Source of the DNA: Desulfofustis limnaeus
GTDB lineage: Bacteria; Desulfobacterota; Desulfobulbia; Desulfobulbales; Desulfocapsaceae
NCBI RefSeq assembly: GCF_023169885.1
Contig: NZ_AP025516.1
Span: forward strand, 2,552,501-2,616,500
DNA: 64,000 nucleotides
Direction of reading: 5' to 3'
Below are positions 1-64,000 of this stretch, one piece after another (the stretch's first letter is position 1; every line of letters begins with the position of its first letter). Both the position numbers and the translations under genes were made by a program. The notes under the pieces were generated by a model. The model was not told the DNA's origin. It did not search any database and saw nothing but the letters and a program-made list of their open reading frames with translations.

Positions 1-145
1 CGCTCCCTGATCATTAAAATCAGTTCATCACTACTACGGGCATGTCCGTCCCTGTCCTCCAATGCGTGCTGAGAACAGGTTCTCACGTTCCCCAAATTGG
101 CCTGACCTGGGCTCTCGCTGCCTTAACACCGGATGCCGTGCAGAC

Positions 146-733
146 AGTGAATACTCCACCGCCTAAAGGCGGTGGCTTCGCGTAACAGCTAAAGCTGGCG
201 GGGTCGGCTACGCCGACTTCTCTCCATCACCCTCAACCTTGAAATTATCATCGGAGCTTGCATCTTGAGTCTCGATATACTCGATGATCATCTCGTCGGT
301 AACGTTGCCGCTGCTGCAGCAGAAATACCCGCGAGCCCAAAAGTGTCTACCCCAGAACGTCTTGCGCAGGTGGGGAAACTCATTCATCAGCTTGAACGAT
401 GTCTTCCCTTTCAGTTTCTGCACCAAACGACTTATTGTCACCTGCGGAGGAATCGACAGGAACAGGTGGATATGGTCCTTGGACACATGGCCTTTGATGA
501 TGTCCACCCCTTCCCGTTGACATGTCTCCCGGATCATGTCTCGTACTCGAAGGGCCACACTTTCCGTCAACACTTTCTTACGGTACTTCGTAATCCACAC
601 CACGTGCAGGTGGATAGAGAAAACGGTATGCGAGCCATGGCGATACGTGGTCATGGCTAAATCCTATACAACCTATGCTAAAGCTGCCACCTTAAAGGTG
701 GGGGTTTTAACCCTCCCAAGCGGAGACAATAAA
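146..733 (-). mobile_element. IS200/IS605-family element, copy 1
   Basis: A 588-bp unit repeated identically in length and ends at 42893-43480. It carries only tnpA. Subterminal hairpins are visible at both ends: CCACCGCC/GGCGGTGG (156-175) and CCACCT/AGGTGG (687-701), as expected for the foldback structures bound by Y1 transposases. There are no inverted repeats and no target duplication, which fits the family. It sits inside the group II intron remnant. The ends given are the limits of identity between the two copies, so a few bases of common target sequence may be included. Confidence 0.88.
208..654 (-). CDS. tnpA: IS200/IS605 transposase TnpA (Y1, HUH type)
   Basis: 148 residues, the normal length for this family. 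It is a single-strand DNA transposase that cuts and joins element ends through a 5'-phosphotyrosine. The HUH metal-binding motif is visible as DHIHLF around residue 60-65. The catalytic tyrosine is most likely the one in YIETQD near residue 130, within the C-terminal helix. The start MTTYRHG is the usual N-terminus. It is identical to the copy at 42955-43401, which implies recent transposition within this genome. No accessory tnpB gene accompanies it. Confidence 0.93.
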   Translation of the reverse strand: MTTYRHGSHTVFSIHLHVVWITKYRKKVLTESVALRVRDMIRETCQREGVDIIKGHVSKDHIHLFLSIPPQVTISRLVQKLKGKTSFKLMNEFPHLRKTFWGRHFWARGYFCCSSGNVTDEMIIEYIETQDASSDDNFKVEGDGEKSA

Positions 734-986
734 CAGGTTTCCTCTGCACTCTTCAGGGCACGGCTATACAAGCCCCTTTTGACATCGTCTAAGATTTCGA
801 TGCTTCTTCGAACAGTTCACTTTCGTTCGACTTCCCAGATCGCACGTGACGGTAGTATGTCCGCCTTTTCCCGAAACGCTCACCACCAAATCCCTGAGGA
901 AATAGCAGCTTTCGGGTCGTTTGGTCAGTGCTCCTGTAAACCCTGACCGAAGGGCCATCCTTCATCCAACTTGGAACATGGATGTT

Positions 987-2468
987 TTATGCTAATCTTC
1001 TTTCATAAAACCTCCTTCGTGACACACACAACCAGTTTTTCCTCCCCACCACGAACGGCCGGATGGCATTTTCAGCCTGATTGTTATCCGGTGTCATCTC
1101 ACCATGCTCCAGATACACCACCAACCGGTCCCACTGGCTCAGTGCATAATGAACCGCCACACCGAGCAGGCTCTTCGGCACCACCTGGGTGGCTTTCTTG
1201 TGCAGCCAGGTACGGAAGTCATCGAAGATCGGTTTAGCCCGCTCCTGGCGCAGCGTCCGCAGCTCTTCGGAAGTCAGCCCTTTTCGCTTGGCCTCGGATT
1301 CGATCCGATAGAGCTTGCCGATATAACTCAGGGCCACGTCGGCGCTCCCCGTTTTCCCGGATGGTTTGCCGCTGCCTCGTCTTGCCTCGTCGAACTTCCG
1401 CCGCACATGGGCCAGGCAACCGGCATGGAGGATCGCCGGATCGTGGTCGAGATAATCATAGCCACTATAACCGTCGGTCTGCACGATCCCGGCATAACCA
1501 TCGAGCAACTCCCGGGCCACCGTGGAAGAGCGGCTCGGTGCGTAATGGTAGCGGATGCCCGGTGTTCCGGTTGGACCGCCACGACAGACCCACATATATG
1601 ATTTCGTCGTCGCGGCGCGACCCGGTTCATCCAACACCTGCACCGTCGTCTCGTCCATATTGATCAACGGTCCCGAGCGGATCTCCCGGTGTAATAACGT
1701 CAGCACCGGCTGACAGGCCTCGGCTGCCTTCATCGCCCAGTTGCACATGGTGGCCCGCCCCACATCGGAGCCCAGCCGGTCGAACTGCTTCTCCTGCCGG
1801 TAAAACGGCAGCGCGTCACAGAACTTGGCGGTAAGGATATGGGCCAGCAGGCCGGCGGTGGCGATGCCTTTGTCAATGATCTGCGGCGGAGGCGGCGCGA
1901 TCTTGACCGTGCCGCCCTCGGTCTCCAGCCCTTCGCACTGCCTGCAGGCGTACTTGGGCCGGATATGTCTGATGACCCGGATGATCGCCGGGATGAGATC
2001 GAGCTTCTCGGAGACATCCTCGCCGATCCTATCGAGTTGGGCGCCGCAGCCGCAGGTCTTCTCCGCTTCGTCGATATCATGAACCACTTCCACGCGCGGC
2101 AGCTCCACTGGCAGCGGCTTGCGGCCGCGCTTCTGCCGGGTGTGGGACGGCACTTCGACTGTTTCGCGTTCCGGCTCGATCTCGGCCGGCTCCGGCATAT
2201 CGAACAGCGGCAGCTGCGGGCTGTCCTCGCGAGCGGGGTGCTTCTCGCTCTTCTTGCCGAACAATTTGCCATACAGCAGCCGGATGCGCTCGTGGAGCAG
2301 GTTGATTTCCTGCTCGTAGCGGTCCTGCTCCCGTTCCAGGCGGTTCCGTTCCTGCTGCAGGCGGCCCTGTTCTTGTTGCAGGCGGTCCTGCTCCTGTTGC
2401 AGGTGGACGATAATCCGCTTCAGTTCTTCCGGGTCGTCGGGCAAGGTGGTTTCGGTGGCAGGTTTCAT
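987..2468 (-). CDS. tnpC: IS66-family transposase TnpC, interrupted by a group II intron
   Basis: DDE transposase of IS66. The N-terminal region is a Gln/Glu-rich coiled coil (residues 10-60) followed by a leucine-zipper-like stretch, and then the zinc-finger segment with CGCG and CRQC. The catalytic residues are visible in NMDETT, VQTDGYSGYD and NNQAENAIRP. The family protein normally continues for about 30 residues after GRKNWL. Here the frame runs into unrelated sequence (CVSRRRF...) at about position 1029, where a group II intron appears to begin. The last 14 residues are therefore intron-derived. Splicing could restore the protein; otherwise it is truncated. It follows tnpB after 62 bp in the standard tnpA-tnpB-tnpC order. 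Confidence 0.88.
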   Translation of the reverse strand: MKPATETTLPDDPEELKRIIVHLQQEQDRLQQEQGRLQQERNRLEREQDRYEQEINLLHERIRLLYGKLFGKKSEKHPAREDSPQLPLFDMPEPAEIEPERETVEVPSHTRQKRGRKPLPVELPRVEVVHDIDEAEKTCGCGAQLDRIGEDVSEKLDLIPAIIRVIRHIRPKYACRQCEGLETEGGTVKIAPPPPQIIDKGIATAGLLAHILTAKFCDALPFYRQEKQFDRLGSDVGRATMCNWAMKAAEACQPVLTLLHREIRSGPLINMDETTVQVLDEPGRAATTKSYMWVCRGGPTGTPGIRYHYAPSRSSTVARELLDGYAGIVQTDGYSGYDYLDHDPAILHAGCLAHVRRKFDEARRGSGKPSGKTGSADVALSYIGKLYRIESEAKRKGLTSEELRTLRQERAKPIFDDFRTWLHKKATQVVPKSLLGVAVHYALSQWDRLVVYLEHGEMTPDNNQAENAIRPFVVGRKNWLCVSRRRFYERRLA

Positions 2469-2530
2469 GCTGCCATACTACCACGAACGAACAACTATAT
2501 CATTAATAAAATCAATATAATAGAATATTT

Positions 2531-2881
2531 TCAGGCGACCGATCCATAGCTCAGCCGGCGATGCGCCTGGCGGACATCCAGGCCATGCAGCAACCAGTTC
2601 AGAGCTGTCGGACTGATCTCCATCACCTCCTGCTCGCTCTGCGGCCAACGGAACTGATCCTGCTCCAAACGCTTGAGCCAGATGCAGAAGCCGTTAGTGT
2701 CCCAGTAGAGGATCTTGACCATGTCCCGGCGGCGGTTGCAGAAGGCAAACAGGTTGCCGGTAAAGAGGTCCAGCTCGAACTGTTCTTCCACCAGCAGCGA
2801 CAGGCCGTTGATTGATTTGCGCATGTCCGTCGCGCCCAGCGCCAGGTACACGGTTGTTCCTCCAGCTGTCCGGTTCATCAC
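2531..2881 (-). CDS. tnpB: IS66 accessory protein TnpB
   Basis: 116 residues, full length for the IS66 Orf2/TnpB family (about 115). Typical family features are the N-terminal VYLALGATDMRKSINGLS, the central NRRRDMVKILYWD and the C-terminal WLLHGLD. TnpB is required for IS66 transposition, but its biochemical role is not established. Its ATG overlaps the tnpA stop (ATGA), which suggests translational coupling. Confidence 0.93.
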   Translation of the reverse strand: MMNRTAGGTTVYLALGATDMRKSINGLSLLVEEQFELDLFTGNLFAFCNRRRDMVKILYWDTNGFCIWLKRLEQDQFRWPQSEQEVMEISPTALNWLLHGLDVRQAHRRLSYGSVA

Positions 2882-3225
2882 AACTGTTCCAGGGTGGTGA
2901 CCAGGTCCCGCAAAACCGCCGGCGAGAAATGGTCATCGATCTCGATGGTGAAACGGTTGTTGCCGAGCACGACGCGCAAACCTGAATGGCTCATATGAGT
3001 CGTTTTGCTTCTGAAAGATTGGCCGGAGAGCACCAGCGGATAGAAGTGCGGCTTCTCGGTACGCCCCTCTCTTATTTTCCGTCGCCAGTAGCCAAAGGTG
3101 GCCAGAGCTAGTCCGTGTGCCAGGCAATAGCGCCGTTGGCTTTTTCCTGATTGACGCCAGTCGTCAATGTGGTGCTGCCAGAACGACTGTTTTGTCCTGC
3201 GATTCTTGATTGCTTCCTGTTCCAT
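2878..3225 (-). CDS. tnpA: IS66 accessory protein TnpA (helix-turn-helix)
   Basis: 115 residues from the ATG at 3225, which follows an AGGAGG at 3231-3236. An upstream in-frame start at 3261 lacks a ribosome site. The N-terminal half (WQHHIDDWRQSGKSQRRYCLAHGLALATFGYWRRK) is the helix-turn-helix typical of IS66 Orf1/TnpA. The C-terminal part is variable. It is the first gene of the three-gene IS66 operon, and its stop codon overlaps the tnpB start. Confidence 0.9.
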   Translation of the reverse strand: MEQEAIKNRRTKQSFWQHHIDDWRQSGKSQRRYCLAHGLALATFGYWRRKIREGRTEKPHFYPLVLSGQSFRSKTTHMSHSGLRVVLGNNRFTIEIDDHFSPAVLRDLVTTLEQL

Positions 3226-3303
3226 GCATGCCTCCTGAAAATTTTCGGCATACATGACCATGTCTCAGGCTCCTTGACCAGATGGGGTTCATTTGACGGT
3301 TAC

Positions 3304-3929
3304 GAAATTGGAGAGTAAGCGTCTCTGGATTCTGCTATTTTGAAGCCTTGCCCCGTTATTACGTTGACTTTATCTAGGCCCGAAATTGAGGATACAAATC
3401 GTTTAATGAGTTCAGTTTTGCCCATCCCCGCTTTTCCGCTCACAAAGACCGTCCTGGCCTTACCATTCAAGACTTCCGTCAGATTTTTTTCCAAAACCTC
3501 TAATGCCTGTTTTCTCCCAACGAACGGAACTGGGGAAGGTATCGCAGGCAATTCATCTTTAACCCTGATTCCGGCTCTCAGGAGGTCATTATTGCACGCT
3601 GATTTACAGTGTTTGTGAACGGAAGGAAGTCTTTCAATGGAAGGCAAAAGGCGATAGCCTCTTCCTTTCATAGTCTCTATGTAGGTGGGGAACTGATGGT
3701 CGTCTCCGAGAGTCTTACGCAGTCTTTTTATGCACGCCCTTAGCACCGTTTCACTGACGACCGTATTCTCCCAAACTGATTTATAGATAACCTCTTTATT
3801 GACCAATTCGTTACCGTGTCTCAGTAAGCAATCAAGAACTTCGCTATCTTTCTTGGTCAATATAACTCTATTGTCAGCCGAAATAAGTTCACCTGTTTCA
3901 GGAACAAAGGAGTAATCGCCAAATCTAAA
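3304..3929 (-). pseudogene. Winged-helix / P-loop ATPase regulator, broken at both ends by IS elements
   Basis: The N-terminal region (FRFGDYSFVPETGELIS... to GRGYRLLP) is an OmpR/CadC-type winged helix. It is followed by FVGRKQALEVLEKNL and a P-loop GKAGMGKT, the start of an AAA/NTPase module as in large adenylate-cyclase-type or AfsR-type regulators. The 3' end is cut at 3303 by IS66. The 5' end is cut by the IS5-type element. The missing first codons lie beyond that element at 5285-5264, reading ATG GTG AGC AGT TAC AGC TTT A with a GGGAGAGAG ribosome site ahead. Joining across the TAAA duplication restores one frame. An artificial start inside the IS could still give a 23-residue fusion N-terminus. 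Confidence 0.82.
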
Positions 3930-5263
3930 GGGCACCTTGAATAATGCCATTTTCAATAAACGCGTTGTTGCGCCGTAAAAATCTGCACTCATGAACACCG
4001 TTTTTCGTCAAACTATGACGGCCATGAGACGATTTTCTGCTCTCTTGATCTCACGTATCGCTCTTTCAGGAGCCGGTGAGCGCCTTCTACGTTCTGAAGG
4101 CGCACGTCTGCTGTTAAGCGGTGGCCAGCAGTGCAAAACGGCTCACATTGTAAGCCAAATTGCGCAAGCCGATCTTGGCCCTGATTCTGACCATGCCAAT
4201 CCCGCGCATCAGTGTACTGCCGGTACGCATGGCCATCACCCCGAAGACATGTTCGACACGGCTACGGATCTTCGATCTGGTCCGATTCGCCTGGCGCTCT
4301 TCGTCGGTCAGCTTTCGGTGCCGGTTGCCCTTGAGCTGCAGGTGTTCTTGAAACCCTTGTTGTGCCAACTCCTGCAACGATTCTTCGGAACGGTACGCAG
4401 AATCGGCCCAGACGTCATTACTGGTATTTTCCGGGTCAAGCAGCTCGGTAAACACTTGACTGTCATGGACACTGGCGTCGGTGACCTCATAGCTGCGAAT
4501 GAACTTGTGACCGACGTCGATACTGACATGGTTCTTGTAGCCAAAGAACGCTTTGCCGTTCTTCTTGGTCCAGCGGGCATCGGTATCTTTTTGCCGGCGT
4601 TTCGGTTCGTCCCATGAGGTGATGGGTGTGCCGGCTTTGATATCTTCGTTTTCTTCCCGGCTGTTGCGCTGAGTGGGAACGCGGATAATGGAGGCATCGA
4701 CAATCTGGCCCTTTTGCGCACGAAAGCCATGCTCACGGAGGAACTGATCGAACTGGGTAAACAGCAGCTCCACCACGCCGGCTTTGGCCAGTTCATCCCG
4801 GAAGCGGAAGATGGTGGTGGCATCGGGCACCTTGGAACCTTCACGAATACCAAGGAACCGGGAAAACGAATAGCGATCAAGGATCTGATACTCCATGGCC
4901 TCGTCGGAGAGATTGTACAAAGACTGGAGAATCAGGATCTTGAACAGCAGGATTGGGTCGTAGCCCTTGGCACCGGCTGGAGATTTACGCGGTTTCTCAA
5001 GTGCACGGTTGATGAGGACACGGAACTGTTCCCAATCAACCACCTTATTGAGTTCGATCAGGGGATCACCGGCTTTATCGATCCGGGAGAGTCGCTTGTG
5101 ATAATCGAAGAGGCCGAATTGTGTCATGGCGCTATCTCTGAAAAGGGGGAATGAAATGGTGATATCATAACCAACGTGTTGATATTAATATATTTTCAGA
5201 GATTTTTCGCTGATTTTTTTGAATAATTTGCCAGATTTTTAGCCCCTATTTTTCAAGGAACCC
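3930..5263 (-). mobile_element. IS5-family element, copy 1 (1334 bp, TSD TAAA)
   Basis: Terminal sequences GGGCACCTTGAA and, inverted, GGGTTCCTTGAA form imperfect inverted repeats. The 4-bp direct repeat TAAA flanks the element (3926-3929 and 5264-5267). An identical-length copy lies at 29963-31296. The insertion split codon 7 of the regulator gene. Confidence 0.93.
4114..5127 (-). CDS. IS5-family DDE transposase
   Basis: 337 residues. N-terminal IS5-type domain with YDPILLFKILILQSLYNLSDEAMEYQILDR, then KGQIVDASIIRVPTQRN (first Asp), a VWADSAYRSEE segment (second Asp) and SRVEHVFGVMAMR (Glu), the DDE triad order of the IS5 group. The protein is complete and identical to the copy at 30147-31160. 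It lies alone in the element on the minus strand, 136 bp from the transposase-proximal end. Confidence 0.95.
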   Translation of the reverse strand: MTQFGLFDYHKRLSRIDKAGDPLIELNKVVDWEQFRVLINRALEKPRKSPAGAKGYDPILLFKILILQSLYNLSDEAMEYQILDRYSFSRFLGIREGSKVPDATTIFRFRDELAKAGVVELLFTQFDQFLREHGFRAQKGQIVDASIIRVPTQRNSREENEDIKAGTPITSWDEPKRRQKDTDARWTKKNGKAFFGYKNHVSIDVGHKFIRSYEVTDASVHDSQVFTELLDPENTSNDVWADSAYRSEESLQELAQQGFQEHLQLKGNRHRKLTDEERQANRTRSKIRSRVEHVFGVMAMRTGSTLMRGIGMVRIRAKIGLRNLAYNVSRFALLATA

Positions 5264-5285
5264 TAAAGCTGTAACTGCTCACCAT
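5264..5285 (-). pseudogene. First codons of the IS-split regulator gene
   Basis: On the minus strand this reads ATGGTGAGCAGTTACAGCTT followed by TA, preceded by GGGAGAGAG at a good ribosome-site distance. Joined to 3925 downwards after removing the element and one TAAA copy, it gives MVSSYSFRFGDYSF, a normal start for a winged-helix regulator of this type. This also shows that the IS arrived after the gene was functional. Confidence 0.7.
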
Positions 5286-5621
5286 AATCTACTCTCTCCC
5301 AGAAAAATTACTCTTCTACTTTCTGGTTCGTCCATGTCACGCGAATGGCACGAACAAATCACGATGATATTATAGACTTTTTTTCAAGCAGCCATACAAT
5401 TGAATTGCCACACAGTGGTAGGAAAACAGAAGAAGTCTCTCACTCCTAACAATTTAACAACTCCAATAAATGTCAAGATAGACCCAAGGTGTTATTGGTG
5501 TTGGATGAGCTACTCAAGATCTATAGCGCCTCGTGAGTAGTCGCATGGGTTAGATGTGTTAGTCTTGTTAGGCAGTGAAGAACAGACAAAACCTATTTCA
5601 TAACTACCCGAGGAGGTTGTC
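5286..5621. other. Intergenic region with divergent upstream sequences
   Basis: 336 bp between the start of the broken regulator (minus) and the lipoprotein gene (plus). It is AT-rich and has no credible gene. It should hold the promoters of both divergent genes, so the regulator may once have controlled the lipoprotein gene. No clear operator palindrome was seen. Confidence 0.4.
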
Positions 5622-6089
5622 ATGAAATCATTAGCCTTGAGACTCAGTGTTGTACCGATGGTAGTTGCTCTTTCGTTGCTGGTACTCAACGGATGCGCTA
5701 CTCCCGAAAAAACCCAGATGGCTGAAAAGCCGATGGAGCAAGACATCAATTACCTCAGTGGTCCCGAACTAACAAGCTTGTTCGCAGGGGCCACGCAGCG
5801 TGAAGTTCATCCAAAGTATAATGGGGAGTTTCATTACGCCGCAGATGGCACAATAAAAGGAAGGACATGGGGAACTTGGGGAGAGCGAACAGACACAGGA
5901 AAATGGCATGTTAACGATAAGGGTTTATTGTGCCAGAAATTTATGGGCGCATTCAGCCAGGGTGGGGAAAGGTGCTATTCTTATTCGGCAGGAGAAGGTG
6001 ATAATAATTACACAAGACATTTAGTCACTGGTTCCTCGTCAAATAATTGGCCGACCGGCAAAACACCGGTAACGATTTCAAAAGAATAA
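5622..6089 (+). CDS. Predicted outer/inner membrane lipoprotein, DUF995-like
   Basis: 155 residues. A hydrophobic signal peptide (residues 5-24) ends in the lipobox LNGC with Cys25 as the lipidation site. The mature part (LSGPELTSLFAGAT..., FHYAADGTIKGRTWGTWGERTDTGKWHV, LCQKF, ...GERCYSY) resembles the DUF995 beta-rich secreted proteins, which share the LSG.EL...F.G and G.W.v pattern. The ribosome site GAGGAGG lies 8 bp upstream. Function is unknown. It is flanked by IS5 and IS4 elements and is probably monocistronic. Confidence 0.75.
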   Translation: MKSLALRLSVVPMVVALSLLVLNGCATPEKTQMAEKPMEQDINYLSGPELTSLFAGATQREVHPKYNGEFHYAADGTIKGRTWGTWGERTDTGKWHVNDKGLLCQKFMGAFSQGGERCYSYSAGEGDNNYTRHLVTGSSSNNWPTGKTPVTISKE

Positions 6090-6300
6090 AAAATTAGGTA
6101 TCCATTGGCAAAGGCAGTGGGTTTGTATCGTTGACCACTCAAGGCGGTACGTTGAAAAATAGACGGACTACCTTTCAGTGGTCAAGCTTTGCCATATTCT
6201 CGAAGATGATTGATCGTGCCACTCCCAGGATAGACATTCCGCTGCAATAAATCGTATATCCTGCTGAATATCAGATATGGAGAAGGTTTTATCTGGCCAT

Positions 6301-7626
6301 CACTGGTGTCCCAACGTTGATTGAAGATCAGCGATTAACTGTTTGATAATAATATATATTTCAAACAAAATGCCGGTTAACGATTTGAAATTCGCAGCTC
6401 TCTGCGTTACTCCCTCTCAAACTACCAAGAGGGGGGCCGGCAATGAACTCAGGCAAATTGGTCTTCTCGCAAGTGATCGATCACTTGCCCCTGCATCATC
6501 TGCGTCAGTGTATTTCTCGCTACCGCGGCAATCGCAAAGTCAAGCAGTTCAGCTGCTACGACCAATATCTCAGCATGGTATTCGCTCAACTCACCTATCG
6601 GGAAAGTCTACGCGATATCGAAGCCTGTCTTCGAGCCCAAAAAAGCAAGTTGTATCATATGGGCATCCGCGGCGGTATATCGAGAAACACCCTCGCCAAT
6701 GCCAACAAGGTAAGAGACTGGCGCATCTATGCCGACTTTGCTCAAGTTCTTATCGCCATTGCTCGAAACCTCTACAGCAAAGACGATTTCGGGATCGAAT
6801 TGGACGAAACGGTCTACGCGCTCGATTCCACTACCATCGATCTCAGTCTCACAACATTTCCTTGGGCCCATTTCCGTTCAACCAAAGCAGCCGTCAAGCT
6901 TCATACGCTGTTGGATCTGCGTGGCAATATCCCGACATTTCTGTCGATCAGCGATGGCAAAGTGCACGATGTCAACATCTTGGACGAACTGATCCCCGAG
7001 CCAGGCAGCTTTTATGTCATGGATCGTGGCTATCTGGACTTTTCTCGTCTTTATGCCCTGAACCAGTGGGCCTCCTTTTTTGTCATTCGAGCAAAATCAA
7101 ACTTCAGATTCGCTCGCATCTATTCTCACCACGTGGACAAGGATACCGGCTTGCGGTGCGATCAGACGGTTCGTCTCACTGGTTTCTATTCGGCCAAGGA
7201 TTATCCGGCCCCCTTGCGCCGAGTGAAGTTTTACGATGCCGAAACCGACAACATCCTCGTTTTTCTGACCAACAACTTTACCCTCCCTGCACAGACCATC
7301 GCCGATCTTTATCGGTGCCGCTGGCAGGTGGAGCTGTTTTTCAAATGGATCAAGCAGCACCTGCGAATAAAATCGTTTTTCGGCACCTCAGAGAATGCGG
7401 TCAAAACCCAGATCTGGATAGCTGTTTCAGTATACGTTGCCGTAGCGATCATCAAAAAACAGTATCGAATTGAGGCCAGCCTGTACACAATGCTACAGAT
7501 TTTGAGCGTAACCGTATTTGAAAAAGTTCCACTATTACAAGTGCTTGATCAAGGCGATCACAAATCCACCCCGAGCGATACGGGCAAGCAGTTAAGATTA
7601 TTCGATTAAACGTTGGGACACTAGTG
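6301..7626 (+). mobile_element. IS4-family element (1326 bp, 9-bp TSD)
   Basis: Ends are CACTGGTGTCCCAACGTT and, inverted, CACTAGTGTCCCAACGTT (17 of 18 match). The 9-bp direct repeat TCTGGCCAT flanks it at 6292-6300 and 7627-7635. One transposase gene fills the element. The intact ends, gene and target duplication suggest a recent insertion. Confidence 0.93.
6443..7609 (+). CDS. IS4-family DDE transposase
   Basis: 388 residues, with the N-terminal DUF4372-type region (SGKLVFSQVIDHLPLHHLRQCI). The catalytic core has YALDSTTIDLSL (first Asp), FYVMDRGYLDFSRL (second Asp), and the IS4 signature Y-x2-R-x3-E-x6-K seen in YRCRWQVELFFKWIK (Glu). It resembles the ISPepr1/IS4Sa-type proteins. It is complete and terminates 17 bp before the element end. 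A long overlapping frame (6343-7473) is only its shadow. Confidence 0.95.
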   Translation: MNSGKLVFSQVIDHLPLHHLRQCISRYRGNRKVKQFSCYDQYLSMVFAQLTYRESLRDIEACLRAQKSKLYHMGIRGGISRNTLANANKVRDWRIYADFAQVLIAIARNLYSKDDFGIELDETVYALDSTTIDLSLTTFPWAHFRSTKAAVKLHTLLDLRGNIPTFLSISDGKVHDVNILDELIPEPGSFYVMDRGYLDFSRLYALNQWASFFVIRAKSNFRFARIYSHHVDKDTGLRCDQTVRLTGFYSAKDYPAPLRRVKFYDAETDNILVFLTNNFTLPAQTIADLYRCRWQVELFFKWIKQHLRIKSFFGTSENAVKTQIWIAVSVYVAVAIIKKQYRIEASLYTMLQILSVTVFEKVPLLQVLDQGDHKSTPSDTGKQLRLFD

Positions 7627-7700
7627 TCTGGCCATATGAATCTAGTACTCCGACGTATTTGAGAAATGCTGGAACGCATTGGACATGGGCTGAGCAAAAC

Positions 7701-7850
7701 TCAAGGGGAGCTTGCACAATTCGAAAATTCGTTCAAGATCGAGGCGCGTAAGATCATTTTACCGCAGGCATATAAATGATATTGCGAGGATAAAATGTGA
7801 TTGCGCAACGATGAGATTGGGCGAAATGGCAATTTTCGGGATCCCCTCAA
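7701..7850. repeat. Long imperfect palindromic repeat, copy 1
   Basis: A roughly 150-bp sequence with outer inverted ends (CAAGGGGA ... TCCCCTCAA) and an inner symmetric core (GATCATTTTACCGC ... GGATAAAATGTGATTGCGC). The segments TTCGTTCAAGATCGAGGCGCG and ATAAAATGTGATTGCGCAAC recur at 18992-19136, and the left half recurs at 24999-25050. RNA from either strand would fold into one long hairpin. It contains no ORF. It lies 3' of the gene at 7887-8210. Confidence 0.75.
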
Positions 7851-7886
7851 TTGCTATAATTGTCGATCTGATAGAGCAAAAACCGT

Positions 7887-8210
7887 TCACTGATTTTGTT
7901 TCTTCAGTTCTTCGTCAATATAACGCTGAATATAGCGTCTGCCGTTGGCTATCGAGGTGACTGTCCAGACAGCCACCAGGGCGCCGATGCCGAGGAAGAG
8001 CGGGCCCGCTTTGGGGAGCAGCAGGCTGGCGCAGAGGAGAACCGCGAGGCCGATGCCGGCGAATTTCAAGGCCCGGACACGGGCCTGCCGAATCACGTCT
8101 TGAGCTGCTTGCTCGGTCGTAATATTGCTCCGCCGCAGCGCCTCGCGCATGGTTTCATAGGCAAGCTGGTGTCGCCGCTCCATGCGGCCGAAAGGATCAT
8201 TCAGTTTCAT
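7887..8210 (-). CDS. Small two-helix membrane protein of unknown function
   Basis: 107 residues from the ATG at 8210, with AAGGTG 4 bp upstream. A longer in-frame reading to 8315 has no ribosome site. The N-terminal 45 residues are charged and helical (MERRHQLAYETMREALRRSNITTEQAAQ). Two transmembrane segments follow (FAGIGLAVLLCASLLL and PLFLGIGALVAVWTVTSIA), and then a basic C-terminus. I do not recognise a family. It stands alone, divergent from the M48 gene 205 bp away. Confidence 0.6.
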   Translation of the reverse strand: MKLNDPFGRMERRHQLAYETMREALRRSNITTEQAAQDVIRQARVRALKFAGIGLAVLLCASLLLPKAGPLFLGIGALVAVWTVTSIANGRRYIQRYIDEELKKQNQ

Positions 8211-8414
8211 GGTGCACCTTTTTCTCACGCCAAGATCGGCGCAGCTATCGCGGTTGATCGGGCCGTCTATGCTGCCGCTGGCAGACTGGCCCGCCTTCGC
8301 AAGGCCCATGGTCACGCCTCTTTGCCGATGACGCAGGAGCCGTGATCTGCTACCTTAGTCGAAAATGGGAAAAACCGCCACCAACGAGGTCTCCGTTCTC
8401 TATTCGCCGCTCCC

Positions 8415-9260
8415 ATGAAACGCTTGCTGCCGCTCCTCTGGATCGCCCTTTTCTGCGTCTCGTGTGAAAACACCAATCTCCTGCTGCTCACCGACGCAGC
8501 CGGCGATGCGGTCGCCGCCGCAACCCTGACCGACGAGCAGATGCTCGATTTCTCCCGGCAGGCGGTCCAATCGCTCGATACCGAGCATCAGATCGCCCCG
8601 CAGACATCGTCCCACCACCGCCGCCTGCAGCGGCTGACCGCCGAACACGAAGAACACGACGGGCTGGCCTTCAATTATCGGGTGTACCTCTCCGACCAGA
8701 TCAACGCCTTCGCGCTGGCCGACGGCTCAATCAGGGTCTACAGCGGGCTGATGGAGTTGATGACCGACGAGGAACTGCTTTTCATCATCGGCCACGAGAT
8801 GGGCCATGTGGTACAGGAGCACTCCCGACGAAAGGTGGCCATGGCCTACGCCTCGCGCGCCTTGCGTAAGGGCCTTGCCTCTCAGGACAACGAAGTCGGC
8901 CAGATCGCCCGCTCGATTCTCGGCGGACTCGCCGAACAACTGGCCAATGCCCAGTTCTCTCAGCACGAGGAACGGCAGGCCGACGACTACGGCCTGCTAT
9001 TCCTGAAACACGCGGGGCGTGACCCGGCTGCCGCCGTCTCGGCGCTGGAAAAGCTCGCCGAGATGGCCCGCCGCCACACCATTCTGTCCAGTCATCCCGA
9101 TCCGGAGAGTCGAGCCAGACGGCTGGCGCAAGGTGGAGATCAGTTGGAAGATAAATCCGGCTCCTGGCTGTCGGCTATCCTCTCCTTCAGCGTGACCGTG
9201 ATAACTTGGTTTCTCGGGCTGCTCGGCTCACTGCTGCAGTGGCTCGGATTACTGCTCTGA
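8415..9260 (+). CDS. M48-family metallopeptidase lipoprotein
   Basis: 281 residues. The N-terminal signal sequence ends in a lipobox (LFCVSC, Cys17). The M48 zinc motif HEMGH is followed by the downstream zinc-ligand region EERQADDYG, the order found in BepA/LoiP and Oma1-like peptidases. Family members degrade or fold envelope proteins in the periplasm. The C-terminus has a further hydrophobic helix (LSFSVTVITWFLGLLGSLLQWLGLLL), which is unusual for a soluble periplasmic member and may anchor it again. The following small genes are close enough to be co-transcribed. Confidence 0.9.
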   Translation: MKRLLPLLWIALFCVSCENTNLLLLTDAAGDAVAAATLTDEQMLDFSRQAVQSLDTEHQIAPQTSSHHRRLQRLTAEHEEHDGLAFNYRVYLSDQINAFALADGSIRVYSGLMELMTDEELLFIIGHEMGHVVQEHSRRKVAMAYASRALRKGLASQDNEVGQIARSILGGLAEQLANAQFSQHEERQADDYGLLFLKHAGRDPAAAVSALEKLAEMARRHTILSSHPDPESRARRLAQGGDQLEDKSGSWLSAILSFSVTVITWFLGLLGSLLQWLGLLL

Positions 9261-9274
9261 GGAGAACCAGCGCC

Positions 9275-9397
9275 ATGAAGTCGTTTTGCGTCGCCATTGA
9301 CACCACCGGAGGCAAACCAAACGTCCGCCGGATTCCTCCGGGTCTCGGCACCACACCGACAAAACCGGCAAGAAAAATGACCAACAGCCATGACTGA
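9275..9397 (+). CDS. Possible 40-residue ORF between the M48 and GRAM-like genes
   Basis: The ATG at 9275 has GAGGAG 8 bp upstream. The frame encodes 40 residues and ends overlapping the next start. The product is Pro/Lys-rich, with no recognisable domain, and may only be a leader whose translation feeds ribosomes to the next gene. Coding support rests on the ribosome site alone. Confidence 0.25.
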   Translation: MKSFCVAIDTTGGKPNVRRIPPGLGTTPTKPARKMTNSHD

Positions 9398-9788
9398 ACA
9401 GCACTGGATGGAGGCCACCGAGCAGCCCCTCGGCTCCTGGGCGGTGTTTATCGGAGAAAACGGCCCACTGACTGACAAGATCACCGGCCGTCTTCACATC
9501 ACCAACCGCCACGTCTATTTCAAGACAGGCCTGCACCTCGAACCGCACGCCGGACTATTGACCGCCGGCGGCCGCTTCGATTATCACGCCGACGTCGTCC
9601 CGCCGTTCCAGATCCTTGACGAGGTGGTGAAGATCCCCAGGGACCGGATCAATCGGGTGTCCACTTCACGTCACCGATTCTTTCTGCAGTCACTGCACCT
9701 GCATCTCGACAACGGCGACGAGATCGTCTTCCGATTCGGCATTCACCCCGTCGGCCGAGCCGCCGCTTTGCTTGCCGGGCAGCCGTGA
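9390..9788 (+). CDS. GRAM-domain-like cytosolic protein
   Basis: 132 residues. The pattern GKITGRLHITNRHVYFKTG ... FQILDEVVKIPRDRINRVST ... LHLHLDNGDEIVFRFG is the beta-strand order of bacterial GRAM/PH-like domains, which often bind lipids or act as stress-related scaffolds. No signal peptide or catalytic motif is seen. It lies downstream of the M48 protease on the same strand. The assignment is a fold-level guess. Confidence 0.65.
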   Translation: MTEQHWMEATEQPLGSWAVFIGENGPLTDKITGRLHITNRHVYFKTGLHLEPHAGLLTAGGRFDYHADVVPPFQILDEVVKIPRDRINRVSTSRHRFFLQSLHLHLDNGDEIVFRFGIHPVGRAAALLAGQP

Positions 9789-9956
9789 CAAGCTTTCACG
9801 GTTCGCTTTTTCGCGTACGACAGAACATCGCGGCACTGGGGATCGCGCGGCACTGATCCACCCCGTTTTTTTCGTTGGCTCCCGATTGGCATTTTGTTAC
9901 TATGCACAAAACAGACCAACCGTCCCGCGGTGGGACAACGCATCATGAGGACCGCG

Positions 9957-10754
9957 ATGAAGATCATCAAAATCTGGGCCATCACCTTTTCCCCCACCCG
10001 CACCTCCAAGAAATCAATCGAGGCGCTGGCCGCGGGGATCACCGGTGTTCCGTGCGAAACCATTGACCTGACCTATCCCGGCAAGACACACCACCAGGAG
10101 TTCGGCCCAGACGAACTGGTTATTTTCGGCGTACCGGTTTACGCCGGTCGCGTCGCCCCCATGGCCGTCCAGCGTCTGGCCGCGCTCAAGGGTAACAATA
10201 CCCCGGCGGTCGTCTCGGTAACCTACGGCAATCGAGCCTACGAAGACGCCTTGGTGGAACTTCGCGACCTGGCCCGCCAGACTTCGTTCAAGCCCATCAG
10301 CGCCTGCGCCTTCATCGGCGAACACTCCTACTCTGGGGCAGACACGCCGATCGCACCGGGTCGACCGGACTCGGCAGACCTGTCGGCCGCCGCCTCGTTC
10401 GGCAGCCTCATCGGCGCCAAGCTGGCGGCGCTGGCAACGCCGGATGATACCGCCTGCCCGGAGATACCGGGCAATGTTCCGTACAGGGATGGCGTCGGGC
10501 CGATGCCCTGCACCCCGACCCTGCTCGAGGACGCCTGCACCCAGTGTGGAACCTGTGTCGATTCCTGCCCTTCCGGCGCTGTTTCTCTGCAGGAGCGGAT
10601 CATCATCGATAAGAGTTCATGCATCCTCTGTTGCGCCTGCGTCAAAAACTGTCCGGAAAAAGCGCTGATGATCGATTTCGAACCGCTCAACCAACGGCGT
10701 CGGGCCATGGCCGAACAGCTGACGCAACGCCGGGAGCCGGAACTGTACCTCTAG
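9957..10754 (+). CDS. EFR1-type flavodoxin-ferredoxin fusion protein
   Basis: 265 residues from the ATG at 9957 (AGGA 7 bp upstream); the ATG at 9945 is an alternative. The N-terminal 150 residues form a flavodoxin-like fold with the FMN-loop sequence TFSPTRTSK and VFGVPVYAGRVAP. The C-terminal 70 residues carry two 4Fe-4S motifs, CTQCGTCVDSCP and CILCCACVKNCP. The combination matches the EFR1 family of clostridia and deltaproteobacteria. These are presumed low-potential electron carriers in the cytoplasm, with the partner unknown. The last 68 bp overlap the convergent antiporter gene. Confidence 0.88.
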   Translation: MKIIKIWAITFSPTRTSKKSIEALAAGITGVPCETIDLTYPGKTHHQEFGPDELVIFGVPVYAGRVAPMAVQRLAALKGNNTPAVVSVTYGNRAYEDALVELRDLARQTSFKPISACAFIGEHSYSGADTPIAPGRPDSADLSAAASFGSLIGAKLAALATPDDTACPEIPGNVPYRDGVGPMPCTPTLLEDACTQCGTCVDSCPSGAVSLQERIIIDKSSCILCCACVKNCPEKALMIDFEPLNQRRRAMAEQLTQRREPELYL

Positions 10755-12534
10755 ACAGCCCGATGATCTTCCAGCCGGCCCTCGGCGACAACGTGCTTCC
10801 CCCAGTCACCGGATAAGCGCGTTTTCCTGGATCGATGGCGAACAGCGGGATACGCTGGTTCTGATTCTGCCGCAGGTAAGCTTCATAAGAATAATCACCC
10901 GTCAGAGGTGTGGTTTTCATCTTCGCGCCAGCGGCCAGGAGCCGGCATAACTCGTCCCGGGTCAGCGACTCCTCAAACAGCGGCTCGCCGCCGTGTTGAA
11001 TGGCCACCTTATCCTGCCGTATTCGGTTCGCAGACTGCCGGTTCCTAATGGTATAGATGTTACCGGGTCCGAATTCCAACCGATAGTACCTGGCTGCCAA
11101 GGCATTGAGGTCATTGCTTGCCGAGAGCGCCAAGAGACCGCCGACCCCGGACAGATCGAGATGGTTCTCGGCGTGTACCGATACCACATTACCCCAATAG
11201 GTCCGCACCCCCTGCATATTCGCTGCCTTGATGTTTTCCCAGGACTGGTCCGCAACGATGGTTCTGATTCCGTTTTTTTGCAGGGTTTCGGCAATGGCCC
11301 GGGCCAGGCCATCGGCACCGACAATGAGAAACCCATTGGGCTCCGGCTCGGCCACCTGGAGCCATTTGGCAATCGGCCCGGCGGTGAGGCTCTGCAGCAG
11401 CACGGTGCCGATGATCACCATAAAGGCCAGAGGAACCATGTGGGTGGCCTCCGGATAACCCGCCTCCTCGAGACGGATGGCGAACAAGGCGGAGATGGCC
11501 GCCGCAACGATTCCCCGCGGTGCGATCCAGGACAGCAGATGCCGCTCGGCCATGGTCAATTTCGACCCGATTGCTGAAATTTGCGCGGTCAGCGGCCGGG
11601 ACAAGAATTGGATAACGGCGAAGACCGCCACCGACGACCAGCCGAGTCCCACGAATGCTGCCATGTCCATCCGAGCTGCCAGAATGATGAAGAGCATTGA
11701 TATGAGCAGCACGCTGAGGCTTTCCTTGAAATCAAGGATCTCATCGATATGCACGTCTTTCATGTTGCCCAGCAAGATCCCCATCACCGTCACTGAAAGC
11801 AGGCCGGATTCAGCTTCCAGTGCATTGGACAAGGCGAAGACACCGCACACCAGGGCCAGCGCCGTGAAATTGTGCAGGTACTGGGGAACCCAGTGCCGGC
11901 GCAGAGCGCTCCCGAGCAGGTAGCCGACGCTGCCGCCCAACACGAAACCGATGACCAGGATTTTGCCAAAGACGATGAGACTGGCCAGCACCTCCGCCTG
12001 CTCCGCTCCGCTCACGATGAACTGATAGACGAGAACGGCCAGGGTGGCGCCAATGGGGTCGATGAGAATCCCTTCCCAGCGCAGGATATGCGCCACGTGC
12101 TCCTTTGGTCGCACCGTGCGCAGCATGGGGACGATCACCGTCGGCCCGGTGACCACCATAATCGCCCCGAACAAGAACGCAATTTCCCAGGAAAAACCGA
12201 GCAACCAGCGCACCGCCACAGCGGTAATCAGCCAGGTGATCGCCGTACCGACGGTGATCAGGTTGCGAATGACCTTTTCAATGCCGCGTATCTCCTGGAA
12301 TTTGAGGGTCAACCCGCCTTCGAAGAGGATCACGGCGACCGCCAGAGATATGAAGGGAAACAGCAGATCGCCAAACAGGTGGTCCGGGCGCAGCCATCCC
12401 AGGACAGGTCCGGCCACAATGCCACAAAGCAGCAAAAATAAAATGGCCGGCAACCGCAACCGCCAGGCGATCCACTGGCACCCCATACCAGTCAGCAGTA
12501 TGGCGGATAGTGCCAGCAACTCATAGTCATGCAT
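10687..12534 (-). CDS. CPA1-type cation:proton antiporter with C-terminal nucleotide-binding domain
   Basis: 615 residues. About 12 hydrophobic segments occupy residues 1-390, with the Na+/H+ exchanger core (GPTVIVPMLRTVRPKEHVAHILRWEGILIDPIGA, where the Asp is the expected ion-binding residue). A cytosolic Rossmann part follows (GFLIVGADGLARAIAETLQKNGIRTIVADQSWENI), a degenerate TrkA-N-like domain for regulation by nucleotide. It would exchange Na+ or K+ for H+ at the inner membrane. The 3' end overlaps the ferredoxin gene tail to tail by 68 bp. Confidence 0.88.
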   Translation of the reverse strand: MHDYELLALSAILLTGMGCQWIAWRLRLPAILFLLLCGIVAGPVLGWLRPDHLFGDLLFPFISLAVAVILFEGGLTLKFQEIRGIEKVIRNLITVGTAITWLITAVAVRWLLGFSWEIAFLFGAIMVVTGPTVIVPMLRTVRPKEHVAHILRWEGILIDPIGATLAVLVYQFIVSGAEQAEVLASLIVFGKILVIGFVLGGSVGYLLGSALRRHWVPQYLHNFTALALVCGVFALSNALEAESGLLSVTVMGILLGNMKDVHIDEILDFKESLSVLLISMLFIILAARMDMAAFVGLGWSSVAVFAVIQFLSRPLTAQISAIGSKLTMAERHLLSWIAPRGIVAAAISALFAIRLEEAGYPEATHMVPLAFMVIIGTVLLQSLTAGPIAKWLQVAEPEPNGFLIVGADGLARAIAETLQKNGIRTIVADQSWENIKAANMQGVRTYWGNVVSVHAENHLDLSGVGGLLALSASNDLNALAARYYRLEFGPGNIYTIRNRQSANRIRQDKVAIQHGGEPLFEESLTRDELCRLLAAGAKMKTTPLTGDYSYEAYLRQNQNQRIPLFAIDPGKRAYPVTGGSTLSPRAGWKIIGLSRGTVPAPGVASAVRPWPDAVG

Positions 12535-12569
12535 CGCCCCTCCTCCTCACCCGGTAAGGGCTCAAAACA

Positions 12570-12728
12570 TCATTCGCCGTTCTTCCTTGCACCTGGTTCC
12601 CTCTCTTTTTTTTCTTTCTTTTTATGGTGATACCGTACGAACACAACAATCAGATAGGCCGGCACCAGAAGGAGCAGGACAACGAATAGAATCGGGACGA
12701 GCAGCTGCATTACCTGTGGCGTCAGCAT
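12570..12728 (-). CDS. Small single-pass membrane protein upstream of the antiporter
   Basis: 52 residues from the ATG at 12728. One transmembrane helix (LLVPILFVVLLLLVPAYLIV) is followed by a strongly basic tail (YHHKKKEKKEREPGARKNGE). It lies 36 bp before the antiporter start on the same strand, so the two probably share an mRNA. It could be a small accessory subunit, but I recognise no family. A longer reading to 12797 is less likely. Confidence 0.5.
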   Translation of the reverse strand: MLTPQVMQLLVPILFVVLLLLVPAYLIVVFVRYHHKKKEKKEREPGARKNGE

Positions 12729-13281
12729 GGATGTTGTCAGCAGAAAACGGATTCCAATCTGTTCATCAGGCACTCCCGAACGATACCGACCGGCCAAACA
12801 ACCCGGCGGATTGCATCTTCATAGCGGGCCTGACAGACGTTGGCACCACCGCGCTATCCGTCACTATAACACCGGTAATGCAGCAGGCAACGTCCCAGAA
12901 GTACGCGTGTCGGCAAAACACAGCGCCAGGAAAACGACCGGCGTGAGCGCGACCGTTTCCGCTCAGCCGATGCCGATTCGCAACCTTCACCTGACAAAGT
13001 CAAGCTGTTTTACCCTTACCGTGTCGGTCGTTTAGCCCTACTTGTCCGTAAGCCTTTTCCCTACATTATTTTATAGCAATTACAAATAGATAATCGGTTT
13101 TCGTTATTCTTCGTAGGAATTTGGAAAAGTGTTGTCTCCAAGCCACAAGCTGCTATGCTTTTTCCATTCCAGGCAGATAATTATCCAATTTCAAAGAAAA
13201 AGCCCGCTCCCGCAGAAATCTAGTCGCCGCTTTACGGGAATGGGGAATCCACCGGAAAAAATCAAACGGAGGAAAGAGCAC
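12729..13281. other. Intergenic region upstream of fdnGHI
   Basis: 553 bp without a convincing gene. The last 230 bp are clearly more AT-rich (ATTATTTTATAGCAATTACAAATAG at 13062-13086) and probably hold the fdn promoter. I saw no clear regulator palindrome. A small ORF reading on the minus strand (12766-12990) lacks a ribosome site. Confidence 0.4.
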
Positions 13282-16200
13282 ATGAAGCTGACCAGGAGAG
13301 GATTTCTGTCCATGTCAGGAGCGATCGGTTCCGGGGTAGCCCTGTCTACCCTCGGCATCGACCTGTCGGCCCTGAAAGCGCATGCCGCCGAACTGACCAA
13401 GATGGACAGAATGAAGATGGCCACCCAGACCACCAGCATCTGTTGTTATTGTTCTGTCGGATGCGGGCTGATCTGCAGTGTCGACAAACTAACCGGAGAG
13501 ATCATCAATATTGAAGGTGATCCCGAGCACCCGATCAGCGAAGGATCCCTGTGCTCGAAAGGGGCCGGACTGTTCGGCCTGACCGCGGCCAACGAGCACC
13601 GGTTGAAAAAAGTGCTGTATCGCGCTCCGAAAAGTGACCGGTGGGAGGAAAAAGAGTGGGACTGGGCCATCCAAAGAATCGCCCGACTGGTCAAGGACAC
13701 TCGCGACGCCGACTTCATCACACACAATGACCAAGGGCAAATGGTCAACCGGGTGGAAAGCATTGGCCATTACGGGACCTCCAACATCGGCAACGAGGAG
13801 TGCTGGGCTCTCAGTGTCGCCTGTCGGGCCATGGGCCTCGTCTACATCGATCACCAGGCGAGGATCTGACACAGCCCGTCCGTATCGGCTCTGGGAGAGT
13901 CGTTTGGCCGCGGTTCAATGACCAATCACTACATCGATTTGAAAAACAGTGATTGTATCCTGATCATGGGCAGCAATGCTGCCGAGAATCACCCGATAGC
14001 TTTCAAATGGATTCTTCGGGCCCGCGATCGCGGCGCCAAGATCATCCATGTGGACCCCCGCTTCACCAGGACATCAGCCCGCTGCGACTATCATGTACCG
14101 CTCCGTTCGGGTACTGATATCGCTTTTCTCGGCGGGATGATCAAACATATCATCGACAACAACCTGATTCACGAGGAGTACGTCAAATATTACACCAACG
14201 CGGCGATGATCGTCGGCCCGGGTTTTACTTTCGAAGATGGGCTGTTTTCCGGCTATGACCCGGAAAAACGCTCCTACAACAAGGAAACCTGGTCCGTGGT
14301 CAAGGACACCGACGGTATTCCGCTCCGGGATTACTCCCTGCAGGACCCGCGCTGCGTCTATCAGCAGTTAAAAAAACATTACGACCGCTACACCATCGAC
14401 AAGGTCTCCTCCATCACCGGTGTGTCCCCGGAGAACCTGCTCCAGGTTTACAACGAATACGGAGCGACCGGCGCCAAGGACAAGGCCGGGACCGAATGCT
14501 ACGCCCTCGGGTGGACGCACCACACGGTCGGCAGCCAGATCATCCGGACCATGGCGATCATCCAGCTGCTGCTCGGCAACATGGGTATCTGCGGCGGCGG
14601 CATCAATGCCCTGCGCGGCGAGCCGAACGTTCAAGGATCAACCGACCACGCCATCCTCTACAATATCCTGCCCGGCTATTTGAAGATGCCGACGGCGTCG
14701 GTCCAGTCTCTGTCCTACTACCTGGAGAAATACACCACCACCTCCAACGATCCTCAATCGGCCAACTGGTATCAGAATTACCCCAAATACGCCGTCAGTT
14801 TTCTCAAGGCGGTATGGGGCGACCAGGCCACAGCCGCCAACGAGTTCGGTTATAACTGGCTGCCGAAGATGGACGACGGTAAGCACTACTCGATCATGCA
14901 TTTGTTCGACAAGATGTACGAGGGTAGCATCAAAGGATTTTTCGCCTGGGGCAGCAATGTGGCGGTCAGTTCACCAAACACCAACAAGGTCAGGAAGGCG
15001 CTGGCCAAACTGCAATGGATGGTCAACGTCAATATCTTCGACAACGAGACCGCCTCCTTCTGGCACGGCCCCGGCGTCGATCCGAAAAGCGTCGACACCG
15101 AGGTCTTCCTGCTGCCGGCCGCGGCGAGCATGGAGAAAGAGGGCAGCCAGAGCAATTCGGGACGCTGGGTGCAATGGCGTTACCAGGCAGGAAGACCGCC
15201 CGGTGAAGCCATCTCCGACGGGGACATCACCATGCGCATCATAGACGCGCTCCGCGAGCTCTACCGCCAGGAAGGCGGGGCCTTCCCAGCCCCGATCCTG
15301 AACCTGAAATGGGACTACCGCGACCCGTTCGGACGGTTCAACGTGGTCAAGATGGCCAAGCTGATCAACGGCCATTACACCCGTGAAGTCGTCATCGAAG
15401 ACCCGGTCGGAGGGTCCCGTGAGGTGAACAAGAAAGGAGAGCTGGTGCCGACCTTTGGCAAATTGATGGCCGACGGCTCGACCGCAAGCGGCAACTGGCT
15501 GATGAGCGGCAGCTTCGACCAGAAGGGTGAAAACAAGATGCAGAAGCGCGGCAAGGACGATCCGACCGGTCTCGGTCTATATCCAGAGTGGTCGTTCGCC
15601 TGGCCCTTGAATCGACGCATCATTTACAACCGCGCCTCCTGCGATCCTGCCGGCAAACCCTACAACCCGAAGAGAAAGCTCCTCGAGTGGACGGGAGAAA
15701 AATGGGTGGGCGATGTCCCCGACGGCCCGTGGCCGCCGCTCGCAGATCGGGAGAAAGGCAAGCTGCCCTTTATCATGAAGGCCGACGGCGTCGGCTCTCT
15801 GTTCGGACCGGGCATGGTCGAGGGACCGTTCCCCGAACATTACGAGCCGCTGGAAGGCCCGCTCGAAGAAAACCCGCTTTCCGGACAACGGCTCAATCCG
15901 GCGGTCTACCTCTTCCAGAGCGACCTGGACAAGGTGGCCAACGCCGACCAGAACTACCCCTATGTCTGTACCACCTATTCCTGTACCGAGCACTGGTGCA
16001 CCGGCTTTACCCGATGGCAGCCGTGGCTGCTGGAGATGCAGCCGGAGGCCTACCTGGAAATCGGCGAGGCCCTGGCGCAACAGCTGGGTATCGCCAACGG
16101 CAGCCGGGTCAAGGTCACCTCAATCCGTGGCGAGGTCCAATGCGTGGCCATGGTGACCAAACGGCTGCGACCGTTTACGGTGGAGGGAAAGGTAGTTCAT

Positions 16201-16347
16201 GAGGTCGGTATGCCGTTCAACTACGGATGGCGGTACCCCGAAGGCGCGGCCGACGCTTCGGCAAACTTCTTGACGCCCGCGGTGGGATGTCCGAACACGT
16301 TCTGCCCCGAGTTCAAGGCTTTCATGGTCAACGTCAGCAAGGCGTAA
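13282..16347 (+). CDS. fdnG: Formate dehydrogenase catalytic subunit, selenoprotein, Tat-exported
   Basis: One gene read through an in-frame TGA at 13867-13869 as selenocysteine 196, giving 1021 residues. The residues around the UGA (HQARI-Sec-HSPSV...FGRGSMTNH) match the active site of E. coli FdnG, also Sec196. The start at 13282 has GGAGGAAAG upstream. A twin-arginine signal (TRRGFLSM) sends the folded protein to the periplasm. The 4Fe-4S ligands are C54, C57, C61 and C91. The bis-MGD molybdenum or tungsten domains follow, with the dinucleotide-binding C-terminal domain from about residue 890. It oxidises formate to CO2 and passes electrons to FdnH. Annotation tools would split it at the UGA. 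Confidence 0.95.
13886..13902 (+). promoter_or_regulatory. Bacterial SECIS-like hairpin for the fdnG UGA
   Basis: Starting 16 nt after the UGA, CGGCUC pairs with GAGUCG (one G-U pair) around a 5-nt loop UGGGA. The position and size match the SelB-binding minihelix of bacterial SECIS elements, which lies inside the coding region. The loop differs from the E. coli fdhF loop, as SECIS loops often do between lineages. Confidence 0.6.
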
Positions 16348-16359
16348 GGGGGTGAGAAG

Positions 16360-17157
16360 ATGAAACAAGAACTAATCAAACTGATCGATCTGTCACGCTG
16401 CACCGCTTGCCGGGGCTGCCAGGTCGCCTGCAAGCAATGGAACGAGCTTCCCGCCTCGGAGACCCACAACTTCGGGAGTTACCAGAATCCGCCGGACCTG
16501 GAGTGGAACACTTGGACCCTGATCAGGTTCCAGGAGTATGTCGATGCACAGGGAAGACTTCAATGGCTGTTCCGCAAGGATGGCTGCATGCACTGCACCG
16601 ATGCCGGCTGCGTCAAGGTCTGCCCCACCCAGGCCCTGTTCCACACGGAATTCGGCACGGTTGCGCTGAACACCGACAAATGCATCGGCTGCAAGCTGTG
16701 CATCTTCGCCTGCCCCTTCAACGTCCCGCGTTTTGACGAGGAAACCAAGAAAATCAGCAAGTGCGATCTCTGCCAGAGCCGGTTGCAAGCCGGTCAGCCT
16801 CCTGCCTGTGTCCTCTCCTGCCCTACCGGGGCGTTGCAGATCGGCGCTAAGGACGCTATGCTGGCCGCAGCACACCGCCGGGTCAGGGAATTGGGTGGTG
16901 ACGCCTCCGTCTATGGCGAACAATTCGTCGAGGGAACGCATGTGGTCTATGTGCTCCCGGAAAAGGCCGAGGTCTTTGAGAAACTGCCAGCAAAACCGGA
17001 GATTCCCACGTCAATCATGGTCTGGAAAGACATCCTCAAGCCGGCCGGCTTGCTGGCTGCCGGTACCGTCGTGGCCGGCGCTTTCCTCCACTACATCACC
17101 CACGGACCAAAGAATCCGGAAGAAGAGATCAATCAGGAAGGAGGTACGCAGATATGA
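16360..17157 (+). CDS. fdnH: Formate dehydrogenase iron-sulfur (beta) subunit
   Basis: 265 residues. Four ferredoxin-type cysteine clusters are visible: CTACRGCQVACK, CMHCTDAGCVKVCP, CIGCKLCIFACP and CDLCQSRLQAGQPPACVLSCP. These would hold four 4Fe-4S clusters as in FdnH. A C-terminal transmembrane helix (ILKPAGLLAAGTVVAGAFLHYI) anchors it to the periplasmic face of the inner membrane. It starts 12 bp after fdnG and its stop overlaps the fdnI start, so the three subunits are co-translated. No signal peptide is present, and export presumably rides on FdnG. Confidence 0.95.
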   Translation: MKQELIKLIDLSRCTACRGCQVACKQWNELPASETHNFGSYQNPPDLEWNTWTLIRFQEYVDAQGRLQWLFRKDGCMHCTDAGCVKVCPTQALFHTEFGTVALNTDKCIGCKLCIFACPFNVPRFDEETKKISKCDLCQSRLQAGQPPACVLSCPTGALQIGAKDAMLAAAHRRVRELGGDASVYGEQFVEGTHVVYVLPEKAEVFEKLPAKPEIPTSIMVWKDILKPAGLLAAGTVVAGAFLHYITHGPKNPEEEINQEGGTQI

Positions 17158-17819
17158 ACAAGGTAATGATTAAGGCCACCGGCCCGTTCGAGCGCATCGT
17201 CCACTGGTGTCTGGCCATCTCCTGCCTGATTCTCTGCGCATCCGGTATGGTGATGATGTACCATTCGCTGCAGGGCTTCGGCACGCTGGTCGGAGGCATG
17301 GCCGCGGTCAAGACGATTCACAATTACTCCGGCGTCTTTTTTGCCGTCAGCCTCTTCTTGGCGCTGCTTGTCTGGTGGAAAGAAGCGGGCATGTTCAGTT
17401 CACCGGAGGACTGGCAATGGTTCAAGGTCGCCGGCGGTTATCTGTGGAAGGTGGATCAGATGCCGGAAATCGGTAAATACAACCCGGGACAGAAATTGTT
17501 CTTTCTCACCATCGTCATCTTCGGCACGGGGATGGTTGTTTCTGGATTTTTCATGTGGTTCCCCCTCGGTTACGAGCCGGGCCTGATCCGATTCATGTAC
17601 GTCCTGCACGCACTTGGTTTCGTGATTATCTTCGCGTTCTTCTGGGTCCATCTCTACCTGGTCACTCTCGGCGCACCCGGCTCCGCCTCGGCGATGTTCA
17701 CCGGCTGGGTCAGCAAGGGATGGGCGCGGACCCAGCATCCGAAATGGTTGCGGGAGATGGAGGAAAAAGGGACACTGGTTGTCTACGGCAAGAAAGGGCA
17801 ATCCGGGCGTCATTGTTAG
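17154..17819 (+). CDS. fdnI: Formate dehydrogenase cytochrome b (gamma) subunit
   Basis: 221 residues with four hydrophobic segments (around residues 16-36, 55-75, 110-130 and 150-170). The histidines expected to bind two b haems lie in RIVHWCLA, KTIHNYSG, VLHALG and WVHLYLV. It transfers electrons from FdnH to quinone in the membrane. An AGGAGG lies 8 bp before the ATG, inside the end of fdnH. The C-terminal tail is cytoplasmic and basic. Confidence 0.95.
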   Translation: MNKVMIKATGPFERIVHWCLAISCLILCASGMVMMYHSLQGFGTLVGGMAAVKTIHNYSGVFFAVSLFLALLVWWKEAGMFSSPEDWQWFKVAGGYLWKVDQMPEIGKYNPGQKLFFLTIVIFGTGMVVSGFFMWFPLGYEPGLIRFMYVLHALGFVIIFAFFWVHLYLVTLGAPGSASAMFTGWVSKGWARTQHPKWLREMEEKGTLVVYGKKGQSGRHC

Positions 17820-17857
17820 CGACCACAAGAAGGATCATTTTTCTCAGAAAGACAATT

Positions 17858-17885
17858 GTCGGGCGCGGATCGATCCGCGCCCGAC
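17858..17885. other. Perfect 28-bp palindrome between fdnI and fdhE
   Basis: GTCGGGCGCGGATC is followed directly by its exact inverse complement GATCCGCGCCCGAC. In RNA this forms a very GC-rich hairpin. No U-run follows, so it is not a standard intrinsic terminator. It could reduce transcription into fdhE or protect the 3' end of the fdnGHI message. A protein-binding palindrome is also possible. Confidence 0.6.
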
Positions 17886-17927
17886 ACCCCGGTTGGCGAT
17901 ACCGGCCTGACGATGAAGGAATAGGAA

Positions 17928-18836
17928 ATGACAGTAGACAACACCCATGAAGCGGTCGACAGGGTGACGGCCGAGATTGAAGCGCTCAGACAGGCCAAAC
18001 CCCAACTCGAGGAAGTACTCAAGGCCTTCAGTCCCTTCATCATCATGAGGCAGAGATGGCTGGCAACTCCGGAATTGCGACGCCAGCCGTGGTTCGCTGA
18101 TGAACTTAGACTGGCTGGCGGCATCCCGCTCATCAAACAACGGGATGCGGTCGATGACCTGCTCTGGGAGGCGGCTGCGAGGTTCGCCGTTTCCTCAATC
18201 CATCAAGGTTTTCCCTGGTTTGTCGAAGATACGGCAAAACTGGCCGAAATGCTGGCGACCGGGCAAGCCACCGCGACCGGCTTGCTGGCCGGCCAGGTCT
18301 TCGAGTCCGAGAGCGAATCTGGCAACCCGGCACCTGTCGATCAGATGCAACCGGGAGCCATGCGGCTGTTCCGCAATTTTGGCCGACGGTTCATGCTCAG
18401 CGGTGCCCGCCAGGACCATGAGTCCTTGCTGCAACGTTGTTCCTGGAGCAAGGGGTATTGTCCTCTGTGTGGGGCTCTGCCTCAGGTGGCGGTGCTCGAT
18501 GACCAGGGCCGCAAGCTGCTGGTCTGCCTTGAATGCTCACATAGTTGGTACTTTTCAAGACTATCCTGCCCCGGCTGCGAGCATGAGGATGCGCAGGCGA
18601 GCACCGTGTTTTTCGTGGACGATACAAAAGATGAGACCGCGTTTGTCTGTTCGCAATGCGGTCGCTATCTCCCGACAAAACGGCTATCGCTGGCCCTGAA
18701 GCAGCCCAACTACGACGTCGTGTCACTCGGCCTGATCCATTTGGATATGATTCTCCAGGAAAAAGGCTTTCTGCCCATGTCAGAAGGTATCTGGAACGTC
18801 CTGACGGCGAGTGAGGAACCTGCCGAGCAGCGCTAG
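17928..18836 (+). CDS. fdhE: Formate dehydrogenase accessory protein FdhE
   Basis: 302 residues. The rubredoxin-like C-terminal half shows the CxxC pairs of the family: CPLCGALP, CLECSHSW, CPGCEH and CSQCGRYLP. FdhE is a cytoplasmic iron-binding maturation factor needed for active membrane formate dehydrogenases before Tat export. It lies 108 bp after fdnI on the same strand, beyond a strong palindrome, and so probably belongs to the operon at lower expression. Confidence 0.93.
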   Translation: MTVDNTHEAVDRVTAEIEALRQAKPQLEEVLKAFSPFIIMRQRWLATPELRRQPWFADELRLAGGIPLIKQRDAVDDLLWEAAARFAVSSIHQGFPWFVEDTAKLAEMLATGQATATGLLAGQVFESESESGNPAPVDQMQPGAMRLFRNFGRRFMLSGARQDHESLLQRCSWSKGYCPLCGALPQVAVLDDQGRKLLVCLECSHSWYFSRLSCPGCEHEDAQASTVFFVDDTKDETAFVCSQCGRYLPTKRLSLALKQPNYDVVSLGLIHLDMILQEKGFLPMSEGIWNVLTASEEPAEQR

Positions 18837-18991
18837 CCACTCCCCTTTTGTTCCCCACCACGGGAGGACCGGTAGGTTCCCTGGCCTTCGACAATTATTC
18901 CTTGACGAAGGTTCGTTCACCCGTATATTCATCGGAGCGTATGACATTGTAGCGCTCTTTCCTCTCTCTTTTTCAGGCTTCTATCTCAACC

Positions 18992-19136
18992 AGAAGGGGG
19001 CTTTAAAAATGAGAAATTTCGTTCACGATTGAGGCGCGCAAAATCATTTTACCGCAGACATGCACATGATATTCCGAGGATAAAATGTGATTGCGCAACG
19101 ATGAGATTGGGCGAAATGACTAGTTTTCAAGGTTCC
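18992..19136. repeat. Long imperfect palindromic repeat, copy 2
   Basis: Shares long identical stretches with the repeat at 7701-7850, notably ATAAAATGTGATTGCGCAAC and the following GATGAGATTGGGCGAAATG. It also has the left-arm segment GAGGCGCGCAAAATCATTTT. The two arms pair across a short centre (ACATGCACATGAT). It fills most of the gap between fdhE and ftsH and contains no gene. Confidence 0.75.
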
Positions 19137-19208
19137 CTTTTCGTTTGCCAGCCACGATAGATAGGTGATCGTTTCAATCACTGGATGCGATATGGATCTC
19201 CAGCACTC

Positions 19209-21089
19209 ATGAAAAAAAAAGTGTTTTATCTGTCCGCAGTCGGCACCATCTGCATCATGATGACCGGAGTCGTTCTTTTTGCCTATCTGCTGGAAAGCCG
19301 CAAACCGGTTGTGCCCTACAGCCTCTTTGTCGACCTGGCCCGGGGCGGTGAAATAGATGCGGCGGAATTAAAAGGAAACGCCGTCATCTTCACGGGCACT
19401 GACGGCAGAGTTCTGCAGACGACAACTCCGCTGGTCGCCCATACCCTGGCGCTTCTGGACGAAAAAGAGATCGGCGTGCGCAGCACATCCGAAATACCTC
19501 AGTGGTGGTGGAGCTTCCTCGTCATCACCCTGCCGGTCATTCTGGTTCTCTGGCTGTTATTCTCTCTCAGCCAGAAAAGACAGCCAGCGAACGGGGCCAA
19601 GGAGGGCGACCTGGCTCGCCAGCGGCTCAACCAAATCAATCGAATAACCCGGGTAAACTTCCAGGACGTGGCTGGTATTCCCGAAGTATTGGTTGAAATC
19701 CGGGAGATCGTTGATTTTCTCAACAATATCGAAAAATTCAGCAAGTTGGGAGCCTCCATCCCGAAAGGAGTGTTGCTCCAAGGACCGCCCGGTACCGGCA
19801 AGACCCTGCTGGCCAGAGCCATTGCCGATGAGGCCAGCGTGCCGTTTTATTTTTTCAGTGGCTCAGATTTCGTTGAAATGTTCGTCGGCGTCGGTGCCAG
19901 CCGGGTTCGCGACCTTTTTGCCGAGGCAAAGAAAAACGCACCATGCATCGTCTTCATCGATGAGATCGACGCCGTCGGCCTTCATCGATCCTCCGGAATC
20001 GGTTTGGGTGGTCAGGAAGAAAGAAGCCAGACGCTGAACGCACTGCTCGTGGAAATGGACGGTTTCTCCCGAGAAGACACAATTATCGTACTCGCCGCCA
20101 CCAACCGGCCCGATATCCTTGATCCCGCTCTGCTCCGGCCGGGCCGTTTTGATCGCGTCATTACTATCCTGCCGCCGGATGTGAAAGGTCGCCGACAGAT
20201 TCTTGCCGTCCACGCAAGCAAGATCGCCATGGACCATTCAGTCGATCTCGACGAAGTTGCCCGGTCGACTCCCGGTTTCACCGGGGCCGAACTGGCCAAT
20301 CTGGTCAATGAAGCGGCACTTATCGCCGCCCGGAAGAATCAATCATCCGTTACCGGGGTCGAATTCCACGAGGCCCGCGACCGAATCGTTATCGGTGTCG
20401 AGCGTAAGGGATTCGTCCTTTCCGATGATGACAAGAGAACCATCGCTTTCCATGAAGCCGGCCATGCGGTCCTCGCCCGCTTCCTCCCCCATACCGACCC
20501 TGTCCAAAAAATAACCATCATTCCTAGGGGAAAGGCAATGGGGCACATGCAACAACAGACACTCTCCGAGCGCCAGACTTATACCAGGGACTATCTGCTC
20601 GATCGGTTGACCGTACTGCTCGGGGGCCGGGCTGCCGAAGAGTTGGCTTTGCACCAGGTATCCTCCGGCAGCGAGGACGACCTGCTGCGGGCGACCGACC
20701 TGTCAACCAGGATGATCTGCCAGTGGGGGATGAACGATGTGCTCGGACCGGTCGCCTACGCCAAAAACAGCGACGGATTCCTCGGTGGTCCGAGCGTCGC
20801 TCTGTTCCACGGGCATTTAACGGGAGGAGCGATAGACGCCGAGGTCCGCAAACTCATCGATCACTGCTATCAGCGAGCGAGTAGAACGCTTTCAGAGCAA
20901 CGCTATTACCTGGAGAAGGTAGCCGAAATCCTGCTGCAGACGGAAGCCCTCGACGAAGAGGAGTTGGACATCATCTTCGAGTGTTCGCAAAAATTGCACC
21001 CAACGAACGGGCAGACAGATGAATCGAGCCTAGGCAAGGTGTGCGAGGGTTGTCCGGCCCACGGCCGTTGCTCACCGGTCACCACCTGA
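19209..21089 (+). CDS. ftsH: FtsH-type membrane AAA+ metalloprotease
   Basis: 626 residues from the ATG at 19209. Two N-terminal transmembrane helices (residues 5-25 and about 105-125) flank a periplasmic domain. The AAA+ module has Walker A GPPGTGKT, the pore motif [16 protein letters not shown], Walker [13 protein letters not shown] and the second region of homology with [18 protein letters not shown]. The zinc site is HEAGHAV. It degrades membrane and soluble proteins. The C-terminus is unusual in carrying a cysteine-rich tail ([13 protein letters not shown]). The divergent sequence and position suggest an accessory, stress-type FtsH rather than the housekeeping copy. Confidence 0.93.
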
Positions 21090-21351
21090 ACTTCTTTTCC
21101 GCTCCGCCGCTACCGATTTCTCCTCTTTCCCCCCAGCCAGCTGCCCCGCGATCCTCTGAAAAATCGACAAAAGGCACACTTTTCCCTTGTTTTCGCGAGC
21201 AAGCCCATGATACATTGTGGCATTTTATAATGCTGACAGCGCTCGCATATTTCGCACAACACGCTTATAGCGACTCACGGTGTCAGTGCAAGTTCTGATG
21301 ATCGTTCATCACGGTGGGTGGTTGAGAGAAACCGAAGACAAAGAGGGGAGC

Positions 21352-21570
21352 ATGATAGCGAATCAGACAAAAGTTGAGCAGCGACAGGAAGTAGCGGTTA
21401 CCGACGGGCTGGGAACCGTCGTTTTTCAAGGAGTTTTCTATGGATCCGGCCTGTTTGGAACGGTTCTGGTCGGCGCCTGGGCTGCCAGTTGTCTGGTGGG
21501 GGGTATGATCGCTGCCGGTGGTCCGGCAAAACTAGCTCTCAGCTGGTTTCAGGCTACCACGGGTATATAA
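21352..21570 (+). CDS. Small single-helix membrane protein
   Basis: 72 residues from the ATG at 21352, with GAGGGGA 4 bp upstream. A polar N-terminus is followed by a Gly-rich hydrophobic stretch (FQGVFYGSGLFGTVLVGAWAASCLVGGMIAAG). No family is recognised. It lies 262 bp after ftsH and is convergent with the uspA gene. Confidence 0.45.
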   Translation: MIANQTKVEQRQEVAVTDGLGTVVFQGVFYGSGLFGTVLVGAWAASCLVGGMIAAGGPAKLALSWFQATTGI

Positions 21571-21692
21571 CCGGGCATATAACGAAGCCTATCGGGCCAG
21601 CCACCGTCCTGCCAGCTCCTTCCCAAGCGCTATCGGCACCGTCCATCGCGAACATGCTGGGCACACGGTACCGATACCTGGGTGAGAGGGCC

Positions 21693-22667
21693 TCACCTAT
21701 CCACGTGTACCGGTGTTACGAAACCAGGCGGTTTGATGGCCAGTACGGAACAGGTGAGCTGATCGAGAATGGTCTCGGCGGTATTGCCGATGAATAGCCC
21801 AGAAATGCCGGTTCGGGCGACCGTCCCCATGACCACGATATCCGCCCGTAATGTGGCCGCCACCTCAGGGATCGCTTTCTTCGCCGATCCCTGAGGCAAA
21901 TGGAGGCTGGGAGAGAGATACTCATACCCCTCATCACCCATCCAGCCGCGTAGCTGTTCGAGCAGCCGAAGGAACTCCCCCTTGTGGCGCTCATATTCTC
22001 TTTCAACATAGTTGGTCAAACCAGAGGGCGATACGCCGCCCCGAGACGTTATGCTTTTTTTCCCGAGGGCCTCCCAGGCATGAACGATGTGCAGGGACGC
22101 AAAGTCTGACAGCGCCAGCGAGGCGGCCAAAGATAACACCTCTCGATTCAGCTCCTGCTCGGCAGGGTTGGGAGTATACAGATCGAAATCAACCGCCGCT
22201 AAAATCGTGCTGTAGAGCGGTTTCTCCGGCATCCTGATCAGCCAAACCGGGCATGGGCACTTGCGGAGAAGGTGCAGATCATCACTGCCGAAAAGCCGAT
22301 TGGTCCAACTCGGATTCTCCGCCGGTTTGATGAGCAGATCGTAGCCGTTTTTCAATACGGCCCCTATGGCCTCCAGATAGACCCGACCGACCAGCACCTC
22401 AATGCGGATCTTCAGGCGTTCGGAGTAAGGACCGAGCATGGATTCCAGCATCGCGCGCCGATCGGACTCCTCCGTTCCCGGCTGCTCGTCGACCGGCAGA
22501 TCTCCCGGAAACAGGCCGATACCAACGGGGAATGGTGGTGGCGGGATGACATCGACCACGGTCAGATTCGCCTGGTTGTTTTGCGCCAATGACACCGCCC
22601 GCTCCAAAGCGGATGTCTGGTCCACGCTCGACTCGTTCAGGTAGAGGATGTTTTTGAAACGTTTCAT
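21693..22667 (-). CDS. Tandem-domain universal stress protein
   Basis: 324 residues from the ATG at 22667 (TGAGG ribosome site). Two Usp domains are present, about 1-145 and 150-310. The second has the ATP-binding-type ending VMGTVARTGISGLFIGNTAETIL. UspA-family proteins bind nucleotides and mediate stress survival in the cytoplasm. It starts 31 bp after the KefB/C-like gene on the same strand, so the pair forms an operon. Usp proteins with two domains beside antiporters often act as regulatory partners, which is an inference here. Confidence 0.92.
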   Translation of the reverse strand: MKRFKNILYLNESSVDQTSALERAVSLAQNNQANLTVVDVIPPPPFPVGIGLFPGDLPVDEQPGTEESDRRAMLESMLGPYSERLKIRIEVLVGRVYLEAIGAVLKNGYDLLIKPAENPSWTNRLFGSDDLHLLRKCPCPVWLIRMPEKPLYSTILAAVDFDLYTPNPAEQELNREVLSLAASLALSDFASLHIVHAWEALGKKSITSRGGVSPSGLTNYVEREYERHKGEFLRLLEQLRGWMGDEGYEYLSPSLHLPQGSAKKAIPEVAATLRADIVVMGTVARTGISGLFIGNTAETILDQLTCSVLAIKPPGFVTPVHVDR

Positions 22668-22698
22668 GGATAGCCTCACAACGCAAAGTGATCAACCA

Positions 22699-24855
22699 TC
22701 AGACAGGGGCCCGCTTCTTCAGTTCTTCGATGACTCCAGCCTTACCGATAACAATCAGACAATCGCCCCCCTGCAAGCGCTCCGTGGGGTTGATTGTGGT
22801 TATCTGCTTCTCGCCCCGACGAATACCGACTAAAGTGGCGCCGAACCTTTGTCGAAAAAGCAGCTCAATCAATGACTTGCCGGAAATATCCGAGGTTTTT
22901 GCAACCTTGATCTCGGCAATTTCAAAACGGTCCGCATCGTCTGCGCCCCCCTCCTGGACCTCTCTTTTGTTGAGCGTGCTCTCAGCATCTTTCAGCCCTG
23001 CCGGCTGGCCCATGAGCAGCAGCCGGTCCGCCGGAAAAATCCGAAAATCCGGCTTCGGTTCGTAAATAATGCGACCGCCTCGACTGACCGCCAGGATGGC
23101 AATCCCCGAATCCGACAGCGGTAGCTCCCTGATGGTCTGGCCGGCCGAGGTGGCATCAGAACGGATGCGCAACTCGAGAAACGAAACCGGCCAATCGACA
23201 CTTTCCGGAAGAAAGTCCATGGCATAGGTCAGCGCGTCGGCTGCTTGTTCCGTCGCGTCCTTAAACGGTCGAAACACCAGATGGGCGCCGGCGTTCTCAT
23301 AATCGGCGGCTTCCGGACTATGCGTCGCCGTCAAGGCCACCTTACCGGTGTAACCGTTCTTCTTGAGATTATGGAGCAACGCCAGGTTCATCTCCCGGGA
23401 ACGGACAGTACTGATCACCCATCGTGCCTTCTGCAAGGGCAATTGCTCGTGCATCTCCGGGTCGGCCATATCTCCGTAAAGAACTGACACCCCCCTCCGA
23501 CGCCATTTGGTGAGCGCACCTGGGTCGAAATCGATCCCCACGACACTGTTTTTTCGGCGGAGGAGATGCTCCATCAAGCCGCTGCCATAATTACCGAGTC
23601 CCACCAGAATGACGTCGACCGGTTCAGTCTCTGCAAACGTATCGATGGCCGCCTCACGGTAAGGATTTCGTCTCTCAAAAACCTTCAATGGCTCGGCGAA
23701 AAAGCGGTAGAGCGGATATGAATAGAGGATCATATAGGTGGACAAGGAGATGGTCACCACACCCACCAGGGTGATCAAGCCCACCGTCTCTTCGGTGATG
23801 TGCCCGATGCTCAATCCCAGCGCTGCCACAATAAGCGAAAATTCACTTATTTGAGCAACCGTGAGACCGGCTAGAAACGCGGTACGACGGCGATAGCCCA
23901 TCACTCCCATGATGACCAGAACAATCAGCGGGTTGCCGATGAGTACAAAAAGGGAAAAGATCAGCGATGCCCCCAGCTGCGCCCCCACCATCGACCAATC
24001 CAGACGGGCGCCCAGATCAATGAAGAAAAATAGAAGGAGAAAGTCCCGGAGGCTCGTCAGCCGAGCCCCGATCGAATCCCTGAATTCGGTTGAGGCCAGA
24101 GAAACTCCGGCCATGAAGGCGCCGACCTCCTTGCTGAACCCCAACAGCTCGCTGACCGCGCCAAACAGGACTGCCCAGGCAATGGCGAACAGCATCAACA
24201 ATTCCAACGAGTGGGCGAGGCGCTGAACCAGAGAAGGAATGACGTATTTCATCAGCAGCGCGACACCGCCCAATACCCCCAGCCCTTTTACCCCGATCAC
24301 CACGAATGAAAGGTAACCCGCACCGTCTTCGCCTACTGACGCCCCCAGCGTCGTCAAACCGACCAGCGCCAAAATGGCGGCGATATCCTGTACGATCAGA
24401 AACCCGAGGGCTATCTGGCCATGCAGAGAGTCGATCTCTTTCTTGTCCGACAACAGCTTCACGATAATGATCGTACTCGAAAACGTCAGTGCAACCGAGA
24501 CATAGGCGGCGCTGAGATAGGACATACCCAGGCCGATAGCGATGAAAAACCCGATCAGTGAAGTGAAAACGATCTGCCCCAGGCCGGTCGCCAAGGCGAC
24601 GGGGCCGGTGGTTCGAATCAGGTTCAGGTCGAGCTTGAGCCCAACAATAAAGAGCAGCAGAGCGATACCGATATGGGCCAGCAGCTCGATCTGTTCGTAG
24701 CTGTGTATGATGCCGAGAAAAGATGGTCCGGCCAGGATCCCCGTGGCCAGAAACATGATAATCAACGGCTGCCGCAACTTCTGCCCGACCATGCCGGTCA
24801 ACGTCGCAAGACCTAAAATGGCAGCGATTTCAATAAATACATTCCCTACGTGCAT
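22699..24855 (-). CDS. KefB/KefC-like monovalent cation:proton antiporter
   Basis: 718 residues. A CPA2 transporter core occupies residues 1-385 (12 or more helices, with LTFSSTIIIVKLLSDKKEIDSLHGQIALGFLIVQDIAAILALV containing the conserved Asp). A TrkA-N Rossmann domain follows (VDVILVGLGNYGSGLMEHLLRRKNSVVGIDFD), and then two TrkA-C domains (around 560-630 and 645-715). It would exchange K+ or Na+ for H+ under nucleotide or redox control at the inner membrane. It is co-transcribed with the Usp gene downstream. Confidence 0.92.
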   Translation of the reverse strand: MHVGNVFIEIAAILGLATLTGMVGQKLRQPLIIMFLATGILAGPSFLGIIHSYEQIELLAHIGIALLLFIVGLKLDLNLIRTTGPVALATGLGQIVFTSLIGFFIAIGLGMSYLSAAYVSVALTFSSTIIIVKLLSDKKEIDSLHGQIALGFLIVQDIAAILALVGLTTLGASVGEDGAGYLSFVVIGVKGLGVLGGVALLMKYVIPSLVQRLAHSLELLMLFAIAWAVLFGAVSELLGFSKEVGAFMAGVSLASTEFRDSIGARLTSLRDFLLLFFFIDLGARLDWSMVGAQLGASLIFSLFVLIGNPLIVLVIMGVMGYRRRTAFLAGLTVAQISEFSLIVAALGLSIGHITEETVGLITLVGVVTISLSTYMILYSYPLYRFFAEPLKVFERRNPYREAAIDTFAETEPVDVILVGLGNYGSGLMEHLLRRKNSVVGIDFDPGALTKWRRRGVSVLYGDMADPEMHEQLPLQKARWVISTVRSREMNLALLHNLKKNGYTGKVALTATHSPEAADYENAGAHLVFRPFKDATEQAADALTYAMDFLPESVDWPVSFLELRIRSDATSAGQTIRELPLSDSGIAILAVSRGGRIIYEPKPDFRIFPADRLLLMGQPAGLKDAESTLNKREVQEGGADDADRFEIAEIKVAKTSDISGKSLIELLFRQRFGATLVGIRRGEKQITTINPTERLQGGDCLIVIGKAGVIEELKKRAPV

Positions 24856-24998
24856 CTTGTATCATCCTATGTCAGCCTCATAGCAAACATCCACACAAAC
24901 CTCGATCGCATCGTACCATAGCAGAGAGCCGCATGCATGTTGTCACTGCCCTTTATTTCAGGCACCGACAGCCTAAAAACGATTCATCCGGGCGAGAC

Positions 24999-25050
24999 TT
25001 GAGGGGAGCTTGAAAAATGAGAACTTTCGTTCAAGATCGAGACGCGCACG
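24999..25050. repeat. Long palindromic repeat, copy 3 (left half only)
   Basis: TTGAGGGGAGCTTGAAAAAT and GAACTTTCGTTCAAGATCGA match the left arm of the repeats at 7701 and 18992, but the core and right arm are missing. It is a truncated relic. It lies between the antiporter and short-chain dehydrogenase genes. A short duplication of GTGACCCTTTTTT follows at 25073-25098. Confidence 0.6.
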
Positions 25051-25119
25051 AAAAACAGCAAAATACAAGACGTGACCCTTTTTTGTGACCCTTTTTTGCT
25101 TGCCCCGAAAGCGAGTCCG

Positions 25120-25875
25120 TCAGGGTACGTGGCGGATATCGTATATTCCACCGGTCTCTATTTCTTCGCTCAGGAACAGGCGAAGGATATTTTCTGCAGC
25201 CGCATCCGGCGACGTTAACAGGCCCTTTTCGTGAAGCGCTATGAACCTGTTCCGGTTCGGGAAGTCCTCTTCAGCCGTGTTGCGGATGCTCTCCTGCATG
25301 GCCGTGTCCACGATGCCCGGCGCTACGGCGATGATCTTTACCGGATTCGCCATGTTTTTCTGTTCAAGGCCCACACAACGGGTGAACATGTCGAGGCCGG
25401 CCTTTGTGGTACAGTAGGCCCCCCACCCGACATATGGGTTCCGGGCCGCACCGCTTGAGATATTGAGAATCCGCCGGTCAACGGGCAGATCTGCCGTGTA
25501 TTCGATAAATGCCGAAGTCAGCAGCATGGGTGCCGCCAGGTTGATGTGCAGCGCCGCCCTCACGGCTGCCGAGGACGAGCGTCCGACGGGCTGGACGGGG
25601 GCCACCGTGCCTGCGTTGTTTATCAGGGCCATGCGGGTTGCCGTGGCGGTGTCCACCGCGCCCTTCACCCGCTTCACCAGGCCATTGATGCCTGCCGTAT
25701 CCTCGAGGTCATAGGTAAGGTATTCGAGGAAAATCCCTTTTTCCCGGGCCTGGTCCATGAGGCCTTCATTTCTTGTCCGCGATATGCAGAACAGCGCGTT
25801 TCCCTCCTGAAGAAGCTGTCTGGCAAAACTTTCCCCCAATCCACGCGACGTTCCAGTAATGATGTAGTAGTTCAT
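25120..25875 (-). CDS. Short-chain dehydrogenase/reductase
   Basis: 251 residues from the ATG at 25875 (AAGGAGGGG ribosome site). It has the Rossmann motif TGTSRGLGESFA (residues 8-19), the NNAG motif, a catalytic Ser in ILNISSGAARNP and the YCTTK catalytic Tyr/Lys pair. The overall pattern resembles the sepiapterin reductase / benzil reductase (YueD-like) branch of NAD(P)H-dependent SDRs. The substrate cannot be told from sequence. It appears monocistronic. Confidence 0.9.
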   Translation of the reverse strand: MNYYIITGTSRGLGESFARQLLQEGNALFCISRTRNEGLMDQAREKGIFLEYLTYDLEDTAGINGLVKRVKGAVDTATATRMALINNAGTVAPVQPVGRSSSAAVRAALHINLAAPMLLTSAFIEYTADLPVDRRILNISSGAARNPYVGWGAYCTTKAGLDMFTRCVGLEQKNMANPVKIIAVAPGIVDTAMQESIRNTAEEDFPNRNRFIALHEKGLLTSPDAAAENILRLFLSEEIETGGIYDIRHVP

Positions 25876-26118
25876 GGTGCCCCTCCTTGTTGGGATTACC
25901 AGCGATCTCCCCGTCACTGGGAATGTCCCCGATGTCAACAACGCTCACCCGCTGTTCTTCCAATCAGGCAGAGCTTGCTCCCATCCGGCAAACGCAGAGT
26001 ACGTCCCAGGTCAAGAAGCTATGCAGAAAAGAGACAGGGCGCACGGCTGAGTACCCATTGCACGCAGATACGATGACGTATCACGTCGCCGCTACGCTGC
26101 ACACGTATCGTTGCTCTG

Positions 26119-26781
26119 TCATGGGAGCCAGCGCGGCACCTCCTGTTTACCCCGGGGAGAGAGGTCATAGACTCCCACCGCAGTCCTGTCGAACCACCCG
26201 TAGACATCCCGGTACATCATTTCTCTCGCTTTGGGTTCAGCCAGGGCCGCGGCGACGATGGCCGCTCTGGTCGGGCCTTCGTTCTGGAGAAATCGGGCAA
26301 TCGCCAGCACTCTTTGCCGGTAGGCGGTCATGACCCCGGTTCGCTTGTCCTTGCCGCCACAAGCGGGGTCTCCGACCCGTCTTGAAAACTCACCGAGCAG
26401 ACGCCCCCGGCGCTGGGTCGACTGACGAGGTCGGTAAACGCCGGGATCGACGAGCACGCTGACGAAGCTGTCGGCCCGGTTACCATTGGCGACGAGCAAC
26501 CCCAAGCCGAGCATCTTGAAGAGCTTGAAAATCTGCCGCCGCCGCCTGGTCAGCAACCTGCTCGTGTTCGGTATGCAGACATACACCGTCGGTGACAGCG
26601 ATAGCCGCTCGACCGCCTGGAGGACCACCTCAAGATTGAGGGACAACTTGAGTTCGACGATAACCGGTGTTTCGCCGGGACGCACCGCTACGACGTCACA
26701 ATCCTGAATCTCGCCCTTGACTTCATAATCCTGAGATTCGAGAAATCGCTTCACCGGCGAATAGAGATCGACTTCTTTCAT
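26119..26781 (-). CDS. DUF2161-type protein with PD-(D/E)XK-like fold
   Basis: 220 residues from the ATG at 26781 (MKEVDLYSPVKRFLESQDYEVKGE). The N-terminal third has the nuclease-like pattern DVVAVRPGETPVIVELKLS, where D and ExK sit as in PD-(D/E)XK enzymes. The DUF2161 family is annotated as putative phosphodiesterase, but no activity is established. The C-terminal half is basic and wHTH-like (NEGPTRAAIVAAALAEPKAREMMYRDVYGWFDR). It stands alone. An upstream start at 26820 is possible. Confidence 0.78.
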   Translation of the reverse strand: MKEVDLYSPVKRFLESQDYEVKGEIQDCDVVAVRPGETPVIVELKLSLNLEVVLQAVERLSLSPTVYVCIPNTSRLLTRRRRQIFKLFKMLGLGLLVANGNRADSFVSVLVDPGVYRPRQSTQRRGRLLGEFSRRVGDPACGGKDKRTGVMTAYRQRVLAIARFLQNEGPTRAAIVAAALAEPKAREMMYRDVYGWFDRTAVGVYDLSPRGKQEVPRWLP

Positions 26782-26908
26782 GCCACGCTCACGGTAAGGA
26801 AAAAGGGAGGACAATCCCATTTATGGTCAGCGGGCATCACTGCGTCTGCTGGTATTCCCTTCGGCAACGGCGGAGCACAGCAAACCACTTGGCCGATGGC
26901 TGAGAAGA

Positions 26909-27514
26909 TCAAGCACTTGTCCTGCCAACCCTTTCACAGATACCTACGGCCAAGGCATACATGACATCCAGCGCGAATTGTTCTGCGAGTGTTCGATCAT
27001 ACAAAAGCCTCGATTCAGCCGGGAACTCATCGTCCCCGGCCCAGTAAAGGATCGCAACGGAAACTCGTGGGGCAATGGTGAAGGCAAACGCGGCATCGGC
27101 TAACTCAAGGGGCGTTCCCATGAGCTGTTCACAGACATTATTAAAGCTGTCGATATCATTTCCAAATCTGTCGGTGATCAAATTGGTTGGGATGTCGTGA
27201 GGCCCGCGAAAGAAGGTGGCGCCACCGGGAATATCCTTTTCTGAGATCCACTCCTGGACAGGCTCGATTTCTTTCGCTCGAAGTAGATAATGGATGATAA
27301 ACAGATCAAGATAGGGGTGAAATGGAGCGCGACCATCGGCAACGTATGTGATTCTTGCCTGGTCTGGATAGATGTTGCATTGTTTTCCCCACACCGTTAC
27401 GGCATAACACCTGTCCGTATCGTCGTACTCACTTAACGCTCTTCTGCATACATCGAGCGGGTCCTGCCTTGCGAGTTCCTGGAAATAGGTTTTGTCGATC
27501 AATTCTGTCATCAT
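26909..27514 (-). CDS. DUF3786 protein
   Basis: 201 residues. The sequence matches the DUF3786 pattern of deltaproteobacteria and acetogens: a central HPYLDLFIIHYLLRA, then GGATFFRGPHDIP, and a late segment PRVSVAILYWAGDDEFPAESRLLYD. The family often neighbours corrinoid or Fe-S genes, but its function is unknown. The ribosome site AAGAGAC is close to the ATG. It is not obviously linked to its neighbours here. Confidence 0.82.
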   Translation of the reverse strand: MMTELIDKTYFQELARQDPLDVCRRALSEYDDTDRCYAVTVWGKQCNIYPDQARITYVADGRAPFHPYLDLFIIHYLLRAKEIEPVQEWISEKDIPGGATFFRGPHDIPTNLITDRFGNDIDSFNNVCEQLMGTPLELADAAFAFTIAPRVSVAILYWAGDDEFPAESRLLYDRTLAEQFALDVMYALAVGICERVGRTSA

Positions 27515-27743
27515 GTCTCTTTTTCAGTACCGGTCATCAGTTTCAGCCGTGTCCATGTGTCGGCGGTCACACCTTGGATCTACGCGTTCTATCTTCGATG
27601 AATCGCTATCCACTTACGCCTTTCGTCAAGAATAGGGCATGATATACAGCCCGGTCGGCCCGGTCAGCCGAGCCATAGCAGGGAAAGGTGATCCCTTCCA
27701 ATTCATTTCATAGCCAGTGAACATACCAATAGCCTGTTTTCTC

Positions 27744-28049
27744 CTAAACCAGACCTTTCACCCCTTTTCTTTCGATTAAGTCCAAAAGCTTCCTGGATGC
27801 ACCGGTAGGCTTTTTGTTTCCTTGCTCCCATTTTTGCACGGTTGAAGTGCTGATATTGAACAGGCTTGCCAAGGCGGCCTGGCTCAGCTTGAATTTTTTT
27901 CTGATCCTTACAATATGCTCAGGGCTATACTCTTTGATCACCGGCAAACAAAGGGTTTCAATATTTTTGAGTGTTATATCGTCAACCAGCCCCAAACTGC
28001 TCAGATCGGAGTCCGAGCTTGTGATCGACTCGGAAATTGACTTTCTCAT
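27744..28049 (-). CDS. HigA/NadS-type antitoxin with Xre helix-turn-helix
   Basis: 101 residues. The C-terminal 60 residues are an Xre-type HTH (EHIVRIRKKFKLSQAALASLFNISTSTVQKWEQGNKKPTGASRKLLDL), as in antitoxins that follow RelE/HigB toxins. The ATG overlaps the stop codon of the upstream toxin frame, the usual coupled order toxin-antitoxin. The gene is intact although the toxin is not. It probably represses from the palindrome at 28424-28444. Confidence 0.88.
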   Translation of the reverse strand: MRKSISESITSSDSDLSSLGLVDDITLKNIETLCLPVIKEYSPEHIVRIRKKFKLSQAALASLFNISTSTVQKWEQGNKKPTGASRKLLDLIERKGVKGLV

Positions 28050-28416
28050 GACCGTACCTCAATGAGCACGCCACTGCTCATGGCTGTATCTAAAGCTTCA
28101 GGCGACAGACTCAACAGGATTTTTGCACGTTCTTTGAACGCAACGAGCTCTTTGTCCGATAGGTTTGCTTTCTCGTTTCGTTGAGAAGCCATGCACAAAA
28201 ATGGCCATATCATCCATTTTAGTAGCAAACGATTGTACTTCCGATCCCGCTTTTACCCCTTTCTTCAAATCTCGCTCTCTTCTTGTAAATATTACCATCA
28301 AGATTAAACTCGTGCTTCCCCTCGCCAACCTTTGATAAGACCTCTATTGAGCATCCGGAAGGAATATCTTGCTTCGCTACCCATTTGACGAATCGCTTCG
28401 CCTTCAGCTTTCTCAT
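28046..28416 (-). pseudogene. RelE/HigB-type toxin, frameshifted
   Basis: Three successive frames together read like one HigB-type mRNA interferase. MRKLKAKRFVKWVAKQD...YKKRARFEERGKSGIGSTIV comes first. A second frame gives DDMAIFVHGFSTKR, and a third gives NEKANLSDKELVAFKERAKILLSL...GVLIEV. Two shifts of the same sign (near 28220 and 28170) separate them, so no functional toxin is made unless reading errors correct it. The start ATG at 28416 lies 7 bp from the operator-like palindrome. Decay of the toxin beside an intact antitoxin is a common end state. Confidence 0.8.
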
Positions 28417-28423
28417 GGCCGCA

Positions 28424-28444
28424 CTATAGCACTTAGTGCTATAG
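28424..28444. promoter_or_regulatory. Palindromic operator of the HigBA-like locus
   Basis: CTATAGCACT-T-AGTGCTATAG is a perfect 21-bp palindrome with a one-base centre, placed just upstream of the toxin start. This is the normal site for autorepression by an Xre-type antitoxin. Confidence 0.7.
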
Positions 28445-28798
28445 TTTTCAAGCCAGATAAAAAAGGTCACATTATCTTGATACAAATTTGTGAGTGATCG
28501 GATCTAGTCAATCGGACAACAACGGGGCCGACCCCTTAATCCTTACGTAAACTCATCCTCTCTAAATCGCTCAGGGACACTGTAGGGATATCGGCGAAAG
28601 CATTATTCCGATGAGCAAAGAAAATGCTTTAATCTGGGCGAAGGAAAATCTGCACCAGAACGAGACCACCACCCGCGACCCTGGGGCGGCTTCCGAAAGG
28701 TGGTCGCCCCGAATATTGTTTGACTTATCCAGTAATAACATTTAAATAAGCACTAAATCTAACAACAACTATGCACAATATTTCGTCTGGTTATCACC
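28445..28798. other. Intergenic region between two toxin-antitoxin loci
   Basis: 354 bp. No gene can be supported. A short relic-like frame (MSKENALIWAKENLHQNETTTRDP at about 28612) has no stop-free extension. The GC content drops sharply after 28720, where the MqsR locus begins, which suggests a separate origin of that locus. Confidence 0.35.
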
Positions 28799-28826
28799 AT
28801 AAAGGTTGACTACAGTCAACCTTTAT
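28799..28826. promoter_or_regulatory. Palindromic operator ahead of mqsR
   Basis: ATAAAGGTTGACT-AC-AGTCAACCTTTAT, with 13-bp perfect arms, ends 9 bp before the mqsR start. MqsA antitoxins of E. coli bind AACCT/AGGTT palindromes, and both half sites are present here. It is therefore the likely autoregulatory site. Confidence 0.72.
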
Positions 28827-28835
28827 GATTAGATT

Positions 28836-29141
28836 ATGCCTAGGAATCAACCATATTACAGCATAAAAACCGTAAGAAAATGTATAGATAACGGGAATTT
28901 CTTTGTTGAGCCGAAAGCAAGGGAAACCGCGAAGAATCATTTTGGATGGCTCCAAGATCAAATTCTGGCTGCTATGAAGGAGTTAAGGCCAAAGCATTTC
29001 CATAAGTCCGATAAAAAATTTGATGATCCGTATGTTTACGTTGATTATTACAAAGCTCGCGGGCTAAGAGGGGAGGACGTTTATGTCCATTTTCGAATCG
29101 AAGATGGATATTTGATAATTTGCAGCTTTAAGAGAATATGA
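28836..29141 (+). CDS. mqsR: MqsR-type mRNA interferase toxin
   Basis: 101 residues, close to the 98 of E. coli MqsR. Shared features are the N-terminal YYSIKTVRKCIDNGNFFV and the C-terminal strand pattern VYVHFRIEDGYLIICSFKR, matching the E. coli VYLKI...LIVSFKE region with the conserved Lys. Such toxins cleave mRNA, mainly at GCU in E. coli; specificity here is unknown. The gene is first in a three-gene overlapping cluster, with an operator-like palindrome directly upstream. Low G+C compared with region 2 suggests transfer. Confidence 0.85.
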   Translation: MPRNQPYYSIKTVRKCIDNGNFFVEPKARETAKNHFGWLQDQILAAMKELRPKHFHKSDKKFDDPYVYVDYYKARGLRGEDVYVHFRIEDGYLIICSFKRI

Positions 29142-29683
29142 CAATGAAATGCACTAATTGTGGTTCTTTCTATATCGAACTGGTCGGTAATATTGAATTA
29201 ACCGATGACATTATCGGCCCCTACACTGTCAAGAACGTCAGATACTTGAAATGTGAACATTGCGACGGAATCCTATTGCCAGGAGATACTTGGTCTATTG
29301 CAGACCAAGAGTTGCTCAAAATAACCCGCTATCTCATTGGACAACTACCCGCCAGCGAGTTCATCCAAGCAAAAGCTGCTGCTGATATTCTAGGTATTAG
29401 CAAGCAAGCCTTTTGCAAAAATAAACGAATAAAAAATGGGTTCATTCATTCTGCAATTGTAAATGGAAGAACTGGTTACCACAGAAGATCTGTAGAACTA
29501 TTTCGAGATACAGGCGACGGTCGGTTCAAACTGGACCACCAGAATACCTCTATCATCAAATATGTTGTTATCACGAAACAACTTCCCGAAGCAACCTCAA
29601 GATATTCAAAATCTATTGAGATTACAAATGATTATGAAAAATGGTTAAATGATCATGGTGAGATGAGGACTTACAATGCCTAG
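29138..29683 (+). CDS. mqsA: MqsA-like antitoxin with zinc-binding N-terminus and HTH
   Basis: 181 residues, longer than E. coli MqsA (131). The N-terminal zinc domain has CTNCGS at 5-10 and CEHCDG at about 39-44, the same four-Cys arrangement as MqsA, and would bind the toxin. A helix-turn-helix follows (AKAAADILGISKQAFCKNKRIKNG). The C-terminal 50 residues have no counterpart in E. coli MqsA. The start overlaps the mqsR stop, and the 3' end overlaps the next gene by 8 bp. Confidence 0.78.
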   Translation: MTMKCTNCGSFYIELVGNIELTDDIIGPYTVKNVRYLKCEHCDGILLPGDTWSIADQELLKITRYLIGQLPASEFIQAKAAADILGISKQAFCKNKRIKNGFIHSAIVNGRTGYHRRSVELFRDTGDGRFKLDHQNTSIIKYVVITKQLPEATSRYSKSIEITNDYEKWLNDHGEMRTYNA

Positions 29684-29963
29684 AAAATCTGTTGGAAGTA
29701 CAATTGAAAAAAAGGAGAGCCGAGAAACAATCACGCTCCACGCGGATAATTCTATCAAGACCCTTTGGGTTGACCATACCCATCTTTCCATACGAGAAGA
29801 TGATTTGTGCATGTTGAGGATGAGCGCGACCCTGCCGGAGGGACTTTTTGAACAAGCAAAAATAATGACAACAAAATCTCACCTAAGATCTTTGATTGAC
29901 GTGTTGTGCAAACAATTAGAATACTATCCCGAACCAAAAGAGAAAAAGCCCAATAAGCTTTAG
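29676..29963 (+). CDS. Third gene of the MqsRA locus, DUF3467-like small protein
   Basis: 95 residues, with its start overlapping the antitoxin gene by 8 bp. The pattern LWVDHTHLSIREDDLCMLRMS ... AKIMTTKSHLRSLIDVLCKQLEYYPE resembles DUF3467-type proteins of about 100 residues. Function is unknown. The overlap suggests it is made together with the toxin-antitoxin pair. The stop TAG is created by the IS5-type insertion; without the IS the frame would read TAA at the same codon, so the product is unchanged. Confidence 0.7.
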   Translation: MPRKSVGSTIEKKESRETITLHADNSIKTLWVDHTHLSIREDDLCMLRMSATLPEGLFEQAKIMTTKSHLRSLIDVLCKQLEYYPEPKEKKPNKL

Positions 29964-31296
29964 GGCACCTTGAATAATGCCATTTTCAATAAACGCGTTG
30001 TTGCGCCGTAAAAATCTGCACTCATGAACACCGTTTTTCGTCAAACTATGACGGCCATGAGACGATTTTCTGCTCTCTTGATCTCACGTATCGCTCTTTC
30101 AGGAGCCGGTGAGCGCCTTCTACGTTCTGAAGGCGCACGTCTGCTGTTAAGCGGTGGCCAGCAGTGCAAAACGGCTCACATTGTAAGCCAAATTGCGCAA
30201 GCCGATCTTGGCCCTGATTCTGACCATGCCAATCCCGCGCATCAGTGTACTGCCGGTACGCATGGCCATCACCCCGAAGACATGTTCGACACGGCTACGG
30301 ATCTTCGATCTGGTCCGATTCGCCTGGCGCTCTTCGTCGGTCAGCTTTCGGTGCCGGTTGCCCTTGAGCTGCAGGTGTTCTTGAAACCCTTGTTGTGCCA
30401 ACTCCTGCAACGATTCTTCGGAACGGTACGCAGAATCGGCCCAGACGTCATTACTGGTATTTTCCGGGTCAAGCAGCTCGGTAAACACTTGACTGTCATG
30501 GACACTGGCGTCGGTGACCTCATAGCTGCGAATGAACTTGTGACCGACGTCGATACTGACATGGTTCTTGTAGCCAAAGAACGCTTTGCCGTTCTTCTTG
30601 GTCCAGCGGGCATCGGTATCTTTTTGCCGGCGTTTCGGTTCGTCCCATGAGGTGATGGGTGTGCCGGCTTTGATATCTTCGTTTTCTTCCCGGCTGTTGC
30701 GCTGAGTGGGAACGCGGATAATGGAGGCATCGACAATCTGGCCCTTTTGCGCACGAAAGCCATGCTCACGGAGGAACTGATCGAACTGGGTAAACAGCAG
30801 CTCCACCACGCCGGCTTTGGCCAGTTCATCCCGGAAGCGGAAGATGGTGGTGGCATCGGGCACCTTGGAACCTTCACGAATACCAAGGAACCGGGAAAAC
30901 GAATAGCGATCAAGGATCTGATACTCCATGGCCTCGTCGGAGAGATTGTACAAAGACTGGAGAATCAGGATCTTGAACAGCAGGATTGGGTCGTAGCCCT
31001 TGGCACCGGCTGGAGATTTACGCGGTTTCTCAAGTGCACGGTTGATGAGGACACGGAACTGTTCCCAATCAACCACCTTATTGAGTTCGATCAGGGGATC
31101 ACCGGCTTTATCGATCCGGGAGAGTCGCTTGTGATAATCGAAGAGGCCGAATTGTGTCATGGCGCTATCTCTGAAAAGGGGGAATGAAATGGTGATATCA
31201 TAACCAACGTGTTGATATTAATATATTTTCAGAGATTTTTCGCTGATTTTTTTGAATAATTTGCCAGATTTTTAGCCCCTATTTTTCAAGGAACCC
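29963..31296 (-). mobile_element. IS5-family element, copy 2 (1334 bp, TSD TTTA)
   Basis: Same length and ends (GGGCACC ... GGAACCC) as the element at 3930-5263. It is flanked by TTTA at 29959-29962 and 31297-31300. It landed on the stop codon of the third MqsRA-locus gene and ahead of a strong terminator. Confidence 0.93.
30147..31160 (-). CDS. IS5-family DDE transposase, copy 2
   Basis: 337 residues, identical to the protein at 4114-5127. The DDE residues lie in VDASIIR, WADSAYRS and SRVEHVFG. Identity of the two copies, each with a clean target duplication, points to recent activity in this genome. Confidence 0.95.
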   Translation of the reverse strand: MTQFGLFDYHKRLSRIDKAGDPLIELNKVVDWEQFRVLINRALEKPRKSPAGAKGYDPILLFKILILQSLYNLSDEAMEYQILDRYSFSRFLGIREGSKVPDATTIFRFRDELAKAGVVELLFTQFDQFLREHGFRAQKGQIVDASIIRVPTQRNSREENEDIKAGTPITSWDEPKRRQKDTDARWTKKNGKAFFGYKNHVSIDVGHKFIRSYEVTDASVHDSQVFTELLDPENTSNDVWADSAYRSEESLQELAQQGFQEHLQLKGNRHRKLTDEERQANRTRSKIRSRVEHVFGVMAMRTGSTLMRGIGMVRIRAKIGLRNLAYNVSRFALLATA

Positions 31297-31314
31297 TTTA
31301 ATAGAAGCAATCAC

Positions 31315-31352
31315 AAAAAAGGGCAGACCGGGAAACCGGCTGCCCTTTTTTT
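31315..31352. terminator. Bidirectional intrinsic terminator
   Basis: AAAAAAGGGCAG-A-CCGG-GAAA-CCGG-CTGCCC-TTTTTTT: an 11-bp GC-rich stem with A- and T-runs on both sides. It serves the tRNA-Arg(CCG) transcript on the minus strand and the MqsRA locus on the plus strand. Confidence 0.9.
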
Positions 31353-31414
31353 ATGGCTGTTGATTTCTCTCATAATACATACATAGCACGAGAGAACTTG
31401 AACCTTCTAAAAAC

Positions 31415-31491
31415 TGGTGGGCGGGACGGGATTCGAACCCACGACCTTTGGCTTCGGAGGCCAACACTCTATCCAGCTGAGCTACCCGCCC
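31415..31491 (-). tRNA. tRNA-Arg (anticodon CCG)
   Basis: Cloverleaf read on the minus strand: acceptor GGGCGGG pairs with CCCGCCC, D-loop GCTCAGCTGGATAGAGT, anticodon stem TTGGC/GCCAA with loop CTCCGAA (anticodon CCG), T-loop GTTCGAATC. The discriminator base A and CCA are encoded. It decodes CGG. A terminator follows at 31315-31352. Confidence 0.95.
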
Positions 31492-31629
31492 ATCGGAGGA
31501 TGGATCGCCAGGCAGCAGGGCTGCTGACGAGGCCTTCGTTTTACCAGAATCGATGGTGAATTGCCAGCCCATTTTGAACTGGTTTTAGCCGGCACGTTAG
31601 GGGCCAGACGATCTGTTGGTCCCTTCACA

Positions 31630-31926
31630 TCAGAGCAGCCCTTCCAGATAGTGCTCCCACTCGATGGGTAGCAGGCTCTTTTTCTTGTTGTTGCAGTCCT
31701 TGCAGCATGGAACGAGGTTTTCTTTGGTGCTGCGGCCGCCGCGGGCCAAGGGTACCAAATGGTCCATGGTCAGGTCGCGATGGGCCACCACCCGAGCGCA
31801 ATAATAGCAGGTTCCGGACGCGGTCTTCTGCTGCCACCAGCGGGTCTTGCGCAGTTCCCTGGCCTTGGCGCGTTCGCGTCTGATGGTTGCTTCATCGATG
31901 CCATCCAGCCAGTCATAATCAGTCAA
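31630..31926 (-). CDS. HNH endonuclease
   Basis: 98 residues from a TTG start at 31926, preceded by GGGGAGGTGG at ribosome-site distance; the GTG at 31965 is less likely. The C-terminal half is a McrA-like HNH module: CYYC, then DHLVPLARGGRSTKENLVPCCKDCNNKKK with the catalytic His and the second zinc-binding pair. The start overlaps the end of folC by 8 bp, so it is translationally coupled. Many such small HNH proteins are chromosomal and of unknown role. Confidence 0.85.
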   Translation of the reverse strand: MTDYDWLDGIDEATIRRERAKARELRKTRWWQQKTASGTCYYCARVVAHRDLTMDHLVPLARGGRSTKENLVPCCKDCNNKKKSLLPIEWEHYLEGLL

Positions 31927-33271
31927 CGGAGACCACCTCCCCAACGAGCAGCCGGCGGAACTCACCGATCAGATAGAGAGAACCGGCGGCCACGATCAAG
32001 TCGTTCTGTCGGGCCAGCCCGATGGCGTGGTGCAGGGCGTCTGCTACCGATTGATGGGTACTGAGCTGAGCCTTGCCTGTGGAACCGGCCGCCCGGGCCA
32101 GCTCTTCGGGGGAGGCAGCTCGTTCGCTCTGCGGTTTGGTGAGCAGCAGATAGTCGGCAATGGCGGCGATGTCAGCAAGCATCGGCCGGTAATCCTTGTC
32201 CGACATGGAAGCCCAGACAACAATCAACTGGTCGTAGGAGAATTGTTTTTCGATCGCATCCACCAGGCAATCGATACCGGCCGGATTGTGAGCGCCATCG
32301 AGCAGGAACCGGACGGATTCGGTCTGGGTTCGGTTTGCCGCTGCCGCCGGCAGAGCCGCTACCGGCAGCTCGATCAATTCCATGCGTCCGGGCCAGAAGG
32401 CCCGGCCGATTCCGGCCCGCATAACTTCATCGGCGACGACATAGTCGGTACGGCGCAACAAGACGGCGGCCGCAACGGCAAGAGCGCTGTTGTCCAGCTG
32501 CCAGACACCGTTTCTGGTGGCCGGCAGGTTATCGATCACCGTTTTTCCATCACTGCTCTGCCAGGCCCAGCGACCGTTCTCGCCGGAAACCACCCGAAAA
32601 TCCCGACCCAAAAGCTGGAGCGGCGCCGACCGTTCGGCACAAGTGCGTTCGATCACGGTCCGGGCCGGATCAGCCGTGACGCCGGAGATAACCGGTCGGC
32701 CATCCTTGATGATACCCGCCTTTTCGTAGGCGATTTTCTCCAACGTGTCGCCCAAATACTGCTGGTGATCGAAACTGACCGTGGTAATGACCGAGACCAG
32801 GGGGGCCACCACGTTGGTGGCGTCGAGGCGGCCGCCCATGCCGGTCTCAAGGATAACCAGATCACATTCCTGTTCGGCGAACCAGCAGAAGGCCAGGGCG
32901 GTGGTGCATTCAAAGTAGGTGATCCGCTCGGGTCCGAGCGCCCGGCGTACCCGCTCCATCAACCGGGTGAATTCATCCTCGCCGATGAAGCGCTCATCGA
33001 TGCGGAAGCGCTCCCGCACCGAGCTGAGGTGGGGCGAGGTGAACAGCCCGGTGCGATACCCGGCACCGCTGAGCATGGTGCGCAACATGGTGCAGACCGA
33101 GCCCTTACCGTTAGTTCCGGCTACATGAACGGCCGGACAGCGCTGCTCCGGTGAACCGAGCCGGGCAAGGATACCCTGCATGGCCTCGAGACCGAGTTTG
33201 ATCTTGTGCATCTGCAGGTCGTCAAGATATCGGCAGGCCTGTTCAAAGGTGGTGATGTCGCTGTTGCTCAT
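31919..33271 (-). CDS. folC: Bifunctional folylpolyglutamate synthase / dihydrofolate synthase
   Basis: 450 residues. The Mur-ligase-type P-loop VAGTNGKGSVCTML is at about residue 48. FTSPHLSSVRERFRID is the folate/omega-loop region, and ILETGMGGRLDATNVV and TTVSFDHQQYLGDTLEKIAYEKAGI are the metal and ATP-binding motifs. The C-terminal domain begins about residue 290 and includes LLDGAHNPAG. It adds glutamate to dihydropteroate and folates in the cytoplasm. It lies 24 bp after the helicase gene on the same strand. Confidence 0.95.
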   Translation of the reverse strand: MSNSDITTFEQACRYLDDLQMHKIKLGLEAMQGILARLGSPEQRCPAVHVAGTNGKGSVCTMLRTMLSGAGYRTGLFTSPHLSSVRERFRIDERFIGEDEFTRLMERVRRALGPERITYFECTTALAFCWFAEQECDLVILETGMGGRLDATNVVAPLVSVITTVSFDHQQYLGDTLEKIAYEKAGIIKDGRPVISGVTADPARTVIERTCAERSAPLQLLGRDFRVVSGENGRWAWQSSDGKTVIDNLPATRNGVWQLDNSALAVAAAVLLRRTDYVVADEVMRAGIGRAFWPGRMELIELPVAALPAAAANRTQTESVRFLLDGAHNPAGIDCLVDAIEKQFSYDQLIVVWASMSDKDYRPMLADIAAIADYLLLTKPQSERAASPEELARAAGSTGKAQLSTHQSVADALHHAIGLARQNDLIVAAGSLYLIGEFRRLLVGEVVSVD

Positions 33272-33295
33272 GGGGATGAGGGAAGGGGCGGTGGT

Positions 33296-35458
33296 CTAAC
33301 CGTCGACGAGGTTCAAGGTGGCGTAGTCGAGATGCAGCGTCTTCAGCCCGTGGCGGTCGAAGGCCACATCCAGGGAACGGGGTGCGTTGAGTTTGCGTAC
33401 CGTTCCCGTTCCGAAAAACGGATGGTTGACCCGGCAACCCAGGGAAAAATCCTCCAGCGCCAGTTTCTTTTTGCGCACCGGTTTCACGGCGGCGGCAGCG
33501 GTCGACGGCATGGGGCGGACCGCAAGCCAGTCACCGCCTGGCGGCAACGGCTCGATCCGTTCGTAGCTGGCCGGCGATAGTTCAGCGAGAAACGGTGACA
33601 TGGAGACCCGGTTGAACCGGCGGTCGGCCCCCATCAGCTCGCGCGGGTAGCTGAGATAGAGGCGCTGCCGGGCCCGGGTGGCCGCGACGTAGAGCAGTCG
33701 CCGCTCCTCCTCCCATTGCTCGCCGGGAAAGGCCGAAGCATGGGGGAACCGGCCGTCGGCCAGACCGATGATGAAGACCACCTGCCATTCCAACCCCTTG
33801 GCCGAATGAATGGTCGACAGCACCAGCGCTTCGCTATCTTCGTGATAGGCCTGCAAGTCGGCCTCCGGCGGATCGAGGGCGGTATCGTCGATGAAACGCT
33901 GCAGGTCGTCGTAGGAAGCGATAATGGTGCGCAACTGCTCCAGGTCCTTCTGCCGTTTCGGATAATCGTCGGCGTAAAGTCGCTCGAAGACCGGCTGATA
34001 CCAATCAAGCACAATGTCGCAGAGAGCGGCGGGCACCGGCTCGTGCTCCAGGAGCCGGGTAAACAACTGCACCAGCCGATTTACCCCCTCTTGCCACCCC
34101 TTGCCGCCGGGGTAAGCGGCCAGGGCCGCCACCGGCTCGCTGGAGGCAGCCAGGATCGCAGTTATCTTCTGGGCAGTTTTCGGTCCCAGTTTGTCGATGG
34201 TCAGCAGCAACCGGTTCCAGGAAAGGGTATCGAAGGGGTTGACCAGTAAACGCAGCACGGCGAGCACGTCCTTCATGTGGGCCGACTCGGTCAGCTTCAA
34301 CCCACCCCGCTTTTCGAAAGCGATGCCGTGGCTGCCCAACTCCAACTCCAGCTTGAATGAATGGAAGCCGGACCGGAACAACACCGCCATGTCATGCAGG
34401 GCCACCCCTTCCCGGCGCAGCTCGTTGATCCGGCCAACCACGAAATCGGCCTCGGCCTTCTCGTCGCGGGCGGCGTACAGCTGCGGTCGGCGAGTCCCTT
34501 CGATGCGGGTATAGAGGGTCTTGGTATACTTCTCGACCGCATTGCGGATAATATCGTTGGTCAGCGTGAGGATCGGCTGGGTGGAACGATAATTCTGCTC
34601 GAGCTTGACGATCCGCGTCCCGGGAAAAATTTCCGGGAAGCGCATGATGTTATAGAAATCGGCGCCACGAAACGAATAGATGGACTGCGAATCGTCACCC
34701 ACCACCATGACGTTGTCGTGGCGATAGGCGGCCAGCCGCACGATATCGGCCTGGATCGGATTGGTGTCCTGGTACTCGTCGACCATGAGGTAGCGGTAGC
34801 GCTCGGCGATCTCTTCACGGACGGCCGGCACTTCGGCCAGCAGACGGCGCCAGTTGACCAACAGGTCATCGTAGTCCATCAGGCCGTGATCCACCTTGAA
34901 GCTCTGGTAATGCTGCTGCAGCCGGACAATCTCTTCGGCATACTCGCTCAAGTGGGCATAGTCTTCGTAAATCAGGTCGGACAGCGGCCGGGCCTTGTTC
35001 ACCGAGCCGCTGAGCATGTTGACGATGACCCGCTTGGACGGAAATTGCTTGCGATTGGCCGTCAGTTGCAGCGACGACTTGAGCAGGTTGACGATTCCTT
35101 CCGCATCAGCGCGGTCGATGATGGTGAACGACGGGGCAAAACCGAGCGCCGAGCCGTAACGCCGCAACAACATGTTGGCGACGCTGTGGAAGGTGCCGCC
35201 GGTGACCCGGCTGCAGGAATCGTTGATCAGCCGGCCGGCGCGCCAGAGCATCTCCTGGGCGGCCTTTCTGGTAAAGGTCAGCAGCAGAATAGACTCCGGG
35301 GCCACACCACTGTTGATCAGATGCGCCACCCGGTAGACAAGCGTCCGGGTCTTACCGCTGCCCGCTCCGGCGATCACCAGTACCGGGCCGTCGATGGTAG
35401 TCACCGCGGCCAGTTGCGGCTCGTTCAGTTCGCGGGAAAGAGAAGATTCGTTTATCAT
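33296..35458 (-). CDS. UvrD/PcrA/Rep-type superfamily 1 DNA helicase
   Basis: 720 residues from the ATG at 35458. Motif I GAGSGKT, motif Ia LLTFTRKAAQEM, motif II VDEYQDTNPIQ, motif III GDDSQSIYSFRGA, motif IV LEQNYRSTQPIL, motif V LSTIHSAKGLEWQVVFI and motif VI YVAATRARQRLYLSYP are all present. It is a 3'-5' translocase for repair or removal of roadblocks. The C-terminal tail (NHPFFGTGTVRKL...FDRHGLKTLHLDYATL) is the Tudor-like RNA-polymerase-binding segment typical of PcrA/UvrD. Confidence 0.95.
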   Translation of the reverse strand: MINESSLSRELNEPQLAAVTTIDGPVLVIAGAGSGKTRTLVYRVAHLINSGVAPESILLLTFTRKAAQEMLWRAGRLINDSCSRVTGGTFHSVANMLLRRYGSALGFAPSFTIIDRADAEGIVNLLKSSLQLTANRKQFPSKRVIVNMLSGSVNKARPLSDLIYEDYAHLSEYAEEIVRLQQHYQSFKVDHGLMDYDDLLVNWRRLLAEVPAVREEIAERYRYLMVDEYQDTNPIQADIVRLAAYRHDNVMVVGDDSQSIYSFRGADFYNIMRFPEIFPGTRIVKLEQNYRSTQPILTLTNDIIRNAVEKYTKTLYTRIEGTRRPQLYAARDEKAEADFVVGRINELRREGVALHDMAVLFRSGFHSFKLELELGSHGIAFEKRGGLKLTESAHMKDVLAVLRLLVNPFDTLSWNRLLLTIDKLGPKTAQKITAILAASSEPVAALAAYPGGKGWQEGVNRLVQLFTRLLEHEPVPAALCDIVLDWYQPVFERLYADDYPKRQKDLEQLRTIIASYDDLQRFIDDTALDPPEADLQAYHEDSEALVLSTIHSAKGLEWQVVFIIGLADGRFPHASAFPGEQWEEERRLLYVAATRARQRLYLSYPRELMGADRRFNRVSMSPFLAELSPASYERIEPLPPGGDWLAVRPMPSTAAAAVKPVRKKKLALEDFSLGCRVNHPFFGTGTVRKLNAPRSLDVAFDRHGLKTLHLDYATLNLVDG

Positions 35459-35579
35459 GACAGGCAAGTGTACCACGCCGCCAAGAGAGCTGCAACGCCG
35501 GTTGACAATGCTTCTCGCCAGCGTGTACTATTGCTGGGATGTATCGCTTACCTTATCCATTAGCCATGCAGGCCGAGAC

Positions 35580-35987
35580 ATGACACCCATACCTGACGAT
35601 TCAGTTGCCGCTCTTTTCTCCCCGCAGACTTGTTCCACCCTGCTGCCGCCCGGTCGGGCCGACGAGTTCTTCGAGGCCCTGTTCGGCGACGCCGAAGAGG
35701 GGGCCTATGATCTGGCTCTGGAGTATGCCGGACTACGGGACGGTCGCCTGCGCTTCGATATCCTGCTCCGCGAGCGGCCCGGGCATTGTCTCGCCTGTAA
35801 CCTCACCTACGGACTGCCGCAGGTCTTTTCCCGGCACCCGGTGATCGATATCAACGGCCTGGTGAGCAAGGTCGGCACGATCATCGGCCATCGGGGCACC
35901 ATCGGCGGCTGGCAACTCGGATCCACCAACCAGCGCAGCCGCTCGCTGCACGCCATCCCGCTGCTCATCGAGTTTCAACCGGCCTAG
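35580..35987 (+). CDS. Conserved deltaproteobacterial protein of unknown function
   Basis: 135 residues from the ATG at 35580. It contains RADEFFEALFGDAEEGAYDLALEYAG, then RPGHCLACNLTYGLPQVFSRHPVIDINGLV. I recognise this as a family common in sulfate reducers without a known role, sometimes carrying a misleading homeobox-type name. The CLAC pair might bind a metal. It is divergent from the helicase gene. The class C intron begins 10 bp after its stop, so the gene is close to, but not inside, the insertion. Confidence 0.7.
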   Translation: MTPIPDDSVAALFSPQTCSTLLPPGRADEFFEALFGDAEEGAYDLALEYAGLRDGRLRFDILLRERPGHCLACNLTYGLPQVFSRHPVIDINGLVSKVGTIIGHRGTIGGWQLGSTNQRSRSLHAIPLLIEFQPA

Positions 35988-35996
35988 CCGCCAGAC

Positions 35997-37882
35997 ATCG
36001 GGTAGGAGGCAGGGTCACCCCTGCCGTCCTCCCACACCACCTGACATGCGGTTCCGCATCCGGCGGTTCATTGAATACACTGGAGTCTTCGCATTGTATC
36101 AAGCAAAGACACTAACCCTAATCGATCAAAATAGGCTTTCCGAAACGCGTGGTTCATGTGGCTTGCACCACTGTTCCACCATGGACCACGCTGGTTGCTC
36201 ACTGAGCGCCAGGCGCGTTCCTTCGTCAGCCCTGCCTTCATCAGATTGCGTGCGCGCGTGAAGCGACGTTTCCATTGGCGCCAAAGAATGCAGCGCAGTT
36301 TACGCCTGATCCAACCGTCAAGCTCTTCCAACACTCCTTTTACTTCGGTGAGCCTGAAATAGGCCATCCAGCCGCGAAGGATTGGCGAAAGTTCACTGAT
36401 TGTCTTCTTCAGGTTACGACCGCAAGCGCCTTTCAGCACTTCCCGGATTCTGTCTGCCAGTCGTTGGCGACTCGCAGGGGCGATCCGCAGTTTGGGTTGC
36501 TTGTGCCACGTCATGCTGTAGCCAAGAAACTTCCGCTCCCACGGACGCGCCACCGCGCTTTTGCCTTCATTGACCGTCAGTTGCAGCACTTCACCCAGAA
36601 AACGGGTTATCGACCCCATTACCCGTTCACCTGACCGTCGGCTTTTGACATAGATATTACAGTCATCAGCATAACGGCAGAAGGCATGTCCTCTTCGTTC
36701 AAGTTCCCGGTCGAGATCCGTGAGCAGGATGTTGGAGAGCAGCGGACTCAAAGGGCCGCCCTGCGGCGTCCCCTCAGTTCGAGGCAACACCACACCGTTT
36801 GTCAGTATCCCGCACTCAAGATACCGGCGAATCAGACACGCCACGCGCCTGTCATTCACCTTCTTCATAACTCGCCCCATCAGAAGATCGTGGTTGACCC
36901 GGTCAAAGAACTTCTCCAGATCCATATCCACCACAAATCTGCGACCTTCAGCTACATACTGTCTGGCCGCCTTTACAGCCTGATGGGCATTCCGCCCTGG
37001 CCGAAAACCATAGTTCGACTCAGAAAAGTCCGGCTCGAATAATGGTGACAATACCTGATGCAACGCTTGCTGGATCAAACGATCCGTCAGCGTTGGAATA
37101 CCAAGTGTCCTCACTCCGCCCTGCGGCTTCGGAATGTCCACTCGGCGCACTGGCGAGGGCGTGTAGGCCCCAGCCAGCAGTTTGGCCCTGATCGTCGGCC
37201 AGTGTCGTTTAAGGTGATCCTTGAACTCGGCTATGCCTATTCCGTCTACACCAGCACTGCCTTTGTTCTCCATCACCCGCTGATAGGCGAGCAGCATATT
37301 GCTGCGTTCACACGCAGCTTCCATGAGCTCACCCTGCTGCCTCAACTCCGCTTTCGTCTGCTTGCCGGCCGACGGGGACATCTCGGCACCAGTCAAAGTC
37401 CTCTCGGAGTTCCGCCCCGATAACCCTTTGACGGTATCTGCTTGCCGCAGATCATCTGCCTTCATCAACGCTCTCCGTGAACCGACCGCCTACTTGCGGT
37501 TTCAATGTTCGGCCCTTCGAGCAGTTTTCCACTCTACTATGGCCTCTGCTGACTTCTGGCAGCCCATCTCGACACCTCTCGATGCCGGTAGCACATGGCA
37601 GATTGCCAGATCTCCCCGGGTATTACGCACCTACCTTCACGCTTATGCCTGTCGGATTTACGTCACACTGTTCCGTGCAAGTTTCGGGCTTTGCAGATAT
37701 TCGCCTGCTTACCCCAGTGCCACGCCTCATATCCGCTTCCTGTTCGTCAGGCCAGCGCTTTGCCTTCGGCTTCCTCCAGATTTCCAGTCGCCCGGAACAC
37801 CCTTGCCGTTCGGCTAACTCTTCCCCTTGCCGGGCGAGTAGAGGACTTGCACCTCCAAGTAGGTGCGCCCTGCCGGGCGCAC
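35997..37882 (-). mobile_element. Group II intron, bacterial class C, complete
   Basis: Minus strand, 1886 bp. The 5' end GTGCGCCCGGCAGGGCGCAC (from 37882) directly follows the T-run of the hairpin at 37891-37921, the classical insertion site of class C introns. Domain V is visible as ACCGCC-GGATGCG-GAAC-CGCATG...GGTGGT at about 36070-36036. The 3' part ends in CTACCCGAT at 35997. The reverse transcriptase gene ends exactly at the edge of domain V. All expected parts are present, so it may be active. Confidence 0.85.
36068..37468 (-). CDS. ltrA: Group II intron reverse transcriptase/maturase (class C)
   Basis: 466 residues. The RT domain has the blocks [43 protein letters not shown], the catalytic [11 protein letters not shown] (YADD) and [17 protein letters not shown]. 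The maturase X domain follows ([29 protein letters not shown]). There is no C-terminal HNH endonuclease, as usual for class C. It promotes splicing and retro-insertion of its intron. The stop codon lies in domain V. Confidence 0.95.
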
Positions 37883-37890
37883 AAACAAAA

Positions 37891-37921
37891 AAGCGGTTAC
37901 AGGAGGAACCTGTAACCGCTT
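37891..37921 (-). terminator. Terminator hairpin of the original tRNA-Arg(ACG) unit
   Basis: AAGCGGTTACAGG pairs perfectly with CCTGTAACCGCTT around AGGAA. On the minus strand it ends in TTTTTTG. Before the islands inserted it lay just downstream of tRNA-Arg(ACG). Related hairpins recur beside the other two att copies (51552-51583 and 63638-63669). The class C intron sits immediately behind its T-run. Confidence 0.85.
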
Positions 37922-37928
37922 GATATGA

Positions 37929-37975
37929 CTGGTGCACCAGGAGAGATTCGAACTCCCGACCTACGGATTCGTAGT
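37929..37975. repeat. att site copy 1 (3' end of tRNA-Arg)
   Basis: A 47-bp sequence starting CTGGTGCACCAGGAGAGATT and ending ACGGATTCGTAGT. It is identical to the 3' half of tRNA-Arg(ACG) from the anticodon loop to CCA. This is the chromosomal-side left junction of the tandem array. Confidence 0.93.
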
Positions 37976-38041
37976 GTGTGGGTCATTGACAGACCTACGG
38001 AGATCACCTTCTATATATATCTATTTTAGCTTGACTTACCA

Positions 38042-38122
38042 CATAGAACCACCTAACATAGAGTCAAATCTTAGACCCGTTTCGACCTGTTTTGATCAGT
38101 TTCATAGAACCGGCATAGAACC
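38042..38122. repeat. Integrase arm-like repeats, left end of island A
   Basis: CATAGAACC at 38042-38050, 38103-38111 and 38114-38122, with a related CATAGAGTC at 38057-38065. The pair CATAGAACCGGCATAGAACC is repeated exactly at the other end of island A (51525-51544). They lie between att and the integrase gene, as arm-type integrase or excisionase sites do. Confidence 0.65.
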
Positions 38123-38203
38123 GATATATTTTTTTTAATACTAGATATCGGAACGTTACATAATTTCGTCCTTTTCGTTCTATGATTTTTTTGAGGAAAT
38201 CAG

Positions 38204-39421
38204 ATGAGCACCGACAACAAATTCACCTTCACTGACACCCGCCTGCGAAGCATCTCCCCTCCCGCCGAGAAGAAAAGAGCCTATTACTTCGACACAAAGA
38301 CTGCCGGGTTGCGGCTCCAAGTCACCTCGAACGGCACGATGACCTTTCAATTTCAGATATGGGACAAAAAACGGGGCAAGCCGGTAACCCGCTCACTGGG
38401 TAAATACCCGGCATATTCAATCAACACGGCTCGCGAACTCGCTGTAGAAGAGATGGTCAAGGTCACCAACGGAGTGGACATAGAAAAGGAAGCTCATCAG
38501 CTGCGGGTAGAAGACACCCTCGATACGTTGTTCGACCGATGGCTCGTACAGTTTGCCAAACCCCACAAACGTTCTTGGCAGGAGGATATACGACGCTACG
38601 AACTGTATTTTCGGAAGCCACTGGGCAAGAAGAGGCTTTCCTGGTTTTCTCCCACGGTGATCAGAGCCTGGCACAACAAAATCACCACGGTGCAAAAGCA
38701 ACGGGGAACTGGAACAATTTCCCAAGCTACCGCCAACCGTGCCCTGGCCCTTTTATCGACCATCTTCAACCAGATGCTGCCGGAGCATCCAAATCCCTGC
38801 CGCTCAGTAAAGAAGTTCCGAGAGGAATCACGAGACAGATTCCTTCAACCTGATGAACTCAAGAGACTGTTTGAAGCCCTGCACGACGAGAAAACCCCGG
38901 AGATCCTTCGTGACTATATCATCGTATCTCTCTTCACCGGTGCCCGTCGCGCAAATATCCTGTCCATGAGATGGGACGAAATATCTTTAGAAAGTAAAAC
39001 GTGGACGATTCCTGGCAAAAAAAGCAAGAACGGTACCGCCATGAAAGTTCCACTGCTTGAGGAAACCCTGGAAATTCTACAGAGACGGAAGCAACACACT
39101 CGCTCATTCTATGTCTTTCCCGGTCTTGGCAGAACAGGTCATTATACAGAACCGAAGAAGGCGTGGAAATCGCTGGCAGCAAGAGCGGATCTGCATGACA
39201 TACGACTTCACGATCTCAGGCGAACGATGGGAAGCTGGCAGACCATGACCGGCGCAAGCGGCACTATCGTCGGGAAAACCCTTGGACACAAATCACCGGA
39301 AGCCACGGCAGTTTACGCACGCCTCAACCTCGATCCGGTACGGGCAAGTATGGAACTCGCTGTTCAAGCGATGTTGACTAGCCAGATACTTCCAAAGAAA
39401 ATTCATAAATTTAAGGAGTGA
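38204..39421 (+). CDS. int: Tyrosine integrase of island A (P4-like)
   Basis: 405 residues. The N-terminal DUF4102-type arm-binding domain (FDTKTAGLRLQVTSNGTMTFQFQIWDK) is followed by a SAM-like core-binding domain. The catalytic domain has Arg in LFTGARRANILSMRW, His-x-x-Arg in LHDLRRTMGSW, His in KTLGHKSPEATAVYARL and the nucleophile Tyr in VYARL. It would integrate and excise the element at tRNA-Arg(ACG). It differs clearly from the integrase of island B. It appears intact. Confidence 0.93.
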   Translation: MSTDNKFTFTDTRLRSISPPAEKKRAYYFDTKTAGLRLQVTSNGTMTFQFQIWDKKRGKPVTRSLGKYPAYSINTARELAVEEMVKVTNGVDIEKEAHQLRVEDTLDTLFDRWLVQFAKPHKRSWQEDIRRYELYFRKPLGKKRLSWFSPTVIRAWHNKITTVQKQRGTGTISQATANRALALLSTIFNQMLPEHPNPCRSVKKFREESRDRFLQPDELKRLFEALHDEKTPEILRDYIIVSLFTGARRANILSMRWDEISLESKTWTIPGKKSKNGTAMKVPLLEETLEILQRRKQHTRSFYVFPGLGRTGHYTEPKKAWKSLAARADLHDIRLHDLRRTMGSWQTMTGASGTIVGKTLGHKSPEATAVYARLNLDPVRASMELAVQAMLTSQILPKKIHKFKE

Positions 39422-39467
39422 GGCCAAAAGCAAATGTATCTGCCCGACCGAACGAAATAATATGTAA

Positions 39468-41328
39468 CGGATGTTCCGAGCGAGGGCGGACCGATTTCCG
39501 TCCTCATCTCTATGTAATTATTTCTCTTTTCTCCTTGTCGGCAACTTCTTCCTGCTGGCTACGTGACCATGAGAACGCGGCAGCGCACTGGGCGGCGTGA
39601 TCGCCAGCGCCGAGAATAATGCGGCCAGGCTCGGCCGTGGCTTCGGCACACTGAGCACACCACCGGTCTGTTGACCGTCGATCTCCTGCTCCATCGCGCA
39701 TAAGCTGGTGAGTTTTTTCAGACCCTCCTCAACTGTCAGGTCGAGGTCACGCCAAGCCGCTGCCAGTTTCTGGCGAACCAGATAGGCCAGCATCACCACA
39801 AAGACATGCCCTCTGGTACGTGACTCTTTCCGTACGTAGATGGGACGAACCTCCAGATGGCCGGTCTTGCACGTGCGGAACGCCTGTTCCACCTGAATCA
39901 GATCCTTGTAACGGTCGTGTACCGTTTTCATCGACGCAGCCTCGGCCGGCAGGTCCGTCTTGATGGCGTAACAGCCATCCAGTTCCTCAACTTCAGCCAG
40001 ATAGGCCTCGTTCACCTGCACGGTGATCGTACGGTTCGTGCAGGTGGCCTTGATACATTCGTCGACGCCGAGCCGCGCTTCTTTTTCCCACACTTTTCGG
40101 ATGGCGATTGCTTCGTCGGCCCGGGGATGTTCGGCCAGGTAGCGGTTTTGTTCCCGAGCGAGCACCTGCACGGCCCTGATCCGTTGTTCACGGGAGGCGG
40201 CCAGCTCCGCGGCCCGGATCGGATTGCGACGCAGGATGTAGCGGACGCCGTGCTGCTCAATCTCACAGAGATCACGGTCGAACAAACCCAACTGCAGAAC
40301 CCCGCTGTTCAGCATCGCCCTGATCTGCGGCTTGGTGATCGCCGTGATATAGTGAAAACCGGCTGACTGCAGTTCTTCGACCTGGGCGCTCTTGATCATG
40401 CCCCGGTCACCGACCATGGTCACCCGCTGACAACCGAAGTGCCGGGCGGTGGTCTCGATCTGGGCACCGAAGGTTTTGAGGCCGGTGGTGTTGCCCTGAA
40501 AGACCCGGACTGAGACCGGGGTACCGTCGTCGCTGCAGAGCAGGCCGATGACAATCTGTTTCTTGCCCCGCTTCTTGTCCCGGTTGTACCCCCAGTCGCC
40601 GAGTTCATTGTGATCGCCTTCCAGGTAACTGGAGGTAACATCATAGAGAAACAGCGTCGGGGCGTGGTCTCCGAAGGTGTGCCTGAACAGTTTCTGTTCC
40701 ATGGCGTCCTGTTGCTCGCAGAGCCAGTCCAGGGCCTGGTAGAGATCATCTTCGGTAAACGAGTCAACGCCGAGCAGCTCGCCGACCGCATGTTCTTCAG
40801 CCAGGCGGACCGCACTCAGCCGTGAGCCTTGCTCGATCAGTCGAGCCATGATCATCCACAGGCAGAGCAGACCGTTGCGCGACGTGCCGACGATGGCATC
40901 CAGGCCCAGCTTGCGGCAGAGGTGCAGCAGGACCCACACGGCGCCCACCGAGCGGCCTTGTTTTTGTTTGACACTGCTGCCCAGCAGGTGTTCAAGTTCC
41001 TGTGGGTTGTCTTTGTGCTTCAGAGCCAGCACGATGGCCTGAATGACGGCCTCCGGGTATTTGGTCAGGTTGAGCAGGGTTCGCTTCTTGACCTTGGAGC
41101 CGTTTTCACCGCGTTCACGGTATGATTCGCGGAGCAGTATCTGGGTGTAGACCTTGCCGCCTTGGCGGGATTTGACTCGTTCGATATACATAATGGCCAC
41201 TAATTACCATATATGCATATTTATATCAAGATATTAACATGATATTAATGGCTACGACAAAGAACCGCAAAACCGCATCTTTCAACGTATAATCAGCGAC
41301 ATAGTGAAATTGTAATCCGGAACATCCG
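39468..41328 (-). mobile_element. IS1634-family element (1861 bp, TSD ATGTAA)
   Basis: Ends are CGGATGTTCCG and its inverse. The 6-bp direct repeat ATGTAA flanks it at 39462-39467 and 41329-41334. It contains one transposase gene and inserted just downstream of the island A integrase. Confidence 0.88.
39518..41200 (-). CDS. IS1634-family transposase
   Basis: 560 residues. It begins MYIERVKSRQGGKVYTQILLRESYRE (at the fourth codon), the standard IS1634 start. The catalytic core has FLYDVTSSYLEG (first Asp), VTMVGDRGMIKSAQ (second Asp) and DLIQVEQAFRTCKTGHLEVRPIYV (Glu). The length fits the family. The protein is complete, and the gene ends 50 bp before the element end. Confidence 0.95.
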   Translation of the reverse strand: MAIMYIERVKSRQGGKVYTQILLRESYRERGENGSKVKKRTLLNLTKYPEAVIQAIVLALKHKDNPQELEHLLGSSVKQKQGRSVGAVWVLLHLCRKLGLDAIVGTSRNGLLCLWMIMARLIEQGSRLSAVRLAEEHAVGELLGVDSFTEDDLYQALDWLCEQQDAMEQKLFRHTFGDHAPTLFLYDVTSSYLEGDHNELGDWGYNRDKKRGKKQIVIGLLCSDDGTPVSVRVFQGNTTGLKTFGAQIETTARHFGCQRVTMVGDRGMIKSAQVEELQSAGFHYITAITKPQIRAMLNSGVLQLGLFDRDLCEIEQHGVRYILRRNPIRAAELAASREQRIRAVQVLAREQNRYLAEHPRADEAIAIRKVWEKEARLGVDECIKATCTNRTITVQVNEAYLAEVEELDGCYAIKTDLPAEAASMKTVHDRYKDLIQVEQAFRTCKTGHLEVRPIYVRKESRTRGHVFVVMLAYLVRQKLAAAWRDLDLTVEEGLKKLTSLCAMEQEIDGQQTGGVLSVPKPRPSLAALFSALAITPPSALPRSHGHVASRKKLPTRRKEK

Positions 41329-41538
41329 ATGTAAGAATTGAAATCCGACCTTACAAACCAGGCAACCCTGACCCGATTCGACCTGACAGTTGACTCATTG
41401 TCCTTCTATCTCAAGATGTACAGGAATAAGGTAAAACCCTTCGTCCTGTGATACGGATGATATAGCCTATGGAAAGATCCTATAGATTTGCTGGTACAAC
41501 TTTAAAAAACAATTAGGTGCGAATAGGCGACATTCTAA

Positions 41539-42864
41539 TCAATGCAGCACATGACACCTCCTACAAAATGAAGGAGTATTGTTATTATCCCAATCCGATC
41601 TGAATAAACTGGTCTGGTAACTCCTAATGCAGGCAGTGAGCGATTCGTCAAAGACGTTGCCGAAATGAAGTTCTTTCGGAAAAGGTTTGGCGCAGCAGGG
41701 AACAAGAAAACCGTCCCATGTGATATAAAAATGGTTGTATACGAGTTCACAGAACCCGTTGTTATCATAAATTGAGAATCCCACTCCTAGCTTTTGAGCA
41801 ATCTCTTCAGCGGCGTGGACGAATGATTTGAACTCCGCAGTTCTATAAAACTCATATTCATTTATATCAACTTCAGGAATGGTAGTCAGATTACGAGAAT
41901 TTATATGTACATGTCCAACACCTACATCCTTGGCAAAACGCACAATATCAGGAAGAGTTTGATAGTTGATTGGAAAAGCAACCACGTTGAACATCAACGA
42001 GGTTTTCGTCCCCGCTGCCATTTCTGCCATCTTTTTCACGTTTGCAGTTAGAGTTGAAAAAGATGCCTTGTTGCGGACTTTTTGGTAGGTCTCACCAACT
42101 CCGTCAATTGAAATCTGCACAAGGTTCACTTTGTCCCTGATTTGTTCAAACATATGCAGACAATTCGGAGTTTGGGCGTTGGTAGAAAGGAATGTTTTGA
42201 TTTCTTTAGGATAATTTAATATGGCTTCAGAAATCTCTGGTAGCTTCTTGTAGAGGAATGTTTCACCTAGACCGGTGAGGTTGATTGATTTTGCCAATGG
42301 CATAATATTGTCAAGAAGGTGTCGAAGTTTATCATAATCCATCTGCCCCACATCCATTTCATGACCAAACTTATATTCCCTAGGACAGGTGATACAGCGA
42401 AGGTTACATTGATTAGTAAGTTCGATCATGAAGGAATCTGGGGTAGCATCAGGATTGCAGGTTCGGTTCTCATACCTACCATGTTGCATGTAATGGTGGT
42501 AGAGAGCTAAATAGTCCCTACCGATATTTTTCAACAAATCTTTATTTGCATTGCAATAATAATTTACATTGAAATGAGGTGAGGTGCGCCTGTTTTCAAA
42601 TATTCCATGTTTAAGAAAATGGTCTATCGCTGTATGGTAGTCATTACCCATCACAACTTTCACATCTTCATTGTTTTCGATGTAGTAGGCTGCATTAAAA
42701 ATAGGTGAACCTGCTTTTCCTGCCGCTAGTCCCTCTGCAATAAAATGTTTCCGCAAAGCCTTGTCTGATTTTTGTGCGAGTTCAGTTTCGACCTGAGTTC
42801 TATAATAGTTGGCGTCAAACAAGAGCTGGTCAAAAAGTTTTTTTCGTTTGAGGAAGTTAAGCAT
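41539..42864 (-). CDS. Radical SAM/SPASM protein with N-terminal repeat domain
   Basis: 441 residues if it starts at the ATG at 42864. Residues 1-130 hold three repeats of about 45 residues with the pattern F-(D/N)-x-x-Y-Y ... H-(F/Y)-x-x-x-G-x-x-E-x-R, known from cell-surface glycan enzymes. The radical SAM core has the cluster motif CNLRCITCPREY, and the C-terminus has the SPASM-like cysteines (VPCCAKPF, FCRRCHVLH). It would catalyse a SAM-dependent radical modification, substrate unknown. The IS200 copy sits 28 bp upstream of the ATG and has probably removed the native promoter or some N-terminal codons. AT-rich cargo. Confidence 0.85.
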   Translation of the reverse strand: MLNFLKRKKLFDQLLFDANYYRTQVETELAQKSDKALRKHFIAEGLAAGKAGSPIFNAAYYIENNEDVKVVMGNDYHTAIDHFLKHGIFENRRTSPHFNVNYYCNANKDLLKNIGRDYLALYHHYMQHGRYENRTCNPDATPDSFMIELTNQCNLRCITCPREYKFGHEMDVGQMDYDKLRHLLDNIMPLAKSINLTGLGETFLYKKLPEISEAILNYPKEIKTFLSTNAQTPNCLHMFEQIRDKVNLVQISIDGVGETYQKVRNKASFSTLTANVKKMAEMAAGTKTSLMFNVVAFPINYQTLPDIVRFAKDVGVGHVHINSRNLTTIPEVDINEYEFYRTAEFKSFVHAAEEIAQKLGVGFSIYDNNGFCELVYNHFYITWDGFLVPCCAKPFPKELHFGNVFDESLTACIRSYQTSLFRSDWDNNNTPSFCRRCHVLH

Positions 42865-42892
42865 GGGCTTTTTGGGCAATATATTCTGATTA

Positions 42893-43480
42893 AGTGAATA
42901 CTCCACCGCCTAAAGGCGGTGGCTTCGCGTAACAGCTAAAGCTGGCGGGGTCGGCTACGCCGACTTCTCTCCATCACCCTCAACCTTGAAATTATCATCG
43001 GAGCTTGCATCTTGAGTCTCGATATACTCGATGATCATCTCGTCGGTAACGTTGCCGCTGCTGCAGCAGAAATACCCGCGAGCCCAAAAGTGTCTACCCC
43101 AGAACGTCTTGCGCAGGTGGGGAAACTCATTCATCAGCTTGAACGATGTCTTCCCTTTCAGTTTCTGCACCAAACGACTTATTGTCACCTGCGGAGGAAT
43201 CGACAGGAACAGGTGGATATGGTCCTTGGACACATGGCCTTTGATGATGTCCACCCCTTCCCGTTGACATGTCTCCCGGATCATGTCTCGTACTCGAAGG
43301 GCCACACTTTCCGTCAACACTTTCTTACGGTACTTCGTAATCCACACCACGTGCAGGTGGATAGAGAAAACGGTATGCGAGCCATGGCGATACGTGGTCA
43401 TGGCTAAATCCTATACAACCTATGCTAAAGCTGCCACCTTAAAGGTGGGGGTTTTAACCCTCCCAAGCGGAGACAATAAA
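42893..43480 (-). mobile_element. IS200/IS605-family element, copy 2
   Basis: Same 588 bp as 146-733, including both subterminal hairpins. It inserted immediately upstream of, or into the start of, the radical SAM gene. A minus-strand frame runs from inside the element (GTG at 42906) into that gene. Confidence 0.88.
42955..43401 (-). CDS. tnpA: IS200/IS605 transposase TnpA, copy 2
   Basis: 148 residues, identical to the protein at 208-654. The HUH motif is in DHIHLF and the putative catalytic Tyr in YIETQD. Co-directional with the radical SAM gene downstream, so transcription from the IS could drive that gene. Confidence 0.93.
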   Translation of the reverse strand: MTTYRHGSHTVFSIHLHVVWITKYRKKVLTESVALRVRDMIRETCQREGVDIIKGHVSKDHIHLFLSIPPQVTISRLVQKLKGKTSFKLMNEFPHLRKTFWGRHFWARGYFCCSSGNVTDEMIIEYIETQDASSDDNFKVEGDGEKSA

Positions 43481-43755
43481 TGTATGCTATGCCAGGGTAC
43501 GCTCTTAGTCTAAATAATGCAACAAGACAATGAGATGGGCATAATTGGATTCTAGAAATCAGAAAAGTTTAAAGGCGAAGAGCTTGCTTTCGTTAATGAT
43601 AAATTGGCAAAAGCAAAATTGCCACTCCTAATGTCAAAGGGATCTCTATTCACTAGAACTTTAACTTGTTCCTGTGCATCTTGATTCTCGTTTTCAAGGA
43701 AGATATCAGCTCAGATTAAAACTGGCTTTCCGAAAATTTCAGGCCTGATTACGAT

Positions 43756-44457
43756 TTACACAAAATCTGGAATGCTTGGCTTAACAAAATGATGGTTCAA
43801 TATTCGCAGCACTGCCGTCGAACTCCAATTCTTGCCACGAATTGTTTTGAAGCCACGAGCATTCAATTCCCGTGCTATTTGCCGCAGTGACTTGTCCGTG
43901 CCGATGTCCTCGATAACTTCATGCATGTTTGCAGCGTAGTCCGCTGCCTTCCGCAATTTCACCTCCCGCGCTGCCTTGGTATCACCGCTGCCGGGGATCT
44001 GTTTGCCGTCAACAAAGCAAGGATTGCCAAGCCTGACGCCACGTTTCTTCGCTTGCTCTAGTGCCGCTTTCGTTCGCTGGGAGATTAGCTTGCGTTCGTG
44101 CTGCGCCATGGCAGAGAAAATATGCACCGTCAATTCGTTCATGTCCGGTTGCTCTGCAACGACGAAATTGACTCCTGCCTTGCTCAGGGAGGTGATGAAG
44201 TGCAAATCCCTGCTCAACCGATCCAGCTTCGCTACGACCAACCTAGCGTTCTTTAACCGGCAATCCTTAATGGCCTTCTTGAGCGCCGGTCGGTCATCCT
44301 TGCCGCCAGATTCAATCTCAGTGTATTCGGAGACCATCTCCCAGTTGCCACCGTTCAGGTAATCCATGACTGTTTGTCGTTGAGCATCTAACCCAAGGCC
44401 ACTGTTCCCTTGTCGGTCAGTTGAAACCCGGTAATAACAGACGAATCGCCCTTCCAT
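43756..44457 (-). CDS. Serine recombinase (resolvase/invertase type)
   Basis: 233 residues. The catalytic Ser lies in CYYRVSTDRQ at residue 12. The core continues with LVVAKLDRLSRD and HIFSAMAQHERKLISQRTKAAL (E-helix). The C-terminal region (DKSLRQIARELNARGFKTIRGKNWSSTAVLRIL) is a Recombinase-type DNA-binding helix-turn-helix. It is small for a large serine integrase, so a resolvase-like role in island maintenance is more likely. It is transcribed alone on the minus strand. Confidence 0.9.
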   Translation of the reverse strand: MEGRFVCYYRVSTDRQGNSGLGLDAQRQTVMDYLNGGNWEMVSEYTEIESGGKDDRPALKKAIKDCRLKNARLVVAKLDRLSRDLHFITSLSKAGVNFVVAEQPDMNELTVHIFSAMAQHERKLISQRTKAALEQAKKRGVRLGNPCFVDGKQIPGSGDTKAAREVKLRKAADYAANMHEVIEDIGTDKSLRQIARELNARGFKTIRGKNWSSTAVLRILNHHFVKPSIPDFV

Positions 44458-44762
44458 GGTGTCTCCATATTTTGATGATACATTTTCTCATACCTTCGAT
44501 AGACATAATGTATCACAACAATCAGAAGCATACAAAGTTTTTTAACCGAGTCAAAAAGCCTTGCCCAAACCTTGCCCTATCCGGGGCGATGAGGTTAGGA
44601 TAGTCGAGCCTTGTCGATTCCTTGCCCGCTAAACCTTTGGGAAAACTTTGGAGTGATTTTTGGGGAAAACCTACCCAAAACCTCACCAGAACCCTTGTTA
44701 AAACCTTGGTTGTTATGCCCCCTTTAATCGTGTCAAAAAACCCTCTACCTTTTGCTTTTACC
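44458..44762. other. Gap with degenerate CCTTGCCC / AAACCTT repeats
   Basis: About 300 bp between the recombinase and the small gene at 44763. CCTTGCCC occurs at 44559, 44570 and 44620, and AAACCTT-like words occur at least five more times to 44710. These may be iteron-like binding sites. A 101-residue minus-strand frame (44522-44827) across it is low-complexity and overlaps the next gene, so I do not call it. Confidence 0.35.
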
Positions 44763-44972
44763 TTATCCCTCCGGTTCCATCCCAAACTCCCACTCAAGAT
44801 GCTCCAACCAATCGAAGGCCTTTCCATCTTGGCGCCTTCTGCGGTAATCCTTAATGGTTATCAATGCTGCCGCACCAAATTGCCTCAGACAATGTCTTTG
44901 CGTGTCAAAAACATCCTCTAACGCGTCCTTCATAAAGAGAGCCCCCAACGCTGCCCAACGATCATCCAGCAA
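44763..44972 (-). CDS. Small hypothetical protein coupled to the zinc-ribbon gene
   Basis: 69 residues starting inside the 3' end of the upstream gene (43-bp overlap). The sequence is helical and charged (MLDDRWAALGALFMKDALEDVFDTQRHCLRQFGAAALITIKDYRRRR...WLEHLEWEFGM). No family is recognised. The overlap suggests translational coupling. Confidence 0.5.
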   Translation of the reverse strand: MLDDRWAALGALFMKDALEDVFDTQRHCLRQFGAAALITIKDYRRRRQDGKAFDWLEHLEWEFGMEPEG

Positions 44973-45523
44973 AGATGATTCGCGTGCTCCTCCTCTCGCC
45001 GCAGTCGTTCAAACGTTTCCCAATGCATCCCTTTTGGCTTGAAGGCCACCGGTATCGTTAGGTTTATATCTCCCTCCAGGCGCTTGCGAATTTTTCTCGC
45101 CTTCCTCATCATACGGTCAGCTACGTTTTCATGCTGGGAGGCATAATTCAGGTTGTGGCAGTGGCGGCATAGAAAATATTTTCCGGCCCTGCATAATACA
45201 GCAACTCTCGCATTGCACTGCGGACACAGAAACCAATAGCGATATCCACCGTAATTGCAGGATGAGCGTGAGAGCTGGATGGTTTGCTCCACCGGAGTCC
45301 ATTGCCCATCACGGTCCCGGTGATTGTATGCAAGCACGAAAGTATCACCAACCATTCTCGCTCCGACAGAACCACTGGGTGATCCGTTGCAACTCCATTC
45401 GATTGATCCTGCATAGCCTGGACGCAAGCACCCTTGCTGTTTGAGCCAGCGAATGTCGATACGATTGTACTCTTCAACCGTAGATTTAGCGTCCCATCGA
45501 CGACCAGATCCGTAGCCACCCAT
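44930..45523 (-). CDS. Mobile-element protein with zinc ribbon
   Basis: 197 residues, with TGAGGTGACC just before the ATG. The N-terminus MGGYGSGRRWDAKSTVEEYNRIDIRWLKQQGCLRPG is a conserved signature of a protein family on proteobacterial plasmids and islands. The central part carries a four-cysteine zinc ribbon (FLCPQCNARV ... YFLCRHCHNLNY). The C-terminus is basic and helical. Probably nucleic-acid binding; function unknown. Confidence 0.72.
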   Translation of the reverse strand: MGGYGSGRRWDAKSTVEEYNRIDIRWLKQQGCLRPGYAGSIEWSCNGSPSGSVGARMVGDTFVLAYNHRDRDGQWTPVEQTIQLSRSSCNYGGYRYWFLCPQCNARVAVLCRAGKYFLCRHCHNLNYASQHENVADRMMRKARKIRKRLEGDINLTIPVAFKPKGMHWETFERLRREEEHANHLCWMIVGQRWGLSL

Positions 45524-45948
45524 TGGTCACCTCAATTTATTTATCGAAATCAAAAGGTTAATTTTTTTTGCTCTGCCCGTGAGCGCATCATCGAGACCGA
45601 AGCCGTCATTGCATGTTCCTGTCCGCGAACCTTAGCGAAAGCTTACGCATGAAGCCTGATGGATTGTGCCCCCGAGTTCACCGATGGTCTGGAGATGCCA
45701 CACGACTTTGCTCTGAAATCAACCTCCTTAGAGAAGGAAGAGGGCGTATCTGAGAGAACGGTATTAGAAAGGGCAAAAGAGAGAATCCACAGGTGTGTGC
45801 ATATCAATAGCCTCCTCTACTACTATGCACATTCTACATGTTAGGAACTGTCCTTCTATTGCTGTCATCATGCTAATTTATTTAAATATATGGTTGTGTG
45901 TATAAAATTACGTTTTTTTCGTTTTTATATACATACACCTCTGATGCT
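45524..45948. other. AT-rich intergenic region
   Basis: 425 bp without a gene that I can support. The part from 45840 onward is strongly AT-rich. It separates two minus-strand gene groups and should contain the promoter of the zinc-ribbon gene. Confidence 0.35.
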
Positions 45949-46852
45949 TCATTCGTTCGCTGCTACGTAATCCTGGTACGCTTCTACCAGTCGGCGAGTT
46001 TCCTCGATCCCCAGCTCTCTTTCATGCTTTGGATTCACCGCGGCTTCAATCTTCATCTCAGCGAAATACTGCATGACTCGATCTTTATGCTGACGCTGGC
46101 ACAAGCAACCGTCATGCACTGGCAGTATAACGATCCCGTCCCTCATGCCTTCTTCCATGATCTTCAACATGATCATTCCTTCAGTTCTCTGAAGAGCACC
46201 CCAATTCGGTCGATAGAAACTGTCTCGGATGCCCATATGATGATGCTCAAGGCTCTGGATAACCTCTAGCAAACGCTTTTTGTCACCGCCAAGTTTGGTC
46301 TCAAAGTCTTGTTTAAAACTCTTTTTGAACGTCGCGATTACCGCATCCCGGCCCCGCTCGGGTGACATTTCGCACTTGGTGTTCATCATCAGGAGCATTG
46401 CCTTTTTTGCTACCTTGCGCTCCTTCGGGTCAGAATAGACGTATGGGTCTCCAGGAGGCATTTCTCTGTTTGCCTGCCGATACAACAACTGGACATGCAT
46501 CCCTTTGCCATCAATATCCGTGGTCAACTCACCATCGATTTTGATGCTCCGGCGCAGCATCTGCTTCATGCCAATCCAAAACGCTCCGTACATCCGTCCC
46601 CCCATCGTCAGGTCTTCATCGTTGAAAACAAAATACGGAAGTATTTTTGCCGGATCAGGAACAATCAACTTCTGTTTACCCTGAACGAGTTGCGCGGCGT
46701 TGAATATCTCAAACTCCTCTTTAGTGAGTCCTGTCTCGATCCTATGCTCCAGATAGAACTGCCAGATAGCCTCAAGCCGTCTGCCAATTTCTGTCTCACA
46801 GCGCTTGAGTGCATTACTGAATTTATCTCCCTCACCTTTCTTGTTGTAAATA
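45949..46852 (-). pseudogene. 3' part of a replication-type gene split by an ISNCY-type element
   Basis: This continues in frame from the 5' part at 48551-48987 once the IS and one TAAATA copy are removed, giving a 444-residue protein. The C-terminal part shows FYRPNWGALQRTEGMIMLKIMEEGMRDGIVILPVHDGCLC. The LPVHD-type motif is found in plasmid and prophage replication proteins and some polymerase-like domains. An internal TTG at 46668 could start a partial product. Probably the island A replication or maintenance protein, now inactive. Confidence 0.7.
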
Positions 46853-48550
46853 GTGTCCGTCCGGAAAGGGCGATATTTTGTTAAACATCAAGGGACAAAA
46901 CGGCGCTGCCTTGAAAGAGACGGCGATTTTCAACGCGCAGGCGGGCATGACACCCATTCCTAACACCATCAAGACGCCGATTTTTCGATCTGCAGACGCA
47001 CCTCGGCTGTTTCGTCCCGGTACCTTCTTTTTTCTCGCTGCTCTCTCAGGCCGTGGCCAGCTGAATACGGGCCAGCACCGTGAGGTTGTAGGCAACAATC
47101 GCACTCCAGATATATGCCTTGAAGCCTTCCCAACCCGACCAGTTGCAACGCTTCAGCCCATAGCTTCGTTTCAACGTCGAAATGTTCGCCTCGATCCCGG
47201 CTCGAAAATTGCGCAACCGCCGATAAACCCACGTGCTCTTGGCCATGTCCACGATCGACAGACCGCGCTTCTTGGCAAAGACCACATCCTTGACGTCTGC
47301 TGCCTTGGCTCCCGCCAGGTTCGCCTGCGAAGCAAAGCCGCCATCCGCCGTGCTCTGCCGGGGCGGGCGTCCATACCGCTCGATATGCCGCTTCAACAAC
47401 GGCAGAAACCGCTCGGCATCGGCCGGGTTGCCTCGTTCCACCAGGCAGTCAAGAATCAGGTTCGACGCACCGCCGGTCAGGAACACCTTGTGCCCAAACT
47501 CCGTCTCACGCCGTCCTTTGACCAGGATGTCGGTGTGCGTCTCAAACAGCGACACGATCTTCTCCGACGCCGGTACCTGTTCACCTTTGAACACCCGTCG
47601 CTCGGTCTGGTCCATCACCCGCCGCAGCAGGTCAATGGCACGGGACAGTTTCTCGGCCAGCGCCCGGGCGTGAGTGTAGTCTTCAATCGAGTCTCCGCCG
47701 AAGTCGGCAAGCTCGGGGATCGCCTGCTCCGCATAAGCGATCACGCGACCGGCATAGTGCAGCATATCCCGGTAGGCCGTCTGGCGTGTCTCCTGCTTGG
47801 TAGCGTTCTGGATGGACAGCAACCGCTTCTTCACCACCCGCCGATGATCGCTGCACCCATAGCCGGGACAGGGGCTGAGTTCCTTGCCCTCAAACAGCCA
47901 GCGGGTGATGACCCGGATCCCGTCCCAGAGCAACGTCGCATCGGTCGGCCGGTGGATATCCGTTTGGACGGCGGTGGAGTCGAGTCGGATCTTCCGGCCG
48001 TTCTCGATCTTAGCCTGCTGGGCGTAGGCGAGCAGAAACTGGTGAATCGCCAGCCAGGCCTCTTCGCTCAGGGCCTTGATATTTTCCTGCAGGGTCGATT
48101 TGGCCGGAAAGTGTCCCGGTTCAAGGCGGACGAAGCTGCGAAACGAATGGGAGTCGGCCAGATAATAGGCCAGATCATCGTAGCTGAGTTCGCGGAACTG
48201 TTTGAGGAGCGTGCAGCGGACTACCTGTTCGGCAGTCATGCCCTGGCGGCCGGTATCGGAGCGGCTTTTCTTGAGCAGATCGGCATAGGCCTGGTCAAGC
48301 AGATGGTGGTCGGTTGCCAGGATGGCGTCCATCTGTTCCAGCTCACGAGGTCCGGGATGTTTGCCAAGAACCTCGAAGATCGTGGTTTGTGGATTGCGTT
48401 TTCTGCGCATGGACTCACCGATCAGATGGTAAATATCGAAACATATCGGTTGGTTGTCTCGCTCAGTGTAACAGATCGGCAGAAAAAATGCAGCCTGTTT
48501 TGTCAGGATTGTGAAACATTTTCAAACCGTTAGGGTTTCCGGACAGAAAC
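46853..48550 (-). mobile_element. ISNCY-type element (1698 bp, TSD TAAATA)
   Basis: Ends GTGTCCGTCCGGAAAG and, inverted, GTTTCTGTCCGGAAAC form imperfect repeats. The 6-bp duplication TAAATA lies at 46847-46852 and 48551-48556. Removing the element plus one duplication restores an open frame across both sides, which confirms the limits. Confidence 0.88.
47046..48410 (-). CDS. DDE transposase, ISNCY (ISDol1-like) type
   Basis: 454 residues starting MRRKRNPQTTIFEVLGKHP. The N-terminal DUF772-like region (TAEQVVRCTLLKQFRELSYDDLAYYLADSHSFRSFVRLEPG) is followed by KIRLDSTAVQTDIHRPTD (first Asp), RQSTADGGFASQANL (second Asp) and FRAGIEANISTLKRSYGLKRC (Glu). I assign it to the unclassified ISNCY/ISDol1 group from memory of these motifs. 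The gene is complete. Confidence 0.88.
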   Translation of the reverse strand: MRRKRNPQTTIFEVLGKHPGPRELEQMDAILATDHHLLDQAYADLLKKSRSDTGRQGMTAEQVVRCTLLKQFRELSYDDLAYYLADSHSFRSFVRLEPGHFPAKSTLQENIKALSEEAWLAIHQFLLAYAQQAKIENGRKIRLDSTAVQTDIHRPTDATLLWDGIRVITRWLFEGKELSPCPGYGCSDHRRVVKKRLLSIQNATKQETRQTAYRDMLHYAGRVIAYAEQAIPELADFGGDSIEDYTHARALAEKLSRAIDLLRRVMDQTERRVFKGEQVPASEKIVSLFETHTDILVKGRRETEFGHKVFLTGGASNLILDCLVERGNPADAERFLPLLKRHIERYGRPPRQSTADGGFASQANLAGAKAADVKDVVFAKKRGLSIVDMAKSTWVYRRLRNFRAGIEANISTLKRSYGLKRCNWSGWEGFKAYIWSAIVAYNLTVLARIQLATA

Positions 48551-48987
48551 TAAATAACAGCAGATTCTGGCCACTCCACCACACCGGTCGGCTCGTGTTC
48601 TCTAATCTCAGGAGCGAATGTGATAATTGATCTGGTCACTCCCTTTCCTTCTCTGGAAAGCAGGCCTCTGGACTCAAAGTGGTCCAAGGTTCTGAGAAAC
48701 GAGGTTTTAGCAAATCCTTCAGTATCCTTGGAGGTTCGCGAGAAGTTCTTCACCCTGAGATTGTTCTCCTGATGTGCGTTTGCCAGGATACAATCAACTG
48801 CTTCTCTGATGGCTGATGAGTCTTTTTTGTTCACGTTCATCATCGGGCATTGGCCGAGGAAAGCATCAGCCACGCTCTTGATAGGTCGCAGACTGAAGCG
48901 AAAATACGGCAGGTTCTCGTCGGACAGTTTTGTTTTCTTTGCCTTAATATACAGTGGTTCCGCTACCCTCAACATCCTCGTCATCAT
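48551..48987 (-). pseudogene. 5' part of the replication-type gene split by an ISNCY-type element
   Basis: Starts at the ATG at 48987 with GGGAGAAA upstream. It encodes MMTRMLRVAEPLYIKAKKTK ... a winged-helix-like segment (KTSFLRTLDHFESRGLLSREGKGVTRSIITFAP). The frame reaches a TAG formed at the IS junction. Upstream reading to 49227 overlaps the next gene and lacks a ribosome site. The protein would continue as YNKKGEGDKFSNALKRCE beyond the IS. Confidence 0.7.
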
Positions 48988-49109
48988 TCTTGTTTCTCCC
49001 GTTCCATAACAACATGGCAGGTGTCCTCGACGGGAGAGGCGAGAACATCTTTTCACAGATTCCCAGGTCTGCGCCTGCCATGCGGTTATGATGATTGTCT
49101 TAAAACGAT

Positions 49110-49373
49110 TTACCGATACGGCCGGTGACGGTACAGCGCACAAGTCGGACTCGTGCAGGTGCGGATCAGATCCCGCCAACCGGCATCGGGAAGTTCTTCT
49201 TCCGTGCCGCCGTAGCATTGATAGCACATAGCCGCAATCGCTGAGACCTTGCTCCCCGGATGAGCGTTCGCCCTGCGGACGAGATTGTGTTCATGCGCGA
49301 CCGCCTTCCCGGTAGCCGTTATCTGCGACCGACGCGCCCTTGCTTTTTTTGTTCGTCTTTCTGTCAAATTCAC
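49110..49373 (-). CDS. Small Cys-rich phage/island-type protein
   Basis: 87 residues from a GTG at 49373 with GAGGA upstream. The C-terminal part, AAMCYQCYGG...IRTCTSPTCALYRHRPYR, matches a common small prophage protein pattern (KCxxCxGG...VrxCxxxxCpLyxyR). It probably binds zinc. The basic N-terminus (RRTKKARARR) could contact nucleic acid. Function unknown. Confidence 0.68.
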   Translation of the reverse strand: MNLTERRTKKARARRSQITATGKAVAHEHNLVRRANAHPGSKVSAIAAMCYQCYGGTEEELPDAGWRDLIRTCTSPTCALYRHRPYR

Positions 49374-49585
49374 CGTTTCATCCTCAAATTTTGTACGATT
49401 GGAAGGAAGTGCGACTATTGACCCTCACCGGCTCTATTGTCGTTTTTTCACGCCGCTCGTCTTGAAGATTTCACCGCAGCGACGAAGCAGATTGGAAGGC
49501 CAGTATCTCAAACTCGTGATGCCACTGACGGCCAACATAATTTCCTGTGTCATTACAGCACCTCTCAATTACGTGGACTAGTCCA

Positions 49586-50503
49586 TCAAATAGCGATACC
49601 GGCAGACTCGATCGCCTTGATCACGGTTGTCCTGACCTTGGCCAGTTCGGTGATTTCTCGAGCCTGGATCGACTGCTCTTCTAGCATGCCTTCAACGTCG
49701 AGGTGTCGCGCCAGTGCCGCTCTGATTTCCTTTTCCAGCGTCGCAGGGTGCAGCGCGTCCAACTCAACCGCCAACCGACCAAACAGCTTCACATACTTTG
49801 CCGCGTTCGGGTCAGTCCACTTGAGAGCGTCAGGGTTGTGCGGGAGACGGTGCTGATAGACCTGCTCGGGGTTGAGGGCAAACCGGTCAAGCTTGACGTA
49901 GACGCCATGGTCTCTCATCAGCCGGTCGGAGATGGAAACCGGAATTTGCCATCCCGATGGATCGAGGTCACCGCCATAGACGATAACGGGCATTTGCCTT
50001 CTCCGCAGAGCTGCCTTCGCCCGGTCAGCATAATCCTTGAGGGTTGTTGCCGACGGATGTCCTTTGCAGAGAAAGATTTTCACGCAGTAAGGTAACCCTA
50101 CCCGCTCAAAGATACGGGCCAGCGCATCCTTCTCACACCAGAGCTCCACATAGTTTTCCTGATGCTGGACCAGGCAACGTTGGTAGTCGACGAGAAAATT
50201 GTCGAGTTGCTCTCTGATGAAATCGCTCATATCCGCCCAGCGATACTTTTCAGTGGTAGTTCGGGACCGATCCTCCATCACTGCCCAGGACATCTCCCCT
50301 TTGTTACGCATGGCGGTGGTGATCCTGGAGAGACGCTGATATTGCACCTCGTTGTTGTCGATGATCTCCTTAGCAACCAACTGGTAATAGAGCTGCCGAA
50401 GGGTCAGTGGCCAATAATCTCGCAGAGACTCGCTTATCTCTCCGATCTGTTCTTTTATGTAAAGCGTCTTGGCGCTTTGCTTTCTCCCTTTGGCCATCGT
50501 CAT
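49586..50503 (-). CDS. Topo VI A/Spo11-like protein with TOPRIM-type domain
   Basis: 305 residues. The N-terminal winged helix (LRQLYYQLVAKEIIDNNEVQYQRLSRITTAMRNKGEMSWAVMEDRSR) carries the tyrosines at the position used by Spo11/topoisomerase VI A proteins. It is followed by a TOPRIM-like part (YVELWCEKDALARIF with Glu, then VIVYGGDLDPSGWQI with the DxD). Similar stand-alone proteins occur on phages and islands, with activity unproven. The start overlaps the stop of the HTH gene upstream, so the two form a coupled pair. Confidence 0.72.
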   Translation of the reverse strand: MTMAKGRKQSAKTLYIKEQIGEISESLRDYWPLTLRQLYYQLVAKEIIDNNEVQYQRLSRITTAMRNKGEMSWAVMEDRSRTTTEKYRWADMSDFIREQLDNFLVDYQRCLVQHQENYVELWCEKDALARIFERVGLPYCVKIFLCKGHPSATTLKDYADRAKAALRRRQMPVIVYGGDLDPSGWQIPVSISDRLMRDHGVYVKLDRFALNPEQVYQHRLPHNPDALKWTDPNAAKYVKLFGRLAVELDALHPATLEKEIRAALARHLDVEGMLEEQSIQAREITELAKVRTTVIKAIESAGIAI

Positions 50504-50838
50504 TTCCCCCCAGCTCTTTGATTCCTTTGAATGTCAGGCACTGTGAGATTAGCAATCGCTTTGCGTTCAACAAACTCGTTTAGCCATTCTCGTTTGAAAA
50601 GGACTCGACTGCCGAGCTTGCTGTACTTGGGAGCGATCCCGTCCGTTATCCATTTGGAGAGAGTGCAGGGCCGGATACCGAGAAACGCAGCGGCCTCCTC
50701 TTTGTCCAACAACCGGTCGGTGGTCGCGGATGCTAGTTCATCCCGTACCGCCCTGATGATTTTTTCCTGAAGAACCTCAATCGCCTCATCGAAGACACTA
50801 CGTAACTGATCTGAAATAATAGAATTATCCATCGTCAT
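50500..50838 (-). CDS. Excisionase-type helix-turn-helix DNA-binding protein
   Basis: 112 residues from the ATG at 50838 (GAGGAG 11 bp upstream). The central MerR/excisionase-type HTH reads LLDKEEAAAFLGIRPCTLSKWITDGIAPKYSKLGSRVLFKREWLNEFV. It could be the recombination directionality factor or a repressor of island A. Its gene is the first of the minus-strand operon facing away from att copy 2. Confidence 0.8.
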   Translation of the reverse strand: MTMDNSIISDQLRSVFDEAIEVLQEKIIRAVRDELASATTDRLLDKEEAAAFLGIRPCTLSKWITDGIAPKYSKLGSRVLFKREWLNEFVERKAIANLTVPDIQRNQRAGGK

Positions 50839-51524
50839 CAAAAAAGTGCTCCTCACCGGACTAACTCCGGTATCGTCTCAAAAGGGAATCGAGAGAAACC
50901 ATCGAGCAGGCGCTACCGATTCAAAGTATGAATCGCACGCCGGGCTCTTCAACTGCGTGACTGCCGGGAATGGTTACGACGATGCTGTGATGTTCACAAT
51001 GCAATCCTCCTGGTTCAGGATGAAAGCACCATGAGAGGGGGCGTCAAGATAGTCGCATTTTACAATCAGTAACAAACTTACTTGACGAATGCGTCCTCGG
51101 GGGTGTAAGTTGAACGCATAGAGTCCCTCTCATGGGGCTTGTGACATGAACCCCTCTTCCCAGTCGCGCGTCGCCAAACGTTGAATGGGATTGGGGTTCT
51201 GTTGTTTTATATGAACGCATGAACTCTCTATACCACAAATTCACGAAATCTGGTCAGTTTCACATAATGTTTTTTCAAAAAACCACCCAAACATATAATA
51301 TTAAAAGAAATATATTTTTCTAGTCACTTTTCTCGTCGTTGTCGTTCCTGAATTGTAACCCATCCTTATCCGATCCGAGCACCTCTGCCTTTAAAGGCAT
51401 ATCTTTCATTATACCATGCTTCCTAACAAATGCAGTATATTTTTCTATATGATTTGATGTACTTCAACAGATAATGACGTGAAGCGAAACCATTTAGAGG
51501 AGACGAGACCCTAACTCCGCGATT
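50839..51524. other. Control region of island A, right end
   Basis: About 690 bp without a gene. It contains the inverted repeat CATGAGAGGG (51030-51039) / CCCTCTCATG (51125-51134). Direct repeats of TGAACGCAT lie at 51112 and 51212, and AACTTACTTGACGAATGCG is followed by related half-sites. These probably belong to promoters and operators of the minus-strand operon. The last 280 bp are AT-rich. Confidence 0.45.
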
Positions 51525-51544
51525 CATAGAACCGGCATAGAACC
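51525..51544. repeat. Integrase arm-like repeats, right end of island A
   Basis: CATAGAACCGGCATAGAACC, identical to 38103-38122 at the other end of island A and in the same orientation. It lies 46 bp from att copy 2. Confidence 0.65.
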
Positions 51545-51551
51545 AACAAAA

Positions 51552-51583
51552 AAGCGGCTACAGGACATATCCCGTAACCGCTT
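51552..51583 (-). terminator. Terminator hairpin beside att copy 2
   Basis: AAGCGGCTACAGG pairs with a slightly mismatched GTAACCGCTT arm, with A-run 51547-51553 (T-run on the minus strand). It is similar to the hairpin at 37891-37921. It would terminate the reconstituted tRNA-Arg transcript when island A alone occupies the site. Confidence 0.7.
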
Positions 51584-51590
51584 GATTTTA

Positions 51591-51637
51591 CTGGTGCACC
51601 AGGAGAGATTCGAACTCCCGACCTACGGATTCGTAGT
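51591..51637. repeat. att site copy 2, junction of islands A and B
   Basis: 47 bp identical to copies 1 and 3. It marks the boundary between the two tandem elements. Confidence 0.93.
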
Positions 51638-51757
51638 ACGAAGACAAAAGCATTGAATGGCATTGAGGATTACTCATATATGCACGAATATATAGATTAA
51701 TAGTTTATTTTGTTGATATGATCAACGGCTTTCAATTGACAGGTATTGCTGAAATAT

Positions 51758-51776
51758 GCTTACATAGTGCTTACAC
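51758..51776. repeat. Integrase arm-like repeat, left end of island B
   Basis: GCTTACATAGTGCTTACAC contains two GCTTACA/GCTTACAC direct units, followed by an inverted TTACGTAAGC at 51791-51800. The same motif with one change occurs at 63603-63621, the right end of island B. It differs from the arm repeat of island A. Confidence 0.65.
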
Positions 51777-51846
51777 GGGAGATCTTCGGTTTACGTAAGC
51801 ATTCGTTAACGCGTCTCCCTCCACCTCTGCCGCAGGGGGCTATATA

Positions 51847-53166
51847 ATGGAGCGGATCAAATTCACCACTGGTCGCATTCGCGACTTGCAACATCCCGCA
51901 AGCGGCCAGGTGTTTTATTGGGACAGCGAGGTGAGAGGTCTTGGCGTTAGGGCCACTCAATCTACCAAATCGTTCGTATACCAAGGTCGCATCAACGGGA
52001 AAACAATCCGCATCAAGATCGGCGATGTGAGGACCTGGACGATAGACTCAAGTGATCCGGGTAGGCCAGGAGCGCGGCAAGAGGCTCGACGACTGCAATC
52101 CTTGATAGACAAAGGAATCGATCCACGTCTTGAAAAACAAGAACGCCTGGAGTTGCAAACAAAACAACGAGCGAGTGAGCACAAACAGTACTTACTAGTG
52201 CGAGATGTTTGGGGCGAATACCTTGAAGATCGCAGGCCGCATTGGGGAGAGCGCCACTACCTGGACCATCTACGCCTCACCCACACCGGCGGAGACAAGA
52301 AGAAAAGAGGCAAAGGGAAGACAAAACCAGCAGCGCTGTCGTCTTTAATGGACCTAAAATTAGCCGACCTGACCTCGGAGCAGCTACGGTCATGGGCGAC
52401 GAAAGAAGCGCCCCAACGGCCCGGTCAGACCCGACTCGGATATACTCTTCTCCGGGCGTTCTTTAGTTGGTGCCAAGAGCGCTCTGATTATAAAGACATA
52501 ATTGATTCTGCGGCCTTCTCTAGTCGAATAAGAAAGGACCTTATTCCCAAGCAACGTCCTAAAAGTGACAGTCTTCAACGAGAGCAACTCAAAGCGTGGT
52601 TCTCGGCGGTGAGGAAGATCGGCAACAAAGTTATTTCGGCATATCTTCAGAGCTTACTTCTAACAGGGGCGCGGCGTGAAGAGCTTGCCCATCTTCGATG
52701 GTCCGACGTCGATTTCAGTTGGAACAGCTTGGCTATACGTGACAAAGTAGATGGGTCAAGAACCATACCGCTGACCCCTTATGTTGCCTATTTGCTAATG
52801 GGATTGCCGCAACGTAACCAGTGGGTGTTTTACAGTCCCCGTGCAAAGGACGGCCGACTCCAAGAGCCTCGCAAAGCACATGAGCGGGCATTAACCGAAG
52901 CTGGCATCGATAACCTTTCCATTCACGGTCTGCGCCGGTCATTCGGCACCTTGTCTGAATGGGTGGAGACTCCTGTCGGCATTGTCTATCAAATAATGGG
53001 CCACAAACCATCGGCTACAGCCGAGAAACATTATCGTTCAAGGCCTATTGATTTACTACGCAAATGGCATACTAAGATTGAAGAATGGATTCTTGAGCAA
53101 GCAGAGATAGAAATAAGCGAATACCGGCGAGAGAGTGGTGATTTAAAACTCGTCTCAGGAGAATGA
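51847..53166 (+). CDS. int: Tyrosine integrase of island B
   Basis: 439 residues. The N-terminal arm-binding domain of DUF4102 type (DSEVRGLGVRATQSTKSFVYQGRINGK) is followed by a core-binding domain (residues 110-220). The catalytic residues are Arg in LLTGARREELAHLRW, His-x-x-Arg in IHGLRRSFGTL, His in IMGHKPSATAEKHYRSR and Tyr in HYRSR. It integrates at the same tRNA site as the island A enzyme despite low similarity. The sigma-54 activator gene starts 4 bp after its stop, so both may be co-transcribed. Confidence 0.93.
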   Translation: MERIKFTTGRIRDLQHPASGQVFYWDSEVRGLGVRATQSTKSFVYQGRINGKTIRIKIGDVRTWTIDSSDPGRPGARQEARRLQSLIDKGIDPRLEKQERLELQTKQRASEHKQYLLVRDVWGEYLEDRRPHWGERHYLDHLRLTHTGGDKKKRGKGKTKPAALSSLMDLKLADLTSEQLRSWATKEAPQRPGQTRLGYTLLRAFFSWCQERSDYKDIIDSAAFSSRIRKDLIPKQRPKSDSLQREQLKAWFSAVRKIGNKVISAYLQSLLLTGARREELAHLRWSDVDFSWNSLAIRDKVDGSRTIPLTPYVAYLLMGLPQRNQWVFYSPRAKDGRLQEPRKAHERALTEAGIDNLSIHGLRRSFGTLSEWVETPVGIVYQIMGHKPSATAEKHYRSRPIDLLRKWHTKIEEWILEQAEIEISEYRRESGDLKLVSGE

Positions 53167-53170
53167 AAAA

Positions 53171-54466
53171 ATGATTTCTAGCTTCGAAAAATTCGAACCA
53201 ATCCCTGGGCTGCACGGTTGCATTCGGAGATTTAGATCCCTTCTCAAAGTATCGGAGAAATTTGATCATATTCTCATTAGAGGTCCGCGTGGCTGTGGAA
53301 AAAGCTATTTTTTGAAAGAATTTATTGAGGGGAATGACCTTCCTGATGAGGTTGCACATATAAACTGCGCCACAATTCACCCCGCAACTGCGGAAAGCGA
53401 GTTGTTCGGACATGTTCAGGGGGCTTTCACAGGTGCACACAAGGAGGTAGTGGGGCATATTAAGTCAGCAGAAAAACACGGTGTATTGCTGCTCGAAGAA
53501 ATTAATAGTCTTCCTTTAGAGATACAGGCGAAATTATTAGTGTTCATGGAAACCATGACTTATTACCCTATGGGAAGCCGGAAAAAAGAGACAGCAGAAG
53601 TTAGAATAGTAGCAACAGCAAACAACGAAACTGCGCATGGGATTCGTTTCGACGTTGAGGACAGATTCAAGATAACTATTGACGTCCCTCCCCTATATCT
53701 TCGCAGAAATGACATTTTTTATTATGTAGGATTGCGTTATCCCAACATGGAATTTGGTATTTACGATCTTTTTCGATTATATAACAGGCCTTGGCCTGGA
53801 AATTTTAGAGAACTTGAAAAAGTACTTTTTGAAAGGAAAAGTGGCCTTGAAATTGGTTCGTTTTTCCCTACTTTTTCAACACATTTTCACGAATTAATTG
53901 ATCAGATCGATTATTCTGCAATGATCAATATTGATCGGCAATCACGAAAAAAGAGAAGCGACAGAAAAACAGTCAACGATTCTAATAAGGGATATTTTTG
54001 CAAGATTAGTCTTTCAAAGAAACCGGTAGCTGTTTGGATTGATTTTCTAATGGGTAGCAAAGAAACACTAAGTGGTATTGAATTTGTCGGTGATCGCGGT
54101 AATAGTTTGTTTCCGCTCCCATTGTACAAATCAGTTACGATTACTATTTACGATAAAAACAAGAAAGAAATTCAAAAATTGCCAGACGGTTTTGTGCCTA
54201 ATACTTTATCTAAAATTTATGGTAGTGGTTCTCTCAAGTATCATAAAGATATTTTTGAATATCCAGAAGAAACAGAAAGCAAAAAGATGGAAAGTTTGAC
54301 ACCGCAGCAGGTAGCCAATTATTTAATTAGCAATCAAGGAGTGTTCCCGGAAGTAATGCGATCAATTGTTGAAAATCACCAATGTGGAGGACAGTCAAGA
54401 CTTTCTGAAATTTTGGGAGTACCGAGAAACACCATTTCTAACTGGAAAAAGTCAGGTCGTTTTTAA
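53171..54466 (+). CDS. Receiver-less sigma-54-dependent activator (AAA+, GAFTGA)
   Basis: 431 residues. The protein begins directly with the AAA+ domain: Walker A GPRGCGKS (38-45), the sigma-54 contact loop GAFTGA (84-89) and Walker B GVLLLEE (104-110, with Glu where Asp is usual). NRPWPGNFRELEKVLF is the conserved WPGN-REL segment. A unique 110-residue domain (about 255-365) precedes a C-terminal HTH (RLSEILGVPRNTISNWKKSGRF). As in PspF there is no N-terminal sensor, so activity must be controlled by synthesis, by another protein or by the middle domain. It lies between the integrase and a sigma-54 promoter that it presumably activates. Low G+C. Confidence 0.88.
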   Translation: MISSFEKFEPIPGLHGCIRRFRSLLKVSEKFDHILIRGPRGCGKSYFLKEFIEGNDLPDEVAHINCATIHPATAESELFGHVQGAFTGAHKEVVGHIKSAEKHGVLLLEEINSLPLEIQAKLLVFMETMTYYPMGSRKKETAEVRIVATANNETAHGIRFDVEDRFKITIDVPPLYLRRNDIFYYVGLRYPNMEFGIYDLFRLYNRPWPGNFRELEKVLFERKSGLEIGSFFPTFSTHFHELIDQIDYSAMINIDRQSRKKRSDRKTVNDSNKGYFCKISLSKKPVAVWIDFLMGSKETLSGIEFVGDRGNSLFPLPLYKSVTITIYDKNKKEIQKLPDGFVPNTLSKIYGSGSLKYHKDIFEYPEETESKKMESLTPQQVANYLISNQGVFPEVMRSIVENHQCGGQSRLSEILGVPRNTISNWKKSGRF

Positions 54467-54474
54467 AATAACAA

Positions 54475-54493
54475 AATGGAACAATGTTCCATT
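54475..54493. promoter_or_regulatory. Candidate upstream activator sequence for the sigma-54 promoter
   Basis: AATGGAACA-A-TGTTCCATT, a perfect 19-bp palindrome beginning 9 bp after the activator gene stop and about 120 bp upstream of the -24 element. Distance and symmetry fit an enhancer bound by a dimeric bacterial enhancer-binding protein. Confidence 0.62.
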
Positions 54494-54612
54494 AACTCGA
54501 ACAGACTCTAGTATTCCTCTCTTTTTTTCGCCCCCCGCTCCTGTTGCGCCGAAACAGGTAAAACACTGTCAAAATAGACCCTTAGGGTATGTAACGCTCC
54601 AAAAACATCCTT

Positions 54613-54628
54613 TGGCACGATAGTTGCT
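54613..54628 (+). promoter_or_regulatory. Sigma-54 (-24/-12) promoter
   Basis: TGGCACGATAGTTGCT matches the sigma-54 consensus TGGCACG-N4-TTGCW at every fixed position, with GG at 54614-54615 and GC at 54626-54627 in correct spacing. Transcription would start near 54640, about 70 bp before the gene at 54710. It is expected to drive the replication and packaging genes of island B. Confidence 0.85.
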
Positions 54629-54709
54629 TTCGATACGTTGGGTTCAATAGTTATTTCTTTATAACGTCTTAACACAATTGAATAAAAAAAAATCAAGAGG
54701 GCTGGCCAG

Positions 54710-54958
54710 ATGAAAAATCTCAATCGTGTTCGCTCCCTGAGAGTCCCAAGAACCAGTACGCGCGGCTTGGCTGAAACAATAGGGGTTCAGCCTGATAGTA
54801 TAAGGCGTAGCTTTTGCGTCAACGGTCACTACATGGGATTGCGACCGATAAAAATGCCAAATGGTCGTTTGTCGTGGCCGCTTGTTACCCCTGAAGATTT
54901 TGCGGGGACGACTTTATTTTCTATTACTTCAGGCGATGGCCAGATGAGTGATGGCTAA
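54710..54958 (+). CDS. Small HTH DNA-binding protein, first gene after the sigma-54 promoter
   Basis: 82 residues. TRGLAETIGVQPDSIRRSFCVNGHYMGLRPIKMPNGRLSWP is a small excisionase/AlpA-like HTH pattern frequent in proteobacterial islands. It may be the excisionase or a regulator, and its position under the sigma-54 promoter would couple excision to replication. Ribosome site AGAGGG is weak. Confidence 0.65.
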   Translation: MKNLNRVRSLRVPRTSTRGLAETIGVQPDSIRRSFCVNGHYMGLRPIKMPNGRLSWPLVTPEDFAGTTLFSITSGDGQMSDG

Positions 54959-55087
54959 AGAAGTTACCAGAGAAGAAATTAGATAGGATTTAGCATCATT
55001 ACCGATGAAAAATGAACGACCGAGCTGTCTGAAGCACCCCCTGCAGCAGGAACCACGATAAAACAACCCTATTAAAGCGTAGAAAAT

Positions 55088-57427
55088 ATGAATAAAATTG
55101 ATAAGCAAATAGGGATACCGCCGAAACCGGCATATCTTTCTGTGGCACCAGAGAATATCCCCGACGATCTGAAGCATTTTCCGCAGTGGGTGTGTTGGCG
55201 GGCTGAATGGAACGGTAAGAAATGGACAAAGCCCCCATATCAGATCAACGGTCACAAGGCGGACAAGACGAACCCGGCGCACTGGTCTAGCTACGACGAG
55301 GTTGTGGCGGCGTATCAAGACGAGGAAAGCGGCTTCGACGGAATCGGCTTCTGTGTCACCGAGAACGACCCGTTCGCCTTTGGAGACCTAGACCATTGCC
55401 TCGATAATTGTGACAGGCAGGCAATAGCCGACCGTATCGTTGGGTTACTGGATAGCTACACCGAGAAATCACCAAGCGGAGACGGTCTCAGGATCATAAC
55501 CAAAGGGAAGTTGCCAGCCAACCACCGGATAAACGGTTTCGAATTTTACTCAAGCGTTTGGTATTTGACGATCACAGGCAACGTGTATCTCGATAAGGGC
55601 ATTGAAGAACGGCAGACCGAGTTTGGCCAGCTTTACCAGGACCTATTCCCCGATAAACAGCAGGCCGTAACGACTGAAAGCAATCATGCAGAATGGACGC
55701 AGGCCGACAAAGACCTGTGCGCCAGAATCGCCGGTTCAAAGCAGGGTGAAAAATTCCAACGCCTGTTTTCCGGAAATTTCGACGGATATCCGTCAAAGAG
55801 CGAAGCGGACCTTGCGCTCTGCTGTGTTTTGTCTTTCTGGATCGACAAAGACGTGAAACAGATAGACAGGATATTCCGGCAATCAAAACTGTATCGTCCA
55901 AAATGGGACGATAAGCATGGTGACCAGACCTATGGCGAAATGACCATAGGCAAGGCGATAGAGAAATGCACCGAGACGGTCGGCAGTAAAATGACAATCG
56001 TCGAACCTGCCGCTGCAGGTGATGACGTAGATGAGATCACCATCATAGAGTGGCCGGTTCTCGACGATAAGGCTTTGCACGGTTTCGCTGGTCGTTTCGT
56101 GAGGTTCGCCACAGAGAACAGCGAGGCAGACCCGGCGGCGGTGCTGGCAACCTTCCTTGTCCGGTTCGGCGTTGAGGTCAATAACCCCATCCTCTGGGTA
56201 GGAGACACGAAGCACCGGGCCAATCTGTCAGCGGTCCTTGTCGGTGCATCGAGCAAGGCGCGGAAGGGCACATCAGCAAAGCCCGTGGAGCGTCTCTTTG
56301 AGCCCCTTCTTCTTGACGATGACAACCTCGTTGGCGACCGAGCCAGGACAACACCAGGGCCGTTCAGTTCCGGCGAGGGTATCGTCTGGGCGGTTCGTGA
56401 TGCTGTCTGGGGCACCGACAGGAAAACCGGCAAATTAATAGAGGTTGACCCTGGCGTTTCCGACAAACGGCTGTTTGTCCTCGACGAAGAGTTCGGCGGC
56501 GTTATGACGCAGACGAGGCGCGAGGGGAACATTCTTTCGATGATCATCCGCACTGTATGGGACACCGGAAACCTTGACCCATTGACGAAGACCAGTAAGG
56601 TCAAGGCGACCGGGGCGCATATCGGATGGGTATCTCATATCACCGTTTTTGAGCTTCTTACGCGGCTGTCAGAGTCGGAGTCATTGAACGGATTCGCAAA
56701 CCGTATCCTGTGGGTCTGCGCCAGGCGTACAAAGCTGGTGCCCTGGCCTGCTCCAATGGACCGCTCGATACTCAACCAGTACCAGCACGAGCTTTCAGAA
56801 ATTCTTGCTGCGCACCGTGGGACCGTCGAGGTCAGACCGGACGAAGAGGTTCGCCTGGCATGGTCAGATAAATACTATCGGCAACTCACGGAGGAACGTC
56901 CCGGCCTTGCAGGTTGCGTTGTGAATCGTGCAGAATCTCAGGTAATGCGGCTGGCGATGGTCTATGCCCTGCTGGACAAGAGCCATGTCATCAGGATCGA
57001 ACACCTTGAAGCAGCGATAGCATTCTGGAGATATTGTGAAGAGTCGGCAATGTACATCTTCGACGGACGGCAGGGTGACGGTGTTGCACAGCGGATCATA
57101 GAGCATCTCCAAGACGGGCCGAAGACAGCCACAGAGATACACCGACTGTTTAGCAGCCACGTTACCAAGGAACGCTTGAAACGGGCGCTGACGGAGCTAG
57201 AGGGCGCAGGAAGAATCGGAACAGAGAAGGAGACAACGGGAGGCAGGCCGACAACAACCTACTTTCTGAAAGACCTAAGCGTAAAAAGAGTAAAAAGCGT
57301 GGAAACGGAAAAACCAGGCATTACCGGCAGGGATACTATTCTTATTACGCTTAATACGCCGAGTGCAAAACAAAACGAGCGAACGACCAGCGGAAACAAT
57401 GGCCTGCACTATGCGGGGGTAATATGA
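55088..57427 (+). CDS. Primase-polymerase / DUF3987-type helicase replication protein
   Basis: 779 residues. The N-terminal 200 residues (ENIPDDLKHFPQWVCWRAEWNGKKWTKPPYQ ... GIGFCVTENDPFAFGDLDHCLD ... KSPSGDGLRIITKG) match the NrS-1-type primase-polymerase domain, with acidic metal ligands in GDLDH. The C-terminal 450 residues resemble DUF3987 proteins with a degenerate helicase fold, and a winged helix ends the protein (TATEIHRLFSSHVTKERLKRALTELEGAGRIG). It would initiate and prime island replication. It overlaps the next gene by 4 bp. Confidence 0.82.
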   Translation: MNKIDKQIGIPPKPAYLSVAPENIPDDLKHFPQWVCWRAEWNGKKWTKPPYQINGHKADKTNPAHWSSYDEVVAAYQDEESGFDGIGFCVTENDPFAFGDLDHCLDNCDRQAIADRIVGLLDSYTEKSPSGDGLRIITKGKLPANHRINGFEFYSSVWYLTITGNVYLDKGIEERQTEFGQLYQDLFPDKQQAVTTESNHAEWTQADKDLCARIAGSKQGEKFQRLFSGNFDGYPSKSEADLALCCVLSFWIDKDVKQIDRIFRQSKLYRPKWDDKHGDQTYGEMTIGKAIEKCTETVGSKMTIVEPAAAGDDVDEITIIEWPVLDDKALHGFAGRFVRFATENSEADPAAVLATFLVRFGVEVNNPILWVGDTKHRANLSAVLVGASSKARKGTSAKPVERLFEPLLLDDDNLVGDRARTTPGPFSSGEGIVWAVRDAVWGTDRKTGKLIEVDPGVSDKRLFVLDEEFGGVMTQTRREGNILSMIIRTVWDTGNLDPLTKTSKVKATGAHIGWVSHITVFELLTRLSESESLNGFANRILWVCARRTKLVPWPAPMDRSILNQYQHELSEILAAHRGTVEVRPDEEVRLAWSDKYYRQLTEERPGLAGCVVNRAESQVMRLAMVYALLDKSHVIRIEHLEAAIAFWRYCEESAMYIFDGRQGDGVAQRIIEHLQDGPKTATEIHRLFSSHVTKERLKRALTELEGAGRIGTEKETTGGRPTTTYFLKDLSVKRVKSVETEKPGITGRDTILITLNTPSAKQNERTTSGNNGLHYAGVI

Positions 57428-57801
57428 GCGCGGCAGAAGATATTTTGAGTGATTGCTTCAACGCAGGCATCGTCCTTTTTGTGGACGGAAACGGTTTGCA
57501 TTATGCCGCAGCGGAACCATTGCCGCAGGAAATGGCGATCCGTTTACGGAGTCACAAGGCGGCGGTGATTGACATCCTGACCCGGCAGCGCACCGGCGTG
57601 CCGTATCTTCACAACGGCGAGTTCAGGGTTCGTGGTGGGCTGTTACAGACCCCGATACTGGATGCACTGCTATCTGTGGGCGCGAGTGATGCCGAGATCG
57701 AGAAGCACATCCACCCCAAGGGAACTCCAAGGCAATGGGCGCGATGGCTGGAAGTAAAGAAAGAACGGGCGCTTGTTTATGCTGTGCCTGACAAACAATA
57801 A
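57424..57801 (+). CDS. TubC-docking-domain-like small protein
   Basis: 125 residues. The N-terminal 50 residues (AAEDILSDCFNAGIVLFVDGNGLHYAAAEPLPQEMAIRLRSHKAAVIDIL) match the TubC N-terminal docking-like domain often found beside mobile-element primases. The C-terminal part is basic. The start overlaps the primase stop (ATGA), so it probably acts with the primase. Confidence 0.68.
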   Translation: MSAAEDILSDCFNAGIVLFVDGNGLHYAAAEPLPQEMAIRLRSHKAAVIDILTRQRTGVPYLHNGEFRVRGGLLQTPILDALLSVGASDAEIEKHIHPKGTPRQWARWLEVKKERALVYAVPDKQ

Positions 57802-57815
57802 TATCGAGGACAGTC

Positions 57816-58181
57816 ATGGAACGAAACAAAGTTGAAATGACCGGCACGGTCAGCAAATTGCGGTCAATCCCGACCAAGAAGGGAACCGCTATGGTCAAGT
57901 TTTTCATCAACGTCGATCAGCACCGTTTCTTGTGCGTCGCGTTCGCCGGAGTAGCCGACGCGATCCAGGCTGCTGGCGAAGGTGCGGAGATCGGCGTATC
58001 CGGTACGGCGGCAATCAACTCCTGGCAACCGGAGCCGGGGCAATGGCGCAATGATTTCCAGCTTTTCGTCTGGACCGTCAAAATCGGCAGCGCTGTTACC
58101 GTGTTTCAAAAAGAAGGAAAACCCACAGCACATAAGAACAGAAATCAAGGGATACCGGAATACGCCGGTGGACCGTTCTAA
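57816..58181 (+). CDS. SSB-like OB-fold protein
   Basis: 121 residues. KVEMTGTVSKLRSIPTKKGTAMVKFFINVDQHRFLCVAFAGVADAIQAAGEGAEIGVSGTAAINSW follows the OB-fold strand pattern of single-strand DNA-binding proteins, with a short Gly-Gly-Pro-Phe C-terminus reminiscent of the SSB tip. It lies in the replication block of island B with a good ribosome site. Confidence 0.65.
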   Translation: MERNKVEMTGTVSKLRSIPTKKGTAMVKFFINVDQHRFLCVAFAGVADAIQAAGEGAEIGVSGTAAINSWQPEPGQWRNDFQLFVWTVKIGSAVTVFQKEGKPTAHKNRNQGIPEYAGGPF

Positions 58182-58199
58182 AACCGTAAGGAGAAAATC

Positions 58200-59024
58200 A
58201 TGCTTAACAGAACTCAGGAAGAGATGCTTATCACCAGTCATACGAACTCGCTTCACACTGGCAATATCAGGACTTGGATCGGTAGCGAGGTCAAAGAACC
58301 CGCCAATGTCAAGCATAGCCGATCGCTGTCTGCCGGGTCCGTGAAACTGAAAAACATCGTGGAAAGCCTCAGAACGATGCGCCTCAAGGTGCCGTCCATC
58401 GACATTGAGCGCTCGGTTGAAGCTTCGATAACCCACCCTGCTGGGGGGCTGGTTGCTGTGTCAACCGACGACGCGGATAGAGCCGAGTGGGAAGGGTCTG
58501 GCCTATTCGACAACACCAAGACAAGGCGCTTCTCTTCAGGTGGCCCGCATTTTAGCCTGGAAGACTTCGGGCAACTACCCGGAGCTAAGAAGGGAGCTTC
58601 GGAGCGGTTCAGAGAGGCCATAGATGGTCTCGAAAAGATGGGTTATGGCTTCCGTATCGACAGCGGCCCAAAGGATTATTTCGTGATTAACCGCAACGGA
58701 TGTGAGACTGCGATTACGATCAGATTCAGAAGGACTGAGAACGAACGCAGGAAAGCGATCAAGGCCGAGCACAGACGATTCCTTATTGAGTGTCCCTGCT
58801 GCCATGAGGTCTTGCTTCAGACCACGGAAGACTACGACCCTGACGTTCAAACCACGGGGGCAATGCTCGTCAATTACGGACCAGCTGCGGACGGGAATTG
58901 GAGCAGGGAATACGGCGACGAGGATTTCGGGACGAGCATTGTTTGCGTTTCCTGTTCGGCTCCGCTGCTTGACCCTGTCACGGGTAAGTTAGAACCAAAA
59001 TACCTTGATCCAATCAAGGATTAA
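58200..59024 (+). CDS. Island B protein of unknown function with a zinc-ribbon-like pair
   Basis: 274 residues. CPCCHEVLL (about residue 200) and CVSCSAPLL (about residue 250) could form one zinc site. The middle section (HFSLEDFGQLPGAKKGASERFREAIDGLEKMGYGFRI) is helical. I recognise no family. It is tightly packed between the SSB-like gene and the terminase-like genes. Confidence 0.6.
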   Translation: MLNRTQEEMLITSHTNSLHTGNIRTWIGSEVKEPANVKHSRSLSAGSVKLKNIVESLRTMRLKVPSIDIERSVEASITHPAGGLVAVSTDDADRAEWEGSGLFDNTKTRRFSSGGPHFSLEDFGQLPGAKKGASERFREAIDGLEKMGYGFRIDSGPKDYFVINRNGCETAITIRFRRTENERRKAIKAEHRRFLIECPCCHEVLLQTTEDYDPDVQTTGAMLVNYGPAADGNWSREYGDEDFGTSIVCVSCSAPLLDPVTGKLEPKYLDPIKD

Positions 59025-59104
59025 AACTAGCCACCCAAACCTGATGCCCCCTGTGTTCATCCACAGTGGGGCGTTGGTCAACCAAGTCAACTTGACGGTC
59101 AACC

Positions 59105-59578
59105 ATGACAGATAAAACCATTAATGATACCAAGCTATTACGGTTAATTGACCGTGAAAAACTAACACAGGTGGAAGCGGCTCGTGAACTAGGTGTGACC
59201 AAGCAGGCTGTCAATAACCGCCTTAAACAACTTCGAGGCCGCTCCACTCATGCCATCGTTGCGGACAGGATAGATTCGGTTATCGACCAGAAGATCGACA
59301 CCTGGCAGCAACTGGAAAAGGTCAACCTGAAGGCAAACGAACTGCTAGACCAAGCAGAGGACGATGTACAGCAGTCGGTAGCTCTGATGAAAGAGATCCG
59401 CGAACAGCTCAAGCTCCAGATGGAGTTGTTCAAGACCCTCTGGGATGTCAAAGCTGCCATGCTTTTTCAGGATACTGTGCTGGACGTTATCGGCAGAATC
59501 GCCCCTGATGTCCGTAAGCAGATCCTCCAGGAGCTCAACAGCAAATCGGCAATCCGCAATGCCGTGACCTTTCGGTGA
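59105..59578 (+). CDS. Terminase small-subunit-like HTH protein
   Basis: 157 residues. An N-terminal HTH (KLTQVEAARELGVTKQAVNNRLKQLRG) is followed by a long coiled-coil-like middle and a short C-terminal helix, the architecture of small terminase proteins that recognise pac sites and oligomerise. It ends 4 bp before the large terminase-like gene. Assignment depends on that neighbour, and a regulatory role is possible. Confidence 0.62.
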   Translation: MTDKTINDTKLLRLIDREKLTQVEAARELGVTKQAVNNRLKQLRGRSTHAIVADRIDSVIDQKIDTWQQLEKVNLKANELLDQAEDDVQQSVALMKEIREQLKLQMELFKTLWDVKAAMLFQDTVLDVIGRIAPDVRKQILQELNSKSAIRNAVTFR

Positions 59579-59582
59579 CACG

Positions 59583-61172
59583 ATGCAAGCATACGTAACA
59601 CGGCGGCGCGATGAACTCCTAAGTACTCTGCTCGACCGGATGAACACCACCTTTGCCGATGAAGAAAGTGCGCTGGAGCAGTACCAGACAAACCCCGTCG
59701 CCTTTGCCGAGAATGTTCTTGAAGAGAGTCTGACTGGCGATGTCAAGCGGTTGATGGAATCGGTGCGAGACTACCCCATCACCATTGCCCGATCAGCAAA
59801 TGCCACAGGCAAAACTCATGGTGCCGCCAGGGTGGCTGTCTGGTTTTACAAATCCTTTCCCGGCAGTCAGGTCTATACCGCCGCTGCCCCTCCACAGGCG
59901 AACCTTGAAAAACTGCTTTGGGGCGAACTGGGCGGGTTGATAGAACAACACCCGAAACTGTTCCAGAACGACACCACGAAAAACCTGCATATTGAGCGTT
60001 CAGCGCAAAGCTTTATCACCGGGGTATCGATCCCCCTTTCCGGTACGGCAGCACAACGACAGGCGAAATTCAGCGGCAAACACGCCCCTCATCTGCTGTT
60101 CATTGTCGATGAGGGTGACGCGGTACCCGATGAGATTTTCACTGCTATCGAGTCGTGTCTCTCCGGTGGTCATGGCCGGTTGTTGGTCATGTTTAACCCC
60201 CGTGCTGAGCAGGGAGAGGTCTATCGCATGGAACGGGACGGACGAGCGAATATCGTTGAGCTAACCGCCTTCAACCATCCGAACGTCCGAACCGGCGAAA
60301 CCGTCATTATGGGGGCCGTAGACCGACAAACGGCAGTAAGGCGTATCCAGCAGTGGTCAAGGCCGTTATCCGAGCGGGAACGACCTGATTCAAATTGTTT
60401 CAAAGTCCCCTCGTTCCTGGAAGGAGCAACTGCCGTCGACCAGGCCGGAAGGTTTTTGCCGCCATTGCAGGGGGGCTGGCGCAAGATCACAGAGCCCGCT
60501 TTCTCGTATATGGTTCTTGGCAGATATCCGGCGCAATCGGCCCGACAGCTTATTAGCCGAGAATGGATCGACCGTGCTCGTTCCCGTTGGGATGCCTACG
60601 TTGGCCAGCATGGCGAAGTTGCACCGGTAGGAACGCGGGCAAAGATGGGACTCGACGTGGGCGAGTTTGGAACAGATGCCAATGCGGCATGTTTTCGTTA
60701 TGGTGGTTTTGTTGAGAGGCTAGTTACATGGTCGGGTGTCGATCCTCTCATGACCGCAGATCGAGCCGTTGAGGAATTTCTTAGCCGCGATGTCTCCCGC
60801 TGCTCAGTCGATGCAACCGGTGTCGGCGCTGGTGTCGCCCCCCAAATGGCTCGGATGGGCTGTTTGGCTCACAGTGTGAAAGTAGCATCATCGCCAAATG
60901 AGGCGTCAGAATTAGGCGATTTTGGGTTGTTACGGGATCAATTGTGGTGGTCTGTTCGTGAATGGTTGCGAACCGATTCCGGCGCGATGCTGCCGCCTGA
61001 CGAGCAGTTAATCGAGGAACTACTCTGTCCTACCTATGATACTGAAGGCGGCAAGGTTCGTATCATGAAAAAAGGGGTTATGCGGGATCTTTTGAAACGA
61101 AGTCCAGACCGGGCAGACGCCCTGTGTCTTACCTTCCATGAGCCCGCCTTACTATTCTCATTTTTGGAGTAA
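59583..61172 (+). CDS. Phage terminase large subunit
   Basis: 529 residues. The ATPase domain has a Walker A SANATGKT at 71-78, VYTAAAPPQANLEKLLWGEL, and Walker B LLFIVDEGDAV at 171-181. The nuclease domain has the RNase H-type acidic residues D357 (KMGLDVGEFGTD), about D411 (CSVDATGVGAG) and about D515 (SPDRADALCLT). It packages DNA into preformed proheads. With no portal or capsid genes in the element, it would have to use those of a helper phage. All motifs look intact. Confidence 0.88.
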   Translation: MQAYVTRRRDELLSTLLDRMNTTFADEESALEQYQTNPVAFAENVLEESLTGDVKRLMESVRDYPITIARSANATGKTHGAARVAVWFYKSFPGSQVYTAAAPPQANLEKLLWGELGGLIEQHPKLFQNDTTKNLHIERSAQSFITGVSIPLSGTAAQRQAKFSGKHAPHLLFIVDEGDAVPDEIFTAIESCLSGGHGRLLVMFNPRAEQGEVYRMERDGRANIVELTAFNHPNVRTGETVIMGAVDRQTAVRRIQQWSRPLSERERPDSNCFKVPSFLEGATAVDQAGRFLPPLQGGWRKITEPAFSYMVLGRYPAQSARQLISREWIDRARSRWDAYVGQHGEVAPVGTRAKMGLDVGEFGTDANAACFRYGGFVERLVTWSGVDPLMTADRAVEEFLSRDVSRCSVDATGVGAGVAPQMARMGCLAHSVKVASSPNEASELGDFGLLRDQLWWSVREWLRTDSGAMLPPDEQLIEELLCPTYDTEGGKVRIMKKGVMRDLLKRSPDRADALCLTFHEPALLFSFLE

Positions 61173-61175
61173 ACC

Positions 61176-61919
61176 ATGAAAGAACAACAAATCAAGCAGG
61201 TTCCATCAGAAGTGACAATGAAAGAAGACCGCAGGGCCTTTGTGAACGGTGATTTTGTCGATGTGGAGGGCGAACCCCCACCCCGTAAATTCTATTTTGC
61301 CTGGAAAGAGAAAAAGTATTACCACTTCTGTGGTGCCATCGGCTGGCCGATTTTGAGCAGCGACCAAGAGGGGTGCGCTTTGGTCATCGGGGTTACCCGT
61401 GAAGACACGCCACGGTATGAGATTGTTGATTCCAAGTCCTCTGATAGCGTAACCGATCTACTCCTTGGCTGCCTTGAACTGCGGGACAGATTTGGGTTCC
61501 GTGAATGCTCACAGTTGTTCCCCCACTGGATAGCCGACGATCAGCACCCGGAAAAAATCACAGAAATGGTAACCAGTTTTAGCCGCAAAATGCGTGATGA
61601 ATGTGACTTATACAAAGGCTTGTATATCAACTCTCCCGCAGATTTTAAGACCGGTGCCGACGAACTCTACATCCGCACACTGAGAGAGGTGGGTTTCAGC
61701 AAGCGCCTGGTATTCACTACTGATTCAGAGTGGATAAAGCAACGTATCCAGACCATGACCAGGGATGCTATCTCGCTTAAAGAAAATCCTCCCGCCGCTG
61801 CTTTGGCCTACGCCATTTATGATATGGAGCTAGCCCGACCATGGTTGCAATGGGATCGGTCGTTTAGCCTTGATGACAAGAGCACCTTCGATGACGATAG
61901 GAGCTGCAACCTGGACTGA
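61176..61919 (+). CDS. Island B protein of unknown function after terminase
   Basis: 247 residues starting 3 bp after the terminase stop. The N-terminal part is basic, and the rest has an alpha/beta pattern (FYFAWKEKKYYHFCGAIGWPILSSDQEGCALVIGVTRED; CLELRDRFGFRECSQLFPHWIADDQHPEKI). It resembles accessory proteins following phage terminases, but I do not recognise the family. Confidence 0.6.
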   Translation: MKEQQIKQVPSEVTMKEDRRAFVNGDFVDVEGEPPPRKFYFAWKEKKYYHFCGAIGWPILSSDQEGCALVIGVTREDTPRYEIVDSKSSDSVTDLLLGCLELRDRFGFRECSQLFPHWIADDQHPEKITEMVTSFSRKMRDECDLYKGLYINSPADFKTGADELYIRTLREVGFSKRLVFTTDSEWIKQRIQTMTRDAISLKENPPAAALAYAIYDMELARPWLQWDRSFSLDDKSTFDDDRSCNLD

Positions 61920-62094
61920 TAATCCCAAACTGAAGACAAAAAGCTTGTCTCGCTTCTCTCGTTTGTTATATTTTTTTCTCGTCAGGCCTTTGAGCCTGTA
62001 GTAGCGGCTCGCCACCTTGAGCTTTTCCCGAGTAAAAGGCGGGCCGTCTGTTTTTTTGCCACTTGCCTGAACAACAAGATTCACGGAGGAGGGT

Positions 62095-62310
62095 GTGAAG
62101 AAAATAGCCGCTATGATTTCTGTTGGCGCTGCTGCTGCCGTATTTGCACTCTGGTATTCACAACCGAAATCATACGAAGACTGTGTGTTGAAAAATCTTA
62201 AAGGCGTTGAAAGTGAGATGGCGGCTCGATTGGTTCACGCCGCTTGCAGAGAAAAATTCCCAGAGCCGCCAAATCCATTCGATCAGTTCGACAACCAGCC
62301 CAGTAAGTAA
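62095..62310 (+). CDS. Small exported or membrane-anchored protein
   Basis: 71 residues with a GTG start at 62095 directly after GGAGGAGG. An N-terminal hydrophobic segment (IAAMISVGAAAAVFALWYS) is followed by SYEDCVLKNLKGVESEMAARLVHAACREKFP. This is a short Cys-containing motif seen in many small phage and plasmid proteins. Probably periplasmic, function unknown. Confidence 0.62.
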   Translation: MKKIAAMISVGAAAAVFALWYSQPKSYEDCVLKNLKGVESEMAARLVHAACREKFPEPPNPFDQFDNQPSK

Positions 62311-62534
62311 TCTCTATTAAGGTGAAATGAGTGTTTTGATAGAATAGGAGAGTAGGTGTCCTATCTTAGTCTTTGGTGATGTTAGCTACTTCCTCATGAA
62401 AAAACTCTTCTTCATCAATATGTTGAGCTACATCCAATAGAAAAGAGACTGTCTTAATCTGGCATAAAGTTCATGGTAAGATTTTTTTATTGTGCATATC
62501 ATCTACTTATCGTCTTACTGCTAATGGAGAGAGA

Positions 62535-63422
62535 ATGAAACTGATCAAAACGACATCAATATGTGTGACAATAGTTCTCATCTTTTCACTCTTTGTCATT
62601 CATGCTCATGCAAAGGTTGAATGTAACGAGCTAAAAAAAAATGAAATAATTCTCTGGGAAGCTGAGCTGTTAATATTTGATGAAATCACAGCAGACGATC
62701 CATTTTTAGTTCAAAAATGTATTGATAAATACCCTTCCTTAGCAACATTTCTGGATAGTCCTGGTGGTGATATTGACGCTGCAATGACAATTGGTAAAAT
62801 TTTACGAACTAACCGAAAGAGCGTTTTTGTTAAACAATCGTCTCAATGCGTGAGTGCGTGTGTTTTGATACTTGCTGGAGCGGTTAATCGTGCTCCTTAT
62901 GGAATTATTGGAATCCACCGGCCATATTCTACAAGAACTGGAATTGTTAATTTTGATTATGCACAAAACAAATACCAGAAAATCAAGTCAGATGTAGAGA
63001 ATTATTTACGTCTAATGAATATTCCTGCCTCGCTTTTCTCTGCTATGGAGCGAATACCACCAGAGGAAACAAAGATTCTTACTGCTCACGAAATTGATGC
63101 TTATGGATTAAGCGGCATGGATCCAGTAGAAAATGAAGTTCAAAATGCGTATTATGCTGACCAAAGGGGGGTATCAATTCAAGAGTATATTCGCCGAAAA
63201 GAAGAAGCTAAAAGACTATGTAAACAGAGCTATAAAACATCAAGCAACGATATGTTATCTGAGTTTGACTGTAGAGAAGCTGTCTCATGGGGGTTGACAA
63301 CAAGTGTATATAACTCACGTCGAATGAGATTGTCGCTTTGTGATAAAGACAAAATGAACTACGGCCTAGAATCAAGAGAATACAATTCTTGTGTTAGAGA
63401 AATCATGAATGGCACTAAATAA
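62535..63422 (+). CDS. Exported ClpP/SppA-like protease-fold protein
   Basis: 295 residues from the ATG at 62535. A signal peptide (residues 5-26, ending AHA) exports it. The clan SK fold is visible as ATFLDSPGGDIDAAMTIGKILR (oxyanion Gly-Gly) and QCVSACVLILAGAVNRAPYGIIGIHRPY, with the likely catalytic Ser in VSAC and a His in GIHRPY. Similar periplasmic ClpP-like proteins occur singly in proteobacteria with unknown substrates. It is AT-rich cargo at the distal end of island B. Confidence 0.75.
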   Translation: MKLIKTTSICVTIVLIFSLFVIHAHAKVECNELKKNEIILWEAELLIFDEITADDPFLVQKCIDKYPSLATFLDSPGGDIDAAMTIGKILRTNRKSVFVKQSSQCVSACVLILAGAVNRAPYGIIGIHRPYSTRTGIVNFDYAQNKYQKIKSDVENYLRLMNIPASLFSAMERIPPEETKILTAHEIDAYGLSGMDPVENEVQNAYYADQRGVSIQEYIRRKEEAKRLCKQSYKTSSNDMLSEFDCREAVSWGLTTSVYNSRRMRLSLCDKDKMNYGLESREYNSCVREIMNGTK

Positions 63423-63602
63423 AAAATACAAAAAAATAGATAATATATAGTAATACTAACGCTTTCTGTTCTGATTTAATGGATGTTCCGATTTAGGATA
63501 AACTCAGGGTATACCCCTCCGGGTAGTGGATTGGCCGTAATGGATGTTGAGGTTTTAGGACGGCGAGTTGAGTGGAGAAGCGGAGAGGGCTGAAGAGAAA
63601 TT

Positions 63603-63621
63603 GCTTACATAGCGCTTACAC
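63603..63621. repeat. Integrase arm-like repeat, right end of island B
   Basis: GCTTACATAGCGCTTACAC, differing by one base from 51758-51776. It lies 55 bp from att copy 3. Confidence 0.65.
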
Positions 63622-63637
63622 AATCATAAAAAGAAAA

Positions 63638-63669
63638 AGGCAGTTACAAGATTCAACCTGTAACTGCCT
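63638..63669 (-). terminator. Terminator of tRNA-Arg(ACG) supplied by island B
   Basis: AGGCAGTTACA pairs with TGTAACTGCCT, with an A-run on the left (T-run on the minus strand). It lies 8 bp after the tRNA 3' end. Its sequence differs from the chromosomal version at 37891, showing that the incoming element replaced the terminator. Confidence 0.8.
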
Positions 63670-63676
63670 GATATTT

Positions 63677-63723
63677 CTGGTGCACCAGGAGAGATTCGAA
63701 CTCCCGACCTACGGATTCGTAGT
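63677..63723. repeat. att site copy 3, inside the intact tRNA-Arg(ACG)
   Basis: The 47-bp core from the CCA end to the anticodon loop, identical to copies at 37929 and 51591. Integration here keeps the tRNA intact. Confidence 0.93.
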
Positions 63724-63754
63724 CCGTTGCTCTATCCAACTGAGCTACTGGTGC
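63678..63754 (-). tRNA. tRNA-Arg (anticodon ACG)
   Basis: Minus strand. Acceptor GCACCAG pairs with CTGGTGC, D-arm GCTCAGTTGGATAGAGC, anticodon stem ACGGA/TCCGT with loop CTACGAA (anticodon ACG, A34 expected to become inosine), T-arm CGGGAGTTCGAATCTC, CCA encoded. It is the target of both islands. Confidence 0.97.
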
Positions 63755-63792
63755 GTAAGGATTGGTGACTATACTTCAGAACAGGCATCAAC

Positions 63793-64000
63793 TCAAGCCT
63801 GTTTTTTACCGGCCTCCTCTTTTTCCGCCTTCTCGAAGGCGATCTCGTGCTCCAGGGGTTTCAGGGTCGGATCGGCGGTGATCAGGACCTTGACCTGATA
63901 CTGCTCTTCCAGCTCCACCAGTTCCTGGCGCTTATTGTTCAGCAGATACTGAGCGATATCCAGCGGGAATCGGCATTTGACCCGTACCACCTGCTTGCGG
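63793..64000 (-). CDS. RNase E/G family protein, C-terminal end (partial)
   Basis: The gene enters from the right edge; the last about 68 residues are visible. VRVKCRFPLDIAQYLLNNKRQELVELEEQYQVKVLITADPTLKPLEHEIAFEKAE matches the end of the catalytic domain of RNase G/E, where VxVPVDVAxxLLNxKRxxLxxLE...VxIxADPxL is typical. It lies upstream of tRNA-Arg(ACG) on the same strand. The family member (Rng or Rne) cannot be decided from this part. Confidence 0.82.
   Translation of the reverse strand, partial: RKQVVRVKCRFPLDIAQYLLNNKRQELVELEEQYQVKVLITADPTLKPLEHEIAFEKAEKEEAGKKQA

Follow-up and report, generated by a model that had tools for sequence, protein, structure and literature searches.

The window, by which we mean the whole 64,000-nt stretch of Desulfofustis limnaeus DNA that was analysed, carries a 12.1-kb element (51591-63723) at a tRNA-Arg gene. 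The element is flanked by a 47-bp perfect direct repeat of the 3' end of tRNA-Arg(acg), and the genes and sites between the repeats are given below, with ACT as our name for the activator.

51591-51637, unstranded: attL, 47-bp copy of the tRNA-Arg 3' end (direct repeat, bounds taken from sequence)
51847-53166, plus strand: tyrosine integrase (Arm-DNA-bind_3 + Phage_integrase; PF00589 E 4.3e-17, PF13356 E 6.3e-9)
53171-54466, plus strand: ACT, sensor-less sigma-54 activator (bEBP), 431 aa (PF00158 E 8.6e-32)
54475-54493, unstranded: putative enhancer (UAS), perfect palindrome AATGGAACAATGTTCCATT
54613-54628, plus strand: putative sigma-54 -24/-12 promoter TGGCACGATAGTTGCT, 12/12 consensus positions
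54710-54958, plus strand: 82-aa HTH protein in the AlpA/excisionase position, a slot that homologues fill in many int-X-HTH elements
55088-57427, plus strand: primase/helicase-like replication protein (NrS1 HBD PF22763 E 2.4e-28; phrog_1829 DNA primase E 3.7e-84)
57424-57801, plus strand: 125-aa protein with a weak TubC_N match (PF18563 E 7e-6), 90% identical in the second element L017
57816-58181, plus strand: SSB-like protein (PF00436 E 0.023, under cut-off), with a relative in L050
58200-59024, plus strand: 274-aa protein, no known relative
59105-59578, plus strand: 157-aa HTH protein, terminase-small-subunit-like by position only (generic HTH matches)
59583-61172, plus strand: terminase large subunit (phrog_2 E 2.7e-27)
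61176-61919, plus strand: 247-aa protein, no assigned family
63677-63723, unstranded: attR, within an intact tRNA-Arg(acg) at 63678-63754 (minus strand)

Pfam and PHROGs searches of the element gave no capsid, tail or lysis gene, and for this reason it is satellite-like: it looks like a phage satellite rather than a phage, and its mobility has not been shown. The terminase large subunit has no other match in the host genome. No Pfam model matches the 82-aa HTH protein itself, the AlpA models PF05930 and PF12728 included; PF12728 is weakly matched by a relative in L066 and matched over cut-off by the HTH protein of the diverged element L180, and the AlpA likeness of the 82-aa protein rests on position and distant homology only. 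Near the right end the element carries as cargo a secreted ClpP-like protease-like protein (62490-63422, PF00574 E 4e-6). A second mobile region adjoins its left side, with a transposase-like ORF at 47046-48410 and a resolvase-like ORF at 43756-44457 (both recognized by eye from the translations).

ACT starts 4 bp past the stop codon of the integrase gene. The preliminary description had presented it as an AAA+ activator with intact Walker A and GAFTGA motifs and no N-terminal sensor, and this was borne out: PF00158 matches from residue 23 (110.6 bits against a curated cut-off of 20.2), Walker A reads GPRGCGKS, the GAFTGA loop is intact, R165 and WPGNFREL are also present, and no receiver, GAF or PAS domain was found with Pfam. 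Walker B reads LLLEEI, with E where D is usual. The protein consists of the AAA+ domain (residues ~23-230), a variable middle of 130 aa (~236-370) and a C-terminal HTH (~395-431) with a YdaS/CI-type match under the Pfam cut-off. The AAA+ core of an AlphaFold2 model has a pLDDT mostly above 85 and was matched by Foldseek to the structures of NtrC1, FlrC and PspF. For the middle (236-370) no Pfam family was found and the AlphaFold2 pLDDT is below 50. Residues 255-365 had also been put forward as a possible sensor, for instance of a helper-phage protein; this is not supported, since no relative of them was found by the searches used and the pLDDT is low. The dN/dS is 0.15 in the AAA+ domain and 0.49 in the middle, therefore the motor is kept while the middle changes. 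The closest NCBIfam AAA+ match of ACT is RtcR (121.8 bits versus a cut-off of 650, aligned from RtcR residue 200), and membership is not met because the N-terminal CARF domain is absent and the score is far under the cut-off; membership in PspF is not met either (94.3 bits versus an NCBIfam cut-off of 443.55). Peptide patterns recovered no close ACT relative in viral and genome contigs, and a search of 258 genomes of the host class with the C-terminal half gave convincing scores for the host's two copies only. The host genome encodes one RpoN.

Directly 3' of the ACT gene lies the palindrome (19 bp with perfect 9-nt arms), as had been reported. Of 300 shuffled versions of the intergenic region, 3 equalled it in quality. 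Allowing up to three mismatches, it occurs only twice in the 4,232,141-bp genome, each time directly behind an ACT gene, and a search of viral contigs returned two chance matches only, inside unrelated coding genes. The sigma-54 promoter claimed to lie about 120 bp further on, ahead of the replication genes, is likewise there as a predicted site, with 119 bp between its edge and that of the palindrome and 130 bp between the palindrome centre and the GG of the -24 box. It is an exact match to TGGCACG-N4-TTGCW, which none of 2000 intergenic shuffles reached. Exact matches number one in the window and three in the genome; one of the others precedes a gene for a ZraP-like periplasmic protein (function named by eye). 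When one mismatch is also allowed the genome has 46 sites versus 37 in the control, barely over, and therefore only exact or well-positioned matches carry weight. A second inverted repeat (54540-54558) was considered as a site and rejected, as it is not kept in L017.

L017 is a second element in the same genome (G000 C1, ~3.528-3.541 Mb). It has the left half, from the integrase to the SSB region, in common with the window element; its right half differs and has its own PF03592 small terminase gene. The common left and different right halves point to modular exchange between two co-resident elements. The ACT of L017 is 88% identical to that of the window. At the DNA level the region of the C-terminal HTH is 97% identical and the rest ~92-93%, and the palindrome arms are identical, the centre base alone being changed. 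The L017 promoter has two changes, one of them in the -12 C, and the GAFTGA loop reads GAFTDA. The latter sequence is found in EBPs judged able to activate, including Desulfovibrio vulgaris DVU2106 with an assigned regulon (PMC4641369).

Two diverged activators, L180 and L292, with ~32% identity to ACT, were found in separate Desulfobulbales mobile elements. Both loci have the order activator, palindrome near the stop codon, TGGCACR-N4-TTG, small HTH gene and replication gene. In L180, from the same family as the host, an integrase lies 31 bp upstream of the sensor-less activator, which has an exact GAFTGA and a C-terminal HTH_8 (Fis) match just under cut-off; behind it are an imperfect palindrome, GGTAACGATATATCGTCACC, plus a half-site, the promoter-like site TGGCACACATCTTGAG, an HTH_17 protein and a DUF3631 protein. 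Taken alone, this promoter site is not significant (9/12, p 0.13) and the palindrome is marginal, with 22 of 300 shuffles doing as well. A tRNA-Arg beside the L180 integrase was rejected as an att site (no repeat of the tRNA, wrong orientation). L292 stood out in the profile search with 245 bits versus ~150 for ordinary EBPs. Its activator loop is GAFTDA, its palindrome spans the activator stop codon, and the promoter-like site TGGCACGCTTATTGGA is followed by a 91-aa protein, a RepB-type primase, a helicase and a DUF5681 protein, with an integrase further on. The distance from palindrome centre to the -24 GG is 130 bp in the window and 128, 140 and 133 bp among L017, L180 and L292, and the promoter scores of the four are 12, 11, 11 and 9 out of 12, the 12 being that of the window and the 9 that of L180. 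A tree built mainly from ordinary EBPs groups ACT in one clade with the activators of L017 and L292 (100/96); L180 joins them as a long branch at 99/80, and the four stand apart from the remaining EBPs. The original reading was to fall if palindrome and promoter were not conserved next to homologous activators; both are kept in L180, L292 and L017.

A profile search in a second class of the same phylum, Desulfobacterota, found ACT relatives of 548-621 residues in 8 of 297 genomes (L310-L318 and L296; e.g., L311:5151-9132 and L316:3569-7857), three of the loci in a single genome (G741). These far relatives adjoin a glycine-rich protein of ~370-480 aa without a family and a queuine tRNA-ribosyltransferase-like protein, and the loci are possibly another mobile or nucleic-acid-modifying system. 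In L310, L312 and L315-L317 a 10-11/12 site faces the divergent neighbour operon, the other strand giving 8 at most. The promoter-like site scores 11/12 in L311 and 10/12 in L318/L296, the latter having GASSTA instead of GAFTGA; L314 (9/12) and L313 (8/12) are without a convincing promoter site. The last base of the -12 box (C) is kept in four of the ten listed sites and absent in L017, L180 and L292. Loss of this base should weaken a classical promoter.

As controls we used 29 elements that have a related integrase, HTH protein or primase and another protein in the place of the activator. None has an EBP, and the best promoter match ahead of the HTH gene does not exceed 9/12, with most at 7-8. 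The sigma-54 site therefore goes with the activator and not with the type of element. Sites of at least 10/12 are found in 7 of 10 activator lineages versus 0 of 29 controls (Fisher p 8e-6). This value is generous because the longer stretches searched for the divergent cases (355-502 nt in far relatives versus 260 nt in controls) favour the far relatives. No EBP was present behind the integrase in any of 82 integrase-relative loci checked in GTDB and IMG/VR. The protein in that place is extremely variable in L063, L066, L067 and L068-L165, with no Pfam family in most of those tested, and resembles in its variability the iolg genes of PICMI. EBPs in viral contigs are mostly ordinary-looking, many of them close to contig ends, and TGGCACR-N4-TTG stands just behind the gene in 3 of 75, a reminder that EBPs are often near their own targets. 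Two viral contigs (L209 and L213) have EBP genes with TGGCACGATTCTTGCT 30 bp past the stop codon; these may represent flanking host DNA or a switch carried by a phage.

We consider it probable that ACT is the element's own sigma-54 master switch for its early operon. Sequence and comparison give the parts, the order and spacing in which they occur, how they are conserved, and the lack of the promoter in elements without the activator, and there are no transcription or binding data; DNA binding by ACT, a need for RpoN, the length of the operon and the signal are inferred. ACT would be made together with the integrase, and its C-terminal HTH would bind the palindrome that follows the ACT gene. 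A DNA loop over ~130 bp could then let ACT drive host RpoN-RNA polymerase at 54613-54628, and this promoter would start an early operon that encodes the AlpA-like HTH protein and the primase and probably takes in the genes further downstream. With the early operon driven by ACT, the element would thus be silent until ACT is activated. The fast-changing middle domain may be the likeliest site of signal action, the signal perhaps coming from a helper phage; that source is a guess made from the satellite-like gene content.

The position of ACT allows another interpretation. PICMI, satellites of Vibrionaceae, have the order int - iolg - alpA - primase with alpA and primase in an early operon, and the iolg of PICMI115, a gene with 13 families of unknown function, overlaps and is essential for excision (PMC10803314). 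ACT is in the same position of an int - X - AlpA-like - primase arrangement, and elements with related integrases have very different proteins at that place, so ACT could be an integrase accessory of the iolg type that acts in an excision complex, the early operon being run by another promoter. We think this unlikely: it leaves unexplained the GAFTGA motif, the exact -24/-12 site and the element-specific palindrome, as well as the absence of the site from elements without an EBP.

Very little weight is given to the possibility that ACT, as cargo, rewires the sigma-54 genes of the host, with the element's promoter being incidental. Relatives of the host do have many EBPs, and the NifA of a Mesorhizobium ICE controls symbiosis genes (PMC3538637), but the palindrome is nowhere else in the genome at three or fewer mismatches, and an activator with its adjacent site recurs in other elements. 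It is just as hard to believe that ACT is inactive and the promoter-like site is left over in a decaying relic. GAFTDA and the lost -12 C in L017, and the lack of this C in other copies, would fit such decay; EBPs with GAFTDA have nevertheless been judged able to activate, DVU2106 among them (PMC4641369), the dN/dS of the ACT AAA+ domain is 0.15, and the module recurs in diverged lineages.

Single features of the proposed sigma-54 switch have counterparts in known systems. Like PICMI, the window element has int, a gene that overlaps or touches int, an AlpA-type HTH gene and primase in this order and no capsid genes. It differs in its site and size (tRNA-Arg and 12.1 kb, versus fis and a prototype of ~6 kb), in its terminase large subunit, and in having ACT where PICMI have a gene without known function; rpoN is not mentioned in that report (PMC10803314). 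Gram-negative PICI such as EcCICFT073 are also similar, with int, an AlpA-position regulator, primase, sometimes terS, ~15 kb in length and no structural or lysis genes, which the window element also lacks, although it has a large terminase. In EcCICFT073, AlpA activates its own operon, and the portion of the report that we could consult mentions no EBP or sigma-54 promoter (PMC6092414). PspF and RtcR have an AAA+ core with GAFTGA like ACT, and PspF likewise has no sensor at its N terminus; in Salmonella the signal to which RtcR responds depends on a prophage (PMC9879122). ACT differs from both in the 130-aa region between AAA+ and HTH and in its location next to int on a mobile element, and it does not have the CARF domain of RtcR. 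The preliminary description had called the design undescribed, which holds in part only. An EBP on a mobile element is not new, because ICEs with the NifA/RpoN pair for cargo are known: in the Mesorhizobium loti symbiosis ICE the regulon is described as symbiotic, and what we could see of the source reports no role in driving the early replication operon of the ICE itself (PMC3538637). EBP-like proteins have also been seen in phage genomes already, since the AAA+ core of ACT, like that of the L180, L292 and L311 activators, is matched by phrog_7998, a phage protein group for which no function, promoter or context is described. Use of a sigma-54 switch for a satellite's own early operon was not found in the literature searched, subscription papers excluded. 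The layout recurs with related activators in other mobile elements, so the arrangement is apparently an on-switch for elements of this kind that has not been described before, with no experiment yet behind it.

The usual view of mobile elements is that repressors keep them silent or that sigma-70 promoters start them. Control by sigma-54 is tight, with nothing transcribed in the absence of the activator, and here it would couple the exit of the element to an ATP-driven, signal-gated protein; such elements are predicted to need hosts with RpoN. We raise only tentatively, as a possibility that may well fail, a satellite class in which the middle domain of a resident sigma-54 activator senses the helper phage, which triggers ATP-driven opening of a poised RpoN promoter and so starts alpA and primase. 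How a helper phage turns on alpA and primase of PICMI has been stated as open (PMC10803314). The proposed switch offers a testable answer to the role of the gene between int and alpA in at least one satellite branch (cf. PMC10803314). If true, a helper-sensing ACT would be a mechanism for early-operon turn-on in int-X-alpA-primase satellites.
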